A stretch of 64,000 bases of DNA from Thermococcus celer Vu 13 = JCM 8558 (GCF_002214365.1 NZ_CP014854.1:1054001-1118000); one strand, 5' to 3'. Positions 1 through 64,000 are shown, counted from the first letter of the stretch. Notes: generated by a model from the letters alone, not told the origin. Numbers and translations are program-made.

Positions 1-195
1 TCTTTTCCTGCGGGTACTAAGATGTTTCAATTCCCCGCGTTCCCCCTCCCGACTGGGAGTGCGGCAAAAGCCGCGGGAGGTCCCATTCGGGAATCCCCGG
101 TTCGACGGCTGCCTGCGCCTCGCCGGGGCTTATCGCAGCTTGCCACGCCCTTCGTCGGCGCCCCGAGCCGAGCCATCCACCAGACGGCTTAGGTT
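1..195 (-). rRNA. 23S ribosomal RNA, 5' end only (partial)
   Basis: The reverse complement reads as the 5' domain of archaeal 23S rRNA: a CTAAGCCGTCTGGTGGATGG-type start, then the GCTCGGGGCGCCGACGAAGGG stretch. The gene runs off the left edge, so only about 195 nt are present. It lies downstream of 16S and tRNA-Ala in the same transcript. The exact mature 5' end (near 190-200) is inferred from the conserved start, not proven. Confidence 0.9.
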
Positions 196-324
196 CTCTG
201 CCCCCTACTCAGGGGGCTGGGCATTTTTTGGGTCAATCGGCCTGTGCACGGTCCTCATCGTGACCCCTGTTCGGGGTCTCGGACCCTTCCATCCCAAGCG
301 GGGCTTGGGATGTGCACCTCTTCG
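196..324 (-). other. tRNA-Ala to 23S transcribed spacer
   Basis: This spacer contains short GC-rich hairpins, for example ATCCCAAGC/GCTTGGGAT near 291-312 and GACCCC/GGGGTC near 261-278. They are likely pre-rRNA processing structures. No gene is visible here. Confidence 0.6.
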
Positions 325-401
325 TGGTGGACCGGCCGGGATTCGAACCCGGGGCCTTCGGCTTGCAAAGCCGACGCTCTCCCAGGCTGAGCTACCGGCC
401 C
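325..401 (-). tRNA. tRNA-Ala (anticodon TGC)
   Basis: The reverse complement folds as a full cloverleaf. The acceptor arm is GGGCCGG paired with CCGGTCC (one G-U). The D-arm is AGCTCAGCCTGGGAGAGC, the anticodon loop is CTTTGCAAG with TGC, and the T-arm contains GGTTCGAATCC. CCA is encoded at 325-327. A tRNA-Ala in the 16S-23S spacer is the normal euryarchaeal arrangement. Confidence 0.97.
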
Positions 402-407
402 ACGGAT

Positions 408-442
408 GGCAGGCCCGACATCCCTTAAACCCCCCGGACGGA
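408..442 (-). other. 3' arm of the pre-16S processing stem
   Basis: In RNA sense this segment is complementary to 1992-2026 on the other side of 16S. One run of 17 bases pairs perfectly (GGGATGTCGGGCCTGCC with its complement) and TCCGTCC pairs with GGACGGA. The interruption between them has the look of a bulge-helix-bulge site cut by EndA, whose gene is in this window (15969-16484). The cleavage position is inferred. Confidence 0.75.
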
Positions 443-454
443 CTTTCCGGCGAT

Positions 455-1940
<1,486 letters not shown>

Positions 1941-1991
1941 TGAGCAAGGAGTACGGCCGGTGGGACTTCCCTCAAGGGGAAGTACCAAATA

Positions 1992-2026
1992 TCCGTCCGG
2001 GGTTTAGTCGGGATGTCGGGCCTGCC
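1992..2026 (-). other. 5' arm of the pre-16S processing stem
   Basis: In RNA sense GGCAGGCCCGACATCCC pairs perfectly with the segment at 408-424, and GGACGGA pairs with 436-442. Together the arms enclose the whole 16S RNA. A GAC bulge next to a short UAAACCCC helix resembles an archaeal bulge-helix-bulge processing site. Confidence 0.75.
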
Positions 2027-2336
2027 TTACCCCCGAGGGGTCCGCCTTTCGGCGTTTCCTCGGGAGCGCACCTTTTTGTGACCCGGGCTGGAGGGCGGGG
2101 TTCATGGTTGGGTACTTTGCACCCTGTCCCCCCGACGCCGCCGTCATGGCGCCCGGGTTTCGTCGCGCCCTGTTCGGGCGCTCCACCCAATAGGCCGAAA
2201 CCCCCGCAGTGAAAAATTTTTGCAAAAACGTTCCGCGCTTCCCTTTTTGAAAAAGAAACCCTCAAAAACCCCGGGCCAATTTCGAAATTTTTAACATAAA
2301 AAAGGCAAAACCTCATGGGCTTGGGACGTGGCAAGC
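2027..2336 (-). promoter_or_regulatory. rRNA operon leader and promoter region
   Basis: About 310 bases separate the processing stem from prs, and I see no convincing protein gene. Positions 2027-2212 are very GC-rich and form nested hairpins in RNA sense. One has stem CCCGAGG/CCTCGGG around a GCCGAAAGGC cap (about 2030-2068). Another pairs GGGTTTCG with CGAAACCC (about 2159-2205) around GCGCCC-GAACA-GGGCGC. Positions 2213-2320 turn A/T-rich and should hold the strong rRNA promoter, but several TATA-like runs are present and I cannot choose one. I looked for SRP 7S RNA and RNase P RNA signatures and found neither. Confidence 0.6.
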
Positions 2337-3182
2337 TCACAGCCTCACCATCTCCGGCACCACGCTTATCCTGGAAACGGGGGTGGGTATGGTGTTGGTG
2401 ACCGCCAGCTCGTCGACGGCCCTGCTCACCCTCTCTATGGCCCCTTCGGCGAAGACCCCGTGCGTCGCCGCAACGAAGATCTTCCCGGCACCCATCTCCC
2501 TCAGCAGGTTGGCCGCCCGGATCATAGTTCCGCCGGTGCTTATGATGTCATCGACTATGAGCACGTTCCTTCCCCTGACGTCAACGTCAACCGGCTCCAT
2601 CCTGACCTCCGTCGGGGAGATACGGGTCTTGTGAAAGTGGCTGTACTCGAGGCCCAGCCTCTCGGCAACGGCCCTCGCCCTCCCGAGGGCACCTTTATCC
2701 GGGGCGAGGATCACCCCCTCACCGAGTTTCTCCCCGAAGTAATCCGCCATGACCCCCGCCGGTGAGAGGTTGACGGCCTTTCCGGGGAAGAACCCCAGCG
2801 TCCCGGGGTTGTGGAGGTCGAAGACGTAGAGCTCGTCGTAGTAGAGGCCAATTGTCCGGAGCACGGCCCTGACGCTCACAGGCTCGCCGTCCTTCGTCAC
2901 CCGGTCCTGTCTGGAGTAAGCAAGGTAAGGAACCACCGCGCGGAGCCTCTTGGCCCCGGCCTCGCGGAGGGCATCGGCGAGGAGGATAAGCTCGACCAGG
3001 TGCTCGTCCTGGGGCGCAAAGGTCGACTGAACGACCGTAACCCCTTCCCCATCCAGGGAACCGAGAACCCTGACGTATTTCTCGCCGTCCGGGAACTTCT
3101 TTATCTCAACGCCGAGGATCTCGCCGCCGAGGGCCCTTATCTCGTCCTCGAGGTGTTTACCGCCGCTTCCAACCGCGAACAT
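2337..3182 (-). CDS. prs: Ribose-phosphate pyrophosphokinase (PRPP synthase)
   Basis: Makes 5-phosphoribosyl-1-pyrophosphate from ribose 5-phosphate and ATP, feeding nucleotide, histidine and tryptophan synthesis in the cytoplasm. The 281-residue protein has the two-lobed phosphoribosyltransferase fold of the family. The catalytic-flap segment YSRQDR is at about residues 89-94, and the PRPP-binding loop [10 protein letters not shown] is at about 210-219. I chose the ATG giving MFAVGSGG because a GGTGA Shine-Dalgarno sits about 5 nt upstream; a GTG and an ATG up to 9 nt earlier are possible. The length is typical of the short archaeal form. It ends about 400 bases from 16S and is transcribed toward it. 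Confidence 0.96.
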
Positions 3183-3218
3183 GGGCATCACCTTTTGCCG
3201 TTGAGGTGTCCAATTCAG

Positions 3219-3231
3219 ACCTTATAAAACC
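3219..3231 (-). promoter_or_regulatory. TATA box for prs
   Basis: On the minus strand the sequence reads GGTTTTATAAG, about 37-49 nt upstream of the prs ATG. That predicts a leader of roughly 15-20 nt containing the GGTGA. The box abuts the end of the upstream DUF1614 gene, so prs can be transcribed independently of it. Confidence 0.6.
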
Positions 3232-3235
3232 ACCG

Positions 3236-3940
3236 TCATACCAGAAGGACGGCAATGAGGCCCGCGAGGAATATGCCGTCGAAGGTTCCGGCGCCGCCTA
3301 TGCTGACCATGGGTGCCCCGAGGTTCTTGATCCTCTTCCAGTTCATCAGATCCGCGCCTATGAGAACGCCCATCGTCCCGCTGACGTAGGCGACGAGGGC
3401 GGGATCACCGTCCCCCAGGAACCATCCGAGGATCACAGCTATAACCGGGGGCAGGAACATCGGCATGGCTATGCCGAGGCCCCTAACGGGTCTGGCGAAG
3501 GCGTGGCTGAAGAGGGCCGCTATCAGGGTGGCCAGAAGCGCGTTAAAGAGAAGGGCAAACCGGCCGAGGTAGAGTAGCCTGAAGACCTCGTAGAGGACGA
3601 CGCTGAGGGGGACGAGGGCACCGCCAACGTTTACCGCTATCACCACCTTCCTCTCGGCCCAGTCGAAATAGGGAACGGGGTAGAGGATGCCGAAGAAGCG
3701 AACCTCCCTCAAACCAATTACCGGCTCGTAGGTGGTCTCCTCGGCTATGGGGATGTTGATGAAGCTACCGAGGAGTGAGAAAAGAAAGAGGGTGTAGGCA
3801 ACTTCCGGAGGTATTCCAAGCCTCTCAAAGGCGACCATCACGGCGCTCGAAAACATGATAAAGACCGCGAGGAACAGAACGAACATCACCAGGAGAACCG
3901 GAATTGAAACGGGAGGGATTATGAAATGCCTTCTACCCAT
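3236..3940 (-). CDS. DUF1614 family membrane protein
   Basis: An integral membrane protein of 234 residues with about six to seven hydrophobic segments. The first is at about residues 10-35 and the last at the C-terminus. The closing segment, with SGTMGVLIGADLMNW and GGAGTFDGIF, is what I recognise as the DUF1614 signature. It has polar and charged residues (D, N) inside membrane stretches, which hints at transport or an intramembrane active site, but no function is established. The ATG at 3940 has a GGTGATGGA Shine-Dalgarno. It lies upstream of prs in the same direction, but prs appears to have its own promoter. Confidence 0.8.
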   Translation of the reverse strand: MGRRHFIIPPVSIPVLLVMFVLFLAVFIMFSSAVMVAFERLGIPPEVAYTLFLFSLLGSFINIPIAEETTYEPVIGLREVRFFGILYPVPYFDWAERKVVIAVNVGGALVPLSVVLYEVFRLLYLGRFALLFNALLATLIAALFSHAFARPVRGLGIAMPMFLPPVIAVILGWFLGDGDPALVAYVSGTMGVLIGADLMNWKRIKNLGAPMVSIGGAGTFDGIFLAGLIAVLLV

Positions 3941-3990
3941 CTTCCATCACCGTGTTGATCGGAACTCACACATCAGGAATATACGCTCCG

Positions 3991-4004
3991 GATGATTTAA
4001 ATCC
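3991..4004 (-). promoter_or_regulatory. TATA box for the DUF1614 gene
   Basis: On the minus strand GGATTTAAATCATC lies about 50-60 nt upstream of the ATG at 3940, with an A/T-rich core typical of Thermococcales promoters. The spacing leaves a leader of about 25-35 nt. Confidence 0.45.
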
Positions 4005-4088
4005 TTGACGGCTATCGATACCACGGGAATAGGATACACCGGTGAAGTTTTCCCGGGCCGTCAAAACCCACCGGAACCCCGACGAAAA

Positions 4089-4097
4089 ACTTTAAGT
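4089..4097 (+). promoter_or_regulatory. TATA box for the UPF0173 hydrolase-radB pair
   Basis: AAAAACTTTAAGTCC is a BRE-TATA-like element about 40 nt upstream of the ATG at 4133. A strong AAGGAGGT Shine-Dalgarno follows at 4118-4125. Confidence 0.6.
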
Positions 4098-4132
4098 CCA
4101 CCTCAACCAAGCAACGAAAGGAGGTATAACCG

Positions 4133-4768
4133 ATGAGGATTATCTGGTATGGACACGCGTGCTTCTGGGTCGAGACGAAGGGCGTGAGACTGCTCATCGA
4201 CCCGTATCCTGAGGTTGACGACGACAGAATCGGAGAGGTCGACTACATACTGATAACCCACGAGCACGTTGACCACTACGGCAAGGTCGAGCTGCTCTCA
4301 AGGCTGAGAAACGCGACGGTGATTGGACCGAAGCAGGTCTACCTGATGGCGATCAGCGACGGAATAACGAGGGCGAAGGAGATAGAGGAAGGGCAGACCA
4401 TAGAGCTCGAGAACGGCGTTAGAGTCACCGCCGTGTACGTGGAGCACCCATCCAGCCAGCACCCCCTGGGATACCTGATAGAGGGCGACAAGAGGGTCTT
4501 CCACACGGGGGACACGTACTCGACACCGATATTCCAGAAGCTTAGGGGAAAGGTCGACGTCCTCATGGTCCCCATCAGCGGGCGCTCAACGGCAAACGAG
4601 CGTGAGGCGGCGCAGATAGTGGAGGACATAAGGCCCAGGATCGTCATCCCGATGCACTACGGGGTCTACGGGGACGGAAGCGTCGAGAAGCTCCGGGAAG
4701 AGTTGAAAAAGAGGCGGGTCTGGACCATGGTCCGCCCCATGGAGCTCTACGAGGAGCTCACCTTGTAG
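4133..4768 (+). CDS. UPF0173-type metal-dependent hydrolase (metallo-beta-lactamase fold)
   Basis: A 211-residue single-domain metallo-beta-lactamase-fold protein. It starts with the family-typical WYGHACF strand at residues 5-11 and carries the metal-binding THEHVDH motif at about residues 42-48. A later His is in the FHTGDTY segment, and a final His is in IPMHYG near the end. Members of UPF0173 are predicted hydrolases with no settled substrate. The ATG is supported by a strong Shine-Dalgarno. The stop is followed after 11 nt by the radB ATG, so the two are probably cotranscribed. The context offers no clear metabolic hint. Confidence 0.85.
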
Positions 4769-4779
4769 CGGTGGGTTGG

Positions 4780-5448
4780 ATGCTCACCACGGGAGTAGAG
4801 TCGCTCGACGGGCTTCTCGGCGGGGGCGTAGCCGAGGGCGTTCTGACGCAGGTTTACGGGAGTTTCGCCACCGGGAAGACAACCCTCGCGGTTCAGATTG
4901 GTCTCCTCAGCTCGAGAAAGGTCGCCTACGTCGACACGGAGGGCGGCTTCTCCCCGGAGAGGCTGAGCCAGATGGCGGAGGCGAGGGGGCTGGACCCCGA
5001 AGAGGCCCTTCAGAGGTTCATCCTCTTCACACCCGGGGATTTCAAGGAGCAGAGAAGGGTTATAGGGGGCCTGAAGAAGGTCGTCGACGGCTCCTTCTCC
5101 CTGGTGGTCGTGGATTCGCTGACGGCCCACTACCGCGCGGAGGAGCAGAGGAGGAACCTCAGCAACGAGCTGGCCAAGCAGCTCCAGGTTCTGCTGTTCA
5201 TAGCGCGGAAGAACCGAATCCCCGTTATCGTCATCAACCAGGTCCACTTCGACAGCAGGACCGGGAGGATGAGGGCCGTGGCGGAGCACACGCTCAACTA
5301 CCGCACCAAGGACATCCTCAGGCTGGACAAGCTCAACACGCCGGGACTACGGGTCGCGATACTCGAGAGGCACCGCTTTCGGCCGGAGGGGGGAATGGTC
5401 CACCTCAGGATAACGGATAGGGGTATCGAAGAATACCTGGTCAGGTGA
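4780..5448 (+). CDS. radB: DNA repair and recombination protein RadB
   Basis: A euryarchaeal RecA/RadA paralogue that modulates homologous recombination and is thought to help RadA. The protein is 222 residues, essentially just the ATPase core without the N-terminal helix-hairpin-helix domain of RadA, as expected for RadB. Walker A GSFATGKTT is at about residues 27-35, and the Walker B strand SLVVVDSLTAHY is at about 107-118. The ATG at 4780 (MLTTGVESLD) is preferred over the GTG at 4771 because a GGTG Shine-Dalgarno lies 6 nt before it and known RadBs start this way. A hairpin begins 7 nt after the stop. Confidence 0.95.
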   Translation: MLTTGVESLDGLLGGGVAEGVLTQVYGSFATGKTTLAVQIGLLSSRKVAYVDTEGGFSPERLSQMAEARGLDPEEALQRFILFTPGDFKEQRRVIGGLKKVVDGSFSLVVVDSLTAHYRAEEQRRNLSNELAKQLQVLLFIARKNRIPVIVINQVHFDSRTGRMRAVAEHTLNYRTKDILRLDKLNTPGLRVAILERHRFRPEGGMVHLRITDRGIEEYLVR

Positions 5449-5455
5449 AATATTG

Positions 5456-5491
5456 CCGAGTTGGTATATTACCGAATGGGTAATATCTCGG
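5456..5491 (+). other. Stem-loop directly after radB
   Basis: CCGAG pairs with CTCGG and ATATTACC pairs perfectly with GGTAATAT across a GAATG loop; a five-base bulge (TTGGT) sits on the 5' side. It starts 7 nt after the RadB stop. No U-tract follows, so it is not a classical terminator. It may protect the mRNA 3' end, act as a protein site in DNA, or be a relic. The rest of the 185-base gap to 5634 shows nothing I can name. Confidence 0.55.
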
Positions 5492-5633
5492 CGGGAAGAT
5501 CAGCGGCCTTTGATTTCGTTCTGCCAACAGACCAAACTGCTCTACTTGGACAGACAAGTAATAAGAAGTCCTCGATAGGAGAGACCACTTCTCACTGAAG
5601 TCAAAGAAAAGCAAAAAGAGTGGGGAGACGAAC

Positions 5634-7058
5634 CTAAACCCTGTCGTAAACTTCCTGGGCTATCCTGAGGACGGAGCGGTAGAGCTTCTCCGTGATGATA
5701 CCGTCCTCGTAGTGGGCCGCGAGTTTATCCTTGTCGACTATCTCCTTCTTGCCGTCGGGCCACTTAACTATATCCACCTCGAGGTCCACGTAGCGGGCCT
5801 CGTCGGGGTATATCTCCACCGGCGTGTTGATGTTGTAGTACTCGCCCTTGAGGTTCCCGTTTCTGTCGTAGTACCTGTGCACGAACCACCACTTCCCGGC
5901 CTCTATCTCGGTTATCGCGTAGTCACCGAACTCTATTGGGAGCTCGAGGCCGTCGTAGAACTTTCCGGGCTTGAGGTGGCGCTTGAAGGTTACCTTCAGG
6001 GGGTTCATAGAGACCTCTATTACCTCCCCGGGCCCTATCTTGACCCTCTGGCCGTCGGGCTTGTAGTGTTCAAGGCTGAAGAGCCACCCCTTTCTCGGCC
6101 CCTTGTTGGCTATGAGCGCCTCCCAGAAGCCTGCCTTCACCTTCCCGGCCTGCGCCGGAACCTTCGAGAGTATGCCCTCGGCTATCTCAACCGCGAAGCT
6201 CAGCTCCGGGTCGTGGGCCTTCAGCTGGTGGTGGCCCTCAACAGTTGGAACGACCCTGTTCCTTATCTCGTCGAGCTTCCTCTTTGCCCCTCCCCCGAAC
6301 TCAACCTCGTAGATGTTCCTGCCCTCGATGATGAGCGATGGGGCCGTGTGGGAGTCCGCCTTCCCCAGCCTCTCGGCCAGCTTGGAGAGCCTTATTATCT
6401 CGTCCCTGAGAGTGTTCCAGTCCTTGTAGGCCGCGGCGGTTCTCCAGAGGATCCCCCATTCACCGAGGTCTATGCTGAGACCGAGGATCCTGAGCCTCTC
6501 ACGCTCCTTCCCGTCCTTTATCTTCCGGGATATCTTGACGTGCCTCTGGGCACCAACGGGCTTCGGGATCAGAACCGCGTAATCGCCGGGAATGGTAACG
6601 GTGAGGCTGAGCTGGGGCAGGAGGTTGTGCTTCTTAACCTGAACGAGAACCTCGTCACCCTCGGCCGCGCGCGGTAGCTCCTTCGCCGGGATCGTCCCGA
6701 TGGCGCTCCCGATGTCCACGTAAACGTAGCGCTCGTCCTTCTTGACTATTATCCCCTTGTAGATACCGTAGAGCTGGTAGGGGAGCCTCCTGAAGAAGAC
6801 GTCCACGAGTTCGTCCTCAAGGGCGGCCTTAACCTCCTCAACCTTCGTTCCGACGAGGATAACCCCGTGGTGGTCCCTCTTGTCGTAAACGTCGACGTCG
6901 AACTCCTCGTAGGTCTTCTCGATGTTGAAGCGCTCGACGATTCTGTTGCTCGGCTGGGCAATGTCAAAGCCCCTCTCAAGGAACAGCTTCGTCAGGGCCG
7001 TTGAGTAGATGCCCCTAACCCGAACTGAAACTCCTGTGCCTGTAGACACCTTCACCAC
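5634..7058 (-). CDS. Probable ribonuclease FAU-1 (RNase E/G-like, AU-binding)
   Basis: An RNase E/G-related RNA-binding nuclease described from Pyrococcus furiosus, linked to rRNA maturation and AU-rich RNA binding. The 474-residue protein has an S1-like barrel near residues 80-155 ([18 protein letters not shown]...), a central RNase E/G-like region, and a C-terminal DUF402 domain from about 320 ([14 protein letters not shown]... through [15 protein letters not shown]). The start is a GTG; GTG codons one and three positions later are alternatives. Its 5' end overlaps the end of the upstream coiled-coil gene by 44 nt, which points to translational coupling. Confidence 0.9.
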
Positions 7059-7761
7059 CCCTCATCTTTTTTTCCACCACTCCCATGAGCGCGAGCCCCT
7101 CAAGTATCTCCCCGGCGTTCTCGACGCCGCTGAGCTTCTCAACGTTTCTCGCCTCCACCCAGAGCAGTCCTCTGGAGTGCCAGTTCCTCAACGCATCCTC
7201 AACCTTGTGAACGTCGCCCGGATGAGCGTACAGCCTGAACAGGAAAGCCTTCAGGGTCTCAAGCTCAACCTCAAGCCTCTTAACCTTTCCGAGTTCCTCC
7301 ATTATACCAGTGGGTACCTTTTTTTCCTTTTCGCCCTCGAAGAGCAGACTCAGCCCCTCAACCTCCCCGCGCATCTCTGCCAGCGCCTTCCTGACGGCGT
7401 AGTCGTAAATCCTGTGGAACTGCGCGACCCTGTCTATAGCGGTGGAGAGCTTCGTTCTCGTATCGTAGTCCTGTCCGCGGGTGAGAATGGACAGTATCTC
7501 CTCGAGGCGGAACTTCATCTGGTGCTCGTTGCGGTAGAGCTCCTTCGCCCCCTCCTCAACGCGACCCCCGATACCCCCAACCTCGCGGTAAAGGGCAGAC
7601 GCCAGCTCGAGCTTTTGCCCGGACAACGCGTAGAGTGCCCTTATCCTCTCCATAAGAACCTCAGGGTCCTTTTCCTCGTAGACACCCGGAAAATCCCGCT
7701 CAAAGGTGGAGTGAAGCTCCTCAAGCCGCGAAAGTTTCTCCTTAACCGCCCCAACGTCCAT
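7015..7761 (-). CDS. Uncharacterised coiled-coil protein upstream of FAU-1
   Basis: A 248-residue soluble protein I cannot assign to a named family. The sequence is rich in Glu, Lys, Leu and Arg in heptad-like spacing ([18 protein letters not shown] at the N-terminus, and about 90-200), so it is mostly helical, probably coiled coil. The last 50 residues, with [19 protein letters not shown], look like a small winged-helix-like end. It overlaps FAU-1 by 44 nt in the same direction, a conserved-looking pairing that suggests a partner or regulator of that RNase. This is inference from context only. Confidence 0.75.
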
Positions 7762-7887
7762 GCGGAAACCCCCTGAGTTTATCCTTACTCCTTCCCCCTA
7801 CTTGTAGTTTTCGATGAGTCCGATTAAACAAAAGGGCTTACCCAAAAGCTTTTTTTAAGCTGGAATACTAACCATCCCGGTGGTTGA

Positions 7888-8814
7888 ATGACCCTCTACG
7901 ACCGCTTCGGCAGACCAGTGACGAACCTGAGGATCTCGGTAACCCAGGAGTGCAACTACTCGTGCTTCTTCTGCCACCGGGAGGGCCAGCGCTTCAGGGC
8001 GAGGCTCGAGCTCACCCCCGGGGAGATAGAGCGTATCGTAAGCGTGGCGTCGAGGCTCGGGATAAGGAAGGTCAAGCTCACGGGCGGCGAGCCCACCGTC
8101 AGGGGCGACATAATCGAGATCGTGAGACGGATAAAGCCCTATCTGGTGGACCTCTCCATGACGACCAACGGGAGCCGGCTGAGGGAACTGGCGAAGCCCC
8201 TGGCCAAGGCCGGTCTCAACAGGGTCAACGTCTCGCTCCACAGCCTCAAACCCGACGTGTACAAAAGGATAACCGGCGTTGACATGCTGGAAACAGTCCT
8301 CGAGGGTATAGAGGAGGCGGTGAGGTACCTCTCGCCCGTAAAGCTCAACATGACCGTCATGAAGGGACTCAACGAGGGCGAGATATGGGACATGGTGGAC
8401 TTCGCGGCGAGGACGGGGGCGATACTCCAGCTGATCGAGCTCGAGGCCCCGAGGGAGGTCGAGGAGACGGGGTTCTTCCGGAGGTACTTCTACCCGCTCA
8501 AACCGGTCGAGAGAAAGCTCGAGGAGATGGCCGTCGAGGTCCGCGAGAGGAGGATGCACCGCCGGAAGAAGTACTTCATCCCGACGGATCACGGGACGGC
8601 GGAGGTGGAGGTCGTCAGGGCCATGCACAACACCGTCTTCTGCGCCAACTGCACGCGGTTGCGGGTAACCTCCGACGGGAAGTTCAAGACGTGCCTCCTG
8701 AGGAACGACGATCTGATAGACTTCGTTACGGCCCTGCGGAAGGGGGCGAGCGATTCCGAGCTGATCGACATCATGAGGCGGGCCGTCCTAATCCGCGAGC
8801 CCTACTGGAAGTGA
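7888..8814 (+). CDS. moaA: GTP 3',8-cyclase MoaA (molybdenum cofactor biosynthesis)
   Basis: A radical-SAM enzyme that catalyses the first step of molybdopterin synthesis from GTP; in Thermococcales the cofactor mostly carries tungsten. The N-terminal SAM cluster motif is C22-x3-C26-x2-C29, followed by the GGEP motif at about residues 66-69. A second 4Fe-4S cluster is held by C252, C255 and C269 near the C-terminus. The length, 308 residues, is normal for archaeal MoaA. No other moa gene is adjacent. The ATG has a GGTGG-type Shine-Dalgarno, and a TATA-like CTTTTTTTA lies at about 7849-7858. Confidence 0.95.
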
Positions 8815-8852
8815 GTTTTTAAAGTCCCTCTCCAACTCACGGCGGTGAGACG

Positions 8853-9863
8853 TTGCCGGCGATAAGGGTTGAGAAGCGGGAGGCGGAGGGGGTTAAGAGG
8901 AGGCTGAAGAAGCTGGGCCTCTACGATGGAAAGAGGCGGCCGAGAAGGGAAGGCGACTTCGTTCTCCTACCGGTCATCGACGACCCCCGGATCGAGGGGC
9001 TCGGCCACGAGGTTCTCCCGGTTGAGCTCCCGTTGAGGCCCGAGAGGCAGATATACAAAAACCTCGAGGACGTTTTGAGGGGGAGGTTGAGCGAGGAGGA
9101 GCTCGGATACCTCCGCCGGTACGACGTAATCGGCGACATAGCGGTCATTCAGATACCGCAGGAGCTCGAGCACCGGGTTGAAGAGGTCGTCTGGGGCCTG
9201 CGGAAGGTTCATCCATTCCTGAAGGTGGTGGCGAAGAAGGGCTTCCACGAGGGGGCCTTCAGGATAAGGGACTACTCGATAATCTGGGGTGAGAAAAGGC
9301 TGAAAACGGTCCACAGGGAGAACGGCGTTGAGATAAAGGTCGATTTGGGTAAGGCGTTCTTCAACCCGCGGATGAAGGGCGAGAGGTACCGCCTGGCCAA
9401 ACTCGTTCAGGATGGGGAGAGGATCCTCATTCCCTTCGCGGGCGTCCTGCCCTACGCCCTCGTCATAGCGCGATATAAAAAGGTGGAGATAACAGCCGTG
9501 GAGCTGAACAGGGACGCCTACGAGCTCGGCCTCGAGAACATCGAGCTGAACAGCAAGAGGCTGAGGGGAAAAATAGAGTTCATCCACGGCGACGCCTTCG
9601 AGGTCCTCCCCGAACTCCCAAGCTACGACCGCGTCGTAAGCCCCACCCCCCGTGGAGTTGACGCCCTGAGCTTAACCCTCTCCAGGGCCGAGCGCTGGCT
9701 CCACTACTACGACTTCGTCCACGAGGCGAAACTTGAATCCTTCAGGGAAAGGATCTTGGGCGAGTGCCGGAAACTGGGAAGGAACTGCGGGGTTAAGGTC
9801 AAGCGGGTGAGCGACTTCAAGCCGCACGTCTTCAAGGTCTGCGCGGACGTGAGGATTGGGTGA
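8853..9863 (+). CDS. taw22: tRNA G37 methyltransferase Trm5a/Taw22 (wyosine pathway)
   Basis: Class I SAM methyltransferase of the Trm5 family. The Pyrococcus abyssi Trm5a type makes m1G37 and also methylates C7 of imG-14 in tRNA-Phe. The sequence closely follows that type: RPERQIYKNLEDVL near residue 65, FFNPRMKGERYRLA near 170, the SAM site IPFAGVLPYALVIA near 192-205, and SPTPRGVDALSLTLS near 268-282. The SPTP(K/R)G active-site variant distinguishes Trm5a from Trm5b. The start is TTG, with GGTGA 4 nt before it. A TATA-like TTTTTAAAG overlaps the moaA stop, so it has its own promoter. Confidence 0.93.
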   Translation: MPAIRVEKREAEGVKRRLKKLGLYDGKRRPRREGDFVLLPVIDDPRIEGLGHEVLPVELPLRPERQIYKNLEDVLRGRLSEEELGYLRRYDVIGDIAVIQIPQELEHRVEEVVWGLRKVHPFLKVVAKKGFHEGAFRIRDYSIIWGEKRLKTVHRENGVEIKVDLGKAFFNPRMKGERYRLAKLVQDGERILIPFAGVLPYALVIARYKKVEITAVELNRDAYELGLENIELNSKRLRGKIEFIHGDAFEVLPELPSYDRVVSPTPRGVDALSLTLSRAERWLHYYDFVHEAKLESFRERILGECRKLGRNCGVKVKRVSDFKPHVFKVCADVRIG

Positions 9864-9915
9864 AGCTTTGACCTCACCTGAACTAAAGGAGAGGATGGAA
9901 AAACCGCGGGAAGAA

Positions 9916-11370
9916 CTACGACTTCCCCAGGAAGTCGAAGAGCGTGGCCTGCTTGCCCTTCTTCTTTGGCTTATCGACCCTCTCCTCTTCCTCGGCCCTC
10001 TGGAGTTCTTCCTCGCTTACCTCTTCTTCCTCGCTCTCCTCAGATTCCTCTTCCACCGCTTTTTCTTCCCGCCTCTCTTCGACGGCGGCCCTGACGTGTT
10101 CCTCAAGCCTGGACCTCTCCTTGAGCTTCTTCTCGATGTTCATGCTCTTGCCCCATATCGTCCTCGCCCTCTCCGCGTCCCCCGTTATGAACTCCACCTC
10201 CTTGAGGTCGAGGTCGAGGTAGACGACGAAGTGGGCCGCCATGTCCGGGTTGTACTCGAAGATGGCCCTCAGGACGTTGAGGGTCTCGAGGGCCTCGGGC
10301 TTCGCCATGTGCATCTCCTTCATGATCTTCTTGAGAATCGAGTCCCTCAGCGAGCGCTCTGCCTTGCTCTCGGTCAGGAGCTTTATCGTCTTCGGCGGAT
10401 ATATCCTCACGAAGCCCTTCTTCTTAACGCCGGCAACGGCGACGCCGGCCGTCATGAGGTCCGTCGCGTACTTCCAGAGGCCGTAGTTTCCGGTTCTCTG
10501 GGCCCGGCTCAGGTAGATGTCCGCCCTGCTCAGGGCCTCGTAGGCTTTAGCTATGTCCCCGGGCCGGTAATAGACGTAGGGCAGGTTCTCGTCTATCCAC
10601 TCGAGGAGCTCGTGGGGAAACATGTCAACACCGAGAACGGCCATCCTGGCTTTTTTGGCGTTGTCCGTCGCGAAGAGCTGGGCCAGAGCCTGAAAGACGC
10701 TCTTCTCAGTGTCGCGGTAGGCGAGCACCTCAACCGCGTCCCCGGCCCCTCCCGAGACGACGGTCTGGAGGTCGTTTATCGCCGCCCTCATGTCGCCGTT
10801 GGCGCGTTTGGCTATCTCGTATAGGATATCCTTCGGAACGGTCTTACCCTCGGCGTGGAGGATCCTGACGAGACCCTTTATGATATCCCTCTGGGTCAGC
10901 CGCTTGTACTGGACTATCTGGGCCTTGTTCCTTACTTCCCTCGGAACCTCCCAGTAGCGGTTGGCACCCATAACTATCGGGTTCCTGGCCCTGTCTATCA
11001 GCTTCGCTATCTCCCTCGCCCCGCTCGGCTCCATGTTGTCGGCCTCGTCGAGGAATATCAGCTTCCGCCTCTTTCCGAGGATGTCGAGGGTGTAGGCGGC
11101 TTGAACGTAGCGTTCCACCTTCTCGTAGGTTCTGTCGTCGCTGGCGTTGAGCTCGATTATCTCGAAGCCATACTCCCGGGCTATGGCGTAGACGGTGGTG
11201 GTCTTGCCCGAGCCGGGCGGGCCGGCCAGGATGAGGGCCTTCTTCTTCGGCGGATTGCCCGAGAGCCACGCCTCTATCCAGGCCTTAACCTGCTCCAGCG
11301 CCTTGGTCTGGTTGATCACGTCCCTCAGCCTTCTCGGCCGGTACTTCTCGACCCACGGAACCTCCGGCAT
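9916..11370 (-). CDS. rfcL: Replication factor C large subunit (clamp loader)
   Basis: AAA+ large subunit of the archaeal clamp loader, which opens PCNA and loads it on primer-template DNA. Walker [10 protein letters not shown] is near residue 50 and the Walker B FLDEADNM near 105. The long C-terminal domain ends in a highly acidic Glu-rich stretch, then a lysine patch and a canonical PIP box QATLFDFL, which binds PCNA. The length of 484 residues fits the family. I prefer the ATG giving [12 protein letters not shown]; an ATG 6 nt and a GTG 9 nt upstream overlap the rfcS stop. It is cotranscribed with rfcS, the two genes abutting or overlapping by a few bases. Confidence 0.96.
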
Positions 11371-11375
11371 GGCCA

Positions 11376-13664
11376 TCACTTGCCCATGATGGTGAACTGC
11401 GCGAGCAGGGCCTCGAGCTGTATCATCTCGTTGGCCCCTTCGACGAGGCGGAAGTTGTACTCACCTATCTTATCCGCCAGGGCCACCTTCCTGTCCTCTG
11501 GAATTGGCAGGTTGAACACCTCTTTGTGCATCTGGATGAGGACATCTTCCCCGCTAAGGCCCTGCTTGAGGAGTATCTCCCTCAGCTTCTCCCTCGCCTT
11601 CAGGAAGTTGCCCTCCAAAGCCAGCCCCATCATCTCCCTGACGTCCTCCGGACGGGCCCTGCTCGCCACGAGAAAGACGTTCTCGTCGGTTATCCTGGTG
11701 TCGAGGGCGGCCGCGGCCTGAAGGACGTTTATGGCCCTCCTCAGGTCGCCCTCCGCCACGTAGAGGATGGCCTGAAGACCTTCATCGGTCAGCTCGAGCC
11801 CCTCGTTCTTGGCTATGGACTCTATTCTCCTCGCGATGTCCTCGTCCCTCAGCGGCCTGAAGCGGAAGATGGCACACCTGCTCTGTATGGGCTCTATTAT
11901 CTTGGAGGAGTAGTTACAGCTCAGGATGAAGCGGACGTTGTTGGAGAACATCTCCATCGTTCTCCTCAGGGCCTGCTGGGCGTCCTGTGTTAAGGCGTCG
12001 GCCTCGTCGAGGAAGATTATCTTGAAGCTCGCCGCGCCTATCGGCTTGGTTCTCGCGAACTCCTTCACCTTCTCGCGGATGACGTTGATGCCGCGCTCGT
12101 CGGAGTTGTGGAGGAGAACGGGTATTTCTCCGGCGAAGAACTTCTCATTCCCGGGGACGCTGACGTCGTAGACGAAATCGTTGTACTCGACGACCTCGAT
12201 TTTTCTGACGAGGAGGGCGTGGAGGTCGGTGTTGGCGAGCTTCCTCAGGGTTTCGAAGATTCTCCTGCCTTTCCCATCGAGTTTACCCTCATCCACCATC
12301 TCAAGAACCCTGCGGAGGGTTCCCTTTCCGAGGCGCTTCTTGCCCTCGTAGAGCCCGTGCCTGAGCTCGTAGCGCCAGTTGCCGTCGAGGGCGTTCTCTA
12401 TCTTCTCGAGCATCCCGATGATTGGCTCAGCGGGCAGGAGTTCGGCCTTGCTCCACCTCATGCCGCCCTTCCATATGAGCCTGGTCTCCCTCTCGAAGAT
12501 GCTCGCCTCGATTCCTGAGGTCCTCGCAAGCCACACCGCATCTACGAGGAGGTCCCTCGAAACCGACGATATCCTGACGACATTCCCCCAATCTCCGGCT
12601 CCATCACCGTCCGCGAGGCCTTTGAGGAACGCTATTCTCTCGGGGAGCGGGAACTCAAACACGAAACCCGGAATCCTCTTGCTGGCCGCCCTCTTGCCGG
12701 CACCGTCGTAGAAGCTCTCCTCGAAGAACCTGGCCAGCTGGGTGTTGAGCAACCTGAGCTGGTACGCGCTCTTCCTTGAGCGGTCGAAGCCCGAGGTGGT
12801 GTAGTTCTCGTAGATGCTAACGCCGAGGCCCTCCGCGAAGTTCCTGACGCGGTCTATCAAATCCCCCTCGTGGCTTCCGAGGGTGTACACGACCTGCCCC
12901 GAGGTGCCTTTCTTGAACCCGACAGCACCCTCAGCGGAATACAGGCCGAGCATGTAGGATAGTTCCTCATCAACGGGGAGCCCATCAAAGACCCTCGTTC
13001 TCGCGCTCTCCTTAACCCTGTAAGGGTTCAGGTCGAGGACGTCGAGAAAGCCCTCGAGATTCGCTGTGAAGCTCAGGAGGATGGAGCCCTCGCTCAGTTC
13101 GTTCGCCTTAATCGCCTCGAGGCCGTTCTCGGTGAGCACCATAACGGAGTGGTTTCCGGTCAGCTCGAGCTTTCCCCCTCCCTCGAGGTGAACGCGAAGT
13201 ATGGCGGGGACGCGGTGGCGGATTATCCTGCTCACTCTGGCCCATCTCACCCGGTAGTTCTCATCGACGGTGAGCACCTCGAGGTTGTTGGCGTCTTTGT
13301 AGGCCACATCCCCGTCGCTTTCGTCGAAGTAAATCCCGTCGAGTTCGCCGAAGGTCGTCCTCATGGTTTTCCCGTCTATCCTCACGAGTATGGGGGTGTC
13401 CTTGGAGACGGAGGCGTTCAGTTCGAGGAAGTTGTGCCTCCAGCCTTCCCCGAAGAGCTCCCTCGCGAGACAGAGGGCGGCGCTGGTCTTCCCAACGCCT
13501 GGGGGACCCGCGAATAAGAGATGCGGCATGGAACCGGTTTTAACGTAGTGCTTGAGGCGCCTGACTATGTGATCCTGCCCGACCATGTCGTCGAGCTTCA
13601 GGGGTCTGTACTTCTCAACCCACGGCTTTTCGAGGATTTTAACCTCGTGAACTTCCTCGGGCAT
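11376..13664 (-). CDS. rfcS: Replication factor C small subunit, intein-containing precursor
   Basis: AAA+ small subunit of the clamp loader. The precursor is 762 residues from the preferred ATG. Removal of a 436-residue intein leaves a 326-residue protein, the normal size. The N-extein (84 residues) carries [12 protein letters not shown] and Walker A GPPGVGKT. The C-extein (242 residues) resumes at [13 protein letters not shown], followed by the Walker B FLDEADAL and the SRC motif QSRCAIFRF. The intein interrupts the conserved LNASDERG segment. The start MPEEVHEVK is chosen because GGTGAT lies 4 nt before its ATG; upstream codons back to 13784 lie beyond the promoter and are not expected to be translated. 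Confidence 0.95.
12105..13412 (-). mobile_element. Intein with LAGLIDADG-type homing endonuclease in RfcS
   Basis: A self-splicing protein insertion of 436 codons between LELNA and SDERG of RfcS. Splicing block A is [11 protein letters not shown] (nucleophile Ser1). Block B is LTGNHSVMV, with the catalytic His. Block F/G is [16 protein letters not shown] followed by IPVLLHN, ending in Asn before a Ser +1 extein residue. In the middle are two dodecapeptide-like motifs, LGLYSAEGA near intein residue 150 and [10 protein letters not shown] near 265, marking a homing endonuclease that looks intact. Without splicing the ATPase would be split between Walker A and Walker B. The boundaries are read from motif positions and the spliced protein length. 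Confidence 0.93.
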
Positions 13665-13751
13665 GGTCATCACCTTTCCAGATGGCCTATGCACTTTCGA
13701 GGTATTAAGGCTTTTGGCCTGCCATGTCCCGATGAACTCACCGAGGGAGTG

Positions 13752-13765
13752 CAAAACTTTTATAC
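13752..13765 (+). promoter_or_regulatory. BRE-TATA element for kbl, divergent from the rfcS promoter
   Basis: CAAAACTTTTATACC is a clear promoter core, with the TATA at 13757-13765 about 31 nt upstream of the kbl ATG. That gives a very short leader holding the GGTGG Shine-Dalgarno. On the opposite strand AAAAGCCTTAATACC at about 13703-13717 is the likely rfcS promoter. The 131-base gap is thus a divergent promoter region. Confidence 0.65.
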
Positions 13766-13795
13766 CTCGATGCCCAATAATCACCGGTGGTTCTC

Positions 13796-14983
13796 ATGGC
13801 GAAGCTCGACTGGATTAGGGAAGAGCTCAAGGAGCTCAAGGAGAAGGGCCTTTACGTGACCATAAGGAAGCTTGAGAGCGCCCAGGGCCCCTGGGTCGTC
13901 GTCGATGGAAAGCGCGTTCTTAACATGTGCTCCAACAACTACCTCGGCCTGGCCGCCCATCCGAAGATAAAGGAGGCCGCGATAAGGGCCATCCTCGACT
14001 ACGGCGTCGGTGCCGGTGCCGTCAGGACGATAGCCGGAACCATGGAGCTCCACGTTGAGCTCGAGGAGAAGTTGGCGAAGTTCAAGAAGAGGGAGGCCGC
14101 GATCCTCTTCCAGAGCGGCTACAACGCGAACCTCGGTGCCCTCAGTGCCCTCCTCACGAAGAAGGACAACGGCGTCTTCATCAGCGAGGAGCTGAACCAC
14201 GCGAGCATCATAGACGGAATGCGCCTCAGCGGCGCGCCTAAGGTCATCTACAAGCACCTCGACATGGACGACCTCAGGAAGAGACTGGAGGAGAACAAGG
14301 ACAAGGAGAAGAAGATAATCGTCAGCGACGGCGTCTTCAGCATGGACGGTGATCTCGCCCCCGTTCCGGAGATGGCGGAGCTGGCCGAGGAGTACGACGC
14401 GATGCTCTACATCGACGACGCCCACGGTGAGGGTGTCCTCGGTGACAGCGGAAGGGGTATCGTCGACCACTTCAAGCTCCACGAGAAGGTCGACTTCGAG
14501 ATGGGAACCCTCAGCAAGGCCTTTGGAGTTATAGGCGGTTACGTCGCCGGCCCGGAGGAGGCCATCGACTACCTCAGGCAGAGGGGAAGGCCGTTCCTCT
14601 TCTCCAGCGCCCCGAACCCGCCCGACGTCGCCGCGGCGATAGCGGCCGTCGAGATACTCCAGAAGAGCGACGAGCTCGTCAGAAAGCTCTGGGACAACAC
14701 CCACTTCCTCCAGAACGGGCTGAGGGACCTCGGCTACGACCTCGGCAACACCAAGCACCCGATTACGCCCGTCATGCTCTACGACGAGAAGAGGGCCCAG
14801 GAGTTCTCGAGGCGCTTATACGAGGAGTACAACATCTTCGCGCAGGCCATCGTCTACCCGACCGTCCCGCTCGGAACCGCGAGGATAAGGCTCGAACCGT
14901 CTGCCGCCCACAGCAGGGAGGACCTCCAGTACGTGCTCGATGCCTTCGAGGACCTCGGGAAGAAGACGGGCTTCCTGAAGTGA
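13796..14983 (+). CDS. kbl: 2-amino-3-ketobutyrate CoA ligase / glycine C-acetyltransferase
   Basis: A PLP enzyme of the alpha-oxoamine synthase family. With threonine dehydrogenase it cleaves 2-amino-3-oxobutyrate with CoA to glycine and acetyl-CoA. The 395-residue protein shows NMCSNNYLGLA near residue 42, the aspartate-containing YIDDAHGEGVLGD near 204-216, and the PLP-lysine segment GTLSKAFGVIGGY near 238-250. The ATG at 13796 has a Shine-Dalgarno and promoter in register. A kbl-like gene next to rfcS also occurs in other Thermococcus genomes, to my recollection. Other alpha-oxoamine synthase activities cannot be excluded from sequence. Confidence 0.92.
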   Translation: MAKLDWIREELKELKEKGLYVTIRKLESAQGPWVVVDGKRVLNMCSNNYLGLAAHPKIKEAAIRAILDYGVGAGAVRTIAGTMELHVELEEKLAKFKKREAAILFQSGYNANLGALSALLTKKDNGVFISEELNHASIIDGMRLSGAPKVIYKHLDMDDLRKRLEENKDKEKKIIVSDGVFSMDGDLAPVPEMAELAEEYDAMLYIDDAHGEGVLGDSGRGIVDHFKLHEKVDFEMGTLSKAFGVIGGYVAGPEEAIDYLRQRGRPFLFSSAPNPPDVAAAIAAVEILQKSDELVRKLWDNTHFLQNGLRDLGYDLGNTKHPITPVMLYDEKRAQEFSRRLYEEYNIFAQAIVYPTVPLGTARIRLEPSAAHSREDLQYVLDAFEDLGKKTGFLK

Positions 14984-15094
14984 GTTCCTTCCTTCTCTTC
15001 CCCCTCTTTGGGTTCGTTCTCAAGATGGACAATCCAATTTTCAGTTTGAGGTTAGAACCCACGTTTCCGGTGTCCCTTCAAATCTTCACCGAAA

Positions 15095-15146
15095 GGTATA
15101 ATTCCCTGAAAGTCATAGATGGTACATGGGGATAACGTGTTATCCC
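15095..15146 (+). promoter_or_regulatory. Promoter with inverted repeat at the start of the DUF835 gene
   Basis: The TATA-like GGTATAATT is at 15095-15103. About 25 nt downstream, where transcription should begin, lies the inverted repeat GGGATAA-CGTG-TTATCCC (15129-15146), with seven perfect pairs. Its location over the start site suits a repressor operator. I do not know which regulator would bind it. Confidence 0.5.
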
Positions 15147-15159
15147 GCCGGTGATGGCG

Positions 15160-15972
15160 ATGACGCTGGCGATCGCCCTCGCGGTCGAGGTACTCCTGAT
15201 CGCGATGCTTGCGGTGAGCCTGAGGCGCAGGGGCAGGTTCGTCTCCCGCTACCCTGAATTCAGGAGGTTCTACGATTACGGACTGATAGCGTTCGCGATT
15301 CTGACCGCTTCGAAGGCCCTGTTTCTTCTCCTGGATCTCCGCGATTACGGCTCTCTGGAACTCTCGCCGAAACAGTCCTCCCTGCTAAACTCCGTGGGTA
15401 ATTCACTGTTGCTGTTGGGCCTTCTTATGATACTCGTCGGGTGGTTCAGACTGCTCAACGTCATCACAGAGAGGTACGAGGTGGTGCCCGTTGTAGAGTT
15501 CGAAAGGGAAGAAAACGGCGAGCCCCTTAAGCCCGGCCTCTACCTCTGCAATCTCTCGAACTGTTGCACAGTGTTGGCCAGGCTCCTTCGTGGAAGGGCG
15601 GGCCTCATAGTCTCCCGAAATCCCCCCGATGTGGTCAGGGAGAGGCTCGGAATAGAGAAGACCCCGATACTCTGGCTCACGACCATCGAAGACAAAAACG
15701 CGGTTTCCCCGACGAGGCTCGAGTTCCTCCTCCAGACCCTGGTGAACTTCATGAGGAAAACGGAGGACCCGAAGGTCATCTTCCTGGACGGGGTCGAGTA
15801 CCTCATGCTCGAGAACGGCTTTGCATCGGTTTTCAAGTTCCTGACGACGCTCAAGGACTACGCAAGCTTACACAACACGGTGATCGTAGTACCGCTCACA
15901 GAGGAGGGAATGGATGAGAGGAACCTGAAACTCCTTCAAAGGGAGTTTGAGAGGCTGAAGGGGCAGGCTTAA
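15160..15972 (+). CDS. DUF835 domain membrane protein
   Basis: Three N-terminal membrane segments (about residues 2-20, 40-60 and 80-100) are followed by a cytoplasmic DUF835 domain of about 150 residues. The domain has the family hallmarks LYLCNLSN, GLIVSRNPPDVVRERLG, PILWLTTIE, and VIFLDGVEYLMLENGF followed by KFL. DUF835 is abundant in Thermococcales; its ATPase-like strand pattern (IFLDGVEYL) is reminiscent of a Walker B, but no P-loop is present. Membrane signal sensing is a reasonable guess only. ATG 15160 follows GGTGATGG; upstream GTG or ATG codons at 15151 and 15154 are possible. It converges with endA, overlapping by 4 nt. Confidence 0.82.
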   Translation: MTLAIALAVEVLLIAMLAVSLRRRGRFVSRYPEFRRFYDYGLIAFAILTASKALFLLLDLRDYGSLELSPKQSSLLNSVGNSLLLLGLLMILVGWFRLLNVITERYEVVPVVEFEREENGEPLKPGLYLCNLSNCCTVLARLLRGRAGLIVSRNPPDVVRERLGIEKTPILWLTTIEDKNAVSPTRLEFLLQTLVNFMRKTEDPKVIFLDGVEYLMLENGFASVFKFLTTLKDYASLHNTVIVVPLTEEGMDERNLKLLQREFERLKGQA

Positions 15973-16484
15973 AACTTCACCCATTCGATCTTGTAGTACA
16001 CGACGTCGTTGTCCTCGTCAACGACCGCCATGACCATGTTCTTCCTCACGCCGTGGGCGACCCTCACACGGGCGGTTATGTCGTTCGGGGAGAATCGGAG
16101 GTTCTCTGGAACGACCCACACCAGCCACTGGGAGTGCTCGTCCATTCCCCGCCTGTAAACCCTGAAGTGAGACCCGAACTTGAGGGCGGACTTGACCGTG
16201 TAACCGCGGTCCCTTAAATCGGTGTAGACGAGGAGCTTTATGTCGAACTGGTCGTCCCTCTTCCTCCCGAGCTCCACAAGATCCTCGAAGGATAACTCCT
16301 CTTCGCCATCGAAGACCCTTATCCTGCCCTTCTCCAGCAGGTACGCCGCCTCTATGAGCGAGAGGAAGAGCTTGCCGTTGACGACCTCCCCAAAGTAGCG
16401 CTTGTTGTAGAACCGGTTTATCGCCCTCTCACGGTCGCTGAAGACCCTGTCGCCGCTGAGCCTGAAATCTATCGGTTCCTTCAA
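15969..16484 (-). CDS. endA: tRNA-splicing endonuclease EndA
   Basis: Cuts bulge-helix-bulge motifs in tRNA introns and in pre-rRNA processing stems such as the one around 16S here. The 171 residues match the homotetrameric/homodimeric short archaeal form. The catalytic triad can be placed at Tyr110 (VYRRG), His117 (EHSQW) and Lys148 (GVRKNM). The start is TTG, overlapping the rimI stop (TTGA), with GGGAGG just upstream, so it is translationally coupled to rimI. Confidence 0.95.
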   Translation of the reverse strand: MKEPIDFRLSGDRVFSDRERAINRFYNKRYFGEVVNGKLFLSLIEAAYLLEKGRIRVFDGEEELSFEDLVELGRKRDDQFDIKLLVYTDLRDRGYTVKSALKFGSHFRVYRRGMDEHSQWLVWVVPENLRFSPNDITARVRVAHGVRKNMVMAVVDEDNDVVYYKIEWVKF

Positions 16485-16981
16485 TTCCTCCCACCCCAGT
16501 CCTCGGCAGGCATGAGCATGTAGTAGGCGTCCTCGCCGTCGGCGTAGTAACCGATTATCCGCTTGATCTTCCGGAAACCGAAGCGCTCGTAGAGCCTTAT
16601 CGCCTTTTCGTTGCTCACGCGAACCTCGAGACCTATGTAGCGTGCACCCTTGCCTATGAGCCTTTCGATGGCCTCGGTCAGCAGGGCGGAGCCTATCCCG
16701 TTACCCCTGTAGGACGGATCGACGGCTATGCTCATTATGTGACCCTCGAGGTCGGGCCTGAGGTAGGCCATCACGTAACCGACGATCTTTCCGTTGTACT
16801 CCGCCACGAGAAAGGTGTCCGGGTTGTTCTCGAGGAAGACGAGAAAAACGCCGCGGGGGTACTCCTCCCTGAATGACGCCCGCTCTATCCTCACGACGTC
16901 GGGGATGTCGAAGAGCTTGGCCGGCCTTACGACGACCATCGCCAGGGGAACCCGGCCGGTTCGCTTTATGGACACGCTCAT
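16481..16981 (-). CDS. rimI: GNAT-family N-terminal protein acetyltransferase (RimI/Ard1-like)
   Basis: A 166-residue GCN5-related acetyltransferase. It has the acetyl-CoA loop with the Q/R-x-x-G-x-G/A pattern (YRGNGIGSALL near residues 98-108) and the family's LEVRVSNEKAIRLYERFGF segment near 128-146, characteristic of N-terminal acetyltransferases. A substrate-site SIAVDPS segment precedes the loop. In archaea this enzyme acetylates protein N-termini. The ATG at 16981 begins MSVSIKRT, a start that looks natural for the family. It is cotranscribed with endA. Confidence 0.88.
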   Translation of the reverse strand: MSVSIKRTGRVPLAMVVVRPAKLFDIPDVVRIERASFREEYPRGVFLVFLENNPDTFLVAEYNGKIVGYVMAYLRPDLEGHIMSIAVDPSYRGNGIGSALLTEAIERLIGKGARYIGLEVRVSNEKAIRLYERFGFRKIKRIIGYYADGEDAYYMLMPAEDWGGRN

Positions 16982-17000
16982 GGTACAACCTACGCGCCCG

Positions 17001-17078
17001 AGCTTTTAAGATTTGAGGGGCGGTGAGCAAAGGTAACGGGCCATTCATAACCCAACTCCGCCGAGTAAAGTTTAAAAC
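17001..17078. promoter_or_regulatory. Divergent promoters for rimI-endA and the herA operon
   Basis: Leftward, the minus strand reads CTTAAAAGCT at 17001-17010. Rightward, AGTTTAAAACCCC has its TATA at 17070-17078, about 32 nt before the herA ATG at 17110, with GGTGATG at 17101-17107 as the Shine-Dalgarno. Codons upstream of 17110 in the herA frame lie within the promoter, so the longer start is rejected. Confidence 0.6.
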
Positions 17079-17109
17079 CCCACAAGATAAGCAACCTGTA
17101 GGTGATGTT

Positions 17110-18879
17110 ATGCGCATAGCCGAGGATCCTAACAACCCGGTTGGAATCGTGACCGGTGAGGCCACCGTTAACTCGTTCCAGTTTTACGCTCATCCCGAGG
17201 GCGACCTCAAGTTCGGGGACTTCGTCGTCGCCAGACTCTGCAAGGAGGCGAAGGAGAGGGACTGTCGCTGGAGCGACGACGTCGAGTGGGTGATAGGCAC
17301 CATCAGGGGCATAAAGAACGTCAACTGGCTCCTCAGCGATGGAAAAAGCACCTTCGCGAGCCTCGAGCTCGACCTGAGGGAGTACGGGGAGAGCATAAGT
17401 GAGAATGAGGCGCTGATAGTTACCGTCCACGTGCTCGGAAGGGTGGAGCTTAAAGGCGAGAGGGCGGAGGTGGTCCCAAGCCGCGTGCCCGTCCCCAACG
17501 GGAACGGGGTTTATCGGGCGAGCTCGGAACTCCTCAGGGCGATCTACTACGGCGGGGATGGGTTCATCGAGGTGGGAACGCTCCTCCTGAGGGACGACGT
17601 GCCGATATACCTCGACGCGGACGAGCTCGTCTCGAGGCACTTCGCGGTTTTAGCCGTCACCGGCGCTGGAAAGAGCAACACCGTCTCCGTCATGCTCTGG
17701 AAGATGATCGAGGACCTCAGGGGGACGGCGATAGTGCTCGACCCTCACGGGGATTACATGCGCCTGAGCCTCCCGAACACCAAAACGGGGTACGTCAACA
17801 TCATCAAGGCGAGGATACAGCCCGAGACGATGGACGGCGAGGAGCTGGCGGACCTCATGGAGATAGGGAGCAACGCAACAATACAGCGCTCCTACCTCCT
17901 CCGCGCCTGGGACACCGTCCTCCACGAGAACCCCGGCCTGGGCGGAAGGGAGGTAATAAAGGCCGTTCTTGATACGCTCCAGAACTGGGTCTCCAACGCC
18001 GGCGGAAGCTACTGGGACCCGCACGCCAACAAGTACCGCGACCTGGGCGAGATAAAGGCCAACGAGAGGGAGACGATAACGAGGCTCACCATGAAGATAT
18101 CGCGCTTCCTGAGGAACTACGGCCACCTGCTCTCGAGCGAGGACATAGTTGCCTCCATCGAGCCCGGTAAGGTGAACGTCATAGACCTCGGGCCATTGGA
18201 CGAGGGCCAGATGAAGCTCGTGGCGGCGAAGCTCCTCGAGAAGGTCTTCGAGACGAGGATGGACTACGAGAAGGCCAGCAAGAGACTCGAGTACCTGAAG
18301 AGAAGGTACGGGGCGAAAATCTCGGCGGTCTCCGATGAGAGGAAGGAGCTGGAGAAGTTCCTGAAATCGGTGGAGGCAAGCTACCCGGCCCTCTCGGAGC
18401 CGGTGCTCGTGGTGGTGGAGGAGGCCCACATCTTCGCGCCGCAGGGAGAGAAGAAGGGAACCGTGAGGATCCTGAGCAGAATAGCGCGCGAGGGAAGGAA
18501 GTTCGGCGTCGGACTGGGCCTCGTATCCCAGAGGCCGAGCAGGCTCAGCGAGGACGTCCTCAGCCAGACGAACACCAAGGTCATAATGCGCATCGTCAAC
18601 CCCAAGGACCAGGACTACGTCCTAAAAGCCAGCGAACAGCTGAGCGGCGAGCTGATGAGCGACATAGCGGGCCTCGGGAAGGGTGAGGCAGTTATAGTGG
18701 GCCAGGCGATAAGCCTGCCGGCACTGGTGAAGATCCACAACTTCAAGGAGCTCGGCGGGGACTACGGCGGCGAGGACATAGGCGTCGTGAGGCGCTGGAG
18801 GGAGAGGGCTGAGCGCGAGAAGGCCGAGGAGAGGAAGGAAGAGCTCTACGATGAGGAAGGCTTAGAGGTCGACTTCTGA
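17110..18879 (+). CDS. herA: DNA helicase/translocase HerA
   Basis: Hexameric FtsK-like bipolar helicase that works with NurA, Mre11 and Rad50 to resect DNA double-strand ends. The 589-residue protein has an N-terminal HAS barrel ([17 protein letters not shown]...). Walker [10 protein letters not shown] is near residues 182-190, and a Walker B-like [15 protein letters not shown] near 432-446. The HerA-specific [20 protein letters not shown] is near 463-482. The C-terminus is charged and helical. It is the first gene of a four-gene operon; mre11 begins 10 nt after its stop. Confidence 0.96.
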
Positions 18880-18889
18880 GGTGCCCGGC

Positions 18890-20254
18890 ATGAAGTTCGC
18901 CCACATAGCCGACGTTCACCTCGGCTTCGAGCAGTACCGTCTCCCCTACAGGGCCGCGGAGTTCGCACGGGCCTTTAAGGAGGCCGTTGAGAAGGCGATA
19001 GGGGAGAGGGTTGACTTCATCCTCATCGCCGGGGACCTCTTCCACTCGAGCCGGCCGAGTCCAGAGACCCTGAAGACAGCGATAGAGATCCTGGAGAAGC
19101 CAAAGAAAGCCGGGATTCCGGTATTCGCGATAGAGGGAAACCACGACAGGACGCAGAGAAAGGTCTCAGCCTACAACCTCCTCGAGGGCCTCGGCCTGCT
19201 TCACCTCCTTGGCGTGAGGGACGGGAGGGTGGAGAACGACCACCTGACGAGCGAGAGACTTGGGAACAGGTACCTCGTCAAGGGCGTCTTCGATAAGGGT
19301 GGGAAGAGCGTCGAGATCCACGGATTAAAGTACATGAGCGCCGCCTGGCTGGAGCACAACAAACTGGGCGAGATGTTCAGGCCCGAGGGAGACGCCATCC
19401 TCATGCTCCACCAGGGCATCAAGGAACTCGTCGAGGAGATGATGGGGATCGTCCCCGAGAGCCAGCGCGACTACTTCGAGCTCAAAATGGGCGAGCTGCC
19501 GAAGGGCTACCTCTACTACGCCCTCGGGCACATCCACAGGGAGTTCGTGACGAGCTACGACATCGGGACGCTGGTCTATCCCGGCTCACTCCAGCGCTGG
19601 GACTTCGGCGACTACGAGATCAGGTACCGCTGGAACGGGCGGAGCTTCACACCCCAGGCCGGAACGAGGAAGGGTTTCTACATAGTCGAGGACTTCAAAC
19701 CGAGATTCGTCGAGCTGAGGGTGAGGCCCTTCATAGACATCAAGCTCAGGGCGGACGAGGAAACCGCCAAGAGGGAAGTGAAACAGTTGAGGGAGAAGAT
19801 ACCGCCCGAGGCGTTCGTGAGGCTTGACGTGCGCTGGGAGAGACCCTACGACGTTTCCCAGTTCCGGGAGATTCTGAAGGTTAAGTACCTCTACCTGAGG
19901 ACGCGGTTCGAGAGGAAGGTCGAGGCCGTCAGGGGCGGGAGCGTGCCGAAACCGGAGGAGTACTTCACGCCCGTGGAGCTCAGGGCGATAGGGCTAACCG
20001 GGGAGAAGGGGTTCGATGCGGTGGATGCGGTGGTCGAGCTGTTCATAAGGGCGGGACAGGAGAAAGAGCCCGCCCGGTCCGATGAAAAACCTGAAGAAGA
20101 AACGCACGGGTCGGCAAAGGCAGAAGAAACGGTCAGAGAAACTGAAAAACCCGAAAAGTCAGACAAACCCGGGAAGGTCAGGCAAAAGAAACCCAAACCC
20201 AAGGGAAAACCGACGAGCATCCTCGCCTGGGTCGGTGGTGGAGATGAGGATTGA
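18890..20254 (+). CDS. mre11: DNA double-strand break repair nuclease Mre11
   Basis: Manganese-dependent 3'-5' exonuclease and endonuclease of the Mre11-Rad50 complex. The 454 residues carry all phosphoesterase motifs: D-x-H in IADVHLG (residues 7-13), GDLFH near 48, GNHDR near 84, and the later His motifs MLHQG near 170 and LGHIHRE near 205. The last 80 residues are Lys/Glu/Pro-rich and end in [16 protein letters not shown], a conserved-looking tail. ATG 18890 (MKFAHIADVH) with a GAGGTG Shine-Dalgarno is preferred over the GTG at 18881. It overlaps rad50 by 11 nt. Confidence 0.96.
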   Translation: MKFAHIADVHLGFEQYRLPYRAAEFARAFKEAVEKAIGERVDFILIAGDLFHSSRPSPETLKTAIEILEKPKKAGIPVFAIEGNHDRTQRKVSAYNLLEGLGLLHLLGVRDGRVENDHLTSERLGNRYLVKGVFDKGGKSVEIHGLKYMSAAWLEHNKLGEMFRPEGDAILMLHQGIKELVEEMMGIVPESQRDYFELKMGELPKGYLYYALGHIHREFVTSYDIGTLVYPGSLQRWDFGDYEIRYRWNGRSFTPQAGTRKGFYIVEDFKPRFVELRVRPFIDIKLRADEETAKREVKQLREKIPPEAFVRLDVRWERPYDVSQFREILKVKYLYLRTRFERKVEAVRGGSVPKPEEYFTPVELRAIGLTGEKGFDAVDAVVELFIRAGQEKEPARSDEKPEEETHGSAKAEETVRETEKPEKSDKPGKVRQKKPKPKGKPTSILAWVGGGDED

Positions 20255-22901
20255 GAAGCTCATCGTCAAGGACTTCCGCTCCCACGGGCTGACCAGGGTC
20301 ACCTTCACGAGCGGGATAAACCTGATAATCGGCCAGAACGGGAACGGCAAGAGTTCCCTCCTCGACGCGCTCCTCATTGGCCTCTACTGGCCCAGCAGGC
20401 CCAAGGACCTCAAGAAGGACGATATCCTCCGCGCGGGTGGAACCTCCACCGAGGTGACGGTCTTCTTCGAGAAGGACGGCGTTAGGTACCAGATCCACAG
20501 GAACATAACCCGCGGGATGGCCTTCGCCAAGTACCACGACGGGACCTCGTGGAAGCACGTAACCGAGGCGAGCCAGAGGGCCGTGAGGGACTGGATGGAG
20601 AGGCTCGTCCCCTACGACGTCTTCCTCAACGCGATATACATACGGCAGGGAGAGATAGACGCGATACTCGAGAGCGACGAGAGCAGGGAGAAGGTCGTGA
20701 GGCAGGTTCTCGGCCTTGACAGGTACGAGAACGCCTACAGGAACCTCCTCGAGGTGAGGAAGGAGATAGAGCGCAGGATAAGCTCGGCGGAGGACTACCT
20801 GAAGAGCACGGAGAACCTCGACGGGCTTATGGAGGAGCTGGAGAGGGAGCTCGAGGATACCCTGAGGGAGATAAACGAACTCTCACCGCAGATTCCGGAG
20901 CTGGAGAAGAAACTCGGGGAAGTTGAGAAAAGGCTCGGGGAGCTCGACGCCCTCGCCGAGGAGATAAACGCCCTAAGACTCAAGATAAGGCAGAGGGAAG
21001 GTAACGTGAAGGCCCTCGAGGCGAGGCTCGGAGAGCTGAAGAAAGGAATCGAGGAGATCAGGAAGCGCATTGGGGAGCTGGAGAAGAAAGTGAAGGAATT
21101 TAGAAGGCTAAAGGAGAAAGCAGAGCTCTACCTAAAGCTGGTGGAGTTCAGGAAGCGCTACGCTGACGAAAAGGCGAGGAACGAGAAGCTCGCCGAGGGT
21201 TACAGGACGCAGATAAAGGCTATAGAGGAACGCCTCTCCGAGCTGGGAGAGATGGAAAAGCGCATCAGGGAGCTTGAGAAAAAAAGGGAGGAGCTCAAGG
21301 GCAAGATCGAGGGGCTCGAGGAGAGCGTTAAGGCCTACGAGGAGGTCAGGAGCCTTAAGGGTAACCTGGAGCGGTTGAAAAAGAGGCTCGAGCTCAAACC
21401 GGAGGAGATTGAAAGGCTCGGGAAGGAGATAGAGGCCGCCAAAAGGAGGAAGGACGAGATACAGCGGGAGCTCGAGGAGATAAACGGGAAGAGGGGCGAG
21501 CTGAAGAGCAGAGTTGGAGAGAGGAACAAGGCAATCCTCGAGCTCAAAAAAGCCAAGGGCAGATGTCCGGTCTGCGGCTCGGAGCTGACGGAGGAGCACA
21601 AGCGGGAGCTGATAACGAAGTACCAGCTCGAGGTTAAGGACGTCTTGAGGGAGATAAGGGAACTCGATTCGCGGGAGCAGAAGCTGAGGAGCGAGCTCGT
21701 GAAGGTCGAGGCGACGCTGAAGAGGGAGCGCGAGCTCATATCACAGATGGAGCTCTTCGAACAGATAAAGGAACTTGAGGGCAAGCTGAAAAAATACGAC
21801 CTCGAGGGGCTTAGGAAAGCCGTGGAGGAATGCGACGAACTGAAGGCCGCGCTCGGAGAGGTCGAGGGCGAGCTCAAAAGCCTGAAGACCGAGTTCGGGA
21901 AGGCTAAGGCCCTCGAGAAAAGGAAGGAGGAGCTCAGGAAGAAACTGGAAGCCATCGAGAGGAAGCTCGCGGAACTCGAGGGGGAACTCGCGGAACTCGG
22001 CTTCTCGAGCGTTGGAGAACTCGACGAGAGGGTTAAGGAACTCGAACCTGCTTACAGGAGGTACCTGGAGCTCAAGGGGGCGGAAAGCGAGCTTGAGAGT
22101 GAAAGGAAGCGTCTCGAAAGAACGGAGAAGGAGCTGGCGGAGGCGGAGAAAGAACTCCAAGAGGAATCCTCTTCCCTCAAGGGGCTGAGGGAGAGCCTCC
22201 GGGAGAAAGAGAAACTCTACAGCAAAGAGGAGCACGAGAAGATCAGGGAATCGTTCGTTTCGTTGAGCAGGGAGCTGGCCGGGAAGAGAACCCAGCTAAA
22301 GGAGCTGGAGAAGAAGCGCGACGGGACGATGGAGAAACTCAAGAAGCTCGGAGAGGAGAAGGAGCGCAGGAAGGAAAGGGCGAAAGAGCTCGAGGAGCTG
22401 CGGAAGGCCCGCGAGAGGGTTCAATCGCTGAGGGAGAAGGTGAGGCGCTACAAGGCCATGCTCAAGGAGGAAGCGCTGGCGAAGGTCGGGGAGCTGGCCA
22501 GCGAGATATTCGAGGAGCTGACGGAGGAGAAGTACTCGGGGGTCACCGTTAAGGCGGAAGACAGGGGGATAAGGCTGGGCGTCGTCTACAACGGGAAGGA
22601 ATACGGCCTCGGCTTCCTCAGCGGCGGCGAGAGGATAGCGCTGGGTCTGGCATTCAGGCTGGCGCTGTCGCTTTACCTGGCCGGAGAGATAAGCCTGCTC
22701 ATACTCGACGAGCCCACACCGTACCTCGACGAGGAGAGGAGGAGAAGGCTCGTTGACATAATGGGACGCTACCTGAGGAAGATACCGCAGGTCATAGTGG
22801 TCTCCCACGACGAGGAGCTGAAGGACGCCGCCGACAGGGTGATACGCGTGAGCCTTGAGAACGGCGTCTCCGTGGTCAAAGAGGTCGAGCTGGGGGTGTG
22901 A
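20244..22901 (+). CDS. rad50: DNA double-strand break repair ATPase Rad50
   Basis: SMC-like ATPase partner of Mre11. The 885 residues are arranged as an N-terminal ATPase half with Walker [10 protein letters not shown] near 30-38, a long Lys/Glu/Leu-rich coiled coil, a zinc hook CPVC (C441, C444), a returning coiled coil, then the signature LSGGER near 792 and Walker [15 protein letters not shown]. The first ATG with the natural start [11 protein letters not shown] is at 20244. In-frame codons back to 20082 lie inside mre11 and code for a Lys-rich non-homologous stretch. The stop overlaps the region just before nurA. Confidence 0.96.
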
Positions 22902-22903
22902 GG

Positions 22904-24223
22904 ATGGGCTACCGACTTCTGGACAGGGAGAGCGTTAGGGAGATAGAGAAAAAGCTGTTAAAGGGTTACAACGAGGCCCTTGAAAAGCTTCAGAGGATAG
23001 AGTGGCGGGAACTGCCGGAGAGACGGAGGAGCAGGGTCTACGCCATCGACGGGAGCCAGGGAAAGCAGAGGCTCAGCGGAACGATATTCTACGCCGTCTC
23101 GAGCTACGCCTTCGGCAACGGTCCTGCCTACAGGTTAATCTACGCCAACGCCATGCTCTACAACCATGGCATCTCGGACCAGATAATCCGACTCCAGATG
23201 GAGACCCTCGAGAACAAGCTGGGCTTCCTCGCGGGGGAGATGGGGAAAGTCGACTACGTCATGATGGACGGGACGCTGACGGGCTCGCTCACGAGGCCGC
23301 CGGTCTATCCCGAGAGCGTGAAGGGGATAACGACGATAAGGAGCGCCCTGGGTGAGGGATCGCTAAAGGAGCTCGTAGAGCGCTTCATCGGGGAGCTGGG
23401 GGAGCACTACGAGGAGCTGGAAGAGAAACTGGGGAAGGGCGGCAAGGTAAACGGCGGGGTGATTCTGGCGGACGAGGTTCTCAGGGACTACTCCGAGTAT
23501 TACACCGCGATGGAAGGCAAGGAGATGGTCACCTACGACGGCGCTTTCAGGGAGATGAGAAAGGCCCTCGACGGGAAGGAAGACACCGTAAAGGTGATGG
23601 AGATACTCGAGAACCTCAGGGAGTACGCGGAGAGAAAACGCCTCTCCCTCGACGACGCCAGAAACGCCGTTCACGTCGTCCTCGGCTACCTCGAGTACCT
23701 CTACTCCCTCGAGAGGCTCCTTAAGGGTGATTTCGATCTCGTCTACGTCGCCAAGAGCTTCTACAACAGGAAGCTGACCGGGAAGCTCGACATAGACATC
23801 GTCGACGTGCCCTACCTGGATGCGTACCTCAGAAGAACCTACGGCGAAGAGGTGCCGGGTTACTACGTGATAACCCAGGGCGGGAAGGCCATAAGCCACA
23901 GGATGCCGAAGGTCCTCAGGGAGAGGTTCCCGACCGTCGAGCGCTTCATAGAGAAGGGCGTTCCGATGGCCTACATCCGGACGATGAAGGGCGGCGTCAT
24001 ATACCTCCTCCAGAGTAACCGGAAGATAGACGACGACCTCCTGGCCGAGATCCTCTGGCACGAGGGGAACGGCTACTTCAGGCCGCTCCAGAGGGCCCAC
24101 GAGGGGGTCAAAATCGAGAAGAAGGCCTTCGAGGCCGAGCTGAACGCCATGCTGAACATAATAAAGGCGGAGAGGCCCGAACTGAGGGCCTTCCTGAAGT
24201 ACGGGCGGAGCCCGCTGGAGTGA
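22904..24223 (+). CDS. nurA: NurA 5'-3' nuclease
   Basis: Single- and double-strand DNA nuclease that partners HerA in end resection. The 439-residue protein has the NurA fold with the manganese-binding Asp in [10 protein letters not shown] near residue 47 and a second Asp in [10 protein letters not shown] near 119. A further conserved Asp lies in the C-terminal third ([17 protein letters not shown], about 305-320). The ATG at 22904, with GTGAGG overlapping the rad50 stop, is preferred over the GTG at 22898. It closes the herA-mre11-rad50-nurA operon. Confidence 0.94.
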
Positions 24224-24321
24224 GTTACGGGAAGTCGTGAAGGGATGACTGAAAAAGAGGGTTACCTAAAGAAATTCCGAAACTCCAAATAAAGAACAGG
24301 AACAAAAGAAAAATCAAACCA

Positions 24322-26271
24322 TCAGGAGACCGATGCACTGAACGTCGCCAGGATCCGCAGGTAGGAGTCATCGACGCCGTTCATGTACGCTTTTATCTTT
24401 CCGCTCGTTCCCCACCTGTCCCGGCCGGCCAGAACGATGACGACCTGTCCGTTCGCCCAGACGTCGGTTTTGACGAAGGTTCCCCTCTCCCCTTTTCTAA
24501 CGGCATCCTGTTCCTCGGTCGTTAAAACCTCCCTGACGTAGCCGCCAACGCCGTCGTAGGCATCGGGACCGCCGAGAATGATGACGACCTTCGAATCCTC
24601 GTACGCCTTGAAGTCGCCGGCGGTGACCCTCTTCACGGGGAGACCGAGCGCCTCAAGCTGAGAGGCCAGACTCTCACCCCTTATGCCCCAGTCTATGTCG
24701 TTGGCGAGGACTATGACCTCGGGCATCTCAACCGGTTTGTAGTTCACGACCCAATCGACGAGTTCCTTAAGGACGGAGAGCTCATCGGAGCCCCCAGCTT
24801 CAAGTTCCAGCGAACTGTAGACGGCACGGTAGTCTCCCTCCGTGGCCAGTATTCCACCGCTGTAGTCCTCAGTGTGGGCGAGGAGGATCGGGACACGACC
24901 TCTGAGGGCCTGGAGGAGCCTGATCCGCTCAAGGAGCCCCCTCTTAACGCTCAGCTCAACATCCTCGCCATCGTGGTTCACAGCAACGCCGTCATCCGTG
25001 ACCTCCATCGAGGCGACGAGATTCGGCAGTTCCATTGAGGCCGAGAGCGAGAAGTTGAACTGCACGCCCGTGAGGTTCTTTATTGACTCCACCAGCTCCA
25101 GCATCCTGGAGTTCTCCGCGATGGAGCGCGAGACGCTCCTCCTGGCTATGCCGAACTGAACGGGGGAGAGCACGCACTGCCAGCCGACGGTGGAGTACGC
25201 GGTAACGTCGATGGTGCCACCGCTGAACGGTCCTTCCTTTGAGAGCACGAGGGAATAACCGGTGTTCACGAAGGGGAGCATCACGGAGGCGTTAGAAAGG
25301 TTAAAACTACCTTTGAGGGAGTTCGCAATAGTCAGTGAGTCGAGGCCGAGGAGCCCGGTCAGGCCCGCTGAACCGTTAATACCACCGAGATGCCCTGAAT
25401 TGGTTGCGTCGAAGAGCGTTCCGGCCGTGACGATGAGGCCGGCGTGGGTGCCCTTGAGGTAATCCTCGAGGGCCGAGATCTCCTCGCCCGAGAGACCCCA
25501 GTCGGGGAGCCAGAGGTTCGAGAGTATCACGGCGTCCGGTTGAAAGCTCTGCAGGGCGTTGACAAGCTCATCCGGTGAGACTATCCTTATGTTGTAGTAC
25601 TTCGCGAGCTCCTCCCAGTGATGGTCGGAGAGCATCCATGGCTTCAGGGCCCTTAATGGCTCCGCAACGGCCTCGAAGTCGGAGAGGTTGTAGTGGTAGA
25701 AACTTCTGGAGGCATTGAACTGAGCCATCAGTGACTCAAGAGACTTCTCGAAGGCCATGGCCTCGACAGAGGGGTCGACTATCAGGATCCTGGGCCCATC
25801 GGGGTTGGCGACGTAGTAGGAGTAAACCGGGCTGTACGAAACGTGCCCCTCGGCATCGGTAACGGCTATCTTGAACTCAACCCTGCTCCCGGGCGGCGCA
25901 CCCGGTAGGGTTGCCTCCCGGTAGAAGACGTAGAAATCCTGGCTCTCACCGTAGAAGCGATGTATTATGGACTGGTAAATGGACCAGTTTTCCCCCGCCG
26001 CTGCCTTTGTGACGTAGGCTTGCTTCCAGTCCCCGCCGTTTACCCTGTAGTAGGCCTCGATTCTGCCCTTTCCTGTGGTGACCCCGAAGTCGTCGGCGAT
26101 GTAGAAGTAGACCTTGAACATCTCATAGGGAGCAACGACGAAACCCCTGGGGACGTTGCCCACTATTATAATCGGCGGCATGGGCTCCGAGACCACCACC
26201 ACGGGGGAAGCGGAGGGGAGGAGTATGCCAAGCAGCAGCACTATTACGAAAACCGCCTTGAGCCTATCCAT
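24322..26271 (-). CDS. Secreted surface protein of unknown function
   Basis: A 649-residue protein with a signal peptide (hydrophobic residues 5-23, then SASPVVVVSE). An Ig-like beta domain occupies about 30-160 (YFYIADDFGV, YYRVNGGDW). A region near 190-330 (DGPRILIVDPS, PDAVILSNLWLP, LEDYLKGTHAGLIVTAG) resembles glutamine-amidotransferase-like or ThuA-like Rossmann folds without a clear catalytic Cys. The end, VVIILGGPDAYDGVGGYV and VVIVLAGRDRWGTSGKI, resembles the C-terminal module of Thermococcales S-layer-type proteins. It is divergent from an ABC transporter. The function is unknown; it is probably extracellular or S-layer-associated. Confidence 0.75.
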   Translation of the reverse strand: MDRLKAVFVIVLLLGILLPSASPVVVVSEPMPPIIIVGNVPRGFVVAPYEMFKVYFYIADDFGVTTGKGRIEAYYRVNGGDWKQAYVTKAAAGENWSIYQSIIHRFYGESQDFYVFYREATLPGAPPGSRVEFKIAVTDAEGHVSYSPVYSYYVANPDGPRILIVDPSVEAMAFEKSLESLMAQFNASRSFYHYNLSDFEAVAEPLRALKPWMLSDHHWEELAKYYNIRIVSPDELVNALQSFQPDAVILSNLWLPDWGLSGEEISALEDYLKGTHAGLIVTAGTLFDATNSGHLGGINGSAGLTGLLGLDSLTIANSLKGSFNLSNASVMLPFVNTGYSLVLSKEGPFSGGTIDVTAYSTVGWQCVLSPVQFGIARRSVSRSIAENSRMLELVESIKNLTGVQFNFSLSASMELPNLVASMEVTDDGVAVNHDGEDVELSVKRGLLERIRLLQALRGRVPILLAHTEDYSGGILATEGDYRAVYSSLELEAGGSDELSVLKELVDWVVNYKPVEMPEVIVLANDIDWGIRGESLASQLEALGLPVKRVTAGDFKAYEDSKVVIILGGPDAYDGVGGYVREVLTTEEQDAVRKGERGTFVKTDVWANGQVVIVLAGRDRWGTSGKIKAYMNGVDDSYLRILATFSASVS

Positions 26272-26303
26272 TCAGCTCACCCCATGATGTTAACGCTTTT
26301 GAA

Positions 26304-26333
26304 CTATTTATACTTAGTCCGAAATCTTTAAAC
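26304..26333. promoter_or_regulatory. Back-to-back promoters: secreted protein and ABC transporter
   Basis: Leftward TATA: minus strand AGTATAAATAG (26304-26314). Rightward TATA: ATCTTTAAAC (26324-26333). The two cores are only about 10 bases apart, so one regulator could control both. The rightward TATA is about 20-25 nt from the ATGs at 26351/26357, implying an essentially leaderless transporter mRNA. Confidence 0.6.
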
Positions 26334-26350
26334 GGCTGGACAAATAATCC

Positions 26351-27373
26351 ATGGTCATGAAGAAGTGGCTCCCGACGCTGACGGCGCTCTCCCTTGCGGC
26401 GGTGTTCCTCGGACTCTACATCGGCTCAGTGAGCTTAACGCCTTCCGATGTTACATCGAGCGTAGCCTACGGCGTGGAATCCACCCTCTCCCGGGCGTTC
26501 CATTTCGTAAAACCCGGGAGGACCCCGAAGGCCTTCATCATAGTCTGGGAGCTCCGCCTTCCGAGGGTCCTGCTGGCGTATCTCGTTGGCGCGTCCCTGG
26601 CGAGCGCGGGGGTCGCCAGTCAGGCCCTCTTCAGAAACCCGCTTGCGGACCCGTACATAATAGGGGTTAGCGCCGGAGCAGGAATAGGCGCCGCCTTGGG
26701 TGCGATCTACGCCCCGTCCCAGATGGGAACCCTCGCCCTCGTCTCGGCGCTCCTTTCCGTGTTCCTGGTCTACGCGGTCTCGAGGGTCGACGGCCACGTT
26801 CCCGTTGATACGCTCCTCTTAGCCGGGATAGCCTACGGCTTCCTCGCGAGCGCCGTGACGTGGTACCTCGTGCTGAGCCAGGGCGAAAGGGCCCACGTGA
26901 CCTGGATGTGGCTCATGGGTAGCTTCAACGGCGCTGATTGGAGAGACGTGGGCGAGATGTTCTTCGTCTCCCTCCTCGGCATAGGATTCCTCGTCTGGAA
27001 GTGGAGGGAGCTCAACCTGATACTCTTCGGGGAGGAGAGCATAGCCCTCGGCCTCGACGTCCACTTTTACAGAAAGCTCTTCATCGGGGCCACGGCCCTC
27101 CTGACGGCCTTCGCGGTCTCGACGTCGGGCATAATCGGCTTCGTTGGCCTCGTGAGCCCCCACGTAGTCCGCCTCATCCTCGGGCCCAACCACAGGAACC
27201 TGACGCCGGCGAGCGCCCTCTTCGGCGGTTCCCTCCTCGTCCTCGCCGATCTGATAGCCAGGACCGCCGCGAGGCCGACCGAGATACCCGTCGGGATAGT
27301 GACGGCGCTCATGGGGGCGCCATTCTTCCTCTACCTCCTCGTGAAGCACAAGAGGGGGGAGCTGTACTCATGA
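26351..27373 (+). CDS. FecCD-type ABC transporter permease (iron-siderophore/cobalamin family)
   Basis: The membrane subunit of an importer of the BtuC/FecCD/FhuB family, which moves metal-chelate or vitamin B12-like cargo. The 340-residue protein has about ten hydrophobic segments. Family motifs are LRLPRVLLAYLVGASLASAG near residue 65-85, RNPLADPYIIGVSAGAGIGA near 97-117, and FVGLVSPHVVRLILGPNHR near 263-282, the site that docks the ATPase. The start ATG is 26351 or 26357, with no obvious Shine-Dalgarno, consistent with a leaderless mRNA. It overlaps the ATPase gene (ATGA). No substrate-binding protein gene is adjacent, so the cargo cannot be named. Confidence 0.9.
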   Translation: MVMKKWLPTLTALSLAAVFLGLYIGSVSLTPSDVTSSVAYGVESTLSRAFHFVKPGRTPKAFIIVWELRLPRVLLAYLVGASLASAGVASQALFRNPLADPYIIGVSAGAGIGAALGAIYAPSQMGTLALVSALLSVFLVYAVSRVDGHVPVDTLLLAGIAYGFLASAVTWYLVLSQGERAHVTWMWLMGSFNGADWRDVGEMFFVSLLGIGFLVWKWRELNLILFGEESIALGLDVHFYRKLFIGATALLTAFAVSTSGIIGFVGLVSPHVVRLILGPNHRNLTPASALFGGSLLVLADLIARTAARPTEIPVGIVTALMGAPFFLYLLVKHKRGELYS

Positions 27374-28101
27374 GCAGGCTCGAGGTGAGCGTCTCCTTCG
27401 CCTACGGAGAGAGGGAAGCTCTCAGGGAGGTGGAGTTCACCGCGGAGAGGGGAGAGTTCTTAGCCGTAATCGGGCCCAACGGGGCCGGGAAATCGACGCT
27501 TCTGAAGTGCATGGTCGGGATTCTAAGGCCCAAGGGGAGGGTAACCTTCGACGGAAGGAACATCCTCGAGCTCAAGCCGAGGGAGAGGGCGAAACTGATA
27601 ACCTACGTGCCTCAGAGCTCGATTCCCGAGTTCGCGTTTACCATTGAAGAGTTCGTCGAGCTCGGAACCTACGCGACCAGGGGGGACGTTGAGGGGGCCC
27701 TAAAGAGGGTCGGCCTCTGGGAGCGCAGGGGTGAACAGATAACGGCGCTGAGCGGCGGGGAGTACCAGCTCGCGCTTATAGCGAGGGCGCTGGCGCAGGG
27801 GAGCGAGACGATCCTCCTCGACGAGCCCACGAGCCACCTCGACATCAACCACGCCCTCGGGATAATGGAGCTGTTGCGGGAGCTCAGCGGGGAGAAGGTG
27901 ATAATAGCGGTTCTCCACGACCTCAACCTGGCCCTGCGCTACGCCGACAGGCTGATCCTGCTCCACGGCGGAAGAAAGGCCTGGGAGGGGAAACCAGACG
28001 AACTGGAACCCGAAATCATCGAAAGGGTCTACGGCGTAACCGCGAGGATAGTCGAGGTGGACGGTCACAGGGTGATCCTGCCGGAACTCGCAAAGGTTTA
28101 A
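27370..28101 (+). CDS. FecE-type ABC transporter ATP-binding protein
   Basis: The cytoplasmic ATPase of the importer, 243 residues. Walker A GPNGAGKST is near residues 34-42, the Q-loop VPQSS near 80, the signature LSGGEYQLA near 127-135, and Walker B with D-loop TILLDEPTSHLD near 147-158. The H-loop is VLHDLN near 179. This is the canonical BtuD/FecE layout. It starts at the ATG overlapping the permease stop, so the two are translationally coupled. Codons upstream in frame are inside the permease gene and are not part of it. Confidence 0.93.
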   Translation: MSRLEVSVSFAYGEREALREVEFTAERGEFLAVIGPNGAGKSTLLKCMVGILRPKGRVTFDGRNILELKPRERAKLITYVPQSSIPEFAFTIEEFVELGTYATRGDVEGALKRVGLWERRGEQITALSGGEYQLALIARALAQGSETILLDEPTSHLDINHALGIMELLRELSGEKVIIAVLHDLNLALRYADRLILLHGGRKAWEGKPDELEPEIIERVYGVTARIVEVDGHRVILPELAKV

Positions 28102-28104
28102 AAC
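28096..28104 (+). promoter_or_regulatory. TATA box for psmB
   Basis: AAAGGTTTAAAACCC overlaps the ABC ATPase stop codon and lies about 32-40 nt before the proteasome ATG at 28136, with AGGGTGAGAG as the Shine-Dalgarno in between. Confidence 0.6.
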
Positions 28105-28135
28105 CCAAGGGAGAAAGAGAAGGTAGGGTGAGAGA

Positions 28136-28738
28136 ATGGAGACGAAGAAAACCGGAACCACCACCGTGGGAATAAAGGCGAGGGACGGCGTCGTCCTGGC
28201 AGCGGATACCCAGGCCTCGCTCGATCACATGGTCGAGACCCTCAACATCAAGAAGATAGTCCCGATAACCGACAGGATAGCGATAACCACCGCCGGGAGC
28301 GTCGGCGACGTCCAGGCCCTCGCGAGGATGCTCGAGGCCGAGGCTCGCTACTACCGCTTCACCTGGAACAGGCCCATGAGCACGAAGGCGATGGCCAACC
28401 TGCTCAGCAACGTCCTGAACGAGAACAAGTGGTTCCCCTACCTCGTCCAGATAATCATCGGCGGCTACGTTGATGAGCCGACCCTTGCCAACCTCGACCC
28501 GATGGGCGGCCTCGTCTTCGACGACTACACCGCGACCGGCTCCGGAAGCCCCTTCGCCATAGCCATCATCGAGGACGGCTTCAAGAAGGACATGAGCGTC
28601 GAGGAGGCCAGGGAGCTCGCCGTCAGGGCGGTCAGGACGGCCGGAAAGAGGGACGTTTACACGGGCGACAGGAAGGTGCAGGTCGTCGTCATAACGAAGG
28701 ACGGCATGAAGGAGGAGTTCGTGGAGTTCAACGAGTGA
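28136..28738 (+). CDS. psmB: Proteasome subunit beta (proteolytic core)
   Basis: The catalytic beta subunit of the 20S proteasome, which degrades proteins fed by PAN. The 200-residue precursor has a short propeptide, METKKTG, cut before Thr8 in [13 protein letters not shown]; Thr8 becomes the N-terminal nucleophile. The catalytic Asp (LAADTQAS) and Lys (IKKIVPI) are present, as is the GSGSPFAI segment near residue 140. Thermococcales usually have two beta subunits. I cannot say which subtype (PsmB1 or PsmB2) this is without alignment, although the intact active-site Thr and propeptide suggest a processed, active form. Confidence 0.95.
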
Positions 28739-28772
28739 AGGGTTAAGCTGACTCCAGGCTCCTTTTAACCCT
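28739..28772 (+). other. Inverted repeat after psmB
   Basis: AGGGTTAA and TTAACCCT (eight perfect pairs) flank 18 bases immediately after the psmB stop. The right arm overlaps CTTTTAACCC, a plausible TATA for the next gene (ATG 28789). The element may therefore be part of a promoter, a 3' end structure, or both. Confidence 0.4.
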
Positions 28773-28788
28773 CTTTCGGGTCGATAGC

Positions 28789-29880
28789 ATGCGGAACCTC
28801 TCCGAAAAGATAGCGGTTCTCGGGCTCGTGATCCTGCTCCTCTCGGCGCTCTACGCGGCCCAGCGGATGACCTCCAACGCGGACGCGGTTCTCAAAGAGG
28901 TAAACGGGATACTCGACGAGGTTCAGGAGATAAGGAACCTCACCTTCAAGGAAAAACCGGGGATAGTCGTCCTGACAAAGGAAGAGGCACTGGCAAAGTG
29001 GAAGCCCGGCAAAGCGGACATCGAGAGGATGCGGGTAGAGGAGCTGACCTACAAGATGACCCTTCTCCTCCCGCCCGGTTACAGGTACGTCAAAGAGGAG
29101 AGCGAGAGGAGCGCGGACTGGATAGCGGCGACCGTGGGGGATACGATCTACATCATCCTGGAGAACTTCGTGGGGAACCCCGACGTCGCAAGGAGAACCA
29201 TCGCCCATGAGTCCGTCCACGTCCTCCAGAAGCAGTGGTTCGACGCGAGGTACGGCGCGGACACCTACGACGGGACGATAGCCGTTCAATCCCTAATAGA
29301 GGGCGACGCCGACCTCGTGGCCGATATGTACTGCCAGAGGAACGGGATACCGATACACAAGATACGCTCCCTGAGCGGGGACCCGCTGACGGACCTCCAC
29401 ATCTTCCCCTACGTCTTCGGGGACAGATTCGTGAGGTACCTTTACGAGAAGGGGGGCTGGGGGCTCGTCAACGAAGCCTACAGGCGTTATCCCGTCTCGG
29501 CGCAACAGATAATGCATCCAGAGCTCTACCTCGAGAACGTCACGCCCCTCAACGTTACCATCGATAGGCCCGGGGACTCGCGCGTTCTCAAGGAGGACAG
29601 GCTCGGCGAGTACTACGTTTACGTACTCCTGAGAGACGTTGCGAAGCTGGGGAACGGGACGGCCTGGGAGGTCTCGAGCGCGTGGCGCGGGGATGGGCTC
29701 CTCCTGACGAAGAACGCGAGCGGATACCTCCTCATGTGGAAGGTCGTCTTCTCAAACGGGAACGCCGCGGAAACCTTTGGGGAAACCCTCTCAAAATTAG
29801 CGGAGGGCAACGCCTACGCGAACTACACGATAAGGATTGAAGGAGATTCCGTTTTGCTCGTTGCTAAGAGGAGGGGATGA
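28789..29880 (+). CDS. Membrane-anchored zincin-like metallopeptidase (HExxH)
   Basis: A 363-residue protein with one N-terminal membrane anchor (about residues 8-24) and an extracytoplasmic domain. It has HESVH at 140-144, the zinc-binding and catalytic motif of gluzincins, followed 27 residues later by EGDADLVADMY, whose Glu171 is a good third ligand. This pattern predicts an active extracellular metallopeptidase, but I do not recognise the family and no activity is known to me. Several N-x-S/T sites in the C-terminal third fit surface N-glycosylation. It is followed by thrC, whose GTG begins 1 nt after its stop. Confidence 0.75.
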   Translation: MRNLSEKIAVLGLVILLLSALYAAQRMTSNADAVLKEVNGILDEVQEIRNLTFKEKPGIVVLTKEEALAKWKPGKADIERMRVEELTYKMTLLLPPGYRYVKEESERSADWIAATVGDTIYIILENFVGNPDVARRTIAHESVHVLQKQWFDARYGADTYDGTIAVQSLIEGDADLVADMYCQRNGIPIHKIRSLSGDPLTDLHIFPYVFGDRFVRYLYEKGGWGLVNEAYRRYPVSAQQIMHPELYLENVTPLNVTIDRPGDSRVLKEDRLGEYYVYVLLRDVAKLGNGTAWEVSSAWRGDGLLLTKNASGYLLMWKVVFSNGNAAETFGETLSKLAEGNAYANYTIRIEGDSVLLVAKRRG

Positions 29881-29881
29881 A

Positions 29882-31012
29882 GTGAAGCTGATATGTCCGC
29901 TCTGCGGAAGGACCTACGATGGGCCCGTCCAGAGGTGCGAATGCGGCGGGCCTGTGGAGTTCGAGCGTTTCAGGGGCGAGCCCTACATAGGGCGGAGCGT
30001 CTGGGAGCGGTTCTGGGACTTCTGGCCCGTGGAACCCGAACTGGAGCTCTCGCTCGGTGAGGGCGATACTCCGCTGGTGAGGTCAAAACTCGGGAAAGAA
30101 CTTGGAATAAGGCTTTACCTCAAGAACGAGACGGTGAACCCAACGTGGAGCTTCAAGGACCGCGGGACCTTCCTGGCGATGAGCCACGCCCTTAAAGCGG
30201 GCCACAAAACCGTCGGGACGGTCTCAACGGGCAACATGGCGGCGAGCGTTGCGGCCTACGCATCACGTTTCGGCCTGAAATCCAAAATCCTGGTTTCTGA
30301 AAACGCGAGCAACGAGAAGCTAAAGGCCGTGAGCGTTTACGGTGGGGAAGTCGTGAGGGTCTCCGGGGACTACGGGAGGCTTTACTTCGAGAGCCTCGAA
30401 CTGGGCGAGAGGCTCGGAATCTACTTCATCAACTCCGACAACCCCTTCCGCGTCGAGGGCTACAAGGGGATAGCCTTCGAGATAGCCGAGGGGGCGAGCC
30501 CGGACTACGTTCTCGTCCCGACGAGCTCCGGTGGTCTGTTCCGGGGAATCGCCAAGGGCTTCCTCGAACTCCACGAAAACGGGCTGATGGATGAACTCCC
30601 GACGCTGGTGGCGGTTCAGGCCGAGGGTTGCTCGCCGATATGCCGGGCCTTCCGGGAGGGAAAATCGAGGGTGGAGCGCTTTGAGAACCCGAAAACGATA
30701 GCGAAGGCCATAGCGAACCCTTATCCACCGAGCGGGGACGCCGTGCTCAGGCTCCTCCGAGAGTTCAACTGGAAGTGCGTGAGCGTTTCCGATGGGGAGG
30801 TAGTTGAGGCCCAAAGGAGACTGGCGAATGAGGGGCTCTTCGTCCAGCCGGCGAGCGCCACGGGCGTCGCGGCACTGAAGAGGCTCGAGATTCCTGAGGG
30901 AGCCAAGGTCGTCTCGATACTCACGGGTTCGGGGTTGAAAACCCTGAAGGGCGCGCCGGAAGGAGAAGTGGGGGAGTGTCCGCTTGAAGAGCTTGAAAGA
31001 TGCCTGAGGTGA
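29882..31012 (+). CDS. thrC: Threonine synthase
   Basis: A PLP enzyme that converts O-phosphohomoserine to threonine. The 376-residue protein begins with a zinc-ribbon-like CPLCG...CECGG segment (Cys at about 5, 8, 19 and 21), as in many archaeal threonine synthases. The PLP-binding Lys92 sits in TWSFKDRGTF, the phosphate loop STGNMAAS is near 115-122, and a PTSSGG loop near 202-207. The start is GTG 29882, with GAGGGG upstream. No other threonine-pathway genes are adjacent. A related PLP fold-type II enzyme is possible but less likely. Confidence 0.88.
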   Translation: MKLICPLCGRTYDGPVQRCECGGPVEFERFRGEPYIGRSVWERFWDFWPVEPELELSLGEGDTPLVRSKLGKELGIRLYLKNETVNPTWSFKDRGTFLAMSHALKAGHKTVGTVSTGNMAASVAAYASRFGLKSKILVSENASNEKLKAVSVYGGEVVRVSGDYGRLYFESLELGERLGIYFINSDNPFRVEGYKGIAFEIAEGASPDYVLVPTSSGGLFRGIAKGFLELHENGLMDELPTLVAVQAEGCSPICRAFREGKSRVERFENPKTIAKAIANPYPPSGDAVLRLLREFNWKCVSVSDGEVVEAQRRLANEGLFVQPASATGVAALKRLEIPEGAKVVSILTGSGLKTLKGAPEGEVGECPLEELERCLR

Positions 31013-31016
31013 TGTT

Positions 31017-31907
31017 ATGATAGCTGGAGTCGGTCTCATGCCGCACGGAAACCCCGTTCTGGAGCCGGAGGATGGGGAAACGGAGATGCTCGCGAAAGTC
31101 CTTAAAGGGATCGGAAGGACCTTCGCGGACGTCGACGCCTACGTCCTGGTGAGCCCCCACAACGTCCGGATGAGCGACCACCTCGGGGTGGTTCTGGCCG
31201 AGAACCTCGTTTCCTGGCTCGGCTTCGAGGGGAAGGAGCTCCCCGGGGAGTGGAAAACGGATAGGGAACTGGCGGAGAGAATCTACAAAGCGGAGAAGGA
31301 GGCAGGGATGCCCGTGGTGGATTTGAACTTCGCCTCGCTGGGCGGGGAGTACTCGAGGTGGCCGCTGAGCTGGGGGGAGCTGATCCCGCTCCACTTCCTC
31401 GAGAAGAAACCGCTCGTCCTCATAACACCGGCCAGAAACGTGCCCCGGGAGACCCTCGTCCGCTTCGGCGAGGTCCTCGGGGAAGTGATTGAGGAAAGCG
31501 AGGAGAGGGTCGCATTAATAATCAGCGCGGACCACGGGCACGCGCACGACGAGAACGGGCCCTACGGTTTTAGAAAGGAGAGCGAGGAGTACGACGGGCT
31601 CGTCATGGAACTGATTCGAGAGAACAGGCTCGAGGGACTCCTGGAGATCCCGGAGGAACTCGTTAAGGCGGCCCTCGTGGACAGTTACTGGCAAATGTTG
31701 ATGATGCTCGGGGCGATGAGAAAGGCCGAGTTCGAGCTGAAGGCGAGCGCCTACGCCTGCCCGACGTACTTCGGCATGGCCGGGGCGCTGTGGGTCAGGA
31801 AGGTACAATCACGGGGCACCCATACCTTCAACGGCGATCCATCCATGGACAAAAACAAAAGGCGGGGGACGGTCAGGGCATCAACAGGTATTCACGGGAG
31901 TAGGTAG
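31017..31907 (+). CDS. LigB-family (class III extradiol dioxygenase-like) protein
   Basis: A 296-residue protein of the LigB/MEMO-related fold. Conserved His residues occur in LMPHGNP (residues 8-14), SPHNVRMSDH near 42-51, and ISADHGHAHDENGPYGF near 163-179, consistent with a non-haem iron or other metal site. Its archaeal function is unknown; similar genes are often annotated as extradiol dioxygenases or AMMECR1-associated. The core appears to end at GMAGALWVRK (about residue 262). The remaining 34 residues are polar and look unlike a natural family end, so the original stop may have been lost. The ATG follows GGTGATGTT and closely trails thrC. Confidence 0.78.
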   Translation: MIAGVGLMPHGNPVLEPEDGETEMLAKVLKGIGRTFADVDAYVLVSPHNVRMSDHLGVVLAENLVSWLGFEGKELPGEWKTDRELAERIYKAEKEAGMPVVDLNFASLGGEYSRWPLSWGELIPLHFLEKKPLVLITPARNVPRETLVRFGEVLGEVIEESEERVALIISADHGHAHDENGPYGFRKESEEYDGLVMELIRENRLEGLLEIPEELVKAALVDSYWQMLMMLGAMRKAEFELKASAYACPTYFGMAGALWVRKVQSRGTHTFNGDPSMDKNKRRGTVRASTGIHGSR

Positions 31908-32040
31908 TTAAGTAGCGGTCGTTATCCTTTCTTTAAGTAAACATAAGGGGGAGATCACCCAGCGGTTCTTGAACGTTTTTCAGGTCGAGCACGCCCCCAT
32001 CGAATAATCAACGCCAGAAGCTTGCATTACTAAACAAAAA

Positions 32041-32051
32041 CTGTTATAAAT
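32041..32051 (+). promoter_or_regulatory. TATA box for the cDPG-synthetase-like gene
   Basis: AAAAACTGTTATAAATGCC gives a clear TATA about 48-58 nt before the ATG at 32099. The 190-base gap from 31908 otherwise shows only A/T-rich DNA, including a CTTTCTTTAAG run that may end the upstream transcript. Confidence 0.6.
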
Positions 32052-32098
32052 GCCAAAAACGATACATCACCGCATTAGAAACTTTTGAGGTGGTCGAT

Positions 32099-33448
32099 AT
32101 GGCCGAGAAGAGGAGGAAGAGGGTTCTGATTTTGGGCGCCGCCGGAAGGGACTTCCACAACTTCAACGTGTTCTTCAGGGACAACCCCGACTACGAGGTA
32201 GTCGCGTTCACGGCAACGCAGATCCCCGACATCGAGGGCAGAACCTACCCGCCCGAGCTCGCGGGCGAGCTCTACCCGAACGGGATTCCGATATGGAGCG
32301 AGGACGACATGGAAAAGATAATCAAGGAGCACGACATCGACATCGTTGTGTTCGCCTACTCGGACGTTTCCCACGAACACGTCATGCACCTCGCGAGCAG
32401 GGCCCACTCCGCCGGAGCCGACTTCTGGCTTCTTGGACCGAAATCTGTGATGCTCAAGTCCAGCAAGCCGGTCATCGCGGTCACCGCCGTCAGAACCGGC
32501 TGTGGAAAGAGCCAGACCAGCAGGAAGGTCGCCCAGCTCCTCCAGGAGATGGGCTACAAAGTCGTCGCGATAAGGCACCCGATGCCCTACGGCGATTTGA
32601 GGAAGCAGATCGTTCAGCGCTTCGCCAGCTACGAGGACCTCGATAAGTACGAGTGCACCATCGAGGAGCGCGAGGAGTACGAGCCCTACATCGACAGGGG
32701 CATGGTCGTCTACGCGGGCGTTGACTACGAGAAGATACTCCGCGAGGCCGAGAAGGAGGCCGACATAATCCTCTGGGACGGCGGGAACAACGACTTCCCG
32801 TTCTACGTGCCAGACCTCTGGATAGTGGTCACCGACCCGCACAGGCCCGGGCACGAGCTGAAGTACCACCCCGGCGAGACGAACTTCCGCGCGGCCGACG
32901 TGATAATCATCAACAAGATAGACACCGCGAACCGCGACGACATCCAGAAGGTCCGCGAGGACATCGAGAAGGTCAACCCGAACGCGATAGTCATTGACGG
33001 CGCCTCGCCGCTCTACGTTGACAAGCCCGAGCTCATAAAGGGCAAGCGCGTTCTCGTCGTCGAGGACGGCCCGACGCTGACCCACGGCGGCATGAGGTAC
33101 GGTGCCGGGTACATAGCGGCCAAGAAGTACGGGGCAAAGGAGATAGTCGACCCGAGGCCCTACGCGGTGGGATCAATCGTCGACACATACAGGAAGTACA
33201 GTCACCTCGACGTCATCCTGCCGGCCATGGGTTACGGCGCCAAGCAGATAAAGGAGCTCGAGGAGACCATCAACAGGGCGGATGCCGACGTCGTCATAAT
33301 GGGAACACCGATAGACCTCAGGAGGATCATGAAGCTCAACAAGCCGGCCGTCCGCGTCCGCTACGAGCTCGAGGAGATAGGCGAGCCGAAGCTCAAAGAC
33401 GTCCTCAGGGACTTCGTCGAGAAGTGCGAGAAGCTCAAGAAGGAGTGA
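32099..33448 (+). CDS. Cyclic 2,3-diphosphoglycerate synthetase-like GTPase
   Basis: A 449-residue protein with an N-terminal Rossmann-like part (LILGAAGRDFHNFNVFF) and a central P-loop domain (ITAVRTGCGKSQTS-type loop, residues ~130-145). Conserved blocks are ILWDGGNNDFPFY, TDPHRPGHELKYHPGE, IINKIDTA (GTPase NKxD) and VEDGPTLTHGGM. These match archaeal proteins annotated as cyclic 2,3-diphosphoglycerate synthetase (Methanothermus cpgS family). cDPG is not known as a major solute in Thermococcus, so the actual reaction here is uncertain. ATG 32099 with GAGGTGG is preferred over the GTG at 32090. Confidence 0.85.
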   Translation: MAEKRRKRVLILGAAGRDFHNFNVFFRDNPDYEVVAFTATQIPDIEGRTYPPELAGELYPNGIPIWSEDDMEKIIKEHDIDIVVFAYSDVSHEHVMHLASRAHSAGADFWLLGPKSVMLKSSKPVIAVTAVRTGCGKSQTSRKVAQLLQEMGYKVVAIRHPMPYGDLRKQIVQRFASYEDLDKYECTIEEREEYEPYIDRGMVVYAGVDYEKILREAEKEADIILWDGGNNDFPFYVPDLWIVVTDPHRPGHELKYHPGETNFRAADVIIINKIDTANRDDIQKVREDIEKVNPNAIVIDGASPLYVDKPELIKGKRVLVVEDGPTLTHGGMRYGAGYIAAKKYGAKEIVDPRPYAVGSIVDTYRKYSHLDVILPAMGYGAKQIKELEETINRADADVVIMGTPIDLRRIMKLNKPAVRVRYELEEIGEPKLKDVLRDFVEKCEKLKKE

Positions 33449-33560
33449 TTCTCCTTTCTATTCCCTATTTTTGTCAGGTTTTCGCGCTTGATAATCGGAA
33501 GGTTCTCTAATTGAGGTAGCCTTTTGTATAGTTAAACCATGCCCTTTAGTTTGTGATCCT

Positions 33561-33805
33561 ATGTTCGTGTTCGGTACGTTCGCTGGTGTAGCTATGATAT
33601 GGATGCTGGGACGCTCGCGTCGATAATATGGGTTATATAAGACGCGCTCGCGAACCAGAAGGCGATGCCCGACGTCGAGAAGCTAATCTGGATTCTGGTG
33701 GCGTGTTCCTCGGGTTAATGGGCCCTGATCTACTACCTCATCGTGAAGAGGGCAGGGAAGTACGAAAAGCCACCCGAGGAAGAGTTCCATCCTCCCGTCT
33801 ACTGA
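33561..33805 (+). pseudogene. Decayed small membrane protein gene (PLDc_N-like)
   Basis: Read across frames, the remains suggest a protein of about 80 residues. They begin MFVFGTFAGVAMIWMLG (33561 onward), shift frame, then read WVI-stop-DALANQKAMPDVEKLIW, and after a second in-frame TAA (33716-33718) continue WALIYYLIVKRAGKYEKPP to a TGA at 33803. The second half is the usual PLDc_N pattern: an acidic turn, a helix ending LIYYLI, and basic residues. At least one frameshift and two stops break it. No intact copy is in the window. Confidence 0.55.
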
Positions 33806-33848
33806 CCAAACTAATCGGAAACCTTTTAGGTAGAACATCCAACTTCAT

Positions 33849-33894
33849 CTGCCCGGGGAGTGCCGCAGAATGCGGAGCCGATGAACCTGGGCGG
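33849..33894 (+). ncRNA. Possible structured RNA in the 33.8 kb gap
   Basis: CTGCCCGGG (33849-33857) pairs with CCTGGGCGG (33886-33894) in nine base pairs, two of them G-U. Inside, CCGC pairs with GCGG over an AGAAT loop, leaving a 5 by 10 internal loop with GATGAA on its 3' side. A TATA-like AAACCTTTTAGG at 33820-33831 is correctly placed for a start near 33850. It could be an H/ACA-type guide or another small RNA; no ACA box is certain. No family is recognised. Confidence 0.3.
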
Positions 33895-34065
33895 GTTATT
33901 ACCCCCTTTAAACTTCTCCCATGGATACCGCGGAAAACGGACCCGTTGTGGACGATGGGATCCGGTGGATGGTTCCCGTTCCAGAAAGTAAAGAGAGGGT
34001 CCTTAATTTCAAACCCCGAGAACTCCGGTTCCTTAAGGTTTATAAAGGACTTAGAAACCGGGCTT
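33895..34065. other. Intergenic sequence without recognised gene
   Basis: I see no supported coding gene. TTAAGGTTTATAAAGGAC at about 34033-34050 is TATA-like on both strands, just beyond the yjbQ stop. It could drive an antisense transcript rightwards into yjbQ. A frame from 33921 reads about 45 residues without homology I can recognise, and then runs antisense to yjbQ. Confidence 0.4.
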
Positions 34066-34479
34066 TCACTCCCCCACGACCTGAACCACGACGCGCCTGT
34101 GCCTCGGTCTCACGTCGAGCTCGACGAAGAAGACCTCCTGCCACGTCCCCCTCACGAGCCTCCCGCCCACGACCGGGAAGCACTCGCTCGCACCGAGGAG
34201 CGTGGCCCTCAGGTGGCTGTGGGCGTTGTCGTCTATCCTGTCGTGGAGGTAGCCTTTACCCTTCGGGACGAGCTCCCTTAAGGTTCGCTTGAAATCCTCC
34301 AGAAGGCCCGACTCGTGCTCTATCGTGACTATGGCCCCCGTCGCCCCCGGAACGAAGACCAGGGCCTGGCCGTTCTCCACGCCGGACTCCTCCACGATCC
34401 TCTCAACCTCTCGAGTTATATCAATCAGGTCTATCTCTCCCCTCGTCTCGAACCTCAGCTCCCTCGTGACGACCTTCAT
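34066..34479 (-). CDS. yjbQ: YjbQ/UPF0047 family protein (thiamine phosphate synthase-like)
   Basis: A 137-residue single-domain protein of UPF0047. Family marks are GQALVFVPGATGAIVTIEHE near residues 41-60, DDNAHSHLRATLLG near 87-100, and GTWQEVFFVELD near 114-125. The His residues and NAHSHL are the conserved putative active site. Bacterial YjbQ has low thiamine-phosphate-synthase activity. That fits the neighbouring ThiN-domain regulator. ATG 34479 with GGTGGT upstream is preferred over a start at 34491. Its 5' end overlaps the VanZ-like gene by 59 nt in another frame. Confidence 0.88.
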   Translation of the reverse strand: MKVVTRELRFETRGEIDLIDITREVERIVEESGVENGQALVFVPGATGAIVTIEHESGLLEDFKRTLRELVPKGKGYLHDRIDDNAHSHLRATLLGASECFPVVGGRLVRGTWQEVFFVELDVRPRHRRVVVQVVGE

Positions 34480-34756
34480 GCCACCACCCAAGGAGGAGTC
34501 CGGCGACGAGCCCTATTAGGTTTGCGCCCATGTCCGCGAGGGAGAAGGTTCTCCAGGGGACGAGAAGCTGGAGGAACTCGAGGAGAACCGGGAACGGAAG
34601 CAGGTAAGACCAGAGGGGCCACCCGAGGAGACCGAGGAGGAAGAACTCGAGTAGGTGGCCCATCTTGTCACCGTTCTGAACCGGAGATGAGGGAACAGGC
34701 GCAACGTTCAGTAGCAGGAGAAAGAGAAGATAAGAAGCGAGTACTACCCGCCTCAA
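34421..34756 (-). CDS. VanZ-like small membrane protein
   Basis: A 111-residue protein with about four hydrophobic segments. It has the VanZ-type acidic/His motif pattern DKMGHLLEFFLLG near residues 30-42 and WRTFSLADMGANLIGLVAG near 68-86 (D-x-x-x-N in the last membrane segment). The molecular function of VanZ-like proteins in archaea is unknown. Its start overlaps the ThiR-like gene stop by 4 nt, and its last 20 hydrophilic residues overlap yjbQ by 59 nt, so three genes form one compact operon. Confidence 0.78.
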   Translation of the reverse strand: MRRVVLASYLLFLLLLNVAPVPSSPVQNGDKMGHLLEFFLLGLLGWPLWSYLLPFPVLLEFLQLLVPWRTFSLADMGANLIGLVAGLLLGWWHEGRHEGAEVRDEGRDRPD

Positions 34757-35643
34757 AGGTTCCCCACCAGCCGTTTGAGCTTCTCAACAACTTCCAGGGG
34801 GTTCCTCCCGAAGAGGTAGGTGAGGGGCTCCACCCCAAACCCGCCCTCATCGACGACCGCATCGTAGGAATCCTCAACGAAAACGCCCGCTATGGCCCTA
34901 ACCGCCTCCTCCTCGCTCAATCCACCCGTTTTAATGCGCGCAACCTTGAAGCCGGCCTTTTCAAGGGCCCGCTCGACGTCATTTCCATAGCGGACGTTGA
35001 GGACGCTCCGTATCTCGGGTCTTATCCTCGAGAGCTCGACGAGTATTCCTGCCGTGAAGGAGCTCGCCCCGAACTCCGGCGGCAGGGCGAAGGCCTTGCC
35101 CTTAACGGCGGTTATCCTCCCCGGAACCGCGGCCACGTCCCCTATTCCGCGGGGGGAGGGAAGGGCGTAGGCGAAGTTGCTCCGCACCTCGGGGATGAGC
35201 CCCGGAAACCTCCCCTCTTTGAGGAGCTCGTTGAGGGCGCTGTTCAGAACCTCGAGTATCTCGCTCCTGTCACGAGTTGAGGAGAACAGCGAGCGGCACG
35301 CATCCTCGCTGACGCCCGCGTACTCCGCGTAGAACGCGCAGAGAAAACCGTTCTGGAAGAGCTCTAAGACCCTCCTCGCGGCCATTATAACGGCATCTTC
35401 CCTGCGCCCGCCGAAGAGGATGAAGCTGGCAACGTCGCCGGCTATCTCCTCCAGTTTTCGGGCAACCTCTCCCGGGGGAGTCTTGTATTTCCCAGCCAGG
35501 TACTTGCTGACCATGGCCTGGGTTATGCCGAGGTAGGCGGCTATCTCGGACTGCTTCATGCCGCTCCTGTAGAGCTTCTCGGCTATTCTGGCCCTCAGGA
35601 AGGGCATAAGCTCTTCCGCGATGTACACACTGGGCGTCCTCAT
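34753..35643 (-). CDS. thiR: HTH-ThiN transcriptional regulator (ThiR-like)
   Basis: A 296-residue two-domain protein. The N-terminal helix-turn-helix is near residues 28-52 (KQSEIAAYLGITQAMVSKYL, the recognition helix at its end). The C-terminal half, from about 130, is a ThiN domain: GDVAAVPGRITAVKGKA, FGASSFTAGILVELSRIRPEIRSVLNVRYGND, VEDSYDAVVDEGGFGVEP. ThiN is thiamine-phosphate synthase when fused to ThiD. Stand-alone HTH-ThiN proteins are thiamine-phosphate-responsive repressors (ThiR) in archaea. It is the first gene of the thiR-vanZ-like-yjbQ operon and lies divergent from pyrB. Confidence 0.87.
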   Translation of the reverse strand: MRTPSVYIAEELMPFLRARIAEKLYRSGMKQSEIAAYLGITQAMVSKYLAGKYKTPPGEVARKLEEIAGDVASFILFGGRREDAVIMAARRVLELFQNGFLCAFYAEYAGVSEDACRSLFSSTRDRSEILEVLNSALNELLKEGRFPGLIPEVRSNFAYALPSPRGIGDVAAVPGRITAVKGKAFALPPEFGASSFTAGILVELSRIRPEIRSVLNVRYGNDVERALEKAGFKVARIKTGGLSEEEAVRAIAGVFVEDSYDAVVDEGGFGVEPLTYLFGRNPLEVVEKLKRLVGNL

Positions 35644-35722
35644 GATACCACCCTAAAACCCGGTTATCGAATCTTTGAACCCATGCTTAAAGCCTTACCG
35701 TTAACAGATTTATGCTAAAAAA

Positions 35723-35731
35723 CCTTTAAAA
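35723..35731 (+). promoter_or_regulatory. TATA box for pyrBI
   Basis: TAAAAAACCTTTAAAAAGCC is a strong BRE-TATA element 32-40 nt upstream of the pyrB ATG. The leader would be under 10 nt. The leftward thiR promoter is probably GGCTTTAAGC on the minus strand at about 35684-35694. Confidence 0.6.
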
Positions 35732-35753
35732 AGCCATCGATTTTTACATCTGA

Positions 35754-36686
<933 letters not shown>

Positions 36687-37142
36687 ATGGCCGAGCTGAA
36701 GGTCACCGCGATAAAGGATGGAACCGTCATAGACCACATTCCAGCGGGAAAGGGGCTGAAGGTCATCGAGATACTCCACCTCAACAGACCGAACGGCGGC
36801 GCCCTCCTCCTGGCATCCAACGTCCGGAGCGGGAAGCTCGGGAGGAAGGACATCGTCAAGGTCGAGGGCAGGTTCCTGAGCGAGGAGGAGGTCAACAAGA
36901 TAGCCCTCATCGCCCCGACGGCGACGGTCAACATAGTGAGGGACTACGGAGTATCGGAGAAGTTCAAGGTTGAGGTCCCCGACGAGATAACCGGGATTCT
37001 GCACTGCGCCAACCCGAACTGCGTCAGCAACCACGAGCACACCGTCTCGAGGTTCCACGTCGTCTCGAGGGAGCCCCTCAAGGTGCGCTGCCACTACTGC
37101 GAGAGGACGATGGAGGGAGATGAGATACTGAGAAACCTCTGA
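36687..37142 (+). CDS. pyrI: Aspartate carbamoyltransferase regulatory subunit
   Basis: The allosteric subunit that binds CTP and ATP and holds catalytic trimers together. The 151 residues comprise an N-terminal nucleotide-binding domain (LKVTAIKDGTVIDHIPAGKG) and a C-terminal zinc domain with C107, C112, C135 and C138, which contact PyrB. The gene directly abuts pyrB, the standard archaeal pyrBI operon. Confidence 0.97.
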   Translation: MAELKVTAIKDGTVIDHIPAGKGLKVIEILHLNRPNGGALLLASNVRSGKLGRKDIVKVEGRFLSEEEVNKIALIAPTATVNIVRDYGVSEKFKVEVPDEITGILHCANPNCVSNHEHTVSRFHVVSREPLKVRCHYCERTMEGDEILRNL

Positions 37143-37182
37143 GAAAGGTTTATAATTCTCCATTTTCTCAATCCAGAATGGT

Positions 37183-38760
37183 ATGAAAAGAAACGTTGCG
37201 ACGTTGGTAATCGTCTCAATCCTCATCGTGGGCATAGCCGGATTCGTTTACCGGGACAACGCATCGCGGATCGATCTCACCGGAAACCAGGGCACAGAAA
37301 AGCCGGAAAACGCCAGGGTATACGCGATGGTCGAGAACAAGAACGCCGCCTTCGAGATGGCGCTTTTCAGCGTGGAGATCGGCGGGACGAGGATAAACGA
37401 GACCAACGTTCCGGTGCTCGTTTACACCGGATCGCCAGGCAGGGTCACTTTCAGTATAGGGGGTTGGGCCCTCAACTGGAACGGCGTGAAATTCGACGTC
37501 AGGGGAAAGGTAACGGTAAACGCGGAGGCCGGAAGAGACTACCTGGTGACGCTTGAACCCGTTCATGAACCCGGCATCTTCATCATGAGAACCGACGAGA
37601 GGCTCAGCGGCGTCATTGGCCGTGATGTGCCAGGTACGATACTTCTCGATGACAACACGGTGACGAGGGAGATCCTCGCACGGGAGGGCTTTTCCGGGGA
37701 GTTCCTCGCCAACGAAAAGCTGAGGGAGAGGTACCTGAACCTGTGGGGGATAACCGGGAACCTGAGCTATCTGAAGGCGTACAGGGATTTGGGCTACCAC
37801 CTGAAGACCCTTGGCCTGATGGCAAGGCTGGGCAACGTTGAGGAGCCCGCGGTCAGGACGCTGATTCTGGACCTCAGGGCCACCGATTACTACTACTCCC
37901 GCTGGAGCGAGCCCGGAAGGAAGGACCTCATCCTCGTCTTCTCCAACGATTCCCCGTACCGCGGGGCGCTCAAGGTCACCGACGGGCCGATTAGGAGCCG
38001 GCTACCGTTCGTATACTACTCCGCGAGGGGCTTCAACCTCTACCCCGTCTCGGCCCTCCACTGGGGCGAGATTTACTATGAGAGGGGCGATTACGGAACA
38101 ATGCTCGGAATCCTGAACGAGCTCCTTCCTCTCATTACATACGGGGAGCACAACGGGGCGGAATACGCGCTCTTTCACATCTACTTCCAGTTCCAGAACG
38201 CGAGCGTTCCCTGGGTCTCGGGCTACGCCCAGGGCGTTGCCGCGGGGCTCTACGCTCTGGCCTACAACATCACGGGCAACGAGACCTACCTCAAGACCGC
38301 GGGGCTCTTCCTGAACTCCTTCGACCTCCCTCCGGGTCGGGACGGCTTCGTCGTCTCCACGAAGTACGGGCAGTGGTACCTGGAGTACAACTACTACCCG
38401 GACGAACTCGTCCTGAACGGCCACATAATAGCCCTCCGCGGCCTCTACCATTACTGGAAGGTCACGGGCGATGAGAAGGCCCACGGGCTCTTCTGGAAGG
38501 GCGCGATGAGCGTCAGGAGGGCCCTGCCGGATTTCGACACGGGGGAGTGGAGCAGGTACGCGATTATCTACAACTCCTCAAGCGTGTTCTACCACAGGTT
38601 GCACGTAAAGCTCCTCGTCTGGCTCTACGCGAAAACCGGGGATGAGACGTTCCTGAGGTACGCCGAGAGGTGGAACGGCTACCTCGAGAAAAAAGGGCTG
38701 AAGCCGGAGGACATCCCCGCGCTACTCGACGAGATGGGGAACGCGCCTCAGCACGGGTAG
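37183..38760 (+). CDS. Membrane-anchored D-glucuronyl C5-epimerase-like protein (GLCE_C)
   Basis: A 525-residue protein with one N-terminal membrane anchor (about residues 4-23). A small beta domain spans about 45-130, and a long alpha/alpha-barrel-like region follows. Features of the glucuronyl C5-epimerase C-terminal family are WVSGYAQGVAAGLYALAY near 346-363, YGQWYLEYNYYPDELVLNGHI near 396-416, and YHRLHVKLLVWLYAKTG near 466-482. These enzymes epimerise uronic acids in polysaccharides. Whether this one does, or is a lyase/hydrolase of similar fold, is open. TATA TTTATAATT at about 37149-37157 implies a very short leader. Its 3' end overlaps the convergent ECF gene by 39 nt. Confidence 0.75.
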   Translation: MKRNVATLVIVSILIVGIAGFVYRDNASRIDLTGNQGTEKPENARVYAMVENKNAAFEMALFSVEIGGTRINETNVPVLVYTGSPGRVTFSIGGWALNWNGVKFDVRGKVTVNAEAGRDYLVTLEPVHEPGIFIMRTDERLSGVIGRDVPGTILLDDNTVTREILAREGFSGEFLANEKLRERYLNLWGITGNLSYLKAYRDLGYHLKTLGLMARLGNVEEPAVRTLILDLRATDYYYSRWSEPGRKDLILVFSNDSPYRGALKVTDGPIRSRLPFVYYSARGFNLYPVSALHWGEIYYERGDYGTMLGILNELLPLITYGEHNGAEYALFHIYFQFQNASVPWVSGYAQGVAAGLYALAYNITGNETYLKTAGLFLNSFDLPPGRDGFVVSTKYGQWYLEYNYYPDELVLNGHIIALRGLYHYWKVTGDEKAHGLFWKGAMSVRRALPDFDTGEWSRYAIIYNSSSVFYHRLHVKLLVWLYAKTGDETFLRYAERWNGYLEKKGLKPEDIPALLDEMGNAPQHG

Positions 38761-39312
38761 CGTCGCCGCCAGCCCAAGGAACACGTCGATGGTGCTCTGG
38801 ATGACGTTGGGCAGGCCTATAGCGACCCAGAAGGGGACGCCCGTCCAGGCCTCGACCGTCTCCACCACCTTCTCGTGGGGAACGCCCAGCCACACCGGAA
38901 GGGCCACGTAGTAGTTCAGCGCCACCATCAGGGGAACCCTTATCGCGATTCCTATCAGGAAGGCCAGAACCGCGAAGACCGCCGTTCTTTTTCCATCGGC
39001 GTTCTCGAAGTTAAAGCGGGTGAGCCTCTTCGCCGCTTCCAGACCGAGGAGAACGCCCAGCGTCGCGGTGGCCTTCATCATGCCGCCCAGCCAGCTCGCC
39101 GACGAGACTATCCCAAGCCCGAGGAACAGCAGGAACACCGCGACGAGGCCCCCGAGGAAGCCCGTTAGGAGGTATGCCATGATTATCGGAACCGCCACGA
39201 GGTCTATCTTCATGCCCCAGACGGTGGGCATCTCCACGGGAACGACGTCCAGCATGAGGGAAAGGCCGAGCATCATCCCGATTACCGCTATCTCCCTTGA
39301 GCTCATTCTCAT
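38722..39312 (-). CDS. ECF transporter S component (possibly riboflavin-type)
   Basis: A 196-residue membrane protein with about six hydrophobic segments. The first helix, MSSREIAVIGMMLGLSLMLD, and the loop WGMKIDLVAVPIIMAYLLTGFLGG resemble vitamin-binding S components of energy-coupling factor transporters; the K-x-D motif after helix 1 recalls RibU. The shared ATPase and EcfT subunits are not in the window. Vitamin specificity is therefore inference. Upstream are three short inverted repeats around the TATA box (39329-39382). Its end overlaps the convergent epimerase-like gene. Confidence 0.72.
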   Translation of the reverse strand: MRMSSREIAVIGMMLGLSLMLDVVPVEMPTVWGMKIDLVAVPIIMAYLLTGFLGGLVAVFLLFLGLGIVSSASWLGGMMKATATLGVLLGLEAAKRLTRFNFENADGKRTAVFAVLAFLIGIAIRVPLMVALNYYVALPVWLGVPHEKVVETVEAWTGVPFWVAIGLPNVIQSTIDVFLGLAATLPVLRRVPHLVE

Positions 39313-39328
39313 CCTCGATCACCCGGCC

Positions 39329-39382
39329 GGAATTTTGTTCCGTAATTTATAAATTTTTGTTCCAAATTTGGAATATAATTCC
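39329..39382 (-). promoter_or_regulatory. ECF gene promoter bracketed by three inverted repeats
   Basis: Three GGAA/TTCC inverted repeats occur in 54 bases: GGAATTTTGTTCC (39329-39341), TTCCAAATTTGGAA (39360-39373, a perfect 14-base palindrome) and GGAATATAATTCC (39370-39382). The minus-strand TATA (AAATTTATAAATT, about 39343-39356) lies between the first and second, so a dimeric regulator bound here would cover the BRE, TATA and start site. The regulator is unknown; a vitamin-responsive repressor would fit. Confidence 0.6.
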
Positions 39383-39438
39383 TGTCAAGCCCGAAAGAAC
39401 CCTTAAAAGGGGAACCCCGGAGGTAAGCCGGGAGGGCC

Positions 39439-40239
39439 ATGTTCACGGTTGAGGGGATAGAGGGACTGGTGAGGGAGATAAGGCGGGAGAACGGCTTTCC
39501 GGAGAGCCCGTTCAGGATAGACGGGGTTCGCTACGACGAAGGGGGCGACAAGCTGTTCATAATCGCCCACGATAGAACCGACAAGAGCGTGATCATAGGC
39601 AACAGCTTCGTCATCGGGAAGCTCCGCGAGAGGCTCGGCGTCCGGCAGGTGACCGTTTACTCGAACCTCGACCTCGAGATGAAGGGGAGGAAACTCGAAG
39701 AGGCGGAGAGGCTCGTGGAGGGAACGGAGCTCGAGTTCCTTCTACCAGTAATCGAGGCCGAGAAGAGGTTTCCGCCGAGGAGATGGCCCGACGTTACTGG
39801 AGAGGTCAAAACGCTCGTCTTCATGAGCTTCAACGCGAGGGCCCTCCTTGGATTCGCGGAGAGGCTGAAGCTCCCACACGAGGCCGTTGGAATCAGGTAC
39901 GCGTTCCCGAGGCTGAGGTACGAGCCGGTAGAGGGCCAGCCGGGGGAGCTCTTCTTTCCCGACGAGGGGAAACTGGTGAGGATGGCCGATGAGAGGGGGG
40001 CGGGGCTCGTCCTTGCCGACTTCCCCTTCGGCTTGAGGTTCGAGGGGAAAACCGCGCTCCTCAACCCCTTCCGCCTGCTCCACATAGGATTCTTCGAGCT
40101 GAAGTACCTCTTCGGCTTCGAGGCGCCGACCGTTTACGATAAAAAGGCCCTTATAAGGTTCGTCACGGAGCTGACTTACGAGGGGCTGATGGAATCGACG
40201 GACGGGGCGAACATAATCTGGAGGATGTGGAGAAGATGA
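39439..40239 (+). CDS. Conserved-looking protein of unknown function
   Basis: A soluble 266-residue protein without signal peptide or membrane segment. I do not recognise a family. Features that may be useful are an N-terminal alpha/beta part (KLFIIAHDRTDKSVIIGNSF near 38-58), a middle segment KTLVFMSFNARALLGFAERL near 123-142, and the C-terminal FGLRFEGKTALLNPFRLLHIGFFELKY near 194-220. The ATG is preceded by GGGAGGG. A TATA-like CCCTTAAAAGG lies at about 39400-39410. It overlaps the next gene (kinase-like) by 4 nt, so they are cotranscribed. Confidence 0.72.
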   Translation: MFTVEGIEGLVREIRRENGFPESPFRIDGVRYDEGGDKLFIIAHDRTDKSVIIGNSFVIGKLRERLGVRQVTVYSNLDLEMKGRKLEEAERLVEGTELEFLLPVIEAEKRFPPRRWPDVTGEVKTLVFMSFNARALLGFAERLKLPHEAVGIRYAFPRLRYEPVEGQPGELFFPDEGKLVRMADERGAGLVLADFPFGLRFEGKTALLNPFRLLHIGFFELKYLFGFEAPTVYDKKALIRFVTELTYEGLMESTDGANIIWRMWRR

Positions 40240-40814
40240 TAGTGGGGATCGTTGGGAAAATCGCCGCCGGAAAGACGACGGTCGCGAAGTTCTTCGAGGA
40301 GAGGGGCTTCTGCAGGGTGTCTTGCAGCGACCCGCTGGTTGACCTGCTCACCCACAACGTCTCGGGTTATTCGTGGATCCCGGAGCTACCTGAGAAGGCC
40401 GAACCGACGCGCGAGAGGCTCATAGAGTTCGGAAAGCACCTCAAGGAGACCTACGGGGGGGACGTACTAATAAGGTTAGCCGTCGACAAGATGAGGGACT
40501 GCGATAACATCGTGATAGACGGCGTCCGCTCCCGGGAGGAGATAAGCGCGATAAAGAGGCTCGGTGGGAAGATCATCTACGTGGAGGCGAAGCCGGAGAC
40601 GAGGTTCGAGCGCCTGATGAGGCGGAGGGCGAGCAAGGACAAGGGCATAAAGAGCTTCGCCGATTTCAGGGCGATGGACGACGCCGAGGAGAGGCTCTAC
40701 CACACGAGCGAGCTGAAGGGCCTGGCCGACTACGTGGTGGTGAACGAGGGAACGCTGGAGGAGCTGAGGGAGAAGGTCGCGAGGATCATCGAGAGGATAA
40801 CGGGAAAGGCTTAA
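40236..40814 (+). CDS. P-loop nucleotide kinase-like protein (CoaE/UPF0200-like)
   Basis: A 192-residue P-loop protein with Walker A GKIAAGKTT near residues 6-14. The rest reads like a small-molecule kinase: SCSDPLVDLL after the P-loop, the DNIVIDGVRSREEI strand near 88-100, and a RFERLMRRRASKDKG lid near 122-137. These suggest a dephospho-CoA-kinase-like or nucleoside-monophosphate-kinase-like enzyme; a true substrate cannot be given. ATG 40236 overlaps the upstream stop (ATGA), which I prefer to the GTG at 40227. Confidence 0.75.
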   Translation: MIVGIVGKIAAGKTTVAKFFEERGFCRVSCSDPLVDLLTHNVSGYSWIPELPEKAEPTRERLIEFGKHLKETYGGDVLIRLAVDKMRDCDNIVIDGVRSREEISAIKRLGGKIIYVEAKPETRFERLMRRRASKDKGIKSFADFRAMDDAEERLYHTSELKGLADYVVVNEGTLEELREKVARIIERITGKA

Positions 40815-40848
40815 GGGTAGTTCATCGCAGGGGCATCGGGTGTTAACC

Positions 40849-41430
40849 ATGAAGCTCCTCGTCATAGCCCCCTGCCTCCTCAGCCCCTTCTACGTCTACC
40901 GCGGGCCGAAGGAGAAGGAGTACGAAACCGCCAAAGCCTTGAGAAGGCTCATCGGAGAGCTCGATGAGGACTGGGCGGTTCTAACCTATCCATGCCCCGA
41001 GTACGAGCTGGTGGGCTGGCCGAGGGCCCCGGCGAGCAGGGAGGTTTACGAGAGACTGGGAATGCGCGAGAGGGCGAAGGTAATAGCGGAGTTCATAGGA
41101 CGCGTTCTAACCGAGGAGAGGCCGGAGAGGGTCGTCTTCGTCGGGGTTAAGGGCTCCCCGACCTGCGGCGTCTTCCACACGAGCTCGAGCGACCCCGAGG
41201 GCTATCCATACTCGGCAATGGGGGAGTTCCGCTACCTGAACAAAGAGAGGAGGTTCGGCCGTTCGAAGGGGATAGTGGAGGAACAGGACTTCAGGCTCGT
41301 GAGGATGCCGGGGATACTCTTCGAGGTGCTCATGGCGAGGTTCCCCAAGGGGACCTACCTCGAGTTCGACAAGGAGGACATCGAGGGGAGCCTGGAGAGA
41401 TTGAGGGTCGCGCTGGAGGGCGCACCATGA
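40849..41430 (+). CDS. DUF523/TudS-like protein (possible Fe-S desulfidase)
   Basis: A 193-residue protein with three spaced cysteine motifs: APCLLSPF near residue 8, TYPCPEYELVGWPR near 48 and GSPTCGVFHT near 105. The CLL...CPE...P-R...SPTCG pattern matches DUF523, a family that includes the 2-thiouracil desulfidase TudS, where cysteines bind a 4Fe-4S cluster. The presence of YVYRG instead of the usual RYDG is a variant, so activity is uncertain. ATG 40849 follows GGGTGTT. A TATA-like GGCTTAAGG overlaps the upstream gene end. It is coupled to the truncated flavodoxin by ATGA overlap. Confidence 0.65.
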   Translation: MKLLVIAPCLLSPFYVYRGPKEKEYETAKALRRLIGELDEDWAVLTYPCPEYELVGWPRAPASREVYERLGMRERAKVIAEFIGRVLTEERPERVVFVGVKGSPTCGVFHTSSSDPEGYPYSAMGEFRYLNKERRFGRSKGIVEEQDFRLVRMPGILFEVLMARFPKGTYLEFDKEDIEGSLERLRVALEGAP

Positions 41431-41690
41431 GGGCGCTCATCGTATACGTCTCCATCCACCATAAAAACACAGAAAAAGTCGCAAAGGCGATGGCCGATGT
41501 TCTAAACGCCGATTTGAGCAAGCCGCGGAAGATAAAGCCGGCAGAGGTTGGGAAGTACGACCTCGTGGGCTTCGGCTCGGGGATCTACTGGTGGAGGCAC
41601 CACTGGGCGCTTCTCAGGCTCGTGGACAATCTTCCAAGAATGGAGGGAAAGAAGGCTTTTATCTTCTCAACGGCCGGGATGAATACTCCT
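41427..41690 (+). pseudogene. Truncated flavodoxin-family gene (5' half)
   Basis: MRALIVYVSIHHKNTEKVAK is the FMN-phosphate loop of a flavodoxin, followed by DLVGFGSGIYWWRHHWALLRL and GKKAFIFSTAGM (about residue 86). At that point, where the second half of the fold should follow, the sequence changes to the body of an unrelated ATPase in another frame. The reading frame goes on to 41735 with 16 unrelated codons. The missing half includes the second flavin loop, so it should not bind FMN normally. Confidence 0.75.
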
Positions 41691-42748
41691 TGGTATACCT
41701 CAACTACCTCGGGGAGAGGGTCGAGGACGCCCTGATAGTGCTGGACGAATTTACGTACGCCATAAAATCGGAGAGGAAGATACTCAGTGACCTCCAGCGG
41801 GTTTGGGATCACGTACTGGGCGAAAAGAACGTGATGCTCGTCGTCTCGGGCCCCATGCTCGGGATGATGTGGGATGACGTTCTGAGCCACACCTCTCCCC
41901 TCCACGGCAGGAGGACGAGGAGCATTAACCTGCGGCCCCTCGATTACAGGAACGCGGTAAAGTTCTTCGGGGAAAAGGAAACGGGGATAATCTCCTACAT
42001 GCTGGTCGGAGGAATACCACCCTATCTGAGGCTCGCGTCGAGATACGAAAGCGTGGAGGAGTTCCTGAGGGAAGAGTTTCTAAGCGACTACGGCTTCTTC
42101 TACAACGAGCCATACGTACTCCTGAGCGAAGAGCTGAGGGAACCAAAGGGCTATTTCTCGATACTCCGGGCCATTGCCGAGGGAAACACCCGCCTTGAGA
42201 GGATAGCCAACTACGTCGGGATCCCCATGAAAAGCGTTTATCCATACGTCGAAAACCTCCTCCGCCTTGGACTCGTTGAGCGGGAGAAACCCCTCCTCGG
42301 GGATAGAAAGGTCAGCCTCTACAGGATAAGGGACCCGATGCTCCTGACGTGGTTCACCCTTACCTACCCGCAGCTTGAGGCCATGGCAACGGGAACCGCG
42401 GCCCTCGATGATCTTTACAGGGTTCTTTCAAGGCGATTTGAGGACCTTGCCAGAGAATTCCTGGTCATCAAAAGACCCTTTGAGTTCGAAAGGCTCGGCC
42501 GCTGGTGGTTCAAGGGGGAAGAGATAGACGTGGTCGCCGTGGAGAAGGACACAGCCCACCTCATAGAGGTTAAATGGGAGGAACTGGGTGAGAGAGACGC
42601 CAGAAGGATAATCGGAGACCTCGAAAGGAAATCCAGGATGGTCAGATTCAACGGGGAATTCCGCTTTGGAATCATCGCGAGGAGGATAGAGGGAAAGGAC
42701 GAACTCCGGGAAGAGGGCTTCCCGGTCTTCGACCTCGAGGATTTTTAG
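41680..42748 (+). pseudogene. Truncated archaeal ATPase (ATPase_2 + DUF234-type), 5' end missing
   Basis: From about 41685 the frame reads YLNYLGERVEDALIVLDEFTY, the Walker B region of archaeal MarR/ATPase_2-type NTPases. It is followed by VVSGPMLGMMWDDVL (sensor), a winged-helix part (TRLERIANYVGIPMKSVYPYVENLLRLGLV) and a nuclease-like DUF234 end (GEEIDVVAVEKD, HLIEVKWEEL). The first 90 or so residues, with the Walker A P-loop, are gone. No natural start or Shine-Dalgarno is seen. It converges with the phosphohexomutase gene, overlapping by 4 nt. Confidence 0.78.
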
Positions 42749-44094
42749 GCCCTCTCTATGGCCCCCTTCACCAGCCTCTCGGCCTTCTCCATTAAAGCCC
42801 TCGCCTTCTCTTCACTGTGCGCCTCGAGGGTTATCCTCATTATCGGCTCGGTGCCGCTCGGCCGGAAGAGGATCCACCAGTCGGAGTTCTCTATCCTGAC
42901 CCCGTCGATGTCGATCAGTCTGTCGTAGTCGAAGGCCTTCAGGGCTTCCTTTGATATTATCTCCATTGCCCCGGCCTTCTTCTCGTTCGGGCAGGGGATT
43001 TTAGCACGAAGCGTTACGTAGCGCGGGACTTCTTTGGCAAGCTCGCTTATCGGCCCGAGTTTGTCTATCATCTCCAGAACCAAAGCCCCGGCAAAGATTC
43101 CATCGGGGGTGAGGTTCCACTGCGGGATTATCCACGTGCCGCTCGGCTCGCCCCCGAAGACGCCGCCGTGTTTGGCGAGCTCCTCTGCAACGGCCACATC
43201 ACCAACGCGCGTCCTTATGACCTCCCCGCCGAGGGGCCTAACGTAGTCATCCAAAGCAAAACCAGCGTCAACGGTGGTAACTATTTTCCCTTTCCCGAAC
43301 TTCCTCAGCATGTAGCCCGCTATGAGGCTCAACATTACCTCGTACTCAACGAAGTTGCCCTCATCGTCAACGACGCCAATCCTGTCGGCGTCGCCGTCGT
43401 GTGCTATGCCGACGTCGGCTTTCATCGCCTTGACGGTCTTCGCCAAAGCGGAAAGACTCTTTGCGTTCGGCTCGAGCTCCCTCACGAAGAAGCCGCTCGG
43501 ATGGGAGTTGAGCGAGATGACCTTATTGCCCAGCTCCCGCTGGAGGTAGGGGGAAACTACAGACCCTGCACCGTTTCCGGGATCAACGACGACAGTGTAG
43601 GAGTTCTCAAGCTTGACGAACTTCAGGGCCTCGTCTATATAGTCCTCACGAGGGCTGGCAGTTCTAAGCGTCCCGATCTCATTCCAGGGCGCTTTTTTGA
43701 AGTTCCCGGAGTCCATTATGGCCTCGAGCTCGATCTCCATCTCCGGGGTGTAGGCCATTCCGTTTGCCTGCCACACCTTTATGCCGTTGTACTCCGGCGG
43801 ATTATGGGAGGCTGTGATGGTAACGCCAGCGTCGGCACCGTAGAGCTTTATCGCAAAGCCCGTGAGGGGAGTAGGTGCCATGCCAATGTCAATCACATCA
43901 ACGCCCGTGCTTAGAAGTCCACTTATGACTGCCGATTTGATAACCTCTCCGCTCGTCCTCGTGTCCTTCCCTATAACTACGGTTCCGCCATCGAGGTACG
44001 TTCCAAGAGCCTTCCCAACACTCAGGGCCAGCTCCGGCGTCAGCTTCTCATTAAAGACTTCCCTGATGCCGCTCGTCCCGAAGTACTTCCCCAT
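42745..44094 (-). CDS. Phosphohexomutase (phosphoglucosamine/phosphomannomutase family)
   Basis: Interconverts hexose or hexosamine 1- and 6-phosphates. The 449-residue, four-domain protein shows the phosphoserine loop [13 protein letters not shown] with Ser96, the magnesium loop HDGDADRIG near 232-240, the sugar-ring loop GGEPSGTW near 315-322 and the phosphate-binding [11 protein letters not shown] near 413-423. It belongs to the archaeal GlmM/ManB group, whose substrate cannot be told from sequence alone. The start is ATG 44094 with GGAGG upstream. Codons upstream to 44187 run through the divergent promoter and are rejected. Confidence 0.9.
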
Positions 44095-44152
44095 GCTCCT
44101 ACCTCCGGAAGGCGTATATATGAGACATGCATAAAACCCTTTGGGTGGTAGC

Positions 44153-44605
44153 ATGGGGAATGACAACCCCTCAAACAGGGACAACATGCCCTACGTCAAC
44201 GGGGCAGTCCTCTTTGCCCTCGTGGTTCTGGCCGTTCTCACCTTTGCTGGGCTCTATGCGAACTCAGCGTTGGGCTTCGCAACAATCCCCGTGTTCGTCT
44301 TCCTCGTGGTTCTTTTCATGGGCTGGAGCAACAACCGCGCCCTCGACAGGGGAGAGATGAGGAGGGCAATGACGGCCTCCCTTCTGACGGCCTTCTTGGT
44401 GATGGTACTCGGAGACGGCCATCTCCTAATCCCCTCAGGGCTAAGGGACTACTTCCTCGGCGTGCTTTCCACAATAATAGGCTTTTACTTCGGCTACCGC
44501 GGAAGGGGGAGCGAGGAAGAGAGGTTCAACAGACTGGTGCACACAATAAAGTCTGGAGGAGAAATTAAAAACGAGGGAAAAGGTAGGAAGAATACAAACG
44601 GCTAA
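44153..44605 (+). CDS. Small membrane protein of unknown function
   Basis: A 150-residue protein with about four membrane segments (approximately residues 18-37, 41-58, 71-87 and 98-114) and a basic, hydrophilic C-terminus. I recognise no family. ATG 44153 has GGGTGGT just upstream. The shared A/T-rich GCGTATATATGAG at about 44112-44124 is probably the TATA for this gene and perhaps, on the other strand, for the phosphohexomutase. It converges with the lipoprotein gene, overlapping by 4 nt. Confidence 0.65.
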
Positions 44606-45315
44606 CCTTCAAAAACCGCCACCTCTTTCCCATCGGGGTCGAGGACGTGGACAACGACGTCTCCGTTCAGCCTCTCCTCAAGGCCCGAAACCAGCTCCAT
44701 GTAAGTATCTTTGGCCGAGTTTGCCTCTTCAGCTGTCTTGAAGGAGCTCATGGCCCTGACGTGGTAGGTGGAGCCGTTCTTCTCGAGGATTACGTCCCAC
44801 GGCCCGCTTCCCGCGAAGTCGAGCAGGTAGTTCAGGACTTTCTGGGCCTCTTCCTCGCTCGCCTCAGTGTACCAGACGTTGATGTCGTTCAAGGAAACGT
44901 AGCGGTACCTGCTCTCCACCTGGTAGAGGACGTTCTTTTCGTCATCGAGAACCTGGAGAAGCACTTTATGACTGTTGAAAACGTCCTGCGACATCTTTGA
45001 CGCCAGAAAGATTAGGTAGAACTTCAGAGAATCCTCCATTTCGCTGGAACTCTTGTAAGTGCTTGTCAATCCCACGGTGTAGCCGTTATCTTTCTTTACG
45101 TAAACGTCTATCTCATCGGGGTTCAATTCGGCGTTTATGAGGTTAATAAGCGCCTTTGCCTGATCAGTGGATACCTCTCCCGAATAGTGGACTGTAACCC
45201 CGTTTATACCGAGGGTTTTTTCACTCTCGACGTTAACGTCTGGGCTCTCGACACAGCCGCCCGCGAGCACAAACATCGCGAGGAGCAGAGCCGAGAGCGC
45301 GTAAACCTTCCTCAT
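44602..45315 (-). CDS. Lipoprotein, last gene of the secreted-protein operon
   Basis: A 237-residue protein with a signal peptide and lipobox LAGGC (Cys21), predicting lipid anchoring on the outside. The mature part has two similar halves: TVHYSGEVSTDQAKALINLI with YKSSSEMEDSLKFYLIFLASKM, and INVWYTEASEEEAQKVLNYL with FKTAEEANSAKDTYMELVSGL. This looks like an internal duplication of an alpha/beta domain (about residues 38-125 and 140-230). No known family is recognised. It is the final member of a six-gene minus-strand run beginning at 50059. Confidence 0.78.
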   Translation of the reverse strand: MRKVYALSALLLAMFVLAGGCVESPDVNVESEKTLGINGVTVHYSGEVSTDQAKALINLINAELNPDEIDVYVKKDNGYTVGLTSTYKSSSEMEDSLKFYLIFLASKMSQDVFNSHKVLLQVLDDEKNVLYQVESRYRYVSLNDINVWYTEASEEEAQKVLNYLLDFAGSGPWDVILEKNGSTYHVRAMSSFKTAEEANSAKDTYMELVSGLEERLNGDVVVHVLDPDGKEVAVFEG

Positions 45316-45324
45316 ATTCCCACC

Positions 45325-45714
45325 TCACTTCTTCACGAGCCTGTATATTCCAACCTTTGCAGTGTAGCTTTCGTCGGGGTTCGGTGGCGCGTAGTCAACT
45401 CTGACCACAAAGGGCTTCGCCGAGCCGTAGATCATACTTGAGGTATCCTCGTAGGAAGAGACAACCTCGTTTGTGTCAGGATCGAGTATCTTGATGCCCT
45501 TAACGACCCCAGTTCCCCCGGCCTCAATCTTGTACTTCCCAGGTTCAAGGATGTGCGAAAGGTAAAAGACGTCACCACTTACCGTGTCGCTCTTCACTTC
45601 CACGGGAACCTTCTCGTAGAAGGTCTCGTAATAGTACTGCATGCCGAACGCCGCCACGATGCCGAGCACTATCAGCACGAAAAACCCCAGGATCAGTTTC
45701 TTAAAGAATCCCAT
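45325..45714 (-). CDS. Membrane-anchored small extracytoplasmic protein
   Basis: A 129-residue protein with an N-terminal anchor (about residues 7-26) and a beta-rich domain outside (VKSDTVSGDVFYLSHILEPG, KYKIEAGGTGVVKGIKILDP, KPFVVRVDYAPPNPDESYTAKVGIY). The layout resembles a small jelly-roll or Ig-like domain in which a ligand or peptide could bind; no family is recognised. ATG 45714 is preferred (GGTGAGAAGG upstream), with GTG 45723 possible. It is separated from its neighbours by under 20 nt. Confidence 0.72.
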   Translation of the reverse strand: MGFFKKLILGFFVLIVLGIVAAFGMQYYYETFYEKVPVEVKSDTVSGDVFYLSHILEPGKYKIEAGGTGVVKGIKILDPDTNEVVSSYEDTSSMIYGSAKPFVVRVDYAPPNPDESYTAKVGIYRLVKK

Positions 45715-45733
45715 CCTTCTCACCCCCTCACCC

Positions 45734-46222
45734 CTAAAACCCGAAGAGGCCTCCTCCCTTGACCTTAACGCCGAGGTCGGAGAGCTTCTTCTTTATCTCC
45801 CGCTGGTTCATGTTTCCCGAGAACTTGTTCTTCTCCTTCCACTTTATCTCCATCTCATCATTTTTGCCCTCGTCAACGTTGCCCCCCTTGAGCTTGACCT
45901 CCTTTATCTCGCGGAGGGGAATCGAGAAGTTCTCAGGGGCCTCGTTGGCTATATCCTCCGGGGATATGTCGTAGTAGCGCTCGTGCATCGTCCAGCCAGA
46001 TGCGAGCCTCTTGAAGAAGCCGTCTCCCCTCTCCTTGGCCCCCTCCCTGGCCTTCTGAATCATCTCCTTCTTCACGTGGGCCACTATTATCCTCTGGTCG
46101 GTCACGACCAGGTTCACAAGGGCGCTTTTGAGGAACCCCTTGTGGTACTCCAGGTTGGGTATTACGTAAAGGACTTTCTCCGTCTCAAACACCTCCAAAT
46201 TCTTTCCAATCTCATCAAACAA
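45734..46222 (-). CDS. Cytoplasmic PH-like domain protein in the secreted-protein operon
   Basis: A 162-residue soluble protein. The order of strands (KVLYVIPNLEYHKGF, LVNLVVTDQRIIVAHV, ENFSIPLREIKEVKLKGG, MEIKWKEKN) is that of bacterial-type PH domains, as in the SHOCT protein at 57866. A basic helical insert lies in the middle (KKEMIQKAREGAKERG). The likely start is TTG 46222, preceded by AGGAGG and overlapping the stop of the 49-aa membrane gene. A PH-like adaptor at the membrane is a guess. Confidence 0.65.
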   Translation of the reverse strand: MFDEIGKNLEVFETEKVLYVIPNLEYHKGFLKSALVNLVVTDQRIIVAHVKKEMIQKAREGAKERGDGFFKRLASGWTMHERYYDISPEDIANEAPENFSIPLREIKEVKLKGGNVDEGKNDEMEIKWKEKNKFSGNMNQREIKKKLSDLGVKVKGGGLFGF

Positions 46223-46364
46223 GCCTCCTGATGAGCATTAGGGCTAGCTTTGCAAACAAAAGAAGGAGAGCTAAAGCTACCAAAAGCAGGAAAAGGCCCA
46301 GAAGCGGGCCCAAAACATGGAATCCGGTCAGGGGTTCCGTTTCAGCCCCCTCCAAGGTTTGCAT
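46215..46364 (-). CDS. 49-aa membrane peptide gene
   Basis: ATG at 46364 opens a frame of 49 codons that fills the gap between two operon genes. The peptide starts MQTLEGAETEPLTGF and then has a single strong hydrophobic helix of about 25 residues rich in Leu/Ala (residues 17-43), ending in IRRLV. It overlaps the end of the upstream 406-aa gene by 23 nt and the start of the next gene by 8 nt, as expected for translationally coupled operon members. No family is known to me. The signal is coding-frame continuity and fit only. Confidence 0.55.
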   Translation of the reverse strand: MQTLEGAETEPLTGFHVLGPLLGLFLLLVALALLLLFAKLALMLIRRLV

Positions 46365-47562
46365 ACCTTATCGTTATCCTGTGGGAGCAGTCGCCGGTCT
46401 TCTCGTGTGAGACGAGCTCGAAGGCTGTAAGCGTTCCATCGGAGTTGAGGTTGACATAGACGTGACCCATCTTGATCTCTTCGGCAATCTCACCCGTTGG
46501 ATAGCCCGAGGTCGGCACCTCGCTTGGGTCTAAGGTATCGAGGTTCCCCTCCCCAATCTTAATCCAGTGGCCGAGTAAAGCAGGGTAATCAACGCACCAC
46601 GGCTCTGCCACGAGATCAACGTCGTCCCATACGTTCTCACTTATCTCATCGTAGCCCTTCAGCTCGCCCGTGGAGAACTTTATCGCCATTGTTCCTTCCG
46701 TATCGAGGGTAACGGTGTTGATTTCCCCCATCTCCCCGCTGGAGGCAGCTGAGGTCGTTGTGGTAAGGAAGGACTCGTAGCAGGCCCTGGCCTTCTGGTA
46801 TTTGGCATATGCCTCCTGAATCTCCTCATCGCTCGCTCCGGAAGATTGAAGGGAAGTGACGTTGTTGTAAGCCTGGACGAAGAGCCTGTACGCTTCCTCC
46901 TTGTTGTCCGGGCAGAGGAAAGTCCCCGACGTCCCGTTCGCGCTCTCCGGTGGGTAGAGGGTAACGTTCTTCTCGAACTCGTCAAAGACCCCGTCTAAGT
47001 CGTAGTCGTGAAGGTCGGGGTTTCCGTCGTAATCAACGTCGCGCTCGTCTATTATCCCGTCGGAGTTTATGTCCCAGGCGTCAACCTTCCCGTCCCCGTT
47101 GGAGTCGTACACGTCGGGAATCCCGTCACCTGTTACATCCCACGCGTAGCTCTCCACACCGTTGAAGGTCGTCCTCCAGGTGTCCGTCTTTCCGTTGTAG
47201 TCCTCGTCGAGGTATGCAGTATCGTAGTTCCCGTCGCCGGTCGTGTCGAGGTAGATGGCATCTATCTTCCCGTCCTTGTTCCGGTCAACAAAGAGCACCG
47301 AGCCGTTTGCCATTGGGACTTCGGCGTACTCGTCCCCTATGTAAACGTCTCTACTCCCGTCGCCGTTGGAATCAACCCAACCCTTTTCAACGGAATCCCC
47401 AAAGAAACCCCCCGAACTTGAGGTGTTCCCTCCAGGGTTCATGCCATTGGGGAAGTTGTCCCTTACCCTCGTAAGGTCTTCTATTATGTGAGGATTCACG
47501 TAGTAAATGTAAGCTGTCCCAAGGAGTAGCAGAATAAGAAGCAGGCCCGTTAGCTTACCCAT
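46342..47562 (-). CDS. Secreted protein with Asp-rich calcium-loop repeats
   Basis: A 406-residue protein with an N-terminal signal/anchor (about residues 3-21). Residues about 60-200 contain roughly nine repeats of the D-x-(D/N)-x-D-G type: DSNGDGSRD, DRNKDGKID, DTTGDGNYD, DVTGDGIPD, DSNGDGKVD, DINSDGIID and weaker copies. These are typical calcium-binding loops of dockerin, thrombospondin type-3 or EF-hand-like surface proteins. The C-terminal half (about 215-400) has four Cys and no recognised fold. Its ATG overlaps the stop of the 834-aa gene (ATGGGTAA). Confidence 0.8.
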   Translation of the reverse strand: MGKLTGLLLILLLLGTAYIYYVNPHIIEDLTRVRDNFPNGMNPGGNTSSSGGFFGDSVEKGWVDSNGDGSRDVYIGDEYAEVPMANGSVLFVDRNKDGKIDAIYLDTTGDGNYDTAYLDEDYNGKTDTWRTTFNGVESYAWDVTGDGIPDVYDSNGDGKVDAWDINSDGIIDERDVDYDGNPDLHDYDLDGVFDEFEKNVTLYPPESANGTSGTFLCPDNKEEAYRLFVQAYNNVTSLQSSGASDEEIQEAYAKYQKARACYESFLTTTTSAASSGEMGEINTVTLDTEGTMAIKFSTGELKGYDEISENVWDDVDLVAEPWCVDYPALLGHWIKIGEGNLDTLDPSEVPTSGYPTGEIAEEIKMGHVYVNLNSDGTLTAFELVSHEKTGDCSHRITIRYANLGGG

Positions 47563-50059
47563 TTTCCTTCACCTCTACGAAAACAGGGTCGCTAAACCAG
47601 CCCCCCGAAACGCGCTTGAACTTCTTGCCCGTCTCGTAGTCCTCGTAGATGCCGGGCTTTGCCGTCTCGTGGAGTACGTAGCCGTTCCAGGTAAACCAGC
47701 CCTGGTTCCTCTCCTCTATCTTCTTTCGGAGGTTAATCAGGGAGCCGAGGGTAGCGTCTGCCATGTTCCCAAAGTAGCCACTCCTGTCGAGGAGCTTCCC
47801 TATCTTTGCCGCTCCGTCGAGGACTATTATTGCCACCTTGGTGCTCTCGGGCAGGTTCATCTTCTTGAGCTCCTCCGCCTGCTTCATCAATGCCCTCGCG
47901 TCCTGTGCAACGATGAAAATGTTTGCGGGCGTCCTGAGCATCTTAACCGTCTCCGTTCCCTTCAGCTTGACGGTGTCTCCAACTGTTTCAAAGTTACTCG
48001 CCACGAAGTTCGCCCAGTCGAGGGCTCCGCCAGAGCCATACTGTCCTCCAACGAGCCACTTGGGCGGCTCAAGGATTCCCGTTAGAATAGCGTTCATCGT
48101 GGCTTCCCTCTCGGCCTCGGTCTGCGAGTTCTCATAGATGAAGCGCCTCATAGCTATCCTCCGCTGTATGGGATCGTAGCGGTACTTCTCGGCTATCTGT
48201 CTGAGCTGGTAGCGCTTCTCTGGATCGTCCGCGAATATTGAGATGTACCGGTTGATCTCCTGGTTCCTGTAGACCTTCTCCTCCATGTAGGCGTTCATCT
48301 CCTTGACCATTCTGTCGGGGTCGTCCTTGTACTGCTCGTGAAGCTCGCGGAGGTGCTCGATGTAGAGATCGTAAACGCTCTTCATGCTTGGAGTGGTCTC
48401 TATCATCTTGTTTATGTAGGCTATGTGCCTCTCCATCAGCGACTCCGCCCATTCGAGCTTTTTCTGAAGGATACAAGCGTCGCAGGTCGCTATGTCGGGG
48501 TCTTCGCAGTCAACGAGGCCGTCCATGTCGTTGTCTATCTCGTCTCCAGGCACTTCAACACTCGCAAGGGTTACGTGGACGCTTCTCTTTGCCAAGAGCT
48601 TCTCCTCGCCGTTCACCTTCCCGTAAAGGCTCACGGTGAGCGCTCCCTCCTTCACGGCCGGGTCACTCATGTAGAGGACGTCAAGTATCTCGTTGTCCTC
48701 AACGGGAAGCCTCTTGGAGCTTCCGTCTGGAAGGGTAACGATAGCGTAGAGATCCTCGGCACCGCTCCCCCTTACCTCCGCATAGAGGGGTAAAGAAAAG
48801 AGGCCGTCGATTACCTGCTTCAGGTGGGCGCCGTCCTTTGGCGTGAGTACGTTTAGGGAGTAATCCGTGAAGTTTCCCTCGAACACAAAATCCCACGATA
48901 TTTCCTTAGAATCGCCCCCACTGCCGTCGCTGACTGCGAAAACCACCCTTACCTTTCCCTCCTTCAACTGCCCGGGCTTTATTGCCACATCGAGGACAAC
49001 GGGTATGGTTGTGCTCGACCCGTTTATCCAAGCGTAGGCCACGGTACTGTTCTTCGGGGTCCCCATGTAGGTGTAGAACTCCTGGGCAGAGTGGAGCTTT
49101 ATCGCCTCTCCCCCGTACTGTCCGCTTGGGTCTATGTAGTACGCCTGAATTCCCGAGACGTCGCTGTTCCTGTCGAAAACGGCCGTCGTGAACATAAGCC
49201 TCGCGCCGTTTTCTATATCTGTCTCGTTGAACGTTAGGGTTCCAAGGTAGCCCGGGGAGAGTTTGGCGCATCCTGAGCCGGGGATGCAGAGCTGAAAGTC
49301 GCTAAGGAGCTTCGCGGGATAGGGCTGAGCCTTCAGGGACGCTAAAACTGCATTCTTCACGCTTTTTCCCAGAGAGCTCGCCTGAGAGTAGGCGTAGGCC
49401 TTCATCGCGAGCATTGAGGAAAGGTAGGAGTCATAATCATCCCGCATGAACTCCGTTTGGCACTCCGTCTGGTTGTTCTCGTTAAGGTGGCAGGTCGTGG
49501 AGAGGAAGGAATCAAAATTGCGCTGGAAGTTAATGTATTCCCCGGAAATCTGGATTGAGATTCTGAGATCCCCAAAGGGGAACTCATGGGAGTAGAAGGA
49601 ACGCAGACCTGTCCTAAAATCAACTGTGATGTTCTCTCCAACGGGCTCTCCATCCAGAGTTTCGGGATAAAACGCGGTTTTGTAAAAGCTGTAGCCCAAG
49701 AGAAAACTTATATCTTCGCCGTTTTCTGATTCTCCTGAGTTTTGAAGGGTCTCGTCCATGGATGGGGCAATGCTAATGCCCGGTGTGGGGACGTCTCCTA
49801 TTTCCACGGCCATCAGATCTTCGCTCGTTTTAACGGGGTACTCCGTTATGATAACGAGGACGGTGTAGTTAACGCCATCACGTACGGTCTCGCCGAGCAG
49901 GACGACGCTGTTTGCACCGTTCTCCTGAAGGCTGGAAGTTTCCACGACGTTTATTCCAAGCCCCCGAAGCGCTCCAGTTGGGGGACTTACTGCTCCAGCC
50001 GTTAGGGGGGCGAGGAAAAGGAGTACCAGCACCACACCTGCCAGAGTACGTGTGTTCAC
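47555..50059 (-). CDS. Large secreted protein, first gene of the operon
   Basis: An 834-residue protein with a signal peptide (TLAGVVLVLLFLAPLTAGAV). The beta-rich N-terminal half has N-glycosylation-type sites. An Asp-rich loop (GDEIDNDMDGLVDCEDPD, about residues 535-552) has nearby CDAC. The helical C-terminal third (MERHIAYINKMIETTPSM, LRQIAEKYRYDPIQRRIAMR, AEREATMNAILTGI) ends in a short beta region. I recognise no family. The GTG start at 50059 is chosen because GGAGGGATG lies 8 nt upstream and a good signal peptide follows. Codons further upstream contain no secretion signal. Confidence 0.78.
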   Translation of the reverse strand: MNTRTLAGVVLVLLFLAPLTAGAVSPPTGALRGLGINVVETSSLQENGANSVVLLGETVRDGVNYTVLVIITEYPVKTSEDLMAVEIGDVPTPGISIAPSMDETLQNSGESENGEDISFLLGYSFYKTAFYPETLDGEPVGENITVDFRTGLRSFYSHEFPFGDLRISIQISGEYINFQRNFDSFLSTTCHLNENNQTECQTEFMRDDYDSYLSSMLAMKAYAYSQASSLGKSVKNAVLASLKAQPYPAKLLSDFQLCIPGSGCAKLSPGYLGTLTFNETDIENGARLMFTTAVFDRNSDVSGIQAYYIDPSGQYGGEAIKLHSAQEFYTYMGTPKNSTVAYAWINGSSTTIPVVLDVAIKPGQLKEGKVRVVFAVSDGSGGDSKEISWDFVFEGNFTDYSLNVLTPKDGAHLKQVIDGLFSLPLYAEVRGSGAEDLYAIVTLPDGSSKRLPVEDNEILDVLYMSDPAVKEGALTVSLYGKVNGEEKLLAKRSVHVTLASVEVPGDEIDNDMDGLVDCEDPDIATCDACILQKKLEWAESLMERHIAYINKMIETTPSMKSVYDLYIEHLRELHEQYKDDPDRMVKEMNAYMEEKVYRNQEINRYISIFADDPEKRYQLRQIAEKYRYDPIQRRIAMRRFIYENSQTEAEREATMNAILTGILEPPKWLVGGQYGSGGALDWANFVASNFETVGDTVKLKGTETVKMLRTPANIFIVAQDARALMKQAEELKKMNLPESTKVAIIVLDGAAKIGKLLDRSGYFGNMADATLGSLINLRKKIEERNQGWFTWNGYVLHETAKPGIYEDYETGKKFKRVSGGWFSDPVFVEVKENG

Positions 50060-50077
50060 ACAACATCCCTCCTGCTT

Positions 50078-50098
50078 GAAAAACCTCCAAAAGGGAGG
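50078..50098 (-). promoter_or_regulatory. Hairpin with U-tract in the leader of the secreted-protein operon
   Basis: On the minus strand CTCCC-TTTT-GGAGG forms a 5-bp stem and is followed by TTTTTC, ending 19 nt before the GTG start at 50059. It resembles a terminator placed in a leader. It could attenuate the operon, end a short upstream transcript, or mask the Shine-Dalgarno. In the rest of the 238-base gap (50099-50297) several A/T-rich runs could be promoters, for example AAACCCTTATTACCC on the minus strand near 50255-50270. Confidence 0.4.
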
Positions 50099-50297
50099 AA
50101 AACAAAATATTGCCCAATACGGGGAGTAGCATAGGCCAACGCGGGTTAGATACATTGATTCTGGCCAGCTGCACCTATTATTTCCCTGAAAAACCCATCT
50201 CGCGGAAAAAGAAAAGCGGGACAGGTTTTCCTTTTCACGAGTTACGCAGTTATGGGTAATAAGGGTTTCGGAAAAGAAAATTCGATTAATGGCAGGT

Positions 50298-51083
50298 TCA
50301 AAGTGCAGTTTGTCGAAGTTCCTTCGCCAGCTCAACCAGCTTCCTCGCCCTCTCCAAAGAGACCTCGTTCTCGACTTTTCCCTCGCGCTTTATCCACGTT
50401 CCCACTATGAAGCCGTCGGCATACTTCCAGAGCTCGGGAAGGTTGTCGTAGCTCGTTCCCGAGCCGACTATCACCGGCACGGGAGAAATCTTTTTGGCCA
50501 GGGCCAGTTTTTCAACATCCACGGGCTTTCCCGTCGCTTTTCCGCTCACCACAACGGCATCGGCCAAACCCCTTTCAACCGTGTCAAGAAGGGCGTCCTC
50601 AAAATCGGAAAAGTGTACGGCGTGCTTGACGTGCACATCCGCTAAGACCTTTATCTTTGAAGGTAAGCGCTTCCTCAGCATCGCCAGCTCGTGGGCGATG
50701 CCCTCGATAATCCCCTGGTCGGTGTATGCAACCCCGCTCAGCACGTTCACCCTTATGAAATCAGCCTTCACAGCGTAAGCTATCGAGTAGGCAGCTATCC
50801 CGTCGTTGCGGAGGACGTTTATACCGAGCGGGAGGGAGACTTCATCTCGGATGGCCCTCGCCACAACTGCCATGGAAGCGACGGTAATTTTATCGGCGTA
50901 CTTGGGAAAGGGGACGTCGCCAAAGTTCTCGACCATTACCGCGTCGAAACCCGCCTTCTCAAGGGTCCTCGCGTCCCTCAGAGCGGAATCGATGACCCCG
51001 TCAAGGTCCCCGTCGTAGAGATAAGAGCCCGGCAGGGGCCTGAGATGAACCATCCCGATGAGGGGCTTCTTTTCAAAATCCAT
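50298..51083 (-). CDS. BtpA-family TIM-barrel protein
   Basis: A 261-residue protein starting FEKKPLIGMVHLRPLPGS, the hallmark of the BtpA family, with VMVENFGDVPF near residue 50, LGINVLRNDG near 87, FIRVNVLSGVAYTDQG near 108-123, ADVHVKHAVHF near 147 and IVGSGTSYDNLPELW near 205. In cyanobacteria BtpA affects photosystem I stability; archaeal members must do something else and are of unknown function. ATG 51083 has GGTGATC upstream. A minus-strand TATA-like GCCTTAACT lies near 51116-51125. Confidence 0.88.
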   Translation of the reverse strand: MDFEKKPLIGMVHLRPLPGSYLYDGDLDGVIDSALRDARTLEKAGFDAVMVENFGDVPFPKYADKITVASMAVVARAIRDEVSLPLGINVLRNDGIAAYSIAYAVKADFIRVNVLSGVAYTDQGIIEGIAHELAMLRKRLPSKIKVLADVHVKHAVHFSDFEDALLDTVERGLADAVVVSGKATGKPVDVEKLALAKKISPVPVIVGSGTSYDNLPELWKYADGFIVGTWIKREGKVENEVSLERARKLVELAKELRQTAL

Positions 51084-51170
51084 GAGATCACCAAACGGGA
51101 GAAAGGGCGGGGGTGTAGTTAAGGCTTTCGAAAACGGGGAATGGAGTACAAAGATTTACACCGATGAAAA

Positions 51171-51181
51171 ACTTTATATAA
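51171..51181 (+). promoter_or_regulatory. TATA box for the transglutaminase-like/MoxR operon
   Basis: GAAAAACTTTATATAACGG is a strong Thermococcales promoter core 25-35 nt before the ATG at 51206, predicting a very short leader containing GAGGTAATAGG. Confidence 0.65.
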
Positions 51182-51205
51182 CGGGCCAAAGAGGTAATAG
51201 GTATC

Positions 51206-54200
51206 ATGGTGAGGCGGAAATACATCGCCTTTCTTACCCTCACACTCCTCTCCCTCATGATCGCTTCCCTCGTCCTCGGACCAGTCCTGATTGGGGTACC
51301 CCCCGGAACCAGAAGCATTGAGGGGATACTATCACCGAGGCTCCCGCCGGGAAACGAGAGCAACGAAACCGTGCCTCTGGTGGAGGTCCCGTTTTCACCC
51401 CACTTCGTCCTCCTGGTGACCGGGGCGGCGCACACTCACTACCTCAGGCTCAACGTCTACACCGACTACGTGGGGGGAAGGTGGGTTACGAGAAACACCA
51501 CGAAGATTCCGAGCAACGTCATCGCCCCCCCTGAGATAGGCGTGCCCCACCACAGCGAAAGGGACAGGATAACGGTGGTCTCGTTCCAGCCCCTCACGGG
51601 CAACCTCTTCACCTCCCTCTACACCACCCGCGTTGACGGTGCCGGTGTCGAAGCCCTACCCGAGTACAACCTCTTCAGGACAGCCCTCAACGTCACCACG
51701 TACTCGTTCTCCTCGGTTAGCTACACCTTCGACTGGCCGTATCTGGTGAACCTCACCGCCGGAAACCAGACGGAGTACCTGACGGCCCCCAACGACACCC
51801 AGCTTAGGGATTTTGCCCGGACCGTAACCCTCGGCTTCCGTTCGGACTACGAAAAGGCCCTCGCCATAGCCCGATACCTGGCCAACAACTACCGGCTTGG
51901 AAACGCGACTCCCCCTGAGGGAGCGGACAGGCTGAAGTGGTTCCTTTTCGAGTCCAAAAGAGGGAGTTCCTACGACTTCGCCTCGGCCTTCGTTGTTCTG
52001 GCCAGGCTGAGCGGCCTTCCCGCGAGGCTCGTGGAGGGGGTTTACATCGACGCGGTTCCCCGGACACAGGTCGTTACCGAGAAAAAAAGCCAGTTCTGGG
52101 CGGAGGTTTACTTTAAAAAAGCCGGCTGGCTGGTCTTCGATCCCCTCCATTCCGACCCCAACGTCTACGTGCCCTTCGAGCTCGAGGTGTCACCGCCAAA
52201 AATAACCCTCGACCCCGGTTCCTCCGGGGAGATTACGGTAAAGTTCGAGCGCGTCGCGAGCGGCACGAACTCAAGCGTTACCGTCGACGTCCCTTCCCTC
52301 GGAAGAATCGCCACCGTCAACGAATCGGGGATACACAACCTGACGGTGGGGCCCTTCAGGGAACCCGGTTACTATCCGGTGATCGTCAGGGCGGTCACGA
52401 ACGCCGGAACCCGGGCCTCGGTGCTCCGCCTCACCGCCGTCACCGTTCCGGGCGGGATAACTGTAATTCCGGACCAGGCGGCGATTGTCCTCCCCAAAGG
52501 GAGCGGGGCAACCCTTGAACTCACCGTAAATGGAGCCCCCAAGGAACTCAATCTCGATACGGACTCCCCGCTGGTTGAGGCGTGGGGCCTTCAGAAGACG
52601 CCCGAGGGTGGGAGGAGGATAGAGGTCGGACTGAGGGCGCCCCCCGGGTACACCCCCGGATGGCACGTCGTGAACGTGACCGTTGAAGGTGACTCAGAGG
52701 AATACCCCCTCAACGTCCCCGTCTTCGTCATGGAGCCCACCTCAATCGGTGCGGACGTTCCCCCCACAACCACGGCGGGCGATTCTATGACCCTGAACGG
52801 CACGGTAAAGGGGACACTCACCGAAACCGCTCCCCGGGCTGGGGCCGTCGCGGTGTTCCTGGAGGGTGAGAAGAGGGACGTCCTGATAGGGTACGGCAAC
52901 GTCTCGAACGGGACGTTTTCACTCCCCGTCAAAATCCCGGAGTATCTAAAACCCGGAACCTACCGGCTGAAGCTTTACTACCTCACGCCCCTTGGATACC
53001 CGTACCTCTCCTCAAGCACCACGAGGACGGTTAAAATAAAGGGGCTCGCGGGGTTTTCGCTGCCGGGGCGGATTCTGGCCAATCCCGGAAACCTGACCAT
53101 CGTGGGGGGTCTCGTTGATGGGGCGGGTGAACCGATACCCAACGCCACCGTCTCCTATTACCTGGACGGGATACCCATTGGAAACGAAACGACGCTAACC
53201 GACGGTAGGTTCTCCCTGAGGCTGGAGATCCCGGGGATAGAGAGGCACAATCTGACGCTCAGCTACGCCGGGAGCATCAACTACTCCCCCGCGACCAGAA
53301 CGGTTGAGCTGGCCACTGTTAAGCTCGAAATCCCGGGAAAGGTGATCGGAGAACTCGGGAAGCCCGTTAGGGTCAGGGGGAGGGTCGTGGGGGTTGAGAA
53401 CGCCACCCTCAACGCCTACGTATTTCCAGGCAAGACCTACACCTTCAAGGTGGTCAACGGGAGCTTTGACTTTACCATCGAGCCCTTCAAGACCGTCGGG
53501 GATAGGTCCGTGGAGTTCAGGCACGGGAGCAGGGTTCTGGAGAGGATAACCGTCACGATAGTATCCCCGGTGAAGATAGAACTGCTGACCCGGGAAGCAA
53601 GGGGCGAAAAGACCGCCAGGCTGAGGTTTAGGGTCGTGGACTCGGTCAACGATCCCGTGGTCGGCGTATACCTCAACGTAAGCCTCGGCAACTTCGCGAT
53701 GCGCACGATGACCAACGACTCCGGGATAGCCACCCTCGACGTCCCCGTGCCCGAGGGAGAAACCAACGCCACCGTCACCGTGACGTTCGAGGGTTCCCCC
53801 TACTACCTGCCCGCGAGCGGGAGGTTCTACGTCGTAATCGGCAAAAAGCCGAGAATTCCCTGGTTCTACATCGGCTTGATGCTGATAATCGGGGCCCTGG
53901 TGGCCAGGTACCGGCTTGTGAGGAGGAGACCCGAAGAGAAGAGGCAGGAGAAGATTCTAAAGATAATATTCAAGAACGGAATACCGCTGTTTCAGGAGGG
54001 GGAGGCCCTGGAGATAAGCGTAGAGTGCGACGGTGAGCCCGAGCTCTACGTCGACGGAAAGCTACTCGGGAGGGGACGGGACTTCAGGCTGAGCCTGCCT
54101 CTCGGAGATCACACGATAGAGGCCAAGTGCAACGGCCTGGTCGAGACCGCAACGGCAAGGGTGGTGCCCAGCTACAACGAGGCGGTGATTGAGTACTACG

Positions 54201-54430
54201 AGAGGTGCTTCCTCCCGTGGGCGAAGGGGGTGGGGGTGACGGTTGACGAACTGACCCCCGGGGAGATAGCCGAGACCCTCACGGACATGATGTACCCGTG
54301 GGAGCCCATAGATGCCCTCACCGCGATATTCGAGAAGGCCAAGTACAGCGGAAGGAGGGTCTCACGGGAGGAGTTCATAAGGTTCTACCGCTCGGTTCTT
54401 GAGGTTATAGGGGGTGGCTGCGTTGTCTAA
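51206..54430 (+). CDS. Membrane protein with degenerate transglutaminase-like and DUF4129 domains
   Basis: A 1074-residue protein with an N-terminal anchor (residues 7-30). A transglutaminase-like domain spans about 200-320, several Ig-like/carboxypeptidase-regulatory-like beta domains span about 340-870, one membrane helix lies near 880-900 (IPWFYIGLMLIIGALVARY), and a cytoplasmic DUF4129-type end follows (about 985-1070). In the transglutaminase domain the usual G-x-C-x-x-(F/Y)-A-S-A reads GSSYDFASA (Ser255 for Cys). The catalytic His position in H-x-W reads QFW (Gln296). Only Asp312 is kept. It is therefore probably binding rather than catalytic. It leads the operon with MoxR and DUF58. 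Confidence 0.85.
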   Translation: MVRRKYIAFLTLTLLSLMIASLVLGPVLIGVPPGTRSIEGILSPRLPPGNESNETVPLVEVPFSPHFVLLVTGAAHTHYLRLNVYTDYVGGRWVTRNTTKIPSNVIAPPEIGVPHHSERDRITVVSFQPLTGNLFTSLYTTRVDGAGVEALPEYNLFRTALNVTTYSFSSVSYTFDWPYLVNLTAGNQTEYLTAPNDTQLRDFARTVTLGFRSDYEKALAIARYLANNYRLGNATPPEGADRLKWFLFESKRGSSYDFASAFVVLARLSGLPARLVEGVYIDAVPRTQVVTEKKSQFWAEVYFKKAGWLVFDPLHSDPNVYVPFELEVSPPKITLDPGSSGEITVKFERVASGTNSSVTVDVPSLGRIATVNESGIHNLTVGPFREPGYYPVIVRAVTNAGTRASVLRLTAVTVPGGITVIPDQAAIVLPKGSGATLELTVNGAPKELNLDTDSPLVEAWGLQKTPEGGRRIEVGLRAPPGYTPGWHVVNVTVEGDSEEYPLNVPVFVMEPTSIGADVPPTTTAGDSMTLNGTVKGTLTETAPRAGAVAVFLEGEKRDVLIGYGNVSNGTFSLPVKIPEYLKPGTYRLKLYYLTPLGYPYLSSSTTRTVKIKGLAGFSLPGRILANPGNLTIVGGLVDGAGEPIPNATVSYYLDGIPIGNETTLTDGRFSLRLEIPGIERHNLTLSYAGSINYSPATRTVELATVKLEIPGKVIGELGKPVRVRGRVVGVENATLNAYVFPGKTYTFKVVNGSFDFTIEPFKTVGDRSVEFRHGSRVLERITVTIVSPVKIELLTREARGEKTARLRFRVVDSVNDPVVGVYLNVSLGNFAMRTMTNDSGIATLDVPVPEGETNATVTVTFEGSPYYLPASGRFYVVIGKKPRIPWFYIGLMLIIGALVARYRLVRRRPEEKRQEKILKIIFKNGIPLFQEGEALEISVECDGEPELYVDGKLLGRGRDFRLSLPLGDHTIEAKCNGLVETATARVVPSYNEAVIEYYERCFLPWAKGVGVTVDELTPGEIAETLTDMMYPWEPIDALTAIFEKAKYSGRRVSREEFIRFYRSVLEVIGGGCVV

Positions 54431-55412
54431 GCCCAAATGGGGGAAAATCGCGATATACGTCGGTGCACTAACGCTCACGTACGCCCTCTCCACCCAGATC
54501 GGGGGACTGGAAGCCGTTCTTATGCCCGCTGCGGTTCTGACTCTCTTTTTAATTGCCGGGGACGTTGCCGGGGCGATAAAAGGGGGAAACACGGCCTTCG
54601 TCCTAAGGCTCCTTGGGGTAACCCTCGCGGCGCTCTTCGGACCGACCGGATGGAACCTCCCGGCGGCCATGATAATCTTCGGGGCGGGAATAGCGACGAT
54701 GGCACCGAGGCTTGAGAGCCATTCCAGGTTCATCCGGGGGGCGGGGCTCTTCATCGCCCTCTACGGGATCTCAAGGCTTCCCCCTTTCGGGGCGGTGGGA
54801 AGCGTCTTCAGTTACGCGGGCCTTTTCCTTTTCCTCGGCTACGCCGTGGCGGAGCTCGGCGGGAGGTATCCGTGGACCGAGCCCGTTGAGAGGAACCTGC
54901 TTGGAATAGGTGCCCTTGGTGCAATCATGGGGCTCTACGCTGCGGTGAGGGGGAACCTGAGCGAGAGCCACCCCGATATCGTGTTCTACGGGGAGTGGCT
55001 GGCCCTCCTCCTTGGAGTTGTGGTGGCCGGGAGCATGGTCCACTCCTACGTCGGTGAAAAAGACCCCGAGGCCTACCTCCTTTCCCAGTGGAGAAAGCAC
55101 GAGGCAAAGACCGTGAAGAAACTCGGCCCCGAACTGGTGGAGGCCAGTAAAGCCGTTGAGGACTTTGTGGTTCGCGGGAGGAAGGGACCGCTGGTGGCGT
55201 TCATAGCCTACTACGGCTCCCGGCTCTTCGATGACAGGAAGAGGTTCGAGGCCCTCATCGGGAAGATAACCGACTACAGGGGGAGGCAAACCTCCCGGTT
55301 AACGCCGCTCTGGATAAGGCACGCCTACGAGAGGAGGGAGCTGGAGCGGAGGATTAGAATAGTTGAGGAAGTTTTTGAGGAACTGAGAACCCTCATGGGG
55401 TGGGAGTCATGA
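54414..55412 (+). CDS. Polytopic membrane protein of the MoxR/DUF58 operon
   Basis: A 332-residue protein with about seven membrane segments in the first 210 residues (IAIYVGALTLTYALST, AVLMPAAVLTLFLIAG and so on), then a cytoplasmic helical tail of about 120 charged residues ending in a probable coiled coil (AYERRELERRIRIVEEVFEELRTL). No family is recognised, though such proteins often accompany MoxR and DUF58 in archaea. The start is GTG 54414 or TTG 54423, both overlapping the upstream stop. Its stop overlaps the start of the moxR remnant. Confidence 0.72.
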   Translation: MAALSKPKWGKIAIYVGALTLTYALSTQIGGLEAVLMPAAVLTLFLIAGDVAGAIKGGNTAFVLRLLGVTLAALFGPTGWNLPAAMIIFGAGIATMAPRLESHSRFIRGAGLFIALYGISRLPPFGAVGSVFSYAGLFLFLGYAVAELGGRYPWTEPVERNLLGIGALGAIMGLYAAVRGNLSESHPDIVFYGEWLALLLGVVVAGSMVHSYVGEKDPEAYLLSQWRKHEAKTVKKLGPELVEASKAVEDFVVRGRKGPLVAFIAYYGSRLFDDRKRFEALIGKITDYRGRQTSRLTPLWIRHAYERRELERRIRIVEEVFEELRTLMGWES

Positions 55413-55743
55413 TGGAGATTGAGGAAGCATCCCAAACCCTTGAGAAAACAGTCGACAGGATTTCGCGGGTTTATATTGGGAATGAAACGGTAGTTAGGAA
55501 GACGCTGGCGGCGGCTCTCGTGAACGGGAACGTCCTCTTCGAGGATTACCCGGGACTGGGCAAAACCCTCCTCGCCAAAGCCTTCGGAAAAACCCTCGGC
55601 CTGAACTACACGCGCGTCCAATTCACGCTGCCCACAGGATTGTGGTTAAGCCGGAGTACGCTTTCGAGGGCGTGAGTGGAGTGGAGGTTGTTAGGGAGGC
55701 TTTACTGAGAACCCCCTTTCCAAAAGAGGCTGAAGAAAAATGA
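55409..55743 (+). pseudogene. MoxR-family AAA+ ATPase with internal deletion
   Basis: The first 72 or so codons are normal MoxR: RISRVYIGNETVVRKTLAAA, then Walker A EDYPGLGKTLLAKAFGK, up to YTRVQFT. At about 55623-55632 the reading shifts frame straight into the C-terminal end of MoxR, HRIVVKPEYAFEGVSGVEVV, followed by LRTPFPKEAEEK and the stop. About 200 residues with Walker B, sensors and arginine finger are missing. In the N-terminal frame translation stops at 55675. The true C-terminal stop overlaps the DUF58 start (ATGA), showing the operon context is otherwise original. Confidence 0.85.
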
Positions 55744-56993
55744 GGAAAAGCCTGATGGGATACGCCCTCTGGGCACTGGTCCTCGGCACTGCGTTCCTCT
55801 CGCCGGGAATGATAGCCCTGGCTGTAGTGCCGCTTTCCCTGCTCGCCCTGGCCGTCCTCGTTGACCCGCCGGGCGGAGTCAGGGTGGAGAGAAGGCTCTC
55901 AAGGCGCGAGATACGGCTCGGCGAAGAGGTCGAGGTAAGGGTTGAGGTTACGGTAAAGAGGGGGGTTGGACTGGTCGTCGTCAGGGATCCGCTCCCGAAG
56001 AACGTCGCCCTCACCTCCGGAAACAACGTCGGGGTCTTCTTCAAGGGACTGAAGCCGCTGAAGGCCAGCTACACATACAGGATACGGCCGATGCTCAGGG
56101 GGTTCTACAGGCTGCCGAGGAGCGAGGTGACGACGAGGAACCCGTTGGGAATTCGATACCTCTGGGGGGTGTACGGCGAGGAACTCCGGTTCAGGGCCGT
56201 CCCCCGGATCGTCAGGGCCGTCCCGATAGCGGAGACGAGAAGGGAGGCCAGGATAAGCGTCCCGGAAACGAGCTTCTCTATAAGGGGCCCCATCTCCACG
56301 GACTTCAGGGAGATAAGGGACTACCAGACAGGCGACCCGATGAAGCTCATAAACTGGAAGGCCACCGCGAGAATCGGCCGGGTTCTCGTCAACGAGTTCG
56401 AGAGGGAAGGCAAAAAGACGGTTCTCTTCGTGGTCGATGCAAGGGAGGCGATGAAGATAGGGATCGAGAGTGAAAGCCCCTACGAGCACGCCATGAACCT
56501 GGTCGCGTCGATGGCACACCGCTTCCTGCGGAAGGACTACCACATGGGCCTCTACCTGCTCGGGGCGAAGAAGTTCCTGCCACCCGCCACGGGGCCGAGG
56601 CAGCTGCACACGATGGTTAGGACCATGATGGACTTCGAGAGGGTTCAAACGGAGGAGGAAAGCTTTGCCGACGCCATCAAGAGGCTGAAGAGGATACTCG
56701 TCCAGTACACGCCGCTCGTCATATACGTCTCCAACGTGCTCGACAGAACGGCCGGGGAGACGAGGAGGGGACTCCTCACGATGATGGCGATTCACCGGGG
56801 CAAGTCCAGACCGGTGGTGGTTGACGTCTCGGTGTATCCGGCCCTCGACCCCAAAACGGGCACGCTGATCGAGATGGAAAAGCGGGCGATAACCTCGGAG
56901 CTGGAAAACACCGGCGCCTACATCGTCCGCTGGCTTCCGGGGCGGGAGGATATCGGGGAGGTTCTGAGCAAGTTGCTGGGGGAGATAAGATGA
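55740..56993 (+). CDS. DUF58 domain protein (MoxR partner)
   Basis: A 417-residue protein with two N-terminal membrane helices (about residues 7-45). A beta-rich region follows (RVERRLSRREIRLGEEVEVR, RDPLPKNVALTSGN), then the DUF58 core near 185-225: GPISTDFREIRDYQTGDPMKLINWKATARIG. A von Willebrand A-like segment has VLFVVDAREAMKIG near 227-240. DUF58 proteins normally act with a MoxR ATPase in assembling or activating membrane or surface complexes. Here the adjacent MoxR is broken. Confidence 0.88.
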   Translation: MRKSLMGYALWALVLGTAFLSPGMIALAVVPLSLLALAVLVDPPGGVRVERRLSRREIRLGEEVEVRVEVTVKRGVGLVVVRDPLPKNVALTSGNNVGVFFKGLKPLKASYTYRIRPMLRGFYRLPRSEVTTRNPLGIRYLWGVYGEELRFRAVPRIVRAVPIAETRREARISVPETSFSIRGPISTDFREIRDYQTGDPMKLINWKATARIGRVLVNEFEREGKKTVLFVVDAREAMKIGIESESPYEHAMNLVASMAHRFLRKDYHMGLYLLGAKKFLPPATGPRQLHTMVRTMMDFERVQTEEESFADAIKRLKRILVQYTPLVIYVSNVLDRTAGETRRGLLTMMAIHRGKSRPVVVDVSVYPALDPKTGTLIEMEKRAITSELENTGAYIVRWLPGREDIGEVLSKLLGEIR

Positions 56994-57829
56994 ACTTCCG
57001 GGCGTTAAAGCTGGCGGTCGTTCTAACCGCGATAGTCCTCACTTCTCTGGCCTACTCCGACCTGCTCCGCCCAGGAGACTACGTACTAACGACGGCCATC
57101 GGGATAACCCTCCTGGGAATCTTCCTCTCGGGAGGTTCAGCCAGTGGAACGGTCTTTCTCTCGACGGTGCTCTACGTGGTACCCTACTCGATAGGCATCT
57201 CCCAGTTCCTCCCGGTGGCGTTTCCTCAAGCGTACAACAACCTGAGCGGGGCCATACTGGCGAGCCCCTACTTCTCCAGCCCGCTGGGCATCTTCACCCT
57301 GATGGCCCTGAGCATACTGGCCGAGTACATCGAGACCACCGAGAGGTGGGAGAAAGTGTTGAGGGGGCTCGGATGGAGGGAAAGGGGCGGAAAGACCCTG
57401 CTCTACGGCCTTCCGGTTGCTCTGCTGGCGTTCCTCCTTTCGCTGGGACTCCTATGGCTCGGGGGGAATCTCAGCATTTCAGCAACCGGGATCCCCTTGC
57501 CGGTTCTCATTCTCCTTCTCGGCATAGCCGTGGCGTATTCCTCAATCGAGGGCGGGAGCTACCGGCGCGTCATCGTTGCGGTCGAGGTTCCCCCCATGAA
57601 CGGCGAGGTGGTGATAGAGACGGCCGACGGGAGCAGGGTCGTACCTCTGAGCCGTTCCCGGGCCTTCGAATGGGACACCCTCCGGCTGGAGGCCGAGCTG
57701 AAGAGGCGGCCGGAGCGAGTCCTCCTGAAAGCTGGAGGAAGGAATGAAGTCCTGACCCCCCTGCTGGAGAGCGTTGACGGGGAGACCCTCTTCCTGCTCT
57801 ATCGGGAGGGAAAGGAGGAAGAAGGTTAA
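56990..57829 (+). CDS. Polytopic membrane protein at the end of the MoxR/DUF58 operon
   Basis: A 279-residue protein with about six membrane segments in the first 190 residues (LAVVLTAIVLTSLAYSDLL, YVLTTAIGITLLGIFLSGG, GIFTLMALSILAEYIETT, LLALLLSLGLLWLGG-type stretch and others). A soluble beta domain of about 80 residues follows at the C-terminus (RVIVAVEVPPMNGEVVIETADGS). No family is recognised. It starts at an ATGA overlap with DUF58. Its TAA overlaps a promoter-like GGTTAATATAT that probably serves the next gene. Confidence 0.72.
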   Translation: MNFRALKLAVVLTAIVLTSLAYSDLLRPGDYVLTTAIGITLLGIFLSGGSASGTVFLSTVLYVVPYSIGISQFLPVAFPQAYNNLSGAILASPYFSSPLGIFTLMALSILAEYIETTERWEKVLRGLGWRERGGKTLLYGLPVALLAFLLSLGLLWLGGNLSISATGIPLPVLILLLGIAVAYSSIEGGSYRRVIVAVEVPPMNGEVVIETADGSRVVPLSRSRAFEWDTLRLEAELKRRPERVLLKAGGRNEVLTPLLESVDGETLFLLYREGKEEEG

Positions 57830-57865
57830 TATATCTCGCCGGCCAAAAATGAAAGGGTGATGACA

Positions 57866-58441
57866 ATGGATGAGTTACCGAAGGCGGCGAATAAAGTTCT
57901 CGAACCCGACGAAAAGGTTCTCTTCTCCGTAAAGAAGAAGGTAAGCCTCGAAAAGCCGAAGTGGGTTCTCGTGACGGACAGGAGGATAATCTACCTCGAC
58001 GAGAAGATCCTTGGCAGGTACGATATAAAGGCCATCCCCTACCATAAGCTCGAGGAGGTGAGGATTGAACTGGGCGTCATGTCCTCGGAATTCCTCATAA
58101 AGGGTGAGGAGGGCATAAACCTAAAGCTCGGCTGGATGAACAAGGAACAGGCGAGGAAGACGGTAAACGCCATAAAGGACGCCCTCAACGCGATAGCCAT
58201 CGAACCGGTGACGATAGAGGTCAACAAGGGCCTCACCCACGAGACGTGGATCCTGAAGAAGCCGAAGGAACTCGTGAGCAGGGTCGTTCCGGGAGGAAGC
58301 GCCCTTAGGGAGGCTCCAGCGGCGGAGAAGAAGGAAGACCCGCTCGAAAAGCTCAAAAAGCTGAAGGAGCTCTACGACATGGGAGTGATAAGTCCGGAGG
58401 AGTACGAGGAAAAGAGAAAGAAGCTCCTGGAGCAGATTTAA
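57866..58441 (+). CDS. PH-like and SHOCT domain protein
   Basis: A 191-residue soluble protein. The N-terminal bacterial-type PH domain is at about residues 10-110 (VLEPDEKVLFSVKKK, WVLVTDRRIIYLDE, YHKLEEVRIELG). A linker follows, and the C-terminal SHOCT motif DPLEKLKKLKELYDMGVISP with EEYEEKRKKLLEQI covers about 158-191. SHOCT modules are short oligomerisation or binding helices at protein ends. ATG 57866, with GGGTGATGACA upstream, is chosen over GTG 57857 and ATG 57860. TATA: GGTTAATATAT at 57824-57834. It converges with the GH13 gene, overlapping by 4 nt. Confidence 0.8.
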   Translation: MDELPKAANKVLEPDEKVLFSVKKKVSLEKPKWVLVTDRRIIYLDEKILGRYDIKAIPYHKLEEVRIELGVMSSEFLIKGEEGINLKLGWMNKEQARKTVNAIKDALNAIAIEPVTIEVNKGLTHETWILKKPKELVSRVVPGGSALREAPAAEKKEDPLEKLKKLKELYDMGVISPEEYEEKRKKLLEQI

Positions 58442-60606
58442 GCCCTTTTTCTCCAGACCACCGCCAGGCCCAGAATAACGAGCAGGGCGCCCACAACGGC
58501 GTAGGGGGTAGTACCCTCGCCGGGGGGAGCACCGTTCGTTGGGATTTCGGAGGAAGGCTTGCCTTCAACCCTGGGTGGTTCGTCGCTTAGAACCACCACC
58601 CCCGCGGCCTTCCCGTAGAGCTTCACGCCAAGGGGCTTGAGCTCACCCCAGTACGGTCCCTCGTAGAGCTCAACCGAAAAGGCCGTTCCGTTGGGAAGGG
58701 GGACGACCGTGAAGTAGTAACCCGTCGAGGACCTCAGGAGGGGTCTCGGCTCGGCGAGCTCCGAGATGTTCCCCTTTATCCAGAGGTTCACCCTGGAGAC
58801 GTTCACGAGGCTCGCGTTTACCGCCACCAGCGCCGGGATCTCGTTCCCGGAGTAGTAACGAAGTCTGGCGGCGTTGCTGACCTTCCCGTTCGTTTCGACG
58901 ACGACATTGAGCCAGGCTTCGCGGGTCTTAACCCTGGGAACCTCAACGAGTATCTCGGTGGAGTTCCAGGAGAGAACCTTGGCCTCGACGCCGCCGATGA
59001 TCACCTTGCCGGAGGAGCCGAACCCGTCCCCGGCTATTAGAATCCTCTGGCCGGGTTTGACGGCGTAGGGAGTTAACGAGCCGATCAACGGCTTTTCCTG
59101 TTCCCGCTCGAGGTGGAAGACGTAGAAGCCGTTCCTGGGCAGTTCCACCGTCGTTTTCCCATCCTGAACCTTTATGGTGGCGTTGCCGAGGGCGTCCCGA
59201 TAGACCCCATCAGGCCAGTCGAGGTCGAGGACTAAACTCCTTGACGGGCCCTTGTTCATGACGACGAGGAGTTTGTGAGTTCCGAAGGTTCTCTCGAAGG
59301 CCCAGACCGAGTAGTTGGCGTGGAGCGTCCTGAAGTCCCCGAAAGCCAAGGCGTCGTTGGTCTTTCTCAGCTCCGCCAGGGTTCTGATTATGTAAGACGC
59401 TTTAGTGGTGTTGTTGAAGACCATCATGGGCCTGTTGTAGGGGTCGCCGGCCCCGTCCTTGCTCACGAGGTAGCTCTCGTCGCCGTAGTAGATCACCGGG
59501 ATGCCCGGCAGGGTCATGGTCAGGGCCAGCGCCATGTGGAAGCGCTCCAGAGCGTCCTCCCTCCTCGCCCCGTTCAGGAAGCGGATTAAATCGTGGCTGT
59601 CGAGGAAGTTCAGCTGCTTGTTCGGGTAAACGAAGCGGGAGTAGTAACCCTCGAGCTCTCTCGATAGCGTCTCGAGGCTCCCTATGAAGCCGAAGGTTCT
59701 CACGATGTCGGCCCTTATGGGTATGTTAAGGAGCGGCGAGACGTTGGAGTAGCGGTAGAACTCGTACAGGTCGTCGCTCTTCTGCACGGAGGGGGAGTAG
59801 TACTCGCCGTAGATGAAGAGGGGCCCTCCGGAGTAGAGGCGCAGGTAGAAGCTCTCGAGCCAGCCAAGTTCCATGTGCTTGACCGCGTCGATCCTGAGGC
59901 CGCAGGCACCGTTATCGATGAAGAGCCTCGCCCCCTCCGTGAGGTACGAATCGACCCACGGGTTGAGCTGGTTGAAGTCGGCTAAGCCGTAGAGGTTGGC
60001 GTACTTCAGCTGTATTCCCGACCAGACGAAGATGTTGCCGTTGTGGTGGTAGACGTTCTCCCTGATGCCCGTTATCGGGTTCACGGAGGCGTTTTTTGCG
60101 TCCCGGAAGTAGTCCGTGACCTCTGTTCCGTTGTCGTAGAGCGCCCCGAACTCGCCGTCCGATGCCGGGTTCGAGTGATTTGGAACGTAATCAACGACGA
60201 TGCAGATTCCCCGCTTTCTCGCCTCCTCCACGAGCCGTTTGAAGTCCACCCAGGTCCCGAAGTGCTCGTCTATGCGCCTGTAGTCCCTCGTCCAGTAGCC
60301 GTGGTAGGGGGCGCTTCCGGAGACAATCCCGTTTACGTTGTCGTTGAGCGGGGAGACCCATATCATCGAGACGCCGAGGCTCTTGATGTAGTCGAGCTTC
60401 TCCGTTAGACCCTCCAGATCGCCGCCCCAGTAGAGGCGGTAGTTCGTCCGCGATGGGTCATAAAAGGGCCGGTTGTTGCTCTGATTTCCATCGTAGAACC
60501 GGTCGACCATGACCTGGTAGACGACGCCCCTCTCGGGAACGCTGTAAGAAGCCACCGGAGGGGCCATGAGAAGGAGCATCGCAAGCACTACAAGGGCTCT
60601 CCTCAC
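58438..60606 (-). CDS. Membrane-anchored GH13 alpha-amylase/CGTase-like enzyme
   Basis: A 722-residue secreted starch- or maltodextrin-acting enzyme. A signal peptide (residues 1-20) precedes a (beta/alpha)8 GH13 domain with VVDYVPNH, nucleophile Asp240 in GLRIDAVKH, acid/base Glu268 in FIYGEYY and Asp339 in FLDSHD. A beta C-domain follows. An IPT/TIG domain is near 505-590, as in cyclodextrin glucanotransferases, then a further beta module, a linker rich in Pro/Gly/Thr, and a C-terminal membrane helix with RKRA. I see no CBM20. Hydrolysis versus CGTase action cannot be settled. The GTG start lies at or near the transcript start. Confidence 0.9.
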   Translation of the reverse strand: MRRALVVLAMLLLMAPPVASYSVPERGVVYQVMVDRFYDGNQSNNRPFYDPSRTNYRLYWGGDLEGLTEKLDYIKSLGVSMIWVSPLNDNVNGIVSGSAPYHGYWTRDYRRIDEHFGTWVDFKRLVEEARKRGICIVVDYVPNHSNPASDGEFGALYDNGTEVTDYFRDAKNASVNPITGIRENVYHHNGNIFVWSGIQLKYANLYGLADFNQLNPWVDSYLTEGARLFIDNGACGLRIDAVKHMELGWLESFYLRLYSGGPLFIYGEYYSPSVQKSDDLYEFYRYSNVSPLLNIPIRADIVRTFGFIGSLETLSRELEGYYSRFVYPNKQLNFLDSHDLIRFLNGARREDALERFHMALALTMTLPGIPVIYYGDESYLVSKDGAGDPYNRPMMVFNNTTKASYIIRTLAELRKTNDALAFGDFRTLHANYSVWAFERTFGTHKLLVVMNKGPSRSLVLDLDWPDGVYRDALGNATIKVQDGKTTVELPRNGFYVFHLEREQEKPLIGSLTPYAVKPGQRILIAGDGFGSSGKVIIGGVEAKVLSWNSTEILVEVPRVKTREAWLNVVVETNGKVSNAARLRYYSGNEIPALVAVNASLVNVSRVNLWIKGNISELAEPRPLLRSSTGYYFTVVPLPNGTAFSVELYEGPYWGELKPLGVKLYGKAAGVVVLSDEPPRVEGKPSSEIPTNGAPPGEGTTPYAVVGALLVILGLAVVWRKRA

Positions 60607-60608
60607 AG

Positions 60609-60643
60609 TATCACCGAAGGTGATAAGGAAGGGACCTTAAAAA
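60609..60643 (-). promoter_or_regulatory. GH13 promoter with Thermococcales glycolytic motif (TGM)
   Basis: TATCACCGAAGGTGATA (60609-60625) is a perfect match to TATCAC-N5-GTGATA, the site of the sugar-responsive regulator Tgr/TrmBL1. The minus-strand TATA (TTTTTAAGG, 60635-60643) lies upstream of it, so the motif sits between TATA and the GTG start. In this family that arrangement means repression without maltodextrin and release with it. The regulator gene is not in the window. Confidence 0.85.
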
Positions 60644-60645
60644 CC

Positions 60646-61308
60646 TCACTTTTTGGCCACGTCCTTGAAGCTCAGAGAGACGGTCGAACCCAGTATTTCG
60701 TCGTTCGCCGCTTTCACAACCCGGAGCCGGTACTCGCCTCCATTCGCTTCCCACATCAGTACGGTGCTGGAGATTTCCTCAAGGAGAGGAAGGAGCTCAG
60801 GGGTCACCCTCTCCAGGACGTCCCTGTTTATGAAGTAGAGGGCAAAGCGACTCCTGTTCCCGACAAAGGTCGAGACGTTGCGGACGAGCCTTATAAGCGC
60901 GGTCCTCTCGAGGACCACGAAGAGCTTGTGCATCCCGAGGACCGGGTTGCACACGAGCTCTCCGGGCACGACGTTCTGGTATATTCTGTTATAGTACCCA
61001 AAATCGAGGGAGTACTTGTCCAAGTCGACCCTGCCCGCGACGTTGCCGAATTTCCTCCTCCCGCCTATCTTTATGACCGGAACCTCCATGAGCGGCCCAA
61101 CGTCCAAGCCCATGAGCTCAAGCCGGGCCACGTACTCCGGGAAGGTATCGGAGAAATCGTCGATTAGAAGGGGCTTCTCCGCCGAGGCACACCACCTGCT
61201 CAACAGGTACAAGAAGAGCTCGGGTGATGAAACTGAATCGTGCTCAACGAGTACGGTTTCGCCTGGTTTGAGTCCTGAGAGCACGCCCTCGATTCCACCG
61301 TTTCTCAC
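60646..61308 (-). CDS. DUF257 family protein
   Basis: A 220-residue protein of DUF257, a family I know from Pyrococcus and Thermococcus. Features are GLKPGETVLVEHDSVSSPEL near residue 9-28, PLLIDDFSDTFPEYV near 46-60 and NPVLGMHKLFVV near 120-131. The fold looks like a RecA/KaiC-type core without a clear P-loop. Its function is unknown. GTG 61308 is chosen because GGTGG lies 6 nt upstream and a TATA (minus TTTTTTATAG) at 61341-61350. The in-frame extension to 61434 would cross that promoter and the tldE end. Confidence 0.78.
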   Translation of the reverse strand: MRNGGIEGVLSGLKPGETVLVEHDSVSSPELFLYLLSRWCASAEKPLLIDDFSDTFPEYVARLELMGLDVGPLMEVPVIKIGGRRKFGNVAGRVDLDKYSLDFGYYNRIYQNVVPGELVCNPVLGMHKLFVVLERTALIRLVRNVSTFVGNRSRFALYFINRDVLERVTPELLPLLEEISSTVLMWEANGGEYRLRVVKAANDEILGSTVSLSFKDVAKK

Positions 61309-61363
61309 GTCCAACCACCTTATTCCCCTTCGGTGTTGAACTATAAAAAATTTAACCAAAAAC

Positions 61364-62653
61364 CTACACCAGCCGGGCGACACCGAGAACCCTCGGAGAG
61401 TAAAACGAGCCCCTCCTCTCGAGCCTGTTCCCAATCGCCGCTATGGAGCGCAGGAAATCGAAGACGTTACCGGCCAACATGTTGTCCCTGAAGGGAACCA
61501 CCTCCCCGTTCCTGACGGCGTAGCCCAGCCCAACCGTTAGGGAAAAATCGCCGCTGACGGGGTTGGCCGTGTGCTCTCCGAAGACCTTTTTGATTATGAT
61601 GCCCTCGAACCCCTCGAGGTCGTCCTTGCCCGGCTCAACGACCACGTTGCTCGTCCCGATGTGCGGAACCGTCCGGAAGTCCCTGGCCGCGTTTCCGGTG
61701 CTCTCCATGCCGAGTAGTCGCGCGTACGTCTCGTCGAGGAGGAAGGAGGAAACCATCCCGTTCTCCACCAGGACCGTCCTTTCACCGGGGTTCCCCTCAC
61801 CGTCGAAGGAAAAGCTACCGGTGCCTTCGGGAAGGGTCGCGTCGTCCAGGATGACCAGCTCCCCCGGGGCGACCTCCTCGCCGGGCTCGGAGAAACGGCT
61901 CCGGCGGTGATAGACGCTCTCTCCCGAGAGGTTCTCAAGGAACACCCCCAGAACGGCCCTGAAGGCCTCGGGCTCGAGCAGTATCTCCCCCGAGTGGGGT
62001 TCAAGCCTCCCGGCCCTGTAACTCAGTTCCGCCTCCGATATCGCCCGTTGAATGGCGTTCTCAAACTCCTCGAAGGGCTGGAGCGAGCGGTAGCCCTGGT
62101 AGTACGAGCCCGAGCCGGTTCCATCCCCCTTCTTCACGGCGTACGCACCCAGGCTCATCCACGTGCCCTTCCCCTCGAGCCGGACTCCATTGGAGTTCAC
62201 CACACCGTAGTGATCAACGGCAAGGGTGATGGAACCGGATAGGGTCAACGAATCGTCCTTCAGCTCGCGCATCCTAAGCGAGAAGTCCCTCGCCATCGCG
62301 TGGGCCTCCTCGAAGGGTATGCTCTCTATTCTCCTATCGTAGAGTCCCTTCACGTGCGGTACCTTAGAGGGTGTGGGAAAGCCGGGGAACGGAACCTCGC
62401 TGACCCTTGCGAGCTTTATCGTCCTCTTCACGAACTCCTCAAGGGCTTCCCTTTCATGGTTGAGGCCCGTCACGTAGGAGAAGCCGAGCTTTCCCAGGTA
62501 ACCCACGCGCAGGCCTATCCCGGAGTAAAATTTCCTCTGGGAGCGCTCGAGGGTTTCCCTCTCTATCCTGAAGGATCCACTCCGCCCCCTCTCCCAGTAA
62601 AGCTCCCACTCAACGTTCTCGCGTTCGAGGATACCTATCAGTTCGTCGATCAC
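61364..62653 (-). CDS. tldE: TldE/PmbA-family protein
   Basis: The non-metal partner in the TldD/TldE protease heterodimer, which degrades small or unfolded peptides. The 429-residue protein lacks the HExxxH motif of TldD, as expected. It has the shared architecture: N-terminal RMRSG-like strand part, SGEILLEPEAFRAVLGVFLENLSG near 219-242, and the C-terminal SGDFSLTVGLGYAVRNGEV near 372-390. The start is GTG 62653, overlapping the TldD stop (GTGA), so the pair is translationally coupled. Confidence 0.9.
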   Translation of the reverse strand: MIDELIGILERENVEWELYWERGRSGSFRIERETLERSQRKFYSGIGLRVGYLGKLGFSYVTGLNHEREALEEFVKRTIKLARVSEVPFPGFPTPSKVPHVKGLYDRRIESIPFEEAHAMARDFSLRMRELKDDSLTLSGSITLAVDHYGVVNSNGVRLEGKGTWMSLGAYAVKKGDGTGSGSYYQGYRSLQPFEEFENAIQRAISEAELSYRAGRLEPHSGEILLEPEAFRAVLGVFLENLSGESVYHRRSRFSEPGEEVAPGELVILDDATLPEGTGSFSFDGEGNPGERTVLVENGMVSSFLLDETYARLLGMESTGNAARDFRTVPHIGTSNVVVEPGKDDLEGFEGIIIKKVFGEHTANPVSGDFSLTVGLGYAVRNGEVVPFRDNMLAGNVFDFLRSIAAIGNRLERRGSFYSPRVLGVARLV

Positions 62654-63999
62654 CGCAATCCCCCCACGAGCGCCCTCGTCAGGACGTGGGGCCCCCCATC
62701 ATCGACTGGAACCCACTGACCCTTTCCGCAGTAGCCCGGGAACTCAATCCTCAGGTCGTTCCCCACGGCGCGGACGTTCCTCAGGACGTCGAGTATCTTC
62801 CCGGAGAGCGCCACGTCCCTAACATGGTCTCTGATCTCGCCCTTCTCTATGATGTAGCCCTCCCTGGCCCCGAAGGTGAAGGTACCGCTGGCGGTGTCGA
62901 CCTCGCCGCCCTTGTCCCCTATCATATAGAGCCCGTTCTTAACCTCCTCGACCATTTCCTCGAAGTTCCAGTCGCGGGGCTCGACGTAGGTGTTGCTCAT
63001 CCTCACGAGGGGCTGATGGGCGTAGCTTTGCGCCCTGCCGTGACCGTTCGGCTCGAGGTCGAGCAGGGCGCTCGTCTCGCGGTCGTTGAGGTAGCCCACC
63101 AGAACGCCGTCCCTTATTATCTCAACCCGCTTCCCCCTGATGCCCTCATCGTCGTAGATGTAGGAACCGAACCCGCCCGGTAGGGTCGGGTCATCGACGA
63201 CCGTGAGTTCTTCGGAGGCTATCCTCTCCCCCACCCTCCCGGCCAGGATGCTCTCCCCGTTCTTGACGGAATCGGCCTCGGCCGCGTGACCGAGGGCCTC
63301 GTGGATGAAGACACCCGTGAGCTCGGGATCCATTATCACGTCGAACTCCCCGGAAGGGGGAGCCCTGGCGTGCAGGAGTGAGATGGCCTTCTCCCTAACG
63401 AGGGCGGTCCAGTGGTTCAGGTCTATTCTCTCCACCAGTTCCCAGCCGGCCGTGCCACCGAAGCTCTTCCAGTAGCTCTGCATCACGCCGTTTTTCCCGG
63501 CGGTTACGGAAAAGCCCAGCCTCACCCTCGGGACTACCGTCCTGATCTCGCTTCCGAGGGAGTTGAAGTAAAGAACCTCCTCCAGGCCATCGCCGTAACC
63601 GACGCTCCTGCTGGATATCCCCCCACCCCGAAGGAGGGAATCCACCTCCTTCACAAGGGCGAGCTTGTCCCCTATGTTCACGTCCAGAAAGCTCTTTTTT
63701 GGCCTTATCTCGACCTCTTCCACCACGGGATCCCCGAGGTGTATCCTCGAGTTACCCTCCGAGAGCTTGGCTATCTTCATTGCGGTCTCTACGGCCTTCT
63801 CCGCCCTGCCCATGTCGTTGGCGCTCGAAAAGCCCCACGCCCCGTTGAAGGCCCTGACGCCTATGCCCGTCTCTGTGTTCGTCCCCAGCTCCTCGGGCCG
63901 GCCATTCTGCATCGAGACGTGGGAAGAGGTGACCCTGATCAGGCGCACTTCGTAATACGATACCCCGTAACGTTCCGCGAGTCTATCCACCAGCCGCAC
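62650..63999 (-). CDS. tldD: TldD-family metalloprotease (5' end at window edge)
   Basis: The catalytic subunit of the TldD/TldE protease. 449 residues are visible, with the metal-binding HEALGHAAE (HExxxH) near residue 231-239, a MQNGRPEELGTN substrate-barrel segment near 30, the VVDDPTLPGGFGSYIYDDEG segment near 264-283 and the conserved GKGQWVPVDDGGPH near 425-438, whose residues include a Cys-adjacent CGKG. The GTG at 63999 could start the gene, but the sequence continues off the right edge and an earlier start is likely, so the entry is treated as partial. Confidence 0.92.
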   Translation of the reverse strand: MRLVDRLAERYGVSYYEVRLIRVTSSHVSMQNGRPEELGTNTETGIGVRAFNGAWGFSSANDMGRAEKAVETAMKIAKLSEGNSRIHLGDPVVEEVEIRPKKSFLDVNIGDKLALVKEVDSLLRGGGISSRSVGYGDGLEEVLYFNSLGSEIRTVVPRVRLGFSVTAGKNGVMQSYWKSFGGTAGWELVERIDLNHWTALVREKAISLLHARAPPSGEFDVIMDPELTGVFIHEALGHAAEADSVKNGESILAGRVGERIASEELTVVDDPTLPGGFGSYIYDDEGIRGKRVEIIRDGVLVGYLNDRETSALLDLEPNGHGRAQSYAHQPLVRMSNTYVEPRDWNFEEMVEEVKNGLYMIGDKGGEVDTASGTFTFGAREGYIIEKGEIRDHVRDVALSGKILDVLRNVRAVGNDLRIEFPGYCGKGQWVPVDDGGPHVLTRALVGGLR

Positions 64000-64000
64000 C

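Follow-up and report, generated by a model that had tools for sequence, protein, structure and literature searches.

What kind of system is encoded by six tightly packed genes whose products nearly all appear to be exported or membrane bound, and do these genes specify one fixed complex? We addressed this in a 64,000-nt stretch of Thermococcus celer DNA (the window), which comes from a complete, 1.87 Mb Thermococcaceae genome. A first-pass annotation had read the genes as an operon of secreted, lipid-anchored and membrane proteins with no recognised function. All six ORFs, here termed A to F, are present where that annotation had placed them, on the minus strand between 44602 and 50059. Neighbouring genes overlap (A/B by 8 nt, B/C by 23 nt and C/D by 8 nt) or lie at most 10 nt apart (10 nt for D/E and 9 nt for E/F), as the tight spacing it described would have it. 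The same genes with the same overlaps recur in relatives, an arrangement beyond chance, and the operon reading is supported in that the genes form one unit. Hydropathy analysis revealed one N-terminal hydrophobic segment each in A, B, E and F, one segment in C and none in D, consistent with the proposed export or membrane anchoring of A, B, C, E and F. Nor did we observe any function-giving match in Pfam, NCBIfam, PADLOC, PHROG or PDB, in agreement with the annotation; for A, D, E and F, no function could be assigned from family libraries, from PDB sequences or with Foldseek.

Features of the cassette and its borders (window coordinates)
Feature	Position	Strand	Details
Phosphoglucomutase/phosphomannomutase family gene, right border	42745..44187	-	PGM_PMM domains (Pfam); border in relatives
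F, lipoprotein with two homologous halves	44602..45315	-	Lipobox AGGCV, 237 aa; ~31 genomes
E, TM segment and beta domain, most widespread accessory	45325..45723	-	56 genomes
D, PH-like soluble protein	45734..46222	-	Sub-threshold bPH_3; 26 genomes
C	46215..46364	-	49 aa, single TM; usually first gene of cassette II
B, TM-anchored partner of A	46342..47562	-	406 aa, N-terminal TM; 8-nt A overlap as in relatives
B C-terminal domain, HmuY-like predicted fold	46345..46920	-	Residues 215-406; model and Foldseek
A, first cassette gene, type I	47555..50059	-	GTG start, 834 aa, signal peptide
A type I C-terminal region, near-invariant	47558..48556	-	Residues 502-834; alignment, partner pairing
A, two Ig-like domains	48560..49312	-	Residues 250-500; model, Foldseek matches to tandem Ig-like proteins
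A N-domain, variable, exchanged	49328..49978	-	Residues 28-244; model pLDDT mostly about 85-93
Leader hairpin, 13 bp	50189-50230	-	CCTGTCCCGC-(T-rich loop)-GCGAGATGGG
Cassette leader, ~95 nt	50189..50283	-	Conserved; directly after btpA; wider span 50162-50287
BRE/TATA-like promoter in leader	about 50254-50271	-	CCGAAAGnCTTATTACCCA
btpA, left border of insertion site	50298..51083	-	BtpA E 1e-109; border in relatives too

The idea of one fixed six-gene complex did not hold up. The A-B pair, C, D, E and F are gained and lost independently, and the six genes do not stay together across relatives: of the 94 family genomes, 18 carry A, 26 carry D, about 31 carry F and about 56 carry E. We found A nowhere else among the 115 phylum genomes searched. 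No relative of A was detected in plasmid, phage or viral-contig collections either, so an origin from a plasmid or virus is not supported. On comparison of the sequences, the six genes are instead one version of a modular, horizontally exchanged Thermococcaceae cassette. The mosaic structure of this cassette, its insertion site and its leader RNA had all been absent from the first sequence-only reading.

Across the 76 loci compared, cassette genes lie between btpA and the mutase gene in nearly all Thermococcus genomes. The two border genes are direct neighbours in several genomes (L118, L120, L121, L123, L129, L130 and L133), showing that the site can be empty. Elsewhere it holds a pair of genes termed c4 and c5, or C, D, E and F in varying sets and order, or beta-propeller proteins (c11 and c40) with a CGP-CTERM-like end, and cassettes also occur at other genomic sites (L100, L101, L103, L104, L109 and L033). 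A 946-955 aa beta-propeller protein with SBBP repeats and a CGP-CTERM-like end (L036:4466-7306 and L060:2599-5466), accompanied by its own E paralogue, adds another type of cassette at this locus.

Traces of exchange are visible in the DNA itself. The operon shares 94-100% DNA identity with genome G068; identity drops to 83-93% within the genes at the two borders and to 65-77% further out, a gradient of the kind expected when homologous recombination within the border genes transfers the operon. A portion of the A N-domain is 93% identical to G001 versus 73% to G023, which we take to be T. kodakarensis and which carries the cassette locus; for most of the rest of the operon the order is reversed, with G023 closer than G001. 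In G022 and G046, btpA remnants separate the tandem cassettes. As judged by these comparisons, N-domains, partner halves and the accessory genes D, E and F recombine between species.

Pairing of A with its partner is strict. Proteins of the A type carry one of two C-terminal domains, type I or type II, which are unrelated to each other by profile comparison. With contig ends left out, a type I C-terminus was followed by B (B_N) in 16 of 16 instances and a type II C-terminus by c5 in 27 of 27, with an overlap of 4 or 8 nt between the two genes in nearly every instance. The second pair, c4 (~470 aa) and c5 (~247 aa), can replace A and B or join them. In addition, c25 is a fusion of c5 to the C-terminal half of B (E 2e-79 and 2e-84). 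A single N-domain family is common to long and short A proteins and to c4/c24 (hhalign 97.8-98.1%). The C-terminus of A and the N-terminal half of its partner thus move as one, and the A N-domain and the C-terminal half of the partner can be exchanged. Fold searches with A returned generic Ig-like domains only, and an acidic, cysteine-containing loop, GDEIDNDMDGLVDCEDPD, occupies residues 505-522. MJ0577 matched type II at chance level, as did LARP1_HEAT and SPOR against F and NO_synthase against D, and we rejected all four.

B combines two distinct regions. Residues 63-205 contain nine loops of the D-x-D/N-x-DG type (in order DSNGDG, DRNKDG, DTTGDG, DEDYNG, DVTGDG, DSNGDG, DINSDG, DVDYDG and DYDLDG), which gave weak dockerin and EF-hand matches below the family threshold. 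These Asp loops make the calcium dependence raised by the annotation plausible. For the C-terminal domain, the ten best Foldseek matches in PDB were all HmuY-type, at probabilities of 0.99-1.00; TM-scores against these targets were 0.32-0.48 (of target) on a model with a mean pLDDT of 62, and neither Pfam nor PDB gave an HmuY sequence match. We therefore treat the predicted HmuY likeness as a fold lead only. Two histidines of B, His386 and His394, are conserved.

The accessory proteins show looser ties. C is related to c39 (hhalign 93%). The annotation had cast D as a cytoplasmic PH-like adaptor; its solubility is borne out by the lack of a hydrophobic segment, and its PH likeness comes down to a sub-threshold match. 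On its own, D matched bPH_3 at E 0.012, and 7 of 16 relatives matched (best 0.0039); at 16.6 bits, below the Pfam gathering cutoff of 23, this amounts to a PH resemblance only. The start codon of D is uncertain, as relatives start at ..MEKVLYV. The two halves of F are homologous to each other (hhalign 98.8%, E 5e-17). E alone is kept in L043, L047, L051, L054, L058 and L108, and its tree is independent of cassette type (15 changes for type II versus 14.9 when shuffled), indicating that E is not a type-specific partner. The same tree ruled out a role for E as an immunity protein cognate to one type. A gene for a 154-aa multi-TM protein runs the other way between F and the mutase gene (window 44141-44605, plus strand) and is found in some relatives only (L024, L026, L038 and L041).

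What the cassettes share is their leader. By pattern search we observed it at 46 loci, whichever gene comes first; it is absent from empty sites. Besides the BRE/TATA-like sequence and the hairpin, TGCGTAA is conserved. In many loci the hairpin sits just upstream of the ribosome-binding site, without covering it. In the window the start codon of A lies ~130 nt past the hairpin, a stretch that a small C-like gene occupies in relatives. Among 42 distinct leader sequences, 90.1% of the 13 pairs form. Covariation was 0.265, versus 0.152 ± 0.013 after shuffling (reached in 0 of 500 shuffles) and at most 0.094 in slid controls, and native arm pairs summed to -699 kcal/mol versus -598 ± 15 kcal/mol when permuted (0 of 300). 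Because relatedness inflates these shuffle statistics, the slid controls and the range of outer-stem pair types (AU, CG, GU and GC) are the stronger argument. RNAalifold on the plain alignment recovered 3 pairs only, since MAFFT misplaces the bulge, and we counted the explicit structure instead. The folding energy of the window leader as a single sequence is unexceptional (z -0.15), so the case for the leader rests on covariation.

A covariance model (R1) found the leader in 60 of 115 genomes, with E 1e-15 at the window and one copy in the window genome; wherever examined, matches fell at cassette loci, including those at other sites and tandem second copies. Tandem arrays carry one leader per cassette, with two copies in G018 (L050) and four in G046 (L060). 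Rfam yielded no match at E up to 1, nor did a second search at E up to 0.5, and the leader is apparently an undescribed RNA. The computed melting temperature of the hairpin is about 80 °C, near the growth temperature, which makes a thermosensor conceivable. A pseudoknot between the loop and the Shine-Dalgarno sequence was rejected, as the complementarity is not specific to the locus (486 of 500 permutations scored as high).

Evidence on the whereabouts of A comes from a homologue in G086, which we take to be T. barophilus. Its computed mass from a TTG start is 76.4 kDa, and a gene six genes away encodes a protein with a computed mass of 81.0 kDa. The T. barophilus secretome lists TERMP_01449, a 76.4 kDa 'dockerin domain' protein detected in the supernatant only, and also TERMP_01455, of 81 kDa (PMC10667668). 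By mass and gene order, the A homologue is very probably TERMP_01449, and its detection in the supernatant suggests that A is released from cells.

We reasoned that the cassette could be an exchanged surface-recognition or adhesion system, a reading to which we give a probability of about 0.4. Such a cassette would be a self-contained unit that comes with its promoter and hairpin leader and encodes a secreted A, an anchored B and, optionally, accessory membrane proteins. Once exported, A would dock through its type-specific C-terminal region on the extracellular Asp-loop region of B; the conserved C-terminal core of A is poorly modelled (pLDDT <50 at residues 663-786), a point against this step. 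The variable N-domain would face outward on the Ig-like stalk, A could be shed, and the HmuY-like domain of B, the lipoprotein F and the TM protein E would complete the surface assembly. The N-domain would then provide specificity for another cell's surface or for an extracellular ligand, and recombination between species would diversify it, giving strain-specific adhesion or recognition. Decay of B to a remnant where A has been lost (L134) fits B as the partner of A. The insertion site with its empty counterparts, the strict type pairing, the shared N-domain family, the c25 fusion, the exchange between species, the Ig-like stalk, the probable secreted homologue and the leader that goes with the cassettes also speak for this reading. 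No binding target or adhesin family was identified for the adhesion reading, and the retention of E alone in several genomes is unexplained by display of A on B. A more detailed version is doubtful: that adhesion or self/non-self recognition specific to Thermococcaceae is built from two interchangeable secreted/partner types, a swapped pool of recognition domains and a single cis-acting RNA leader common to the family, which would be a new regulatory RNA accompanying and defining the exchanged cassette.

An effector and its immunity protein would be expected to pair by type just as readily. If the cassette were a polymorphic toxin system of an unconventional kind, A and c4 would be the effectors: secreted proteins whose variable N-domain binds a receptor and whose conserved C-terminal effector domain comes in two types. 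B and c5, displayed on the membrane, would confer immunity, and E would protect in a general way. The neighbour genes specific to effector type, the patchy distribution, the tandem cassettes with btpA remnants, the retention of E in genomes without effectors and the secreted homologue in the supernatant would all suit it. However, no toxin domain was found in Pfam, NCBIfam, PADLOC or PHROGs (the A C-terminal core lacks a confident model). Polymorphic toxin systems share cassette exchange, a secreted multidomain first gene and an adjacent type-specific partner with the locus described here, but they keep a conserved N-terminal trafficking part and vary the C-terminal effector, the reverse of the pattern in A, and we saw no orphan effector modules. 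No orphan B or c5 is kept without an effector, the sole B remnant being decayed, and the E phylogeny is independent of type. We consider this toxin reading rather unlikely.

Two further readings appear improbable, to a similar degree. A and B might together capture a nutrient or a metal-containing compound from outside the cell, the HmuY-like domain serving as the binding lobe, as the uniformly HmuY-type best fold matches and the conserved histidines would allow. Unlike the HmuY haemophore-like lipoproteins of Bacteroidota, however, which resemble B in the predicted fold of its C-terminal domain, B has no sequence match to HmuY, is TM-anchored, is fused to Asp loops and is archaeal. The TM-scores are modest on a low-pLDDT model, the cassette has no transporter, a mosaic N-domain swapped between species would be unusual for a nutrient receptor, and one A-carrying species (L031) has a truncated B with most of the HmuY-like domain gone. 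Alternatively, the genes may encode ordinary surface-layer or envelope proteins and simply sit where homologous recombination is frequent, their modularity the outcome of neutral exchange with no recognition role. Recombination in the flanking genes would spread any locus, and Ig-like and propeller proteins are common at the cell surface; yet the strict pairing of C-terminus and partner, the domain swapping inside genes and a covarying leader that accompanies cassettes at other genomic sites as well all point to a defined unit.

The closest known system is VARTIG (VARiable Thermococcales IG), whose modules are arCOG07710 (Makarova et al., 2021; PMC8416519). Both are confined to Thermococcales, begin with a large secreted Ig protein followed by membrane proteins, recombine between species and have unproven functions. 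Nevertheless, several differences led us to reject membership. VARTIG proteins have a variable C-terminal Ig domain and a conserved N-terminal region, whereas in A the N-domain varies and the C-terminus is near-invariant. They end in DNNxxxGG, and D[ND]NxxxG[GD] was found in 0 of 45 type I/II proteins (last 20 residues). VARTIG exchanges occur beside an RNase III-like gene (arCOG05836), in contrast to the btpA/phosphohexomutase site, and the conserved leader that comes with the A cassette is a further difference. We take G002 to be P. pacificus and genus g3 to be Pyrococcus. A match to A was found in neither G002 nor g3, although both P. pacificus and P. furiosus have arCOG07710. Searches of g3 for type II, D, E and the leader were likewise negative, though VARTIG occurs in P. 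furiosus. The repeated D-x-D-x-DG motifs of B recall dockerin, EF-hand and thrombospondin-type-3-like loops, but B falls below the family thresholds, and no cohesin was recognised in the cassette.

Archaea may recognise or fight their neighbours by means of hypervariable surface-protein loci. To our knowledge, no such archaeal locus has a proven function. The locus is present in T. kodakarensis, where its genes can be deleted, making the recognition, competition and ligand-capture models directly testable. We found no literature on TK2178-TK2184, nor, in the open literature (most subscription journals being outside its scope), a prior description of the cassette locus or its leader. The leader offers a handle for finding every cassette. 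It is also a candidate for a cis-regulatory RNA in archaea, where experimental support for this class is scarce (PMC4247193).

The opposite side of btpA is also variable. In the window it adjoins a transglutaminase/DUF4129 operon (51206-57829, plus strand), as in L034, L038, L041 and L047, and in many relatives a PH-SHOCT gene (window 57857) adjoins btpA. In L039, ~2.4 kb of extra sequence separates btpA from the leader, upstream of A.
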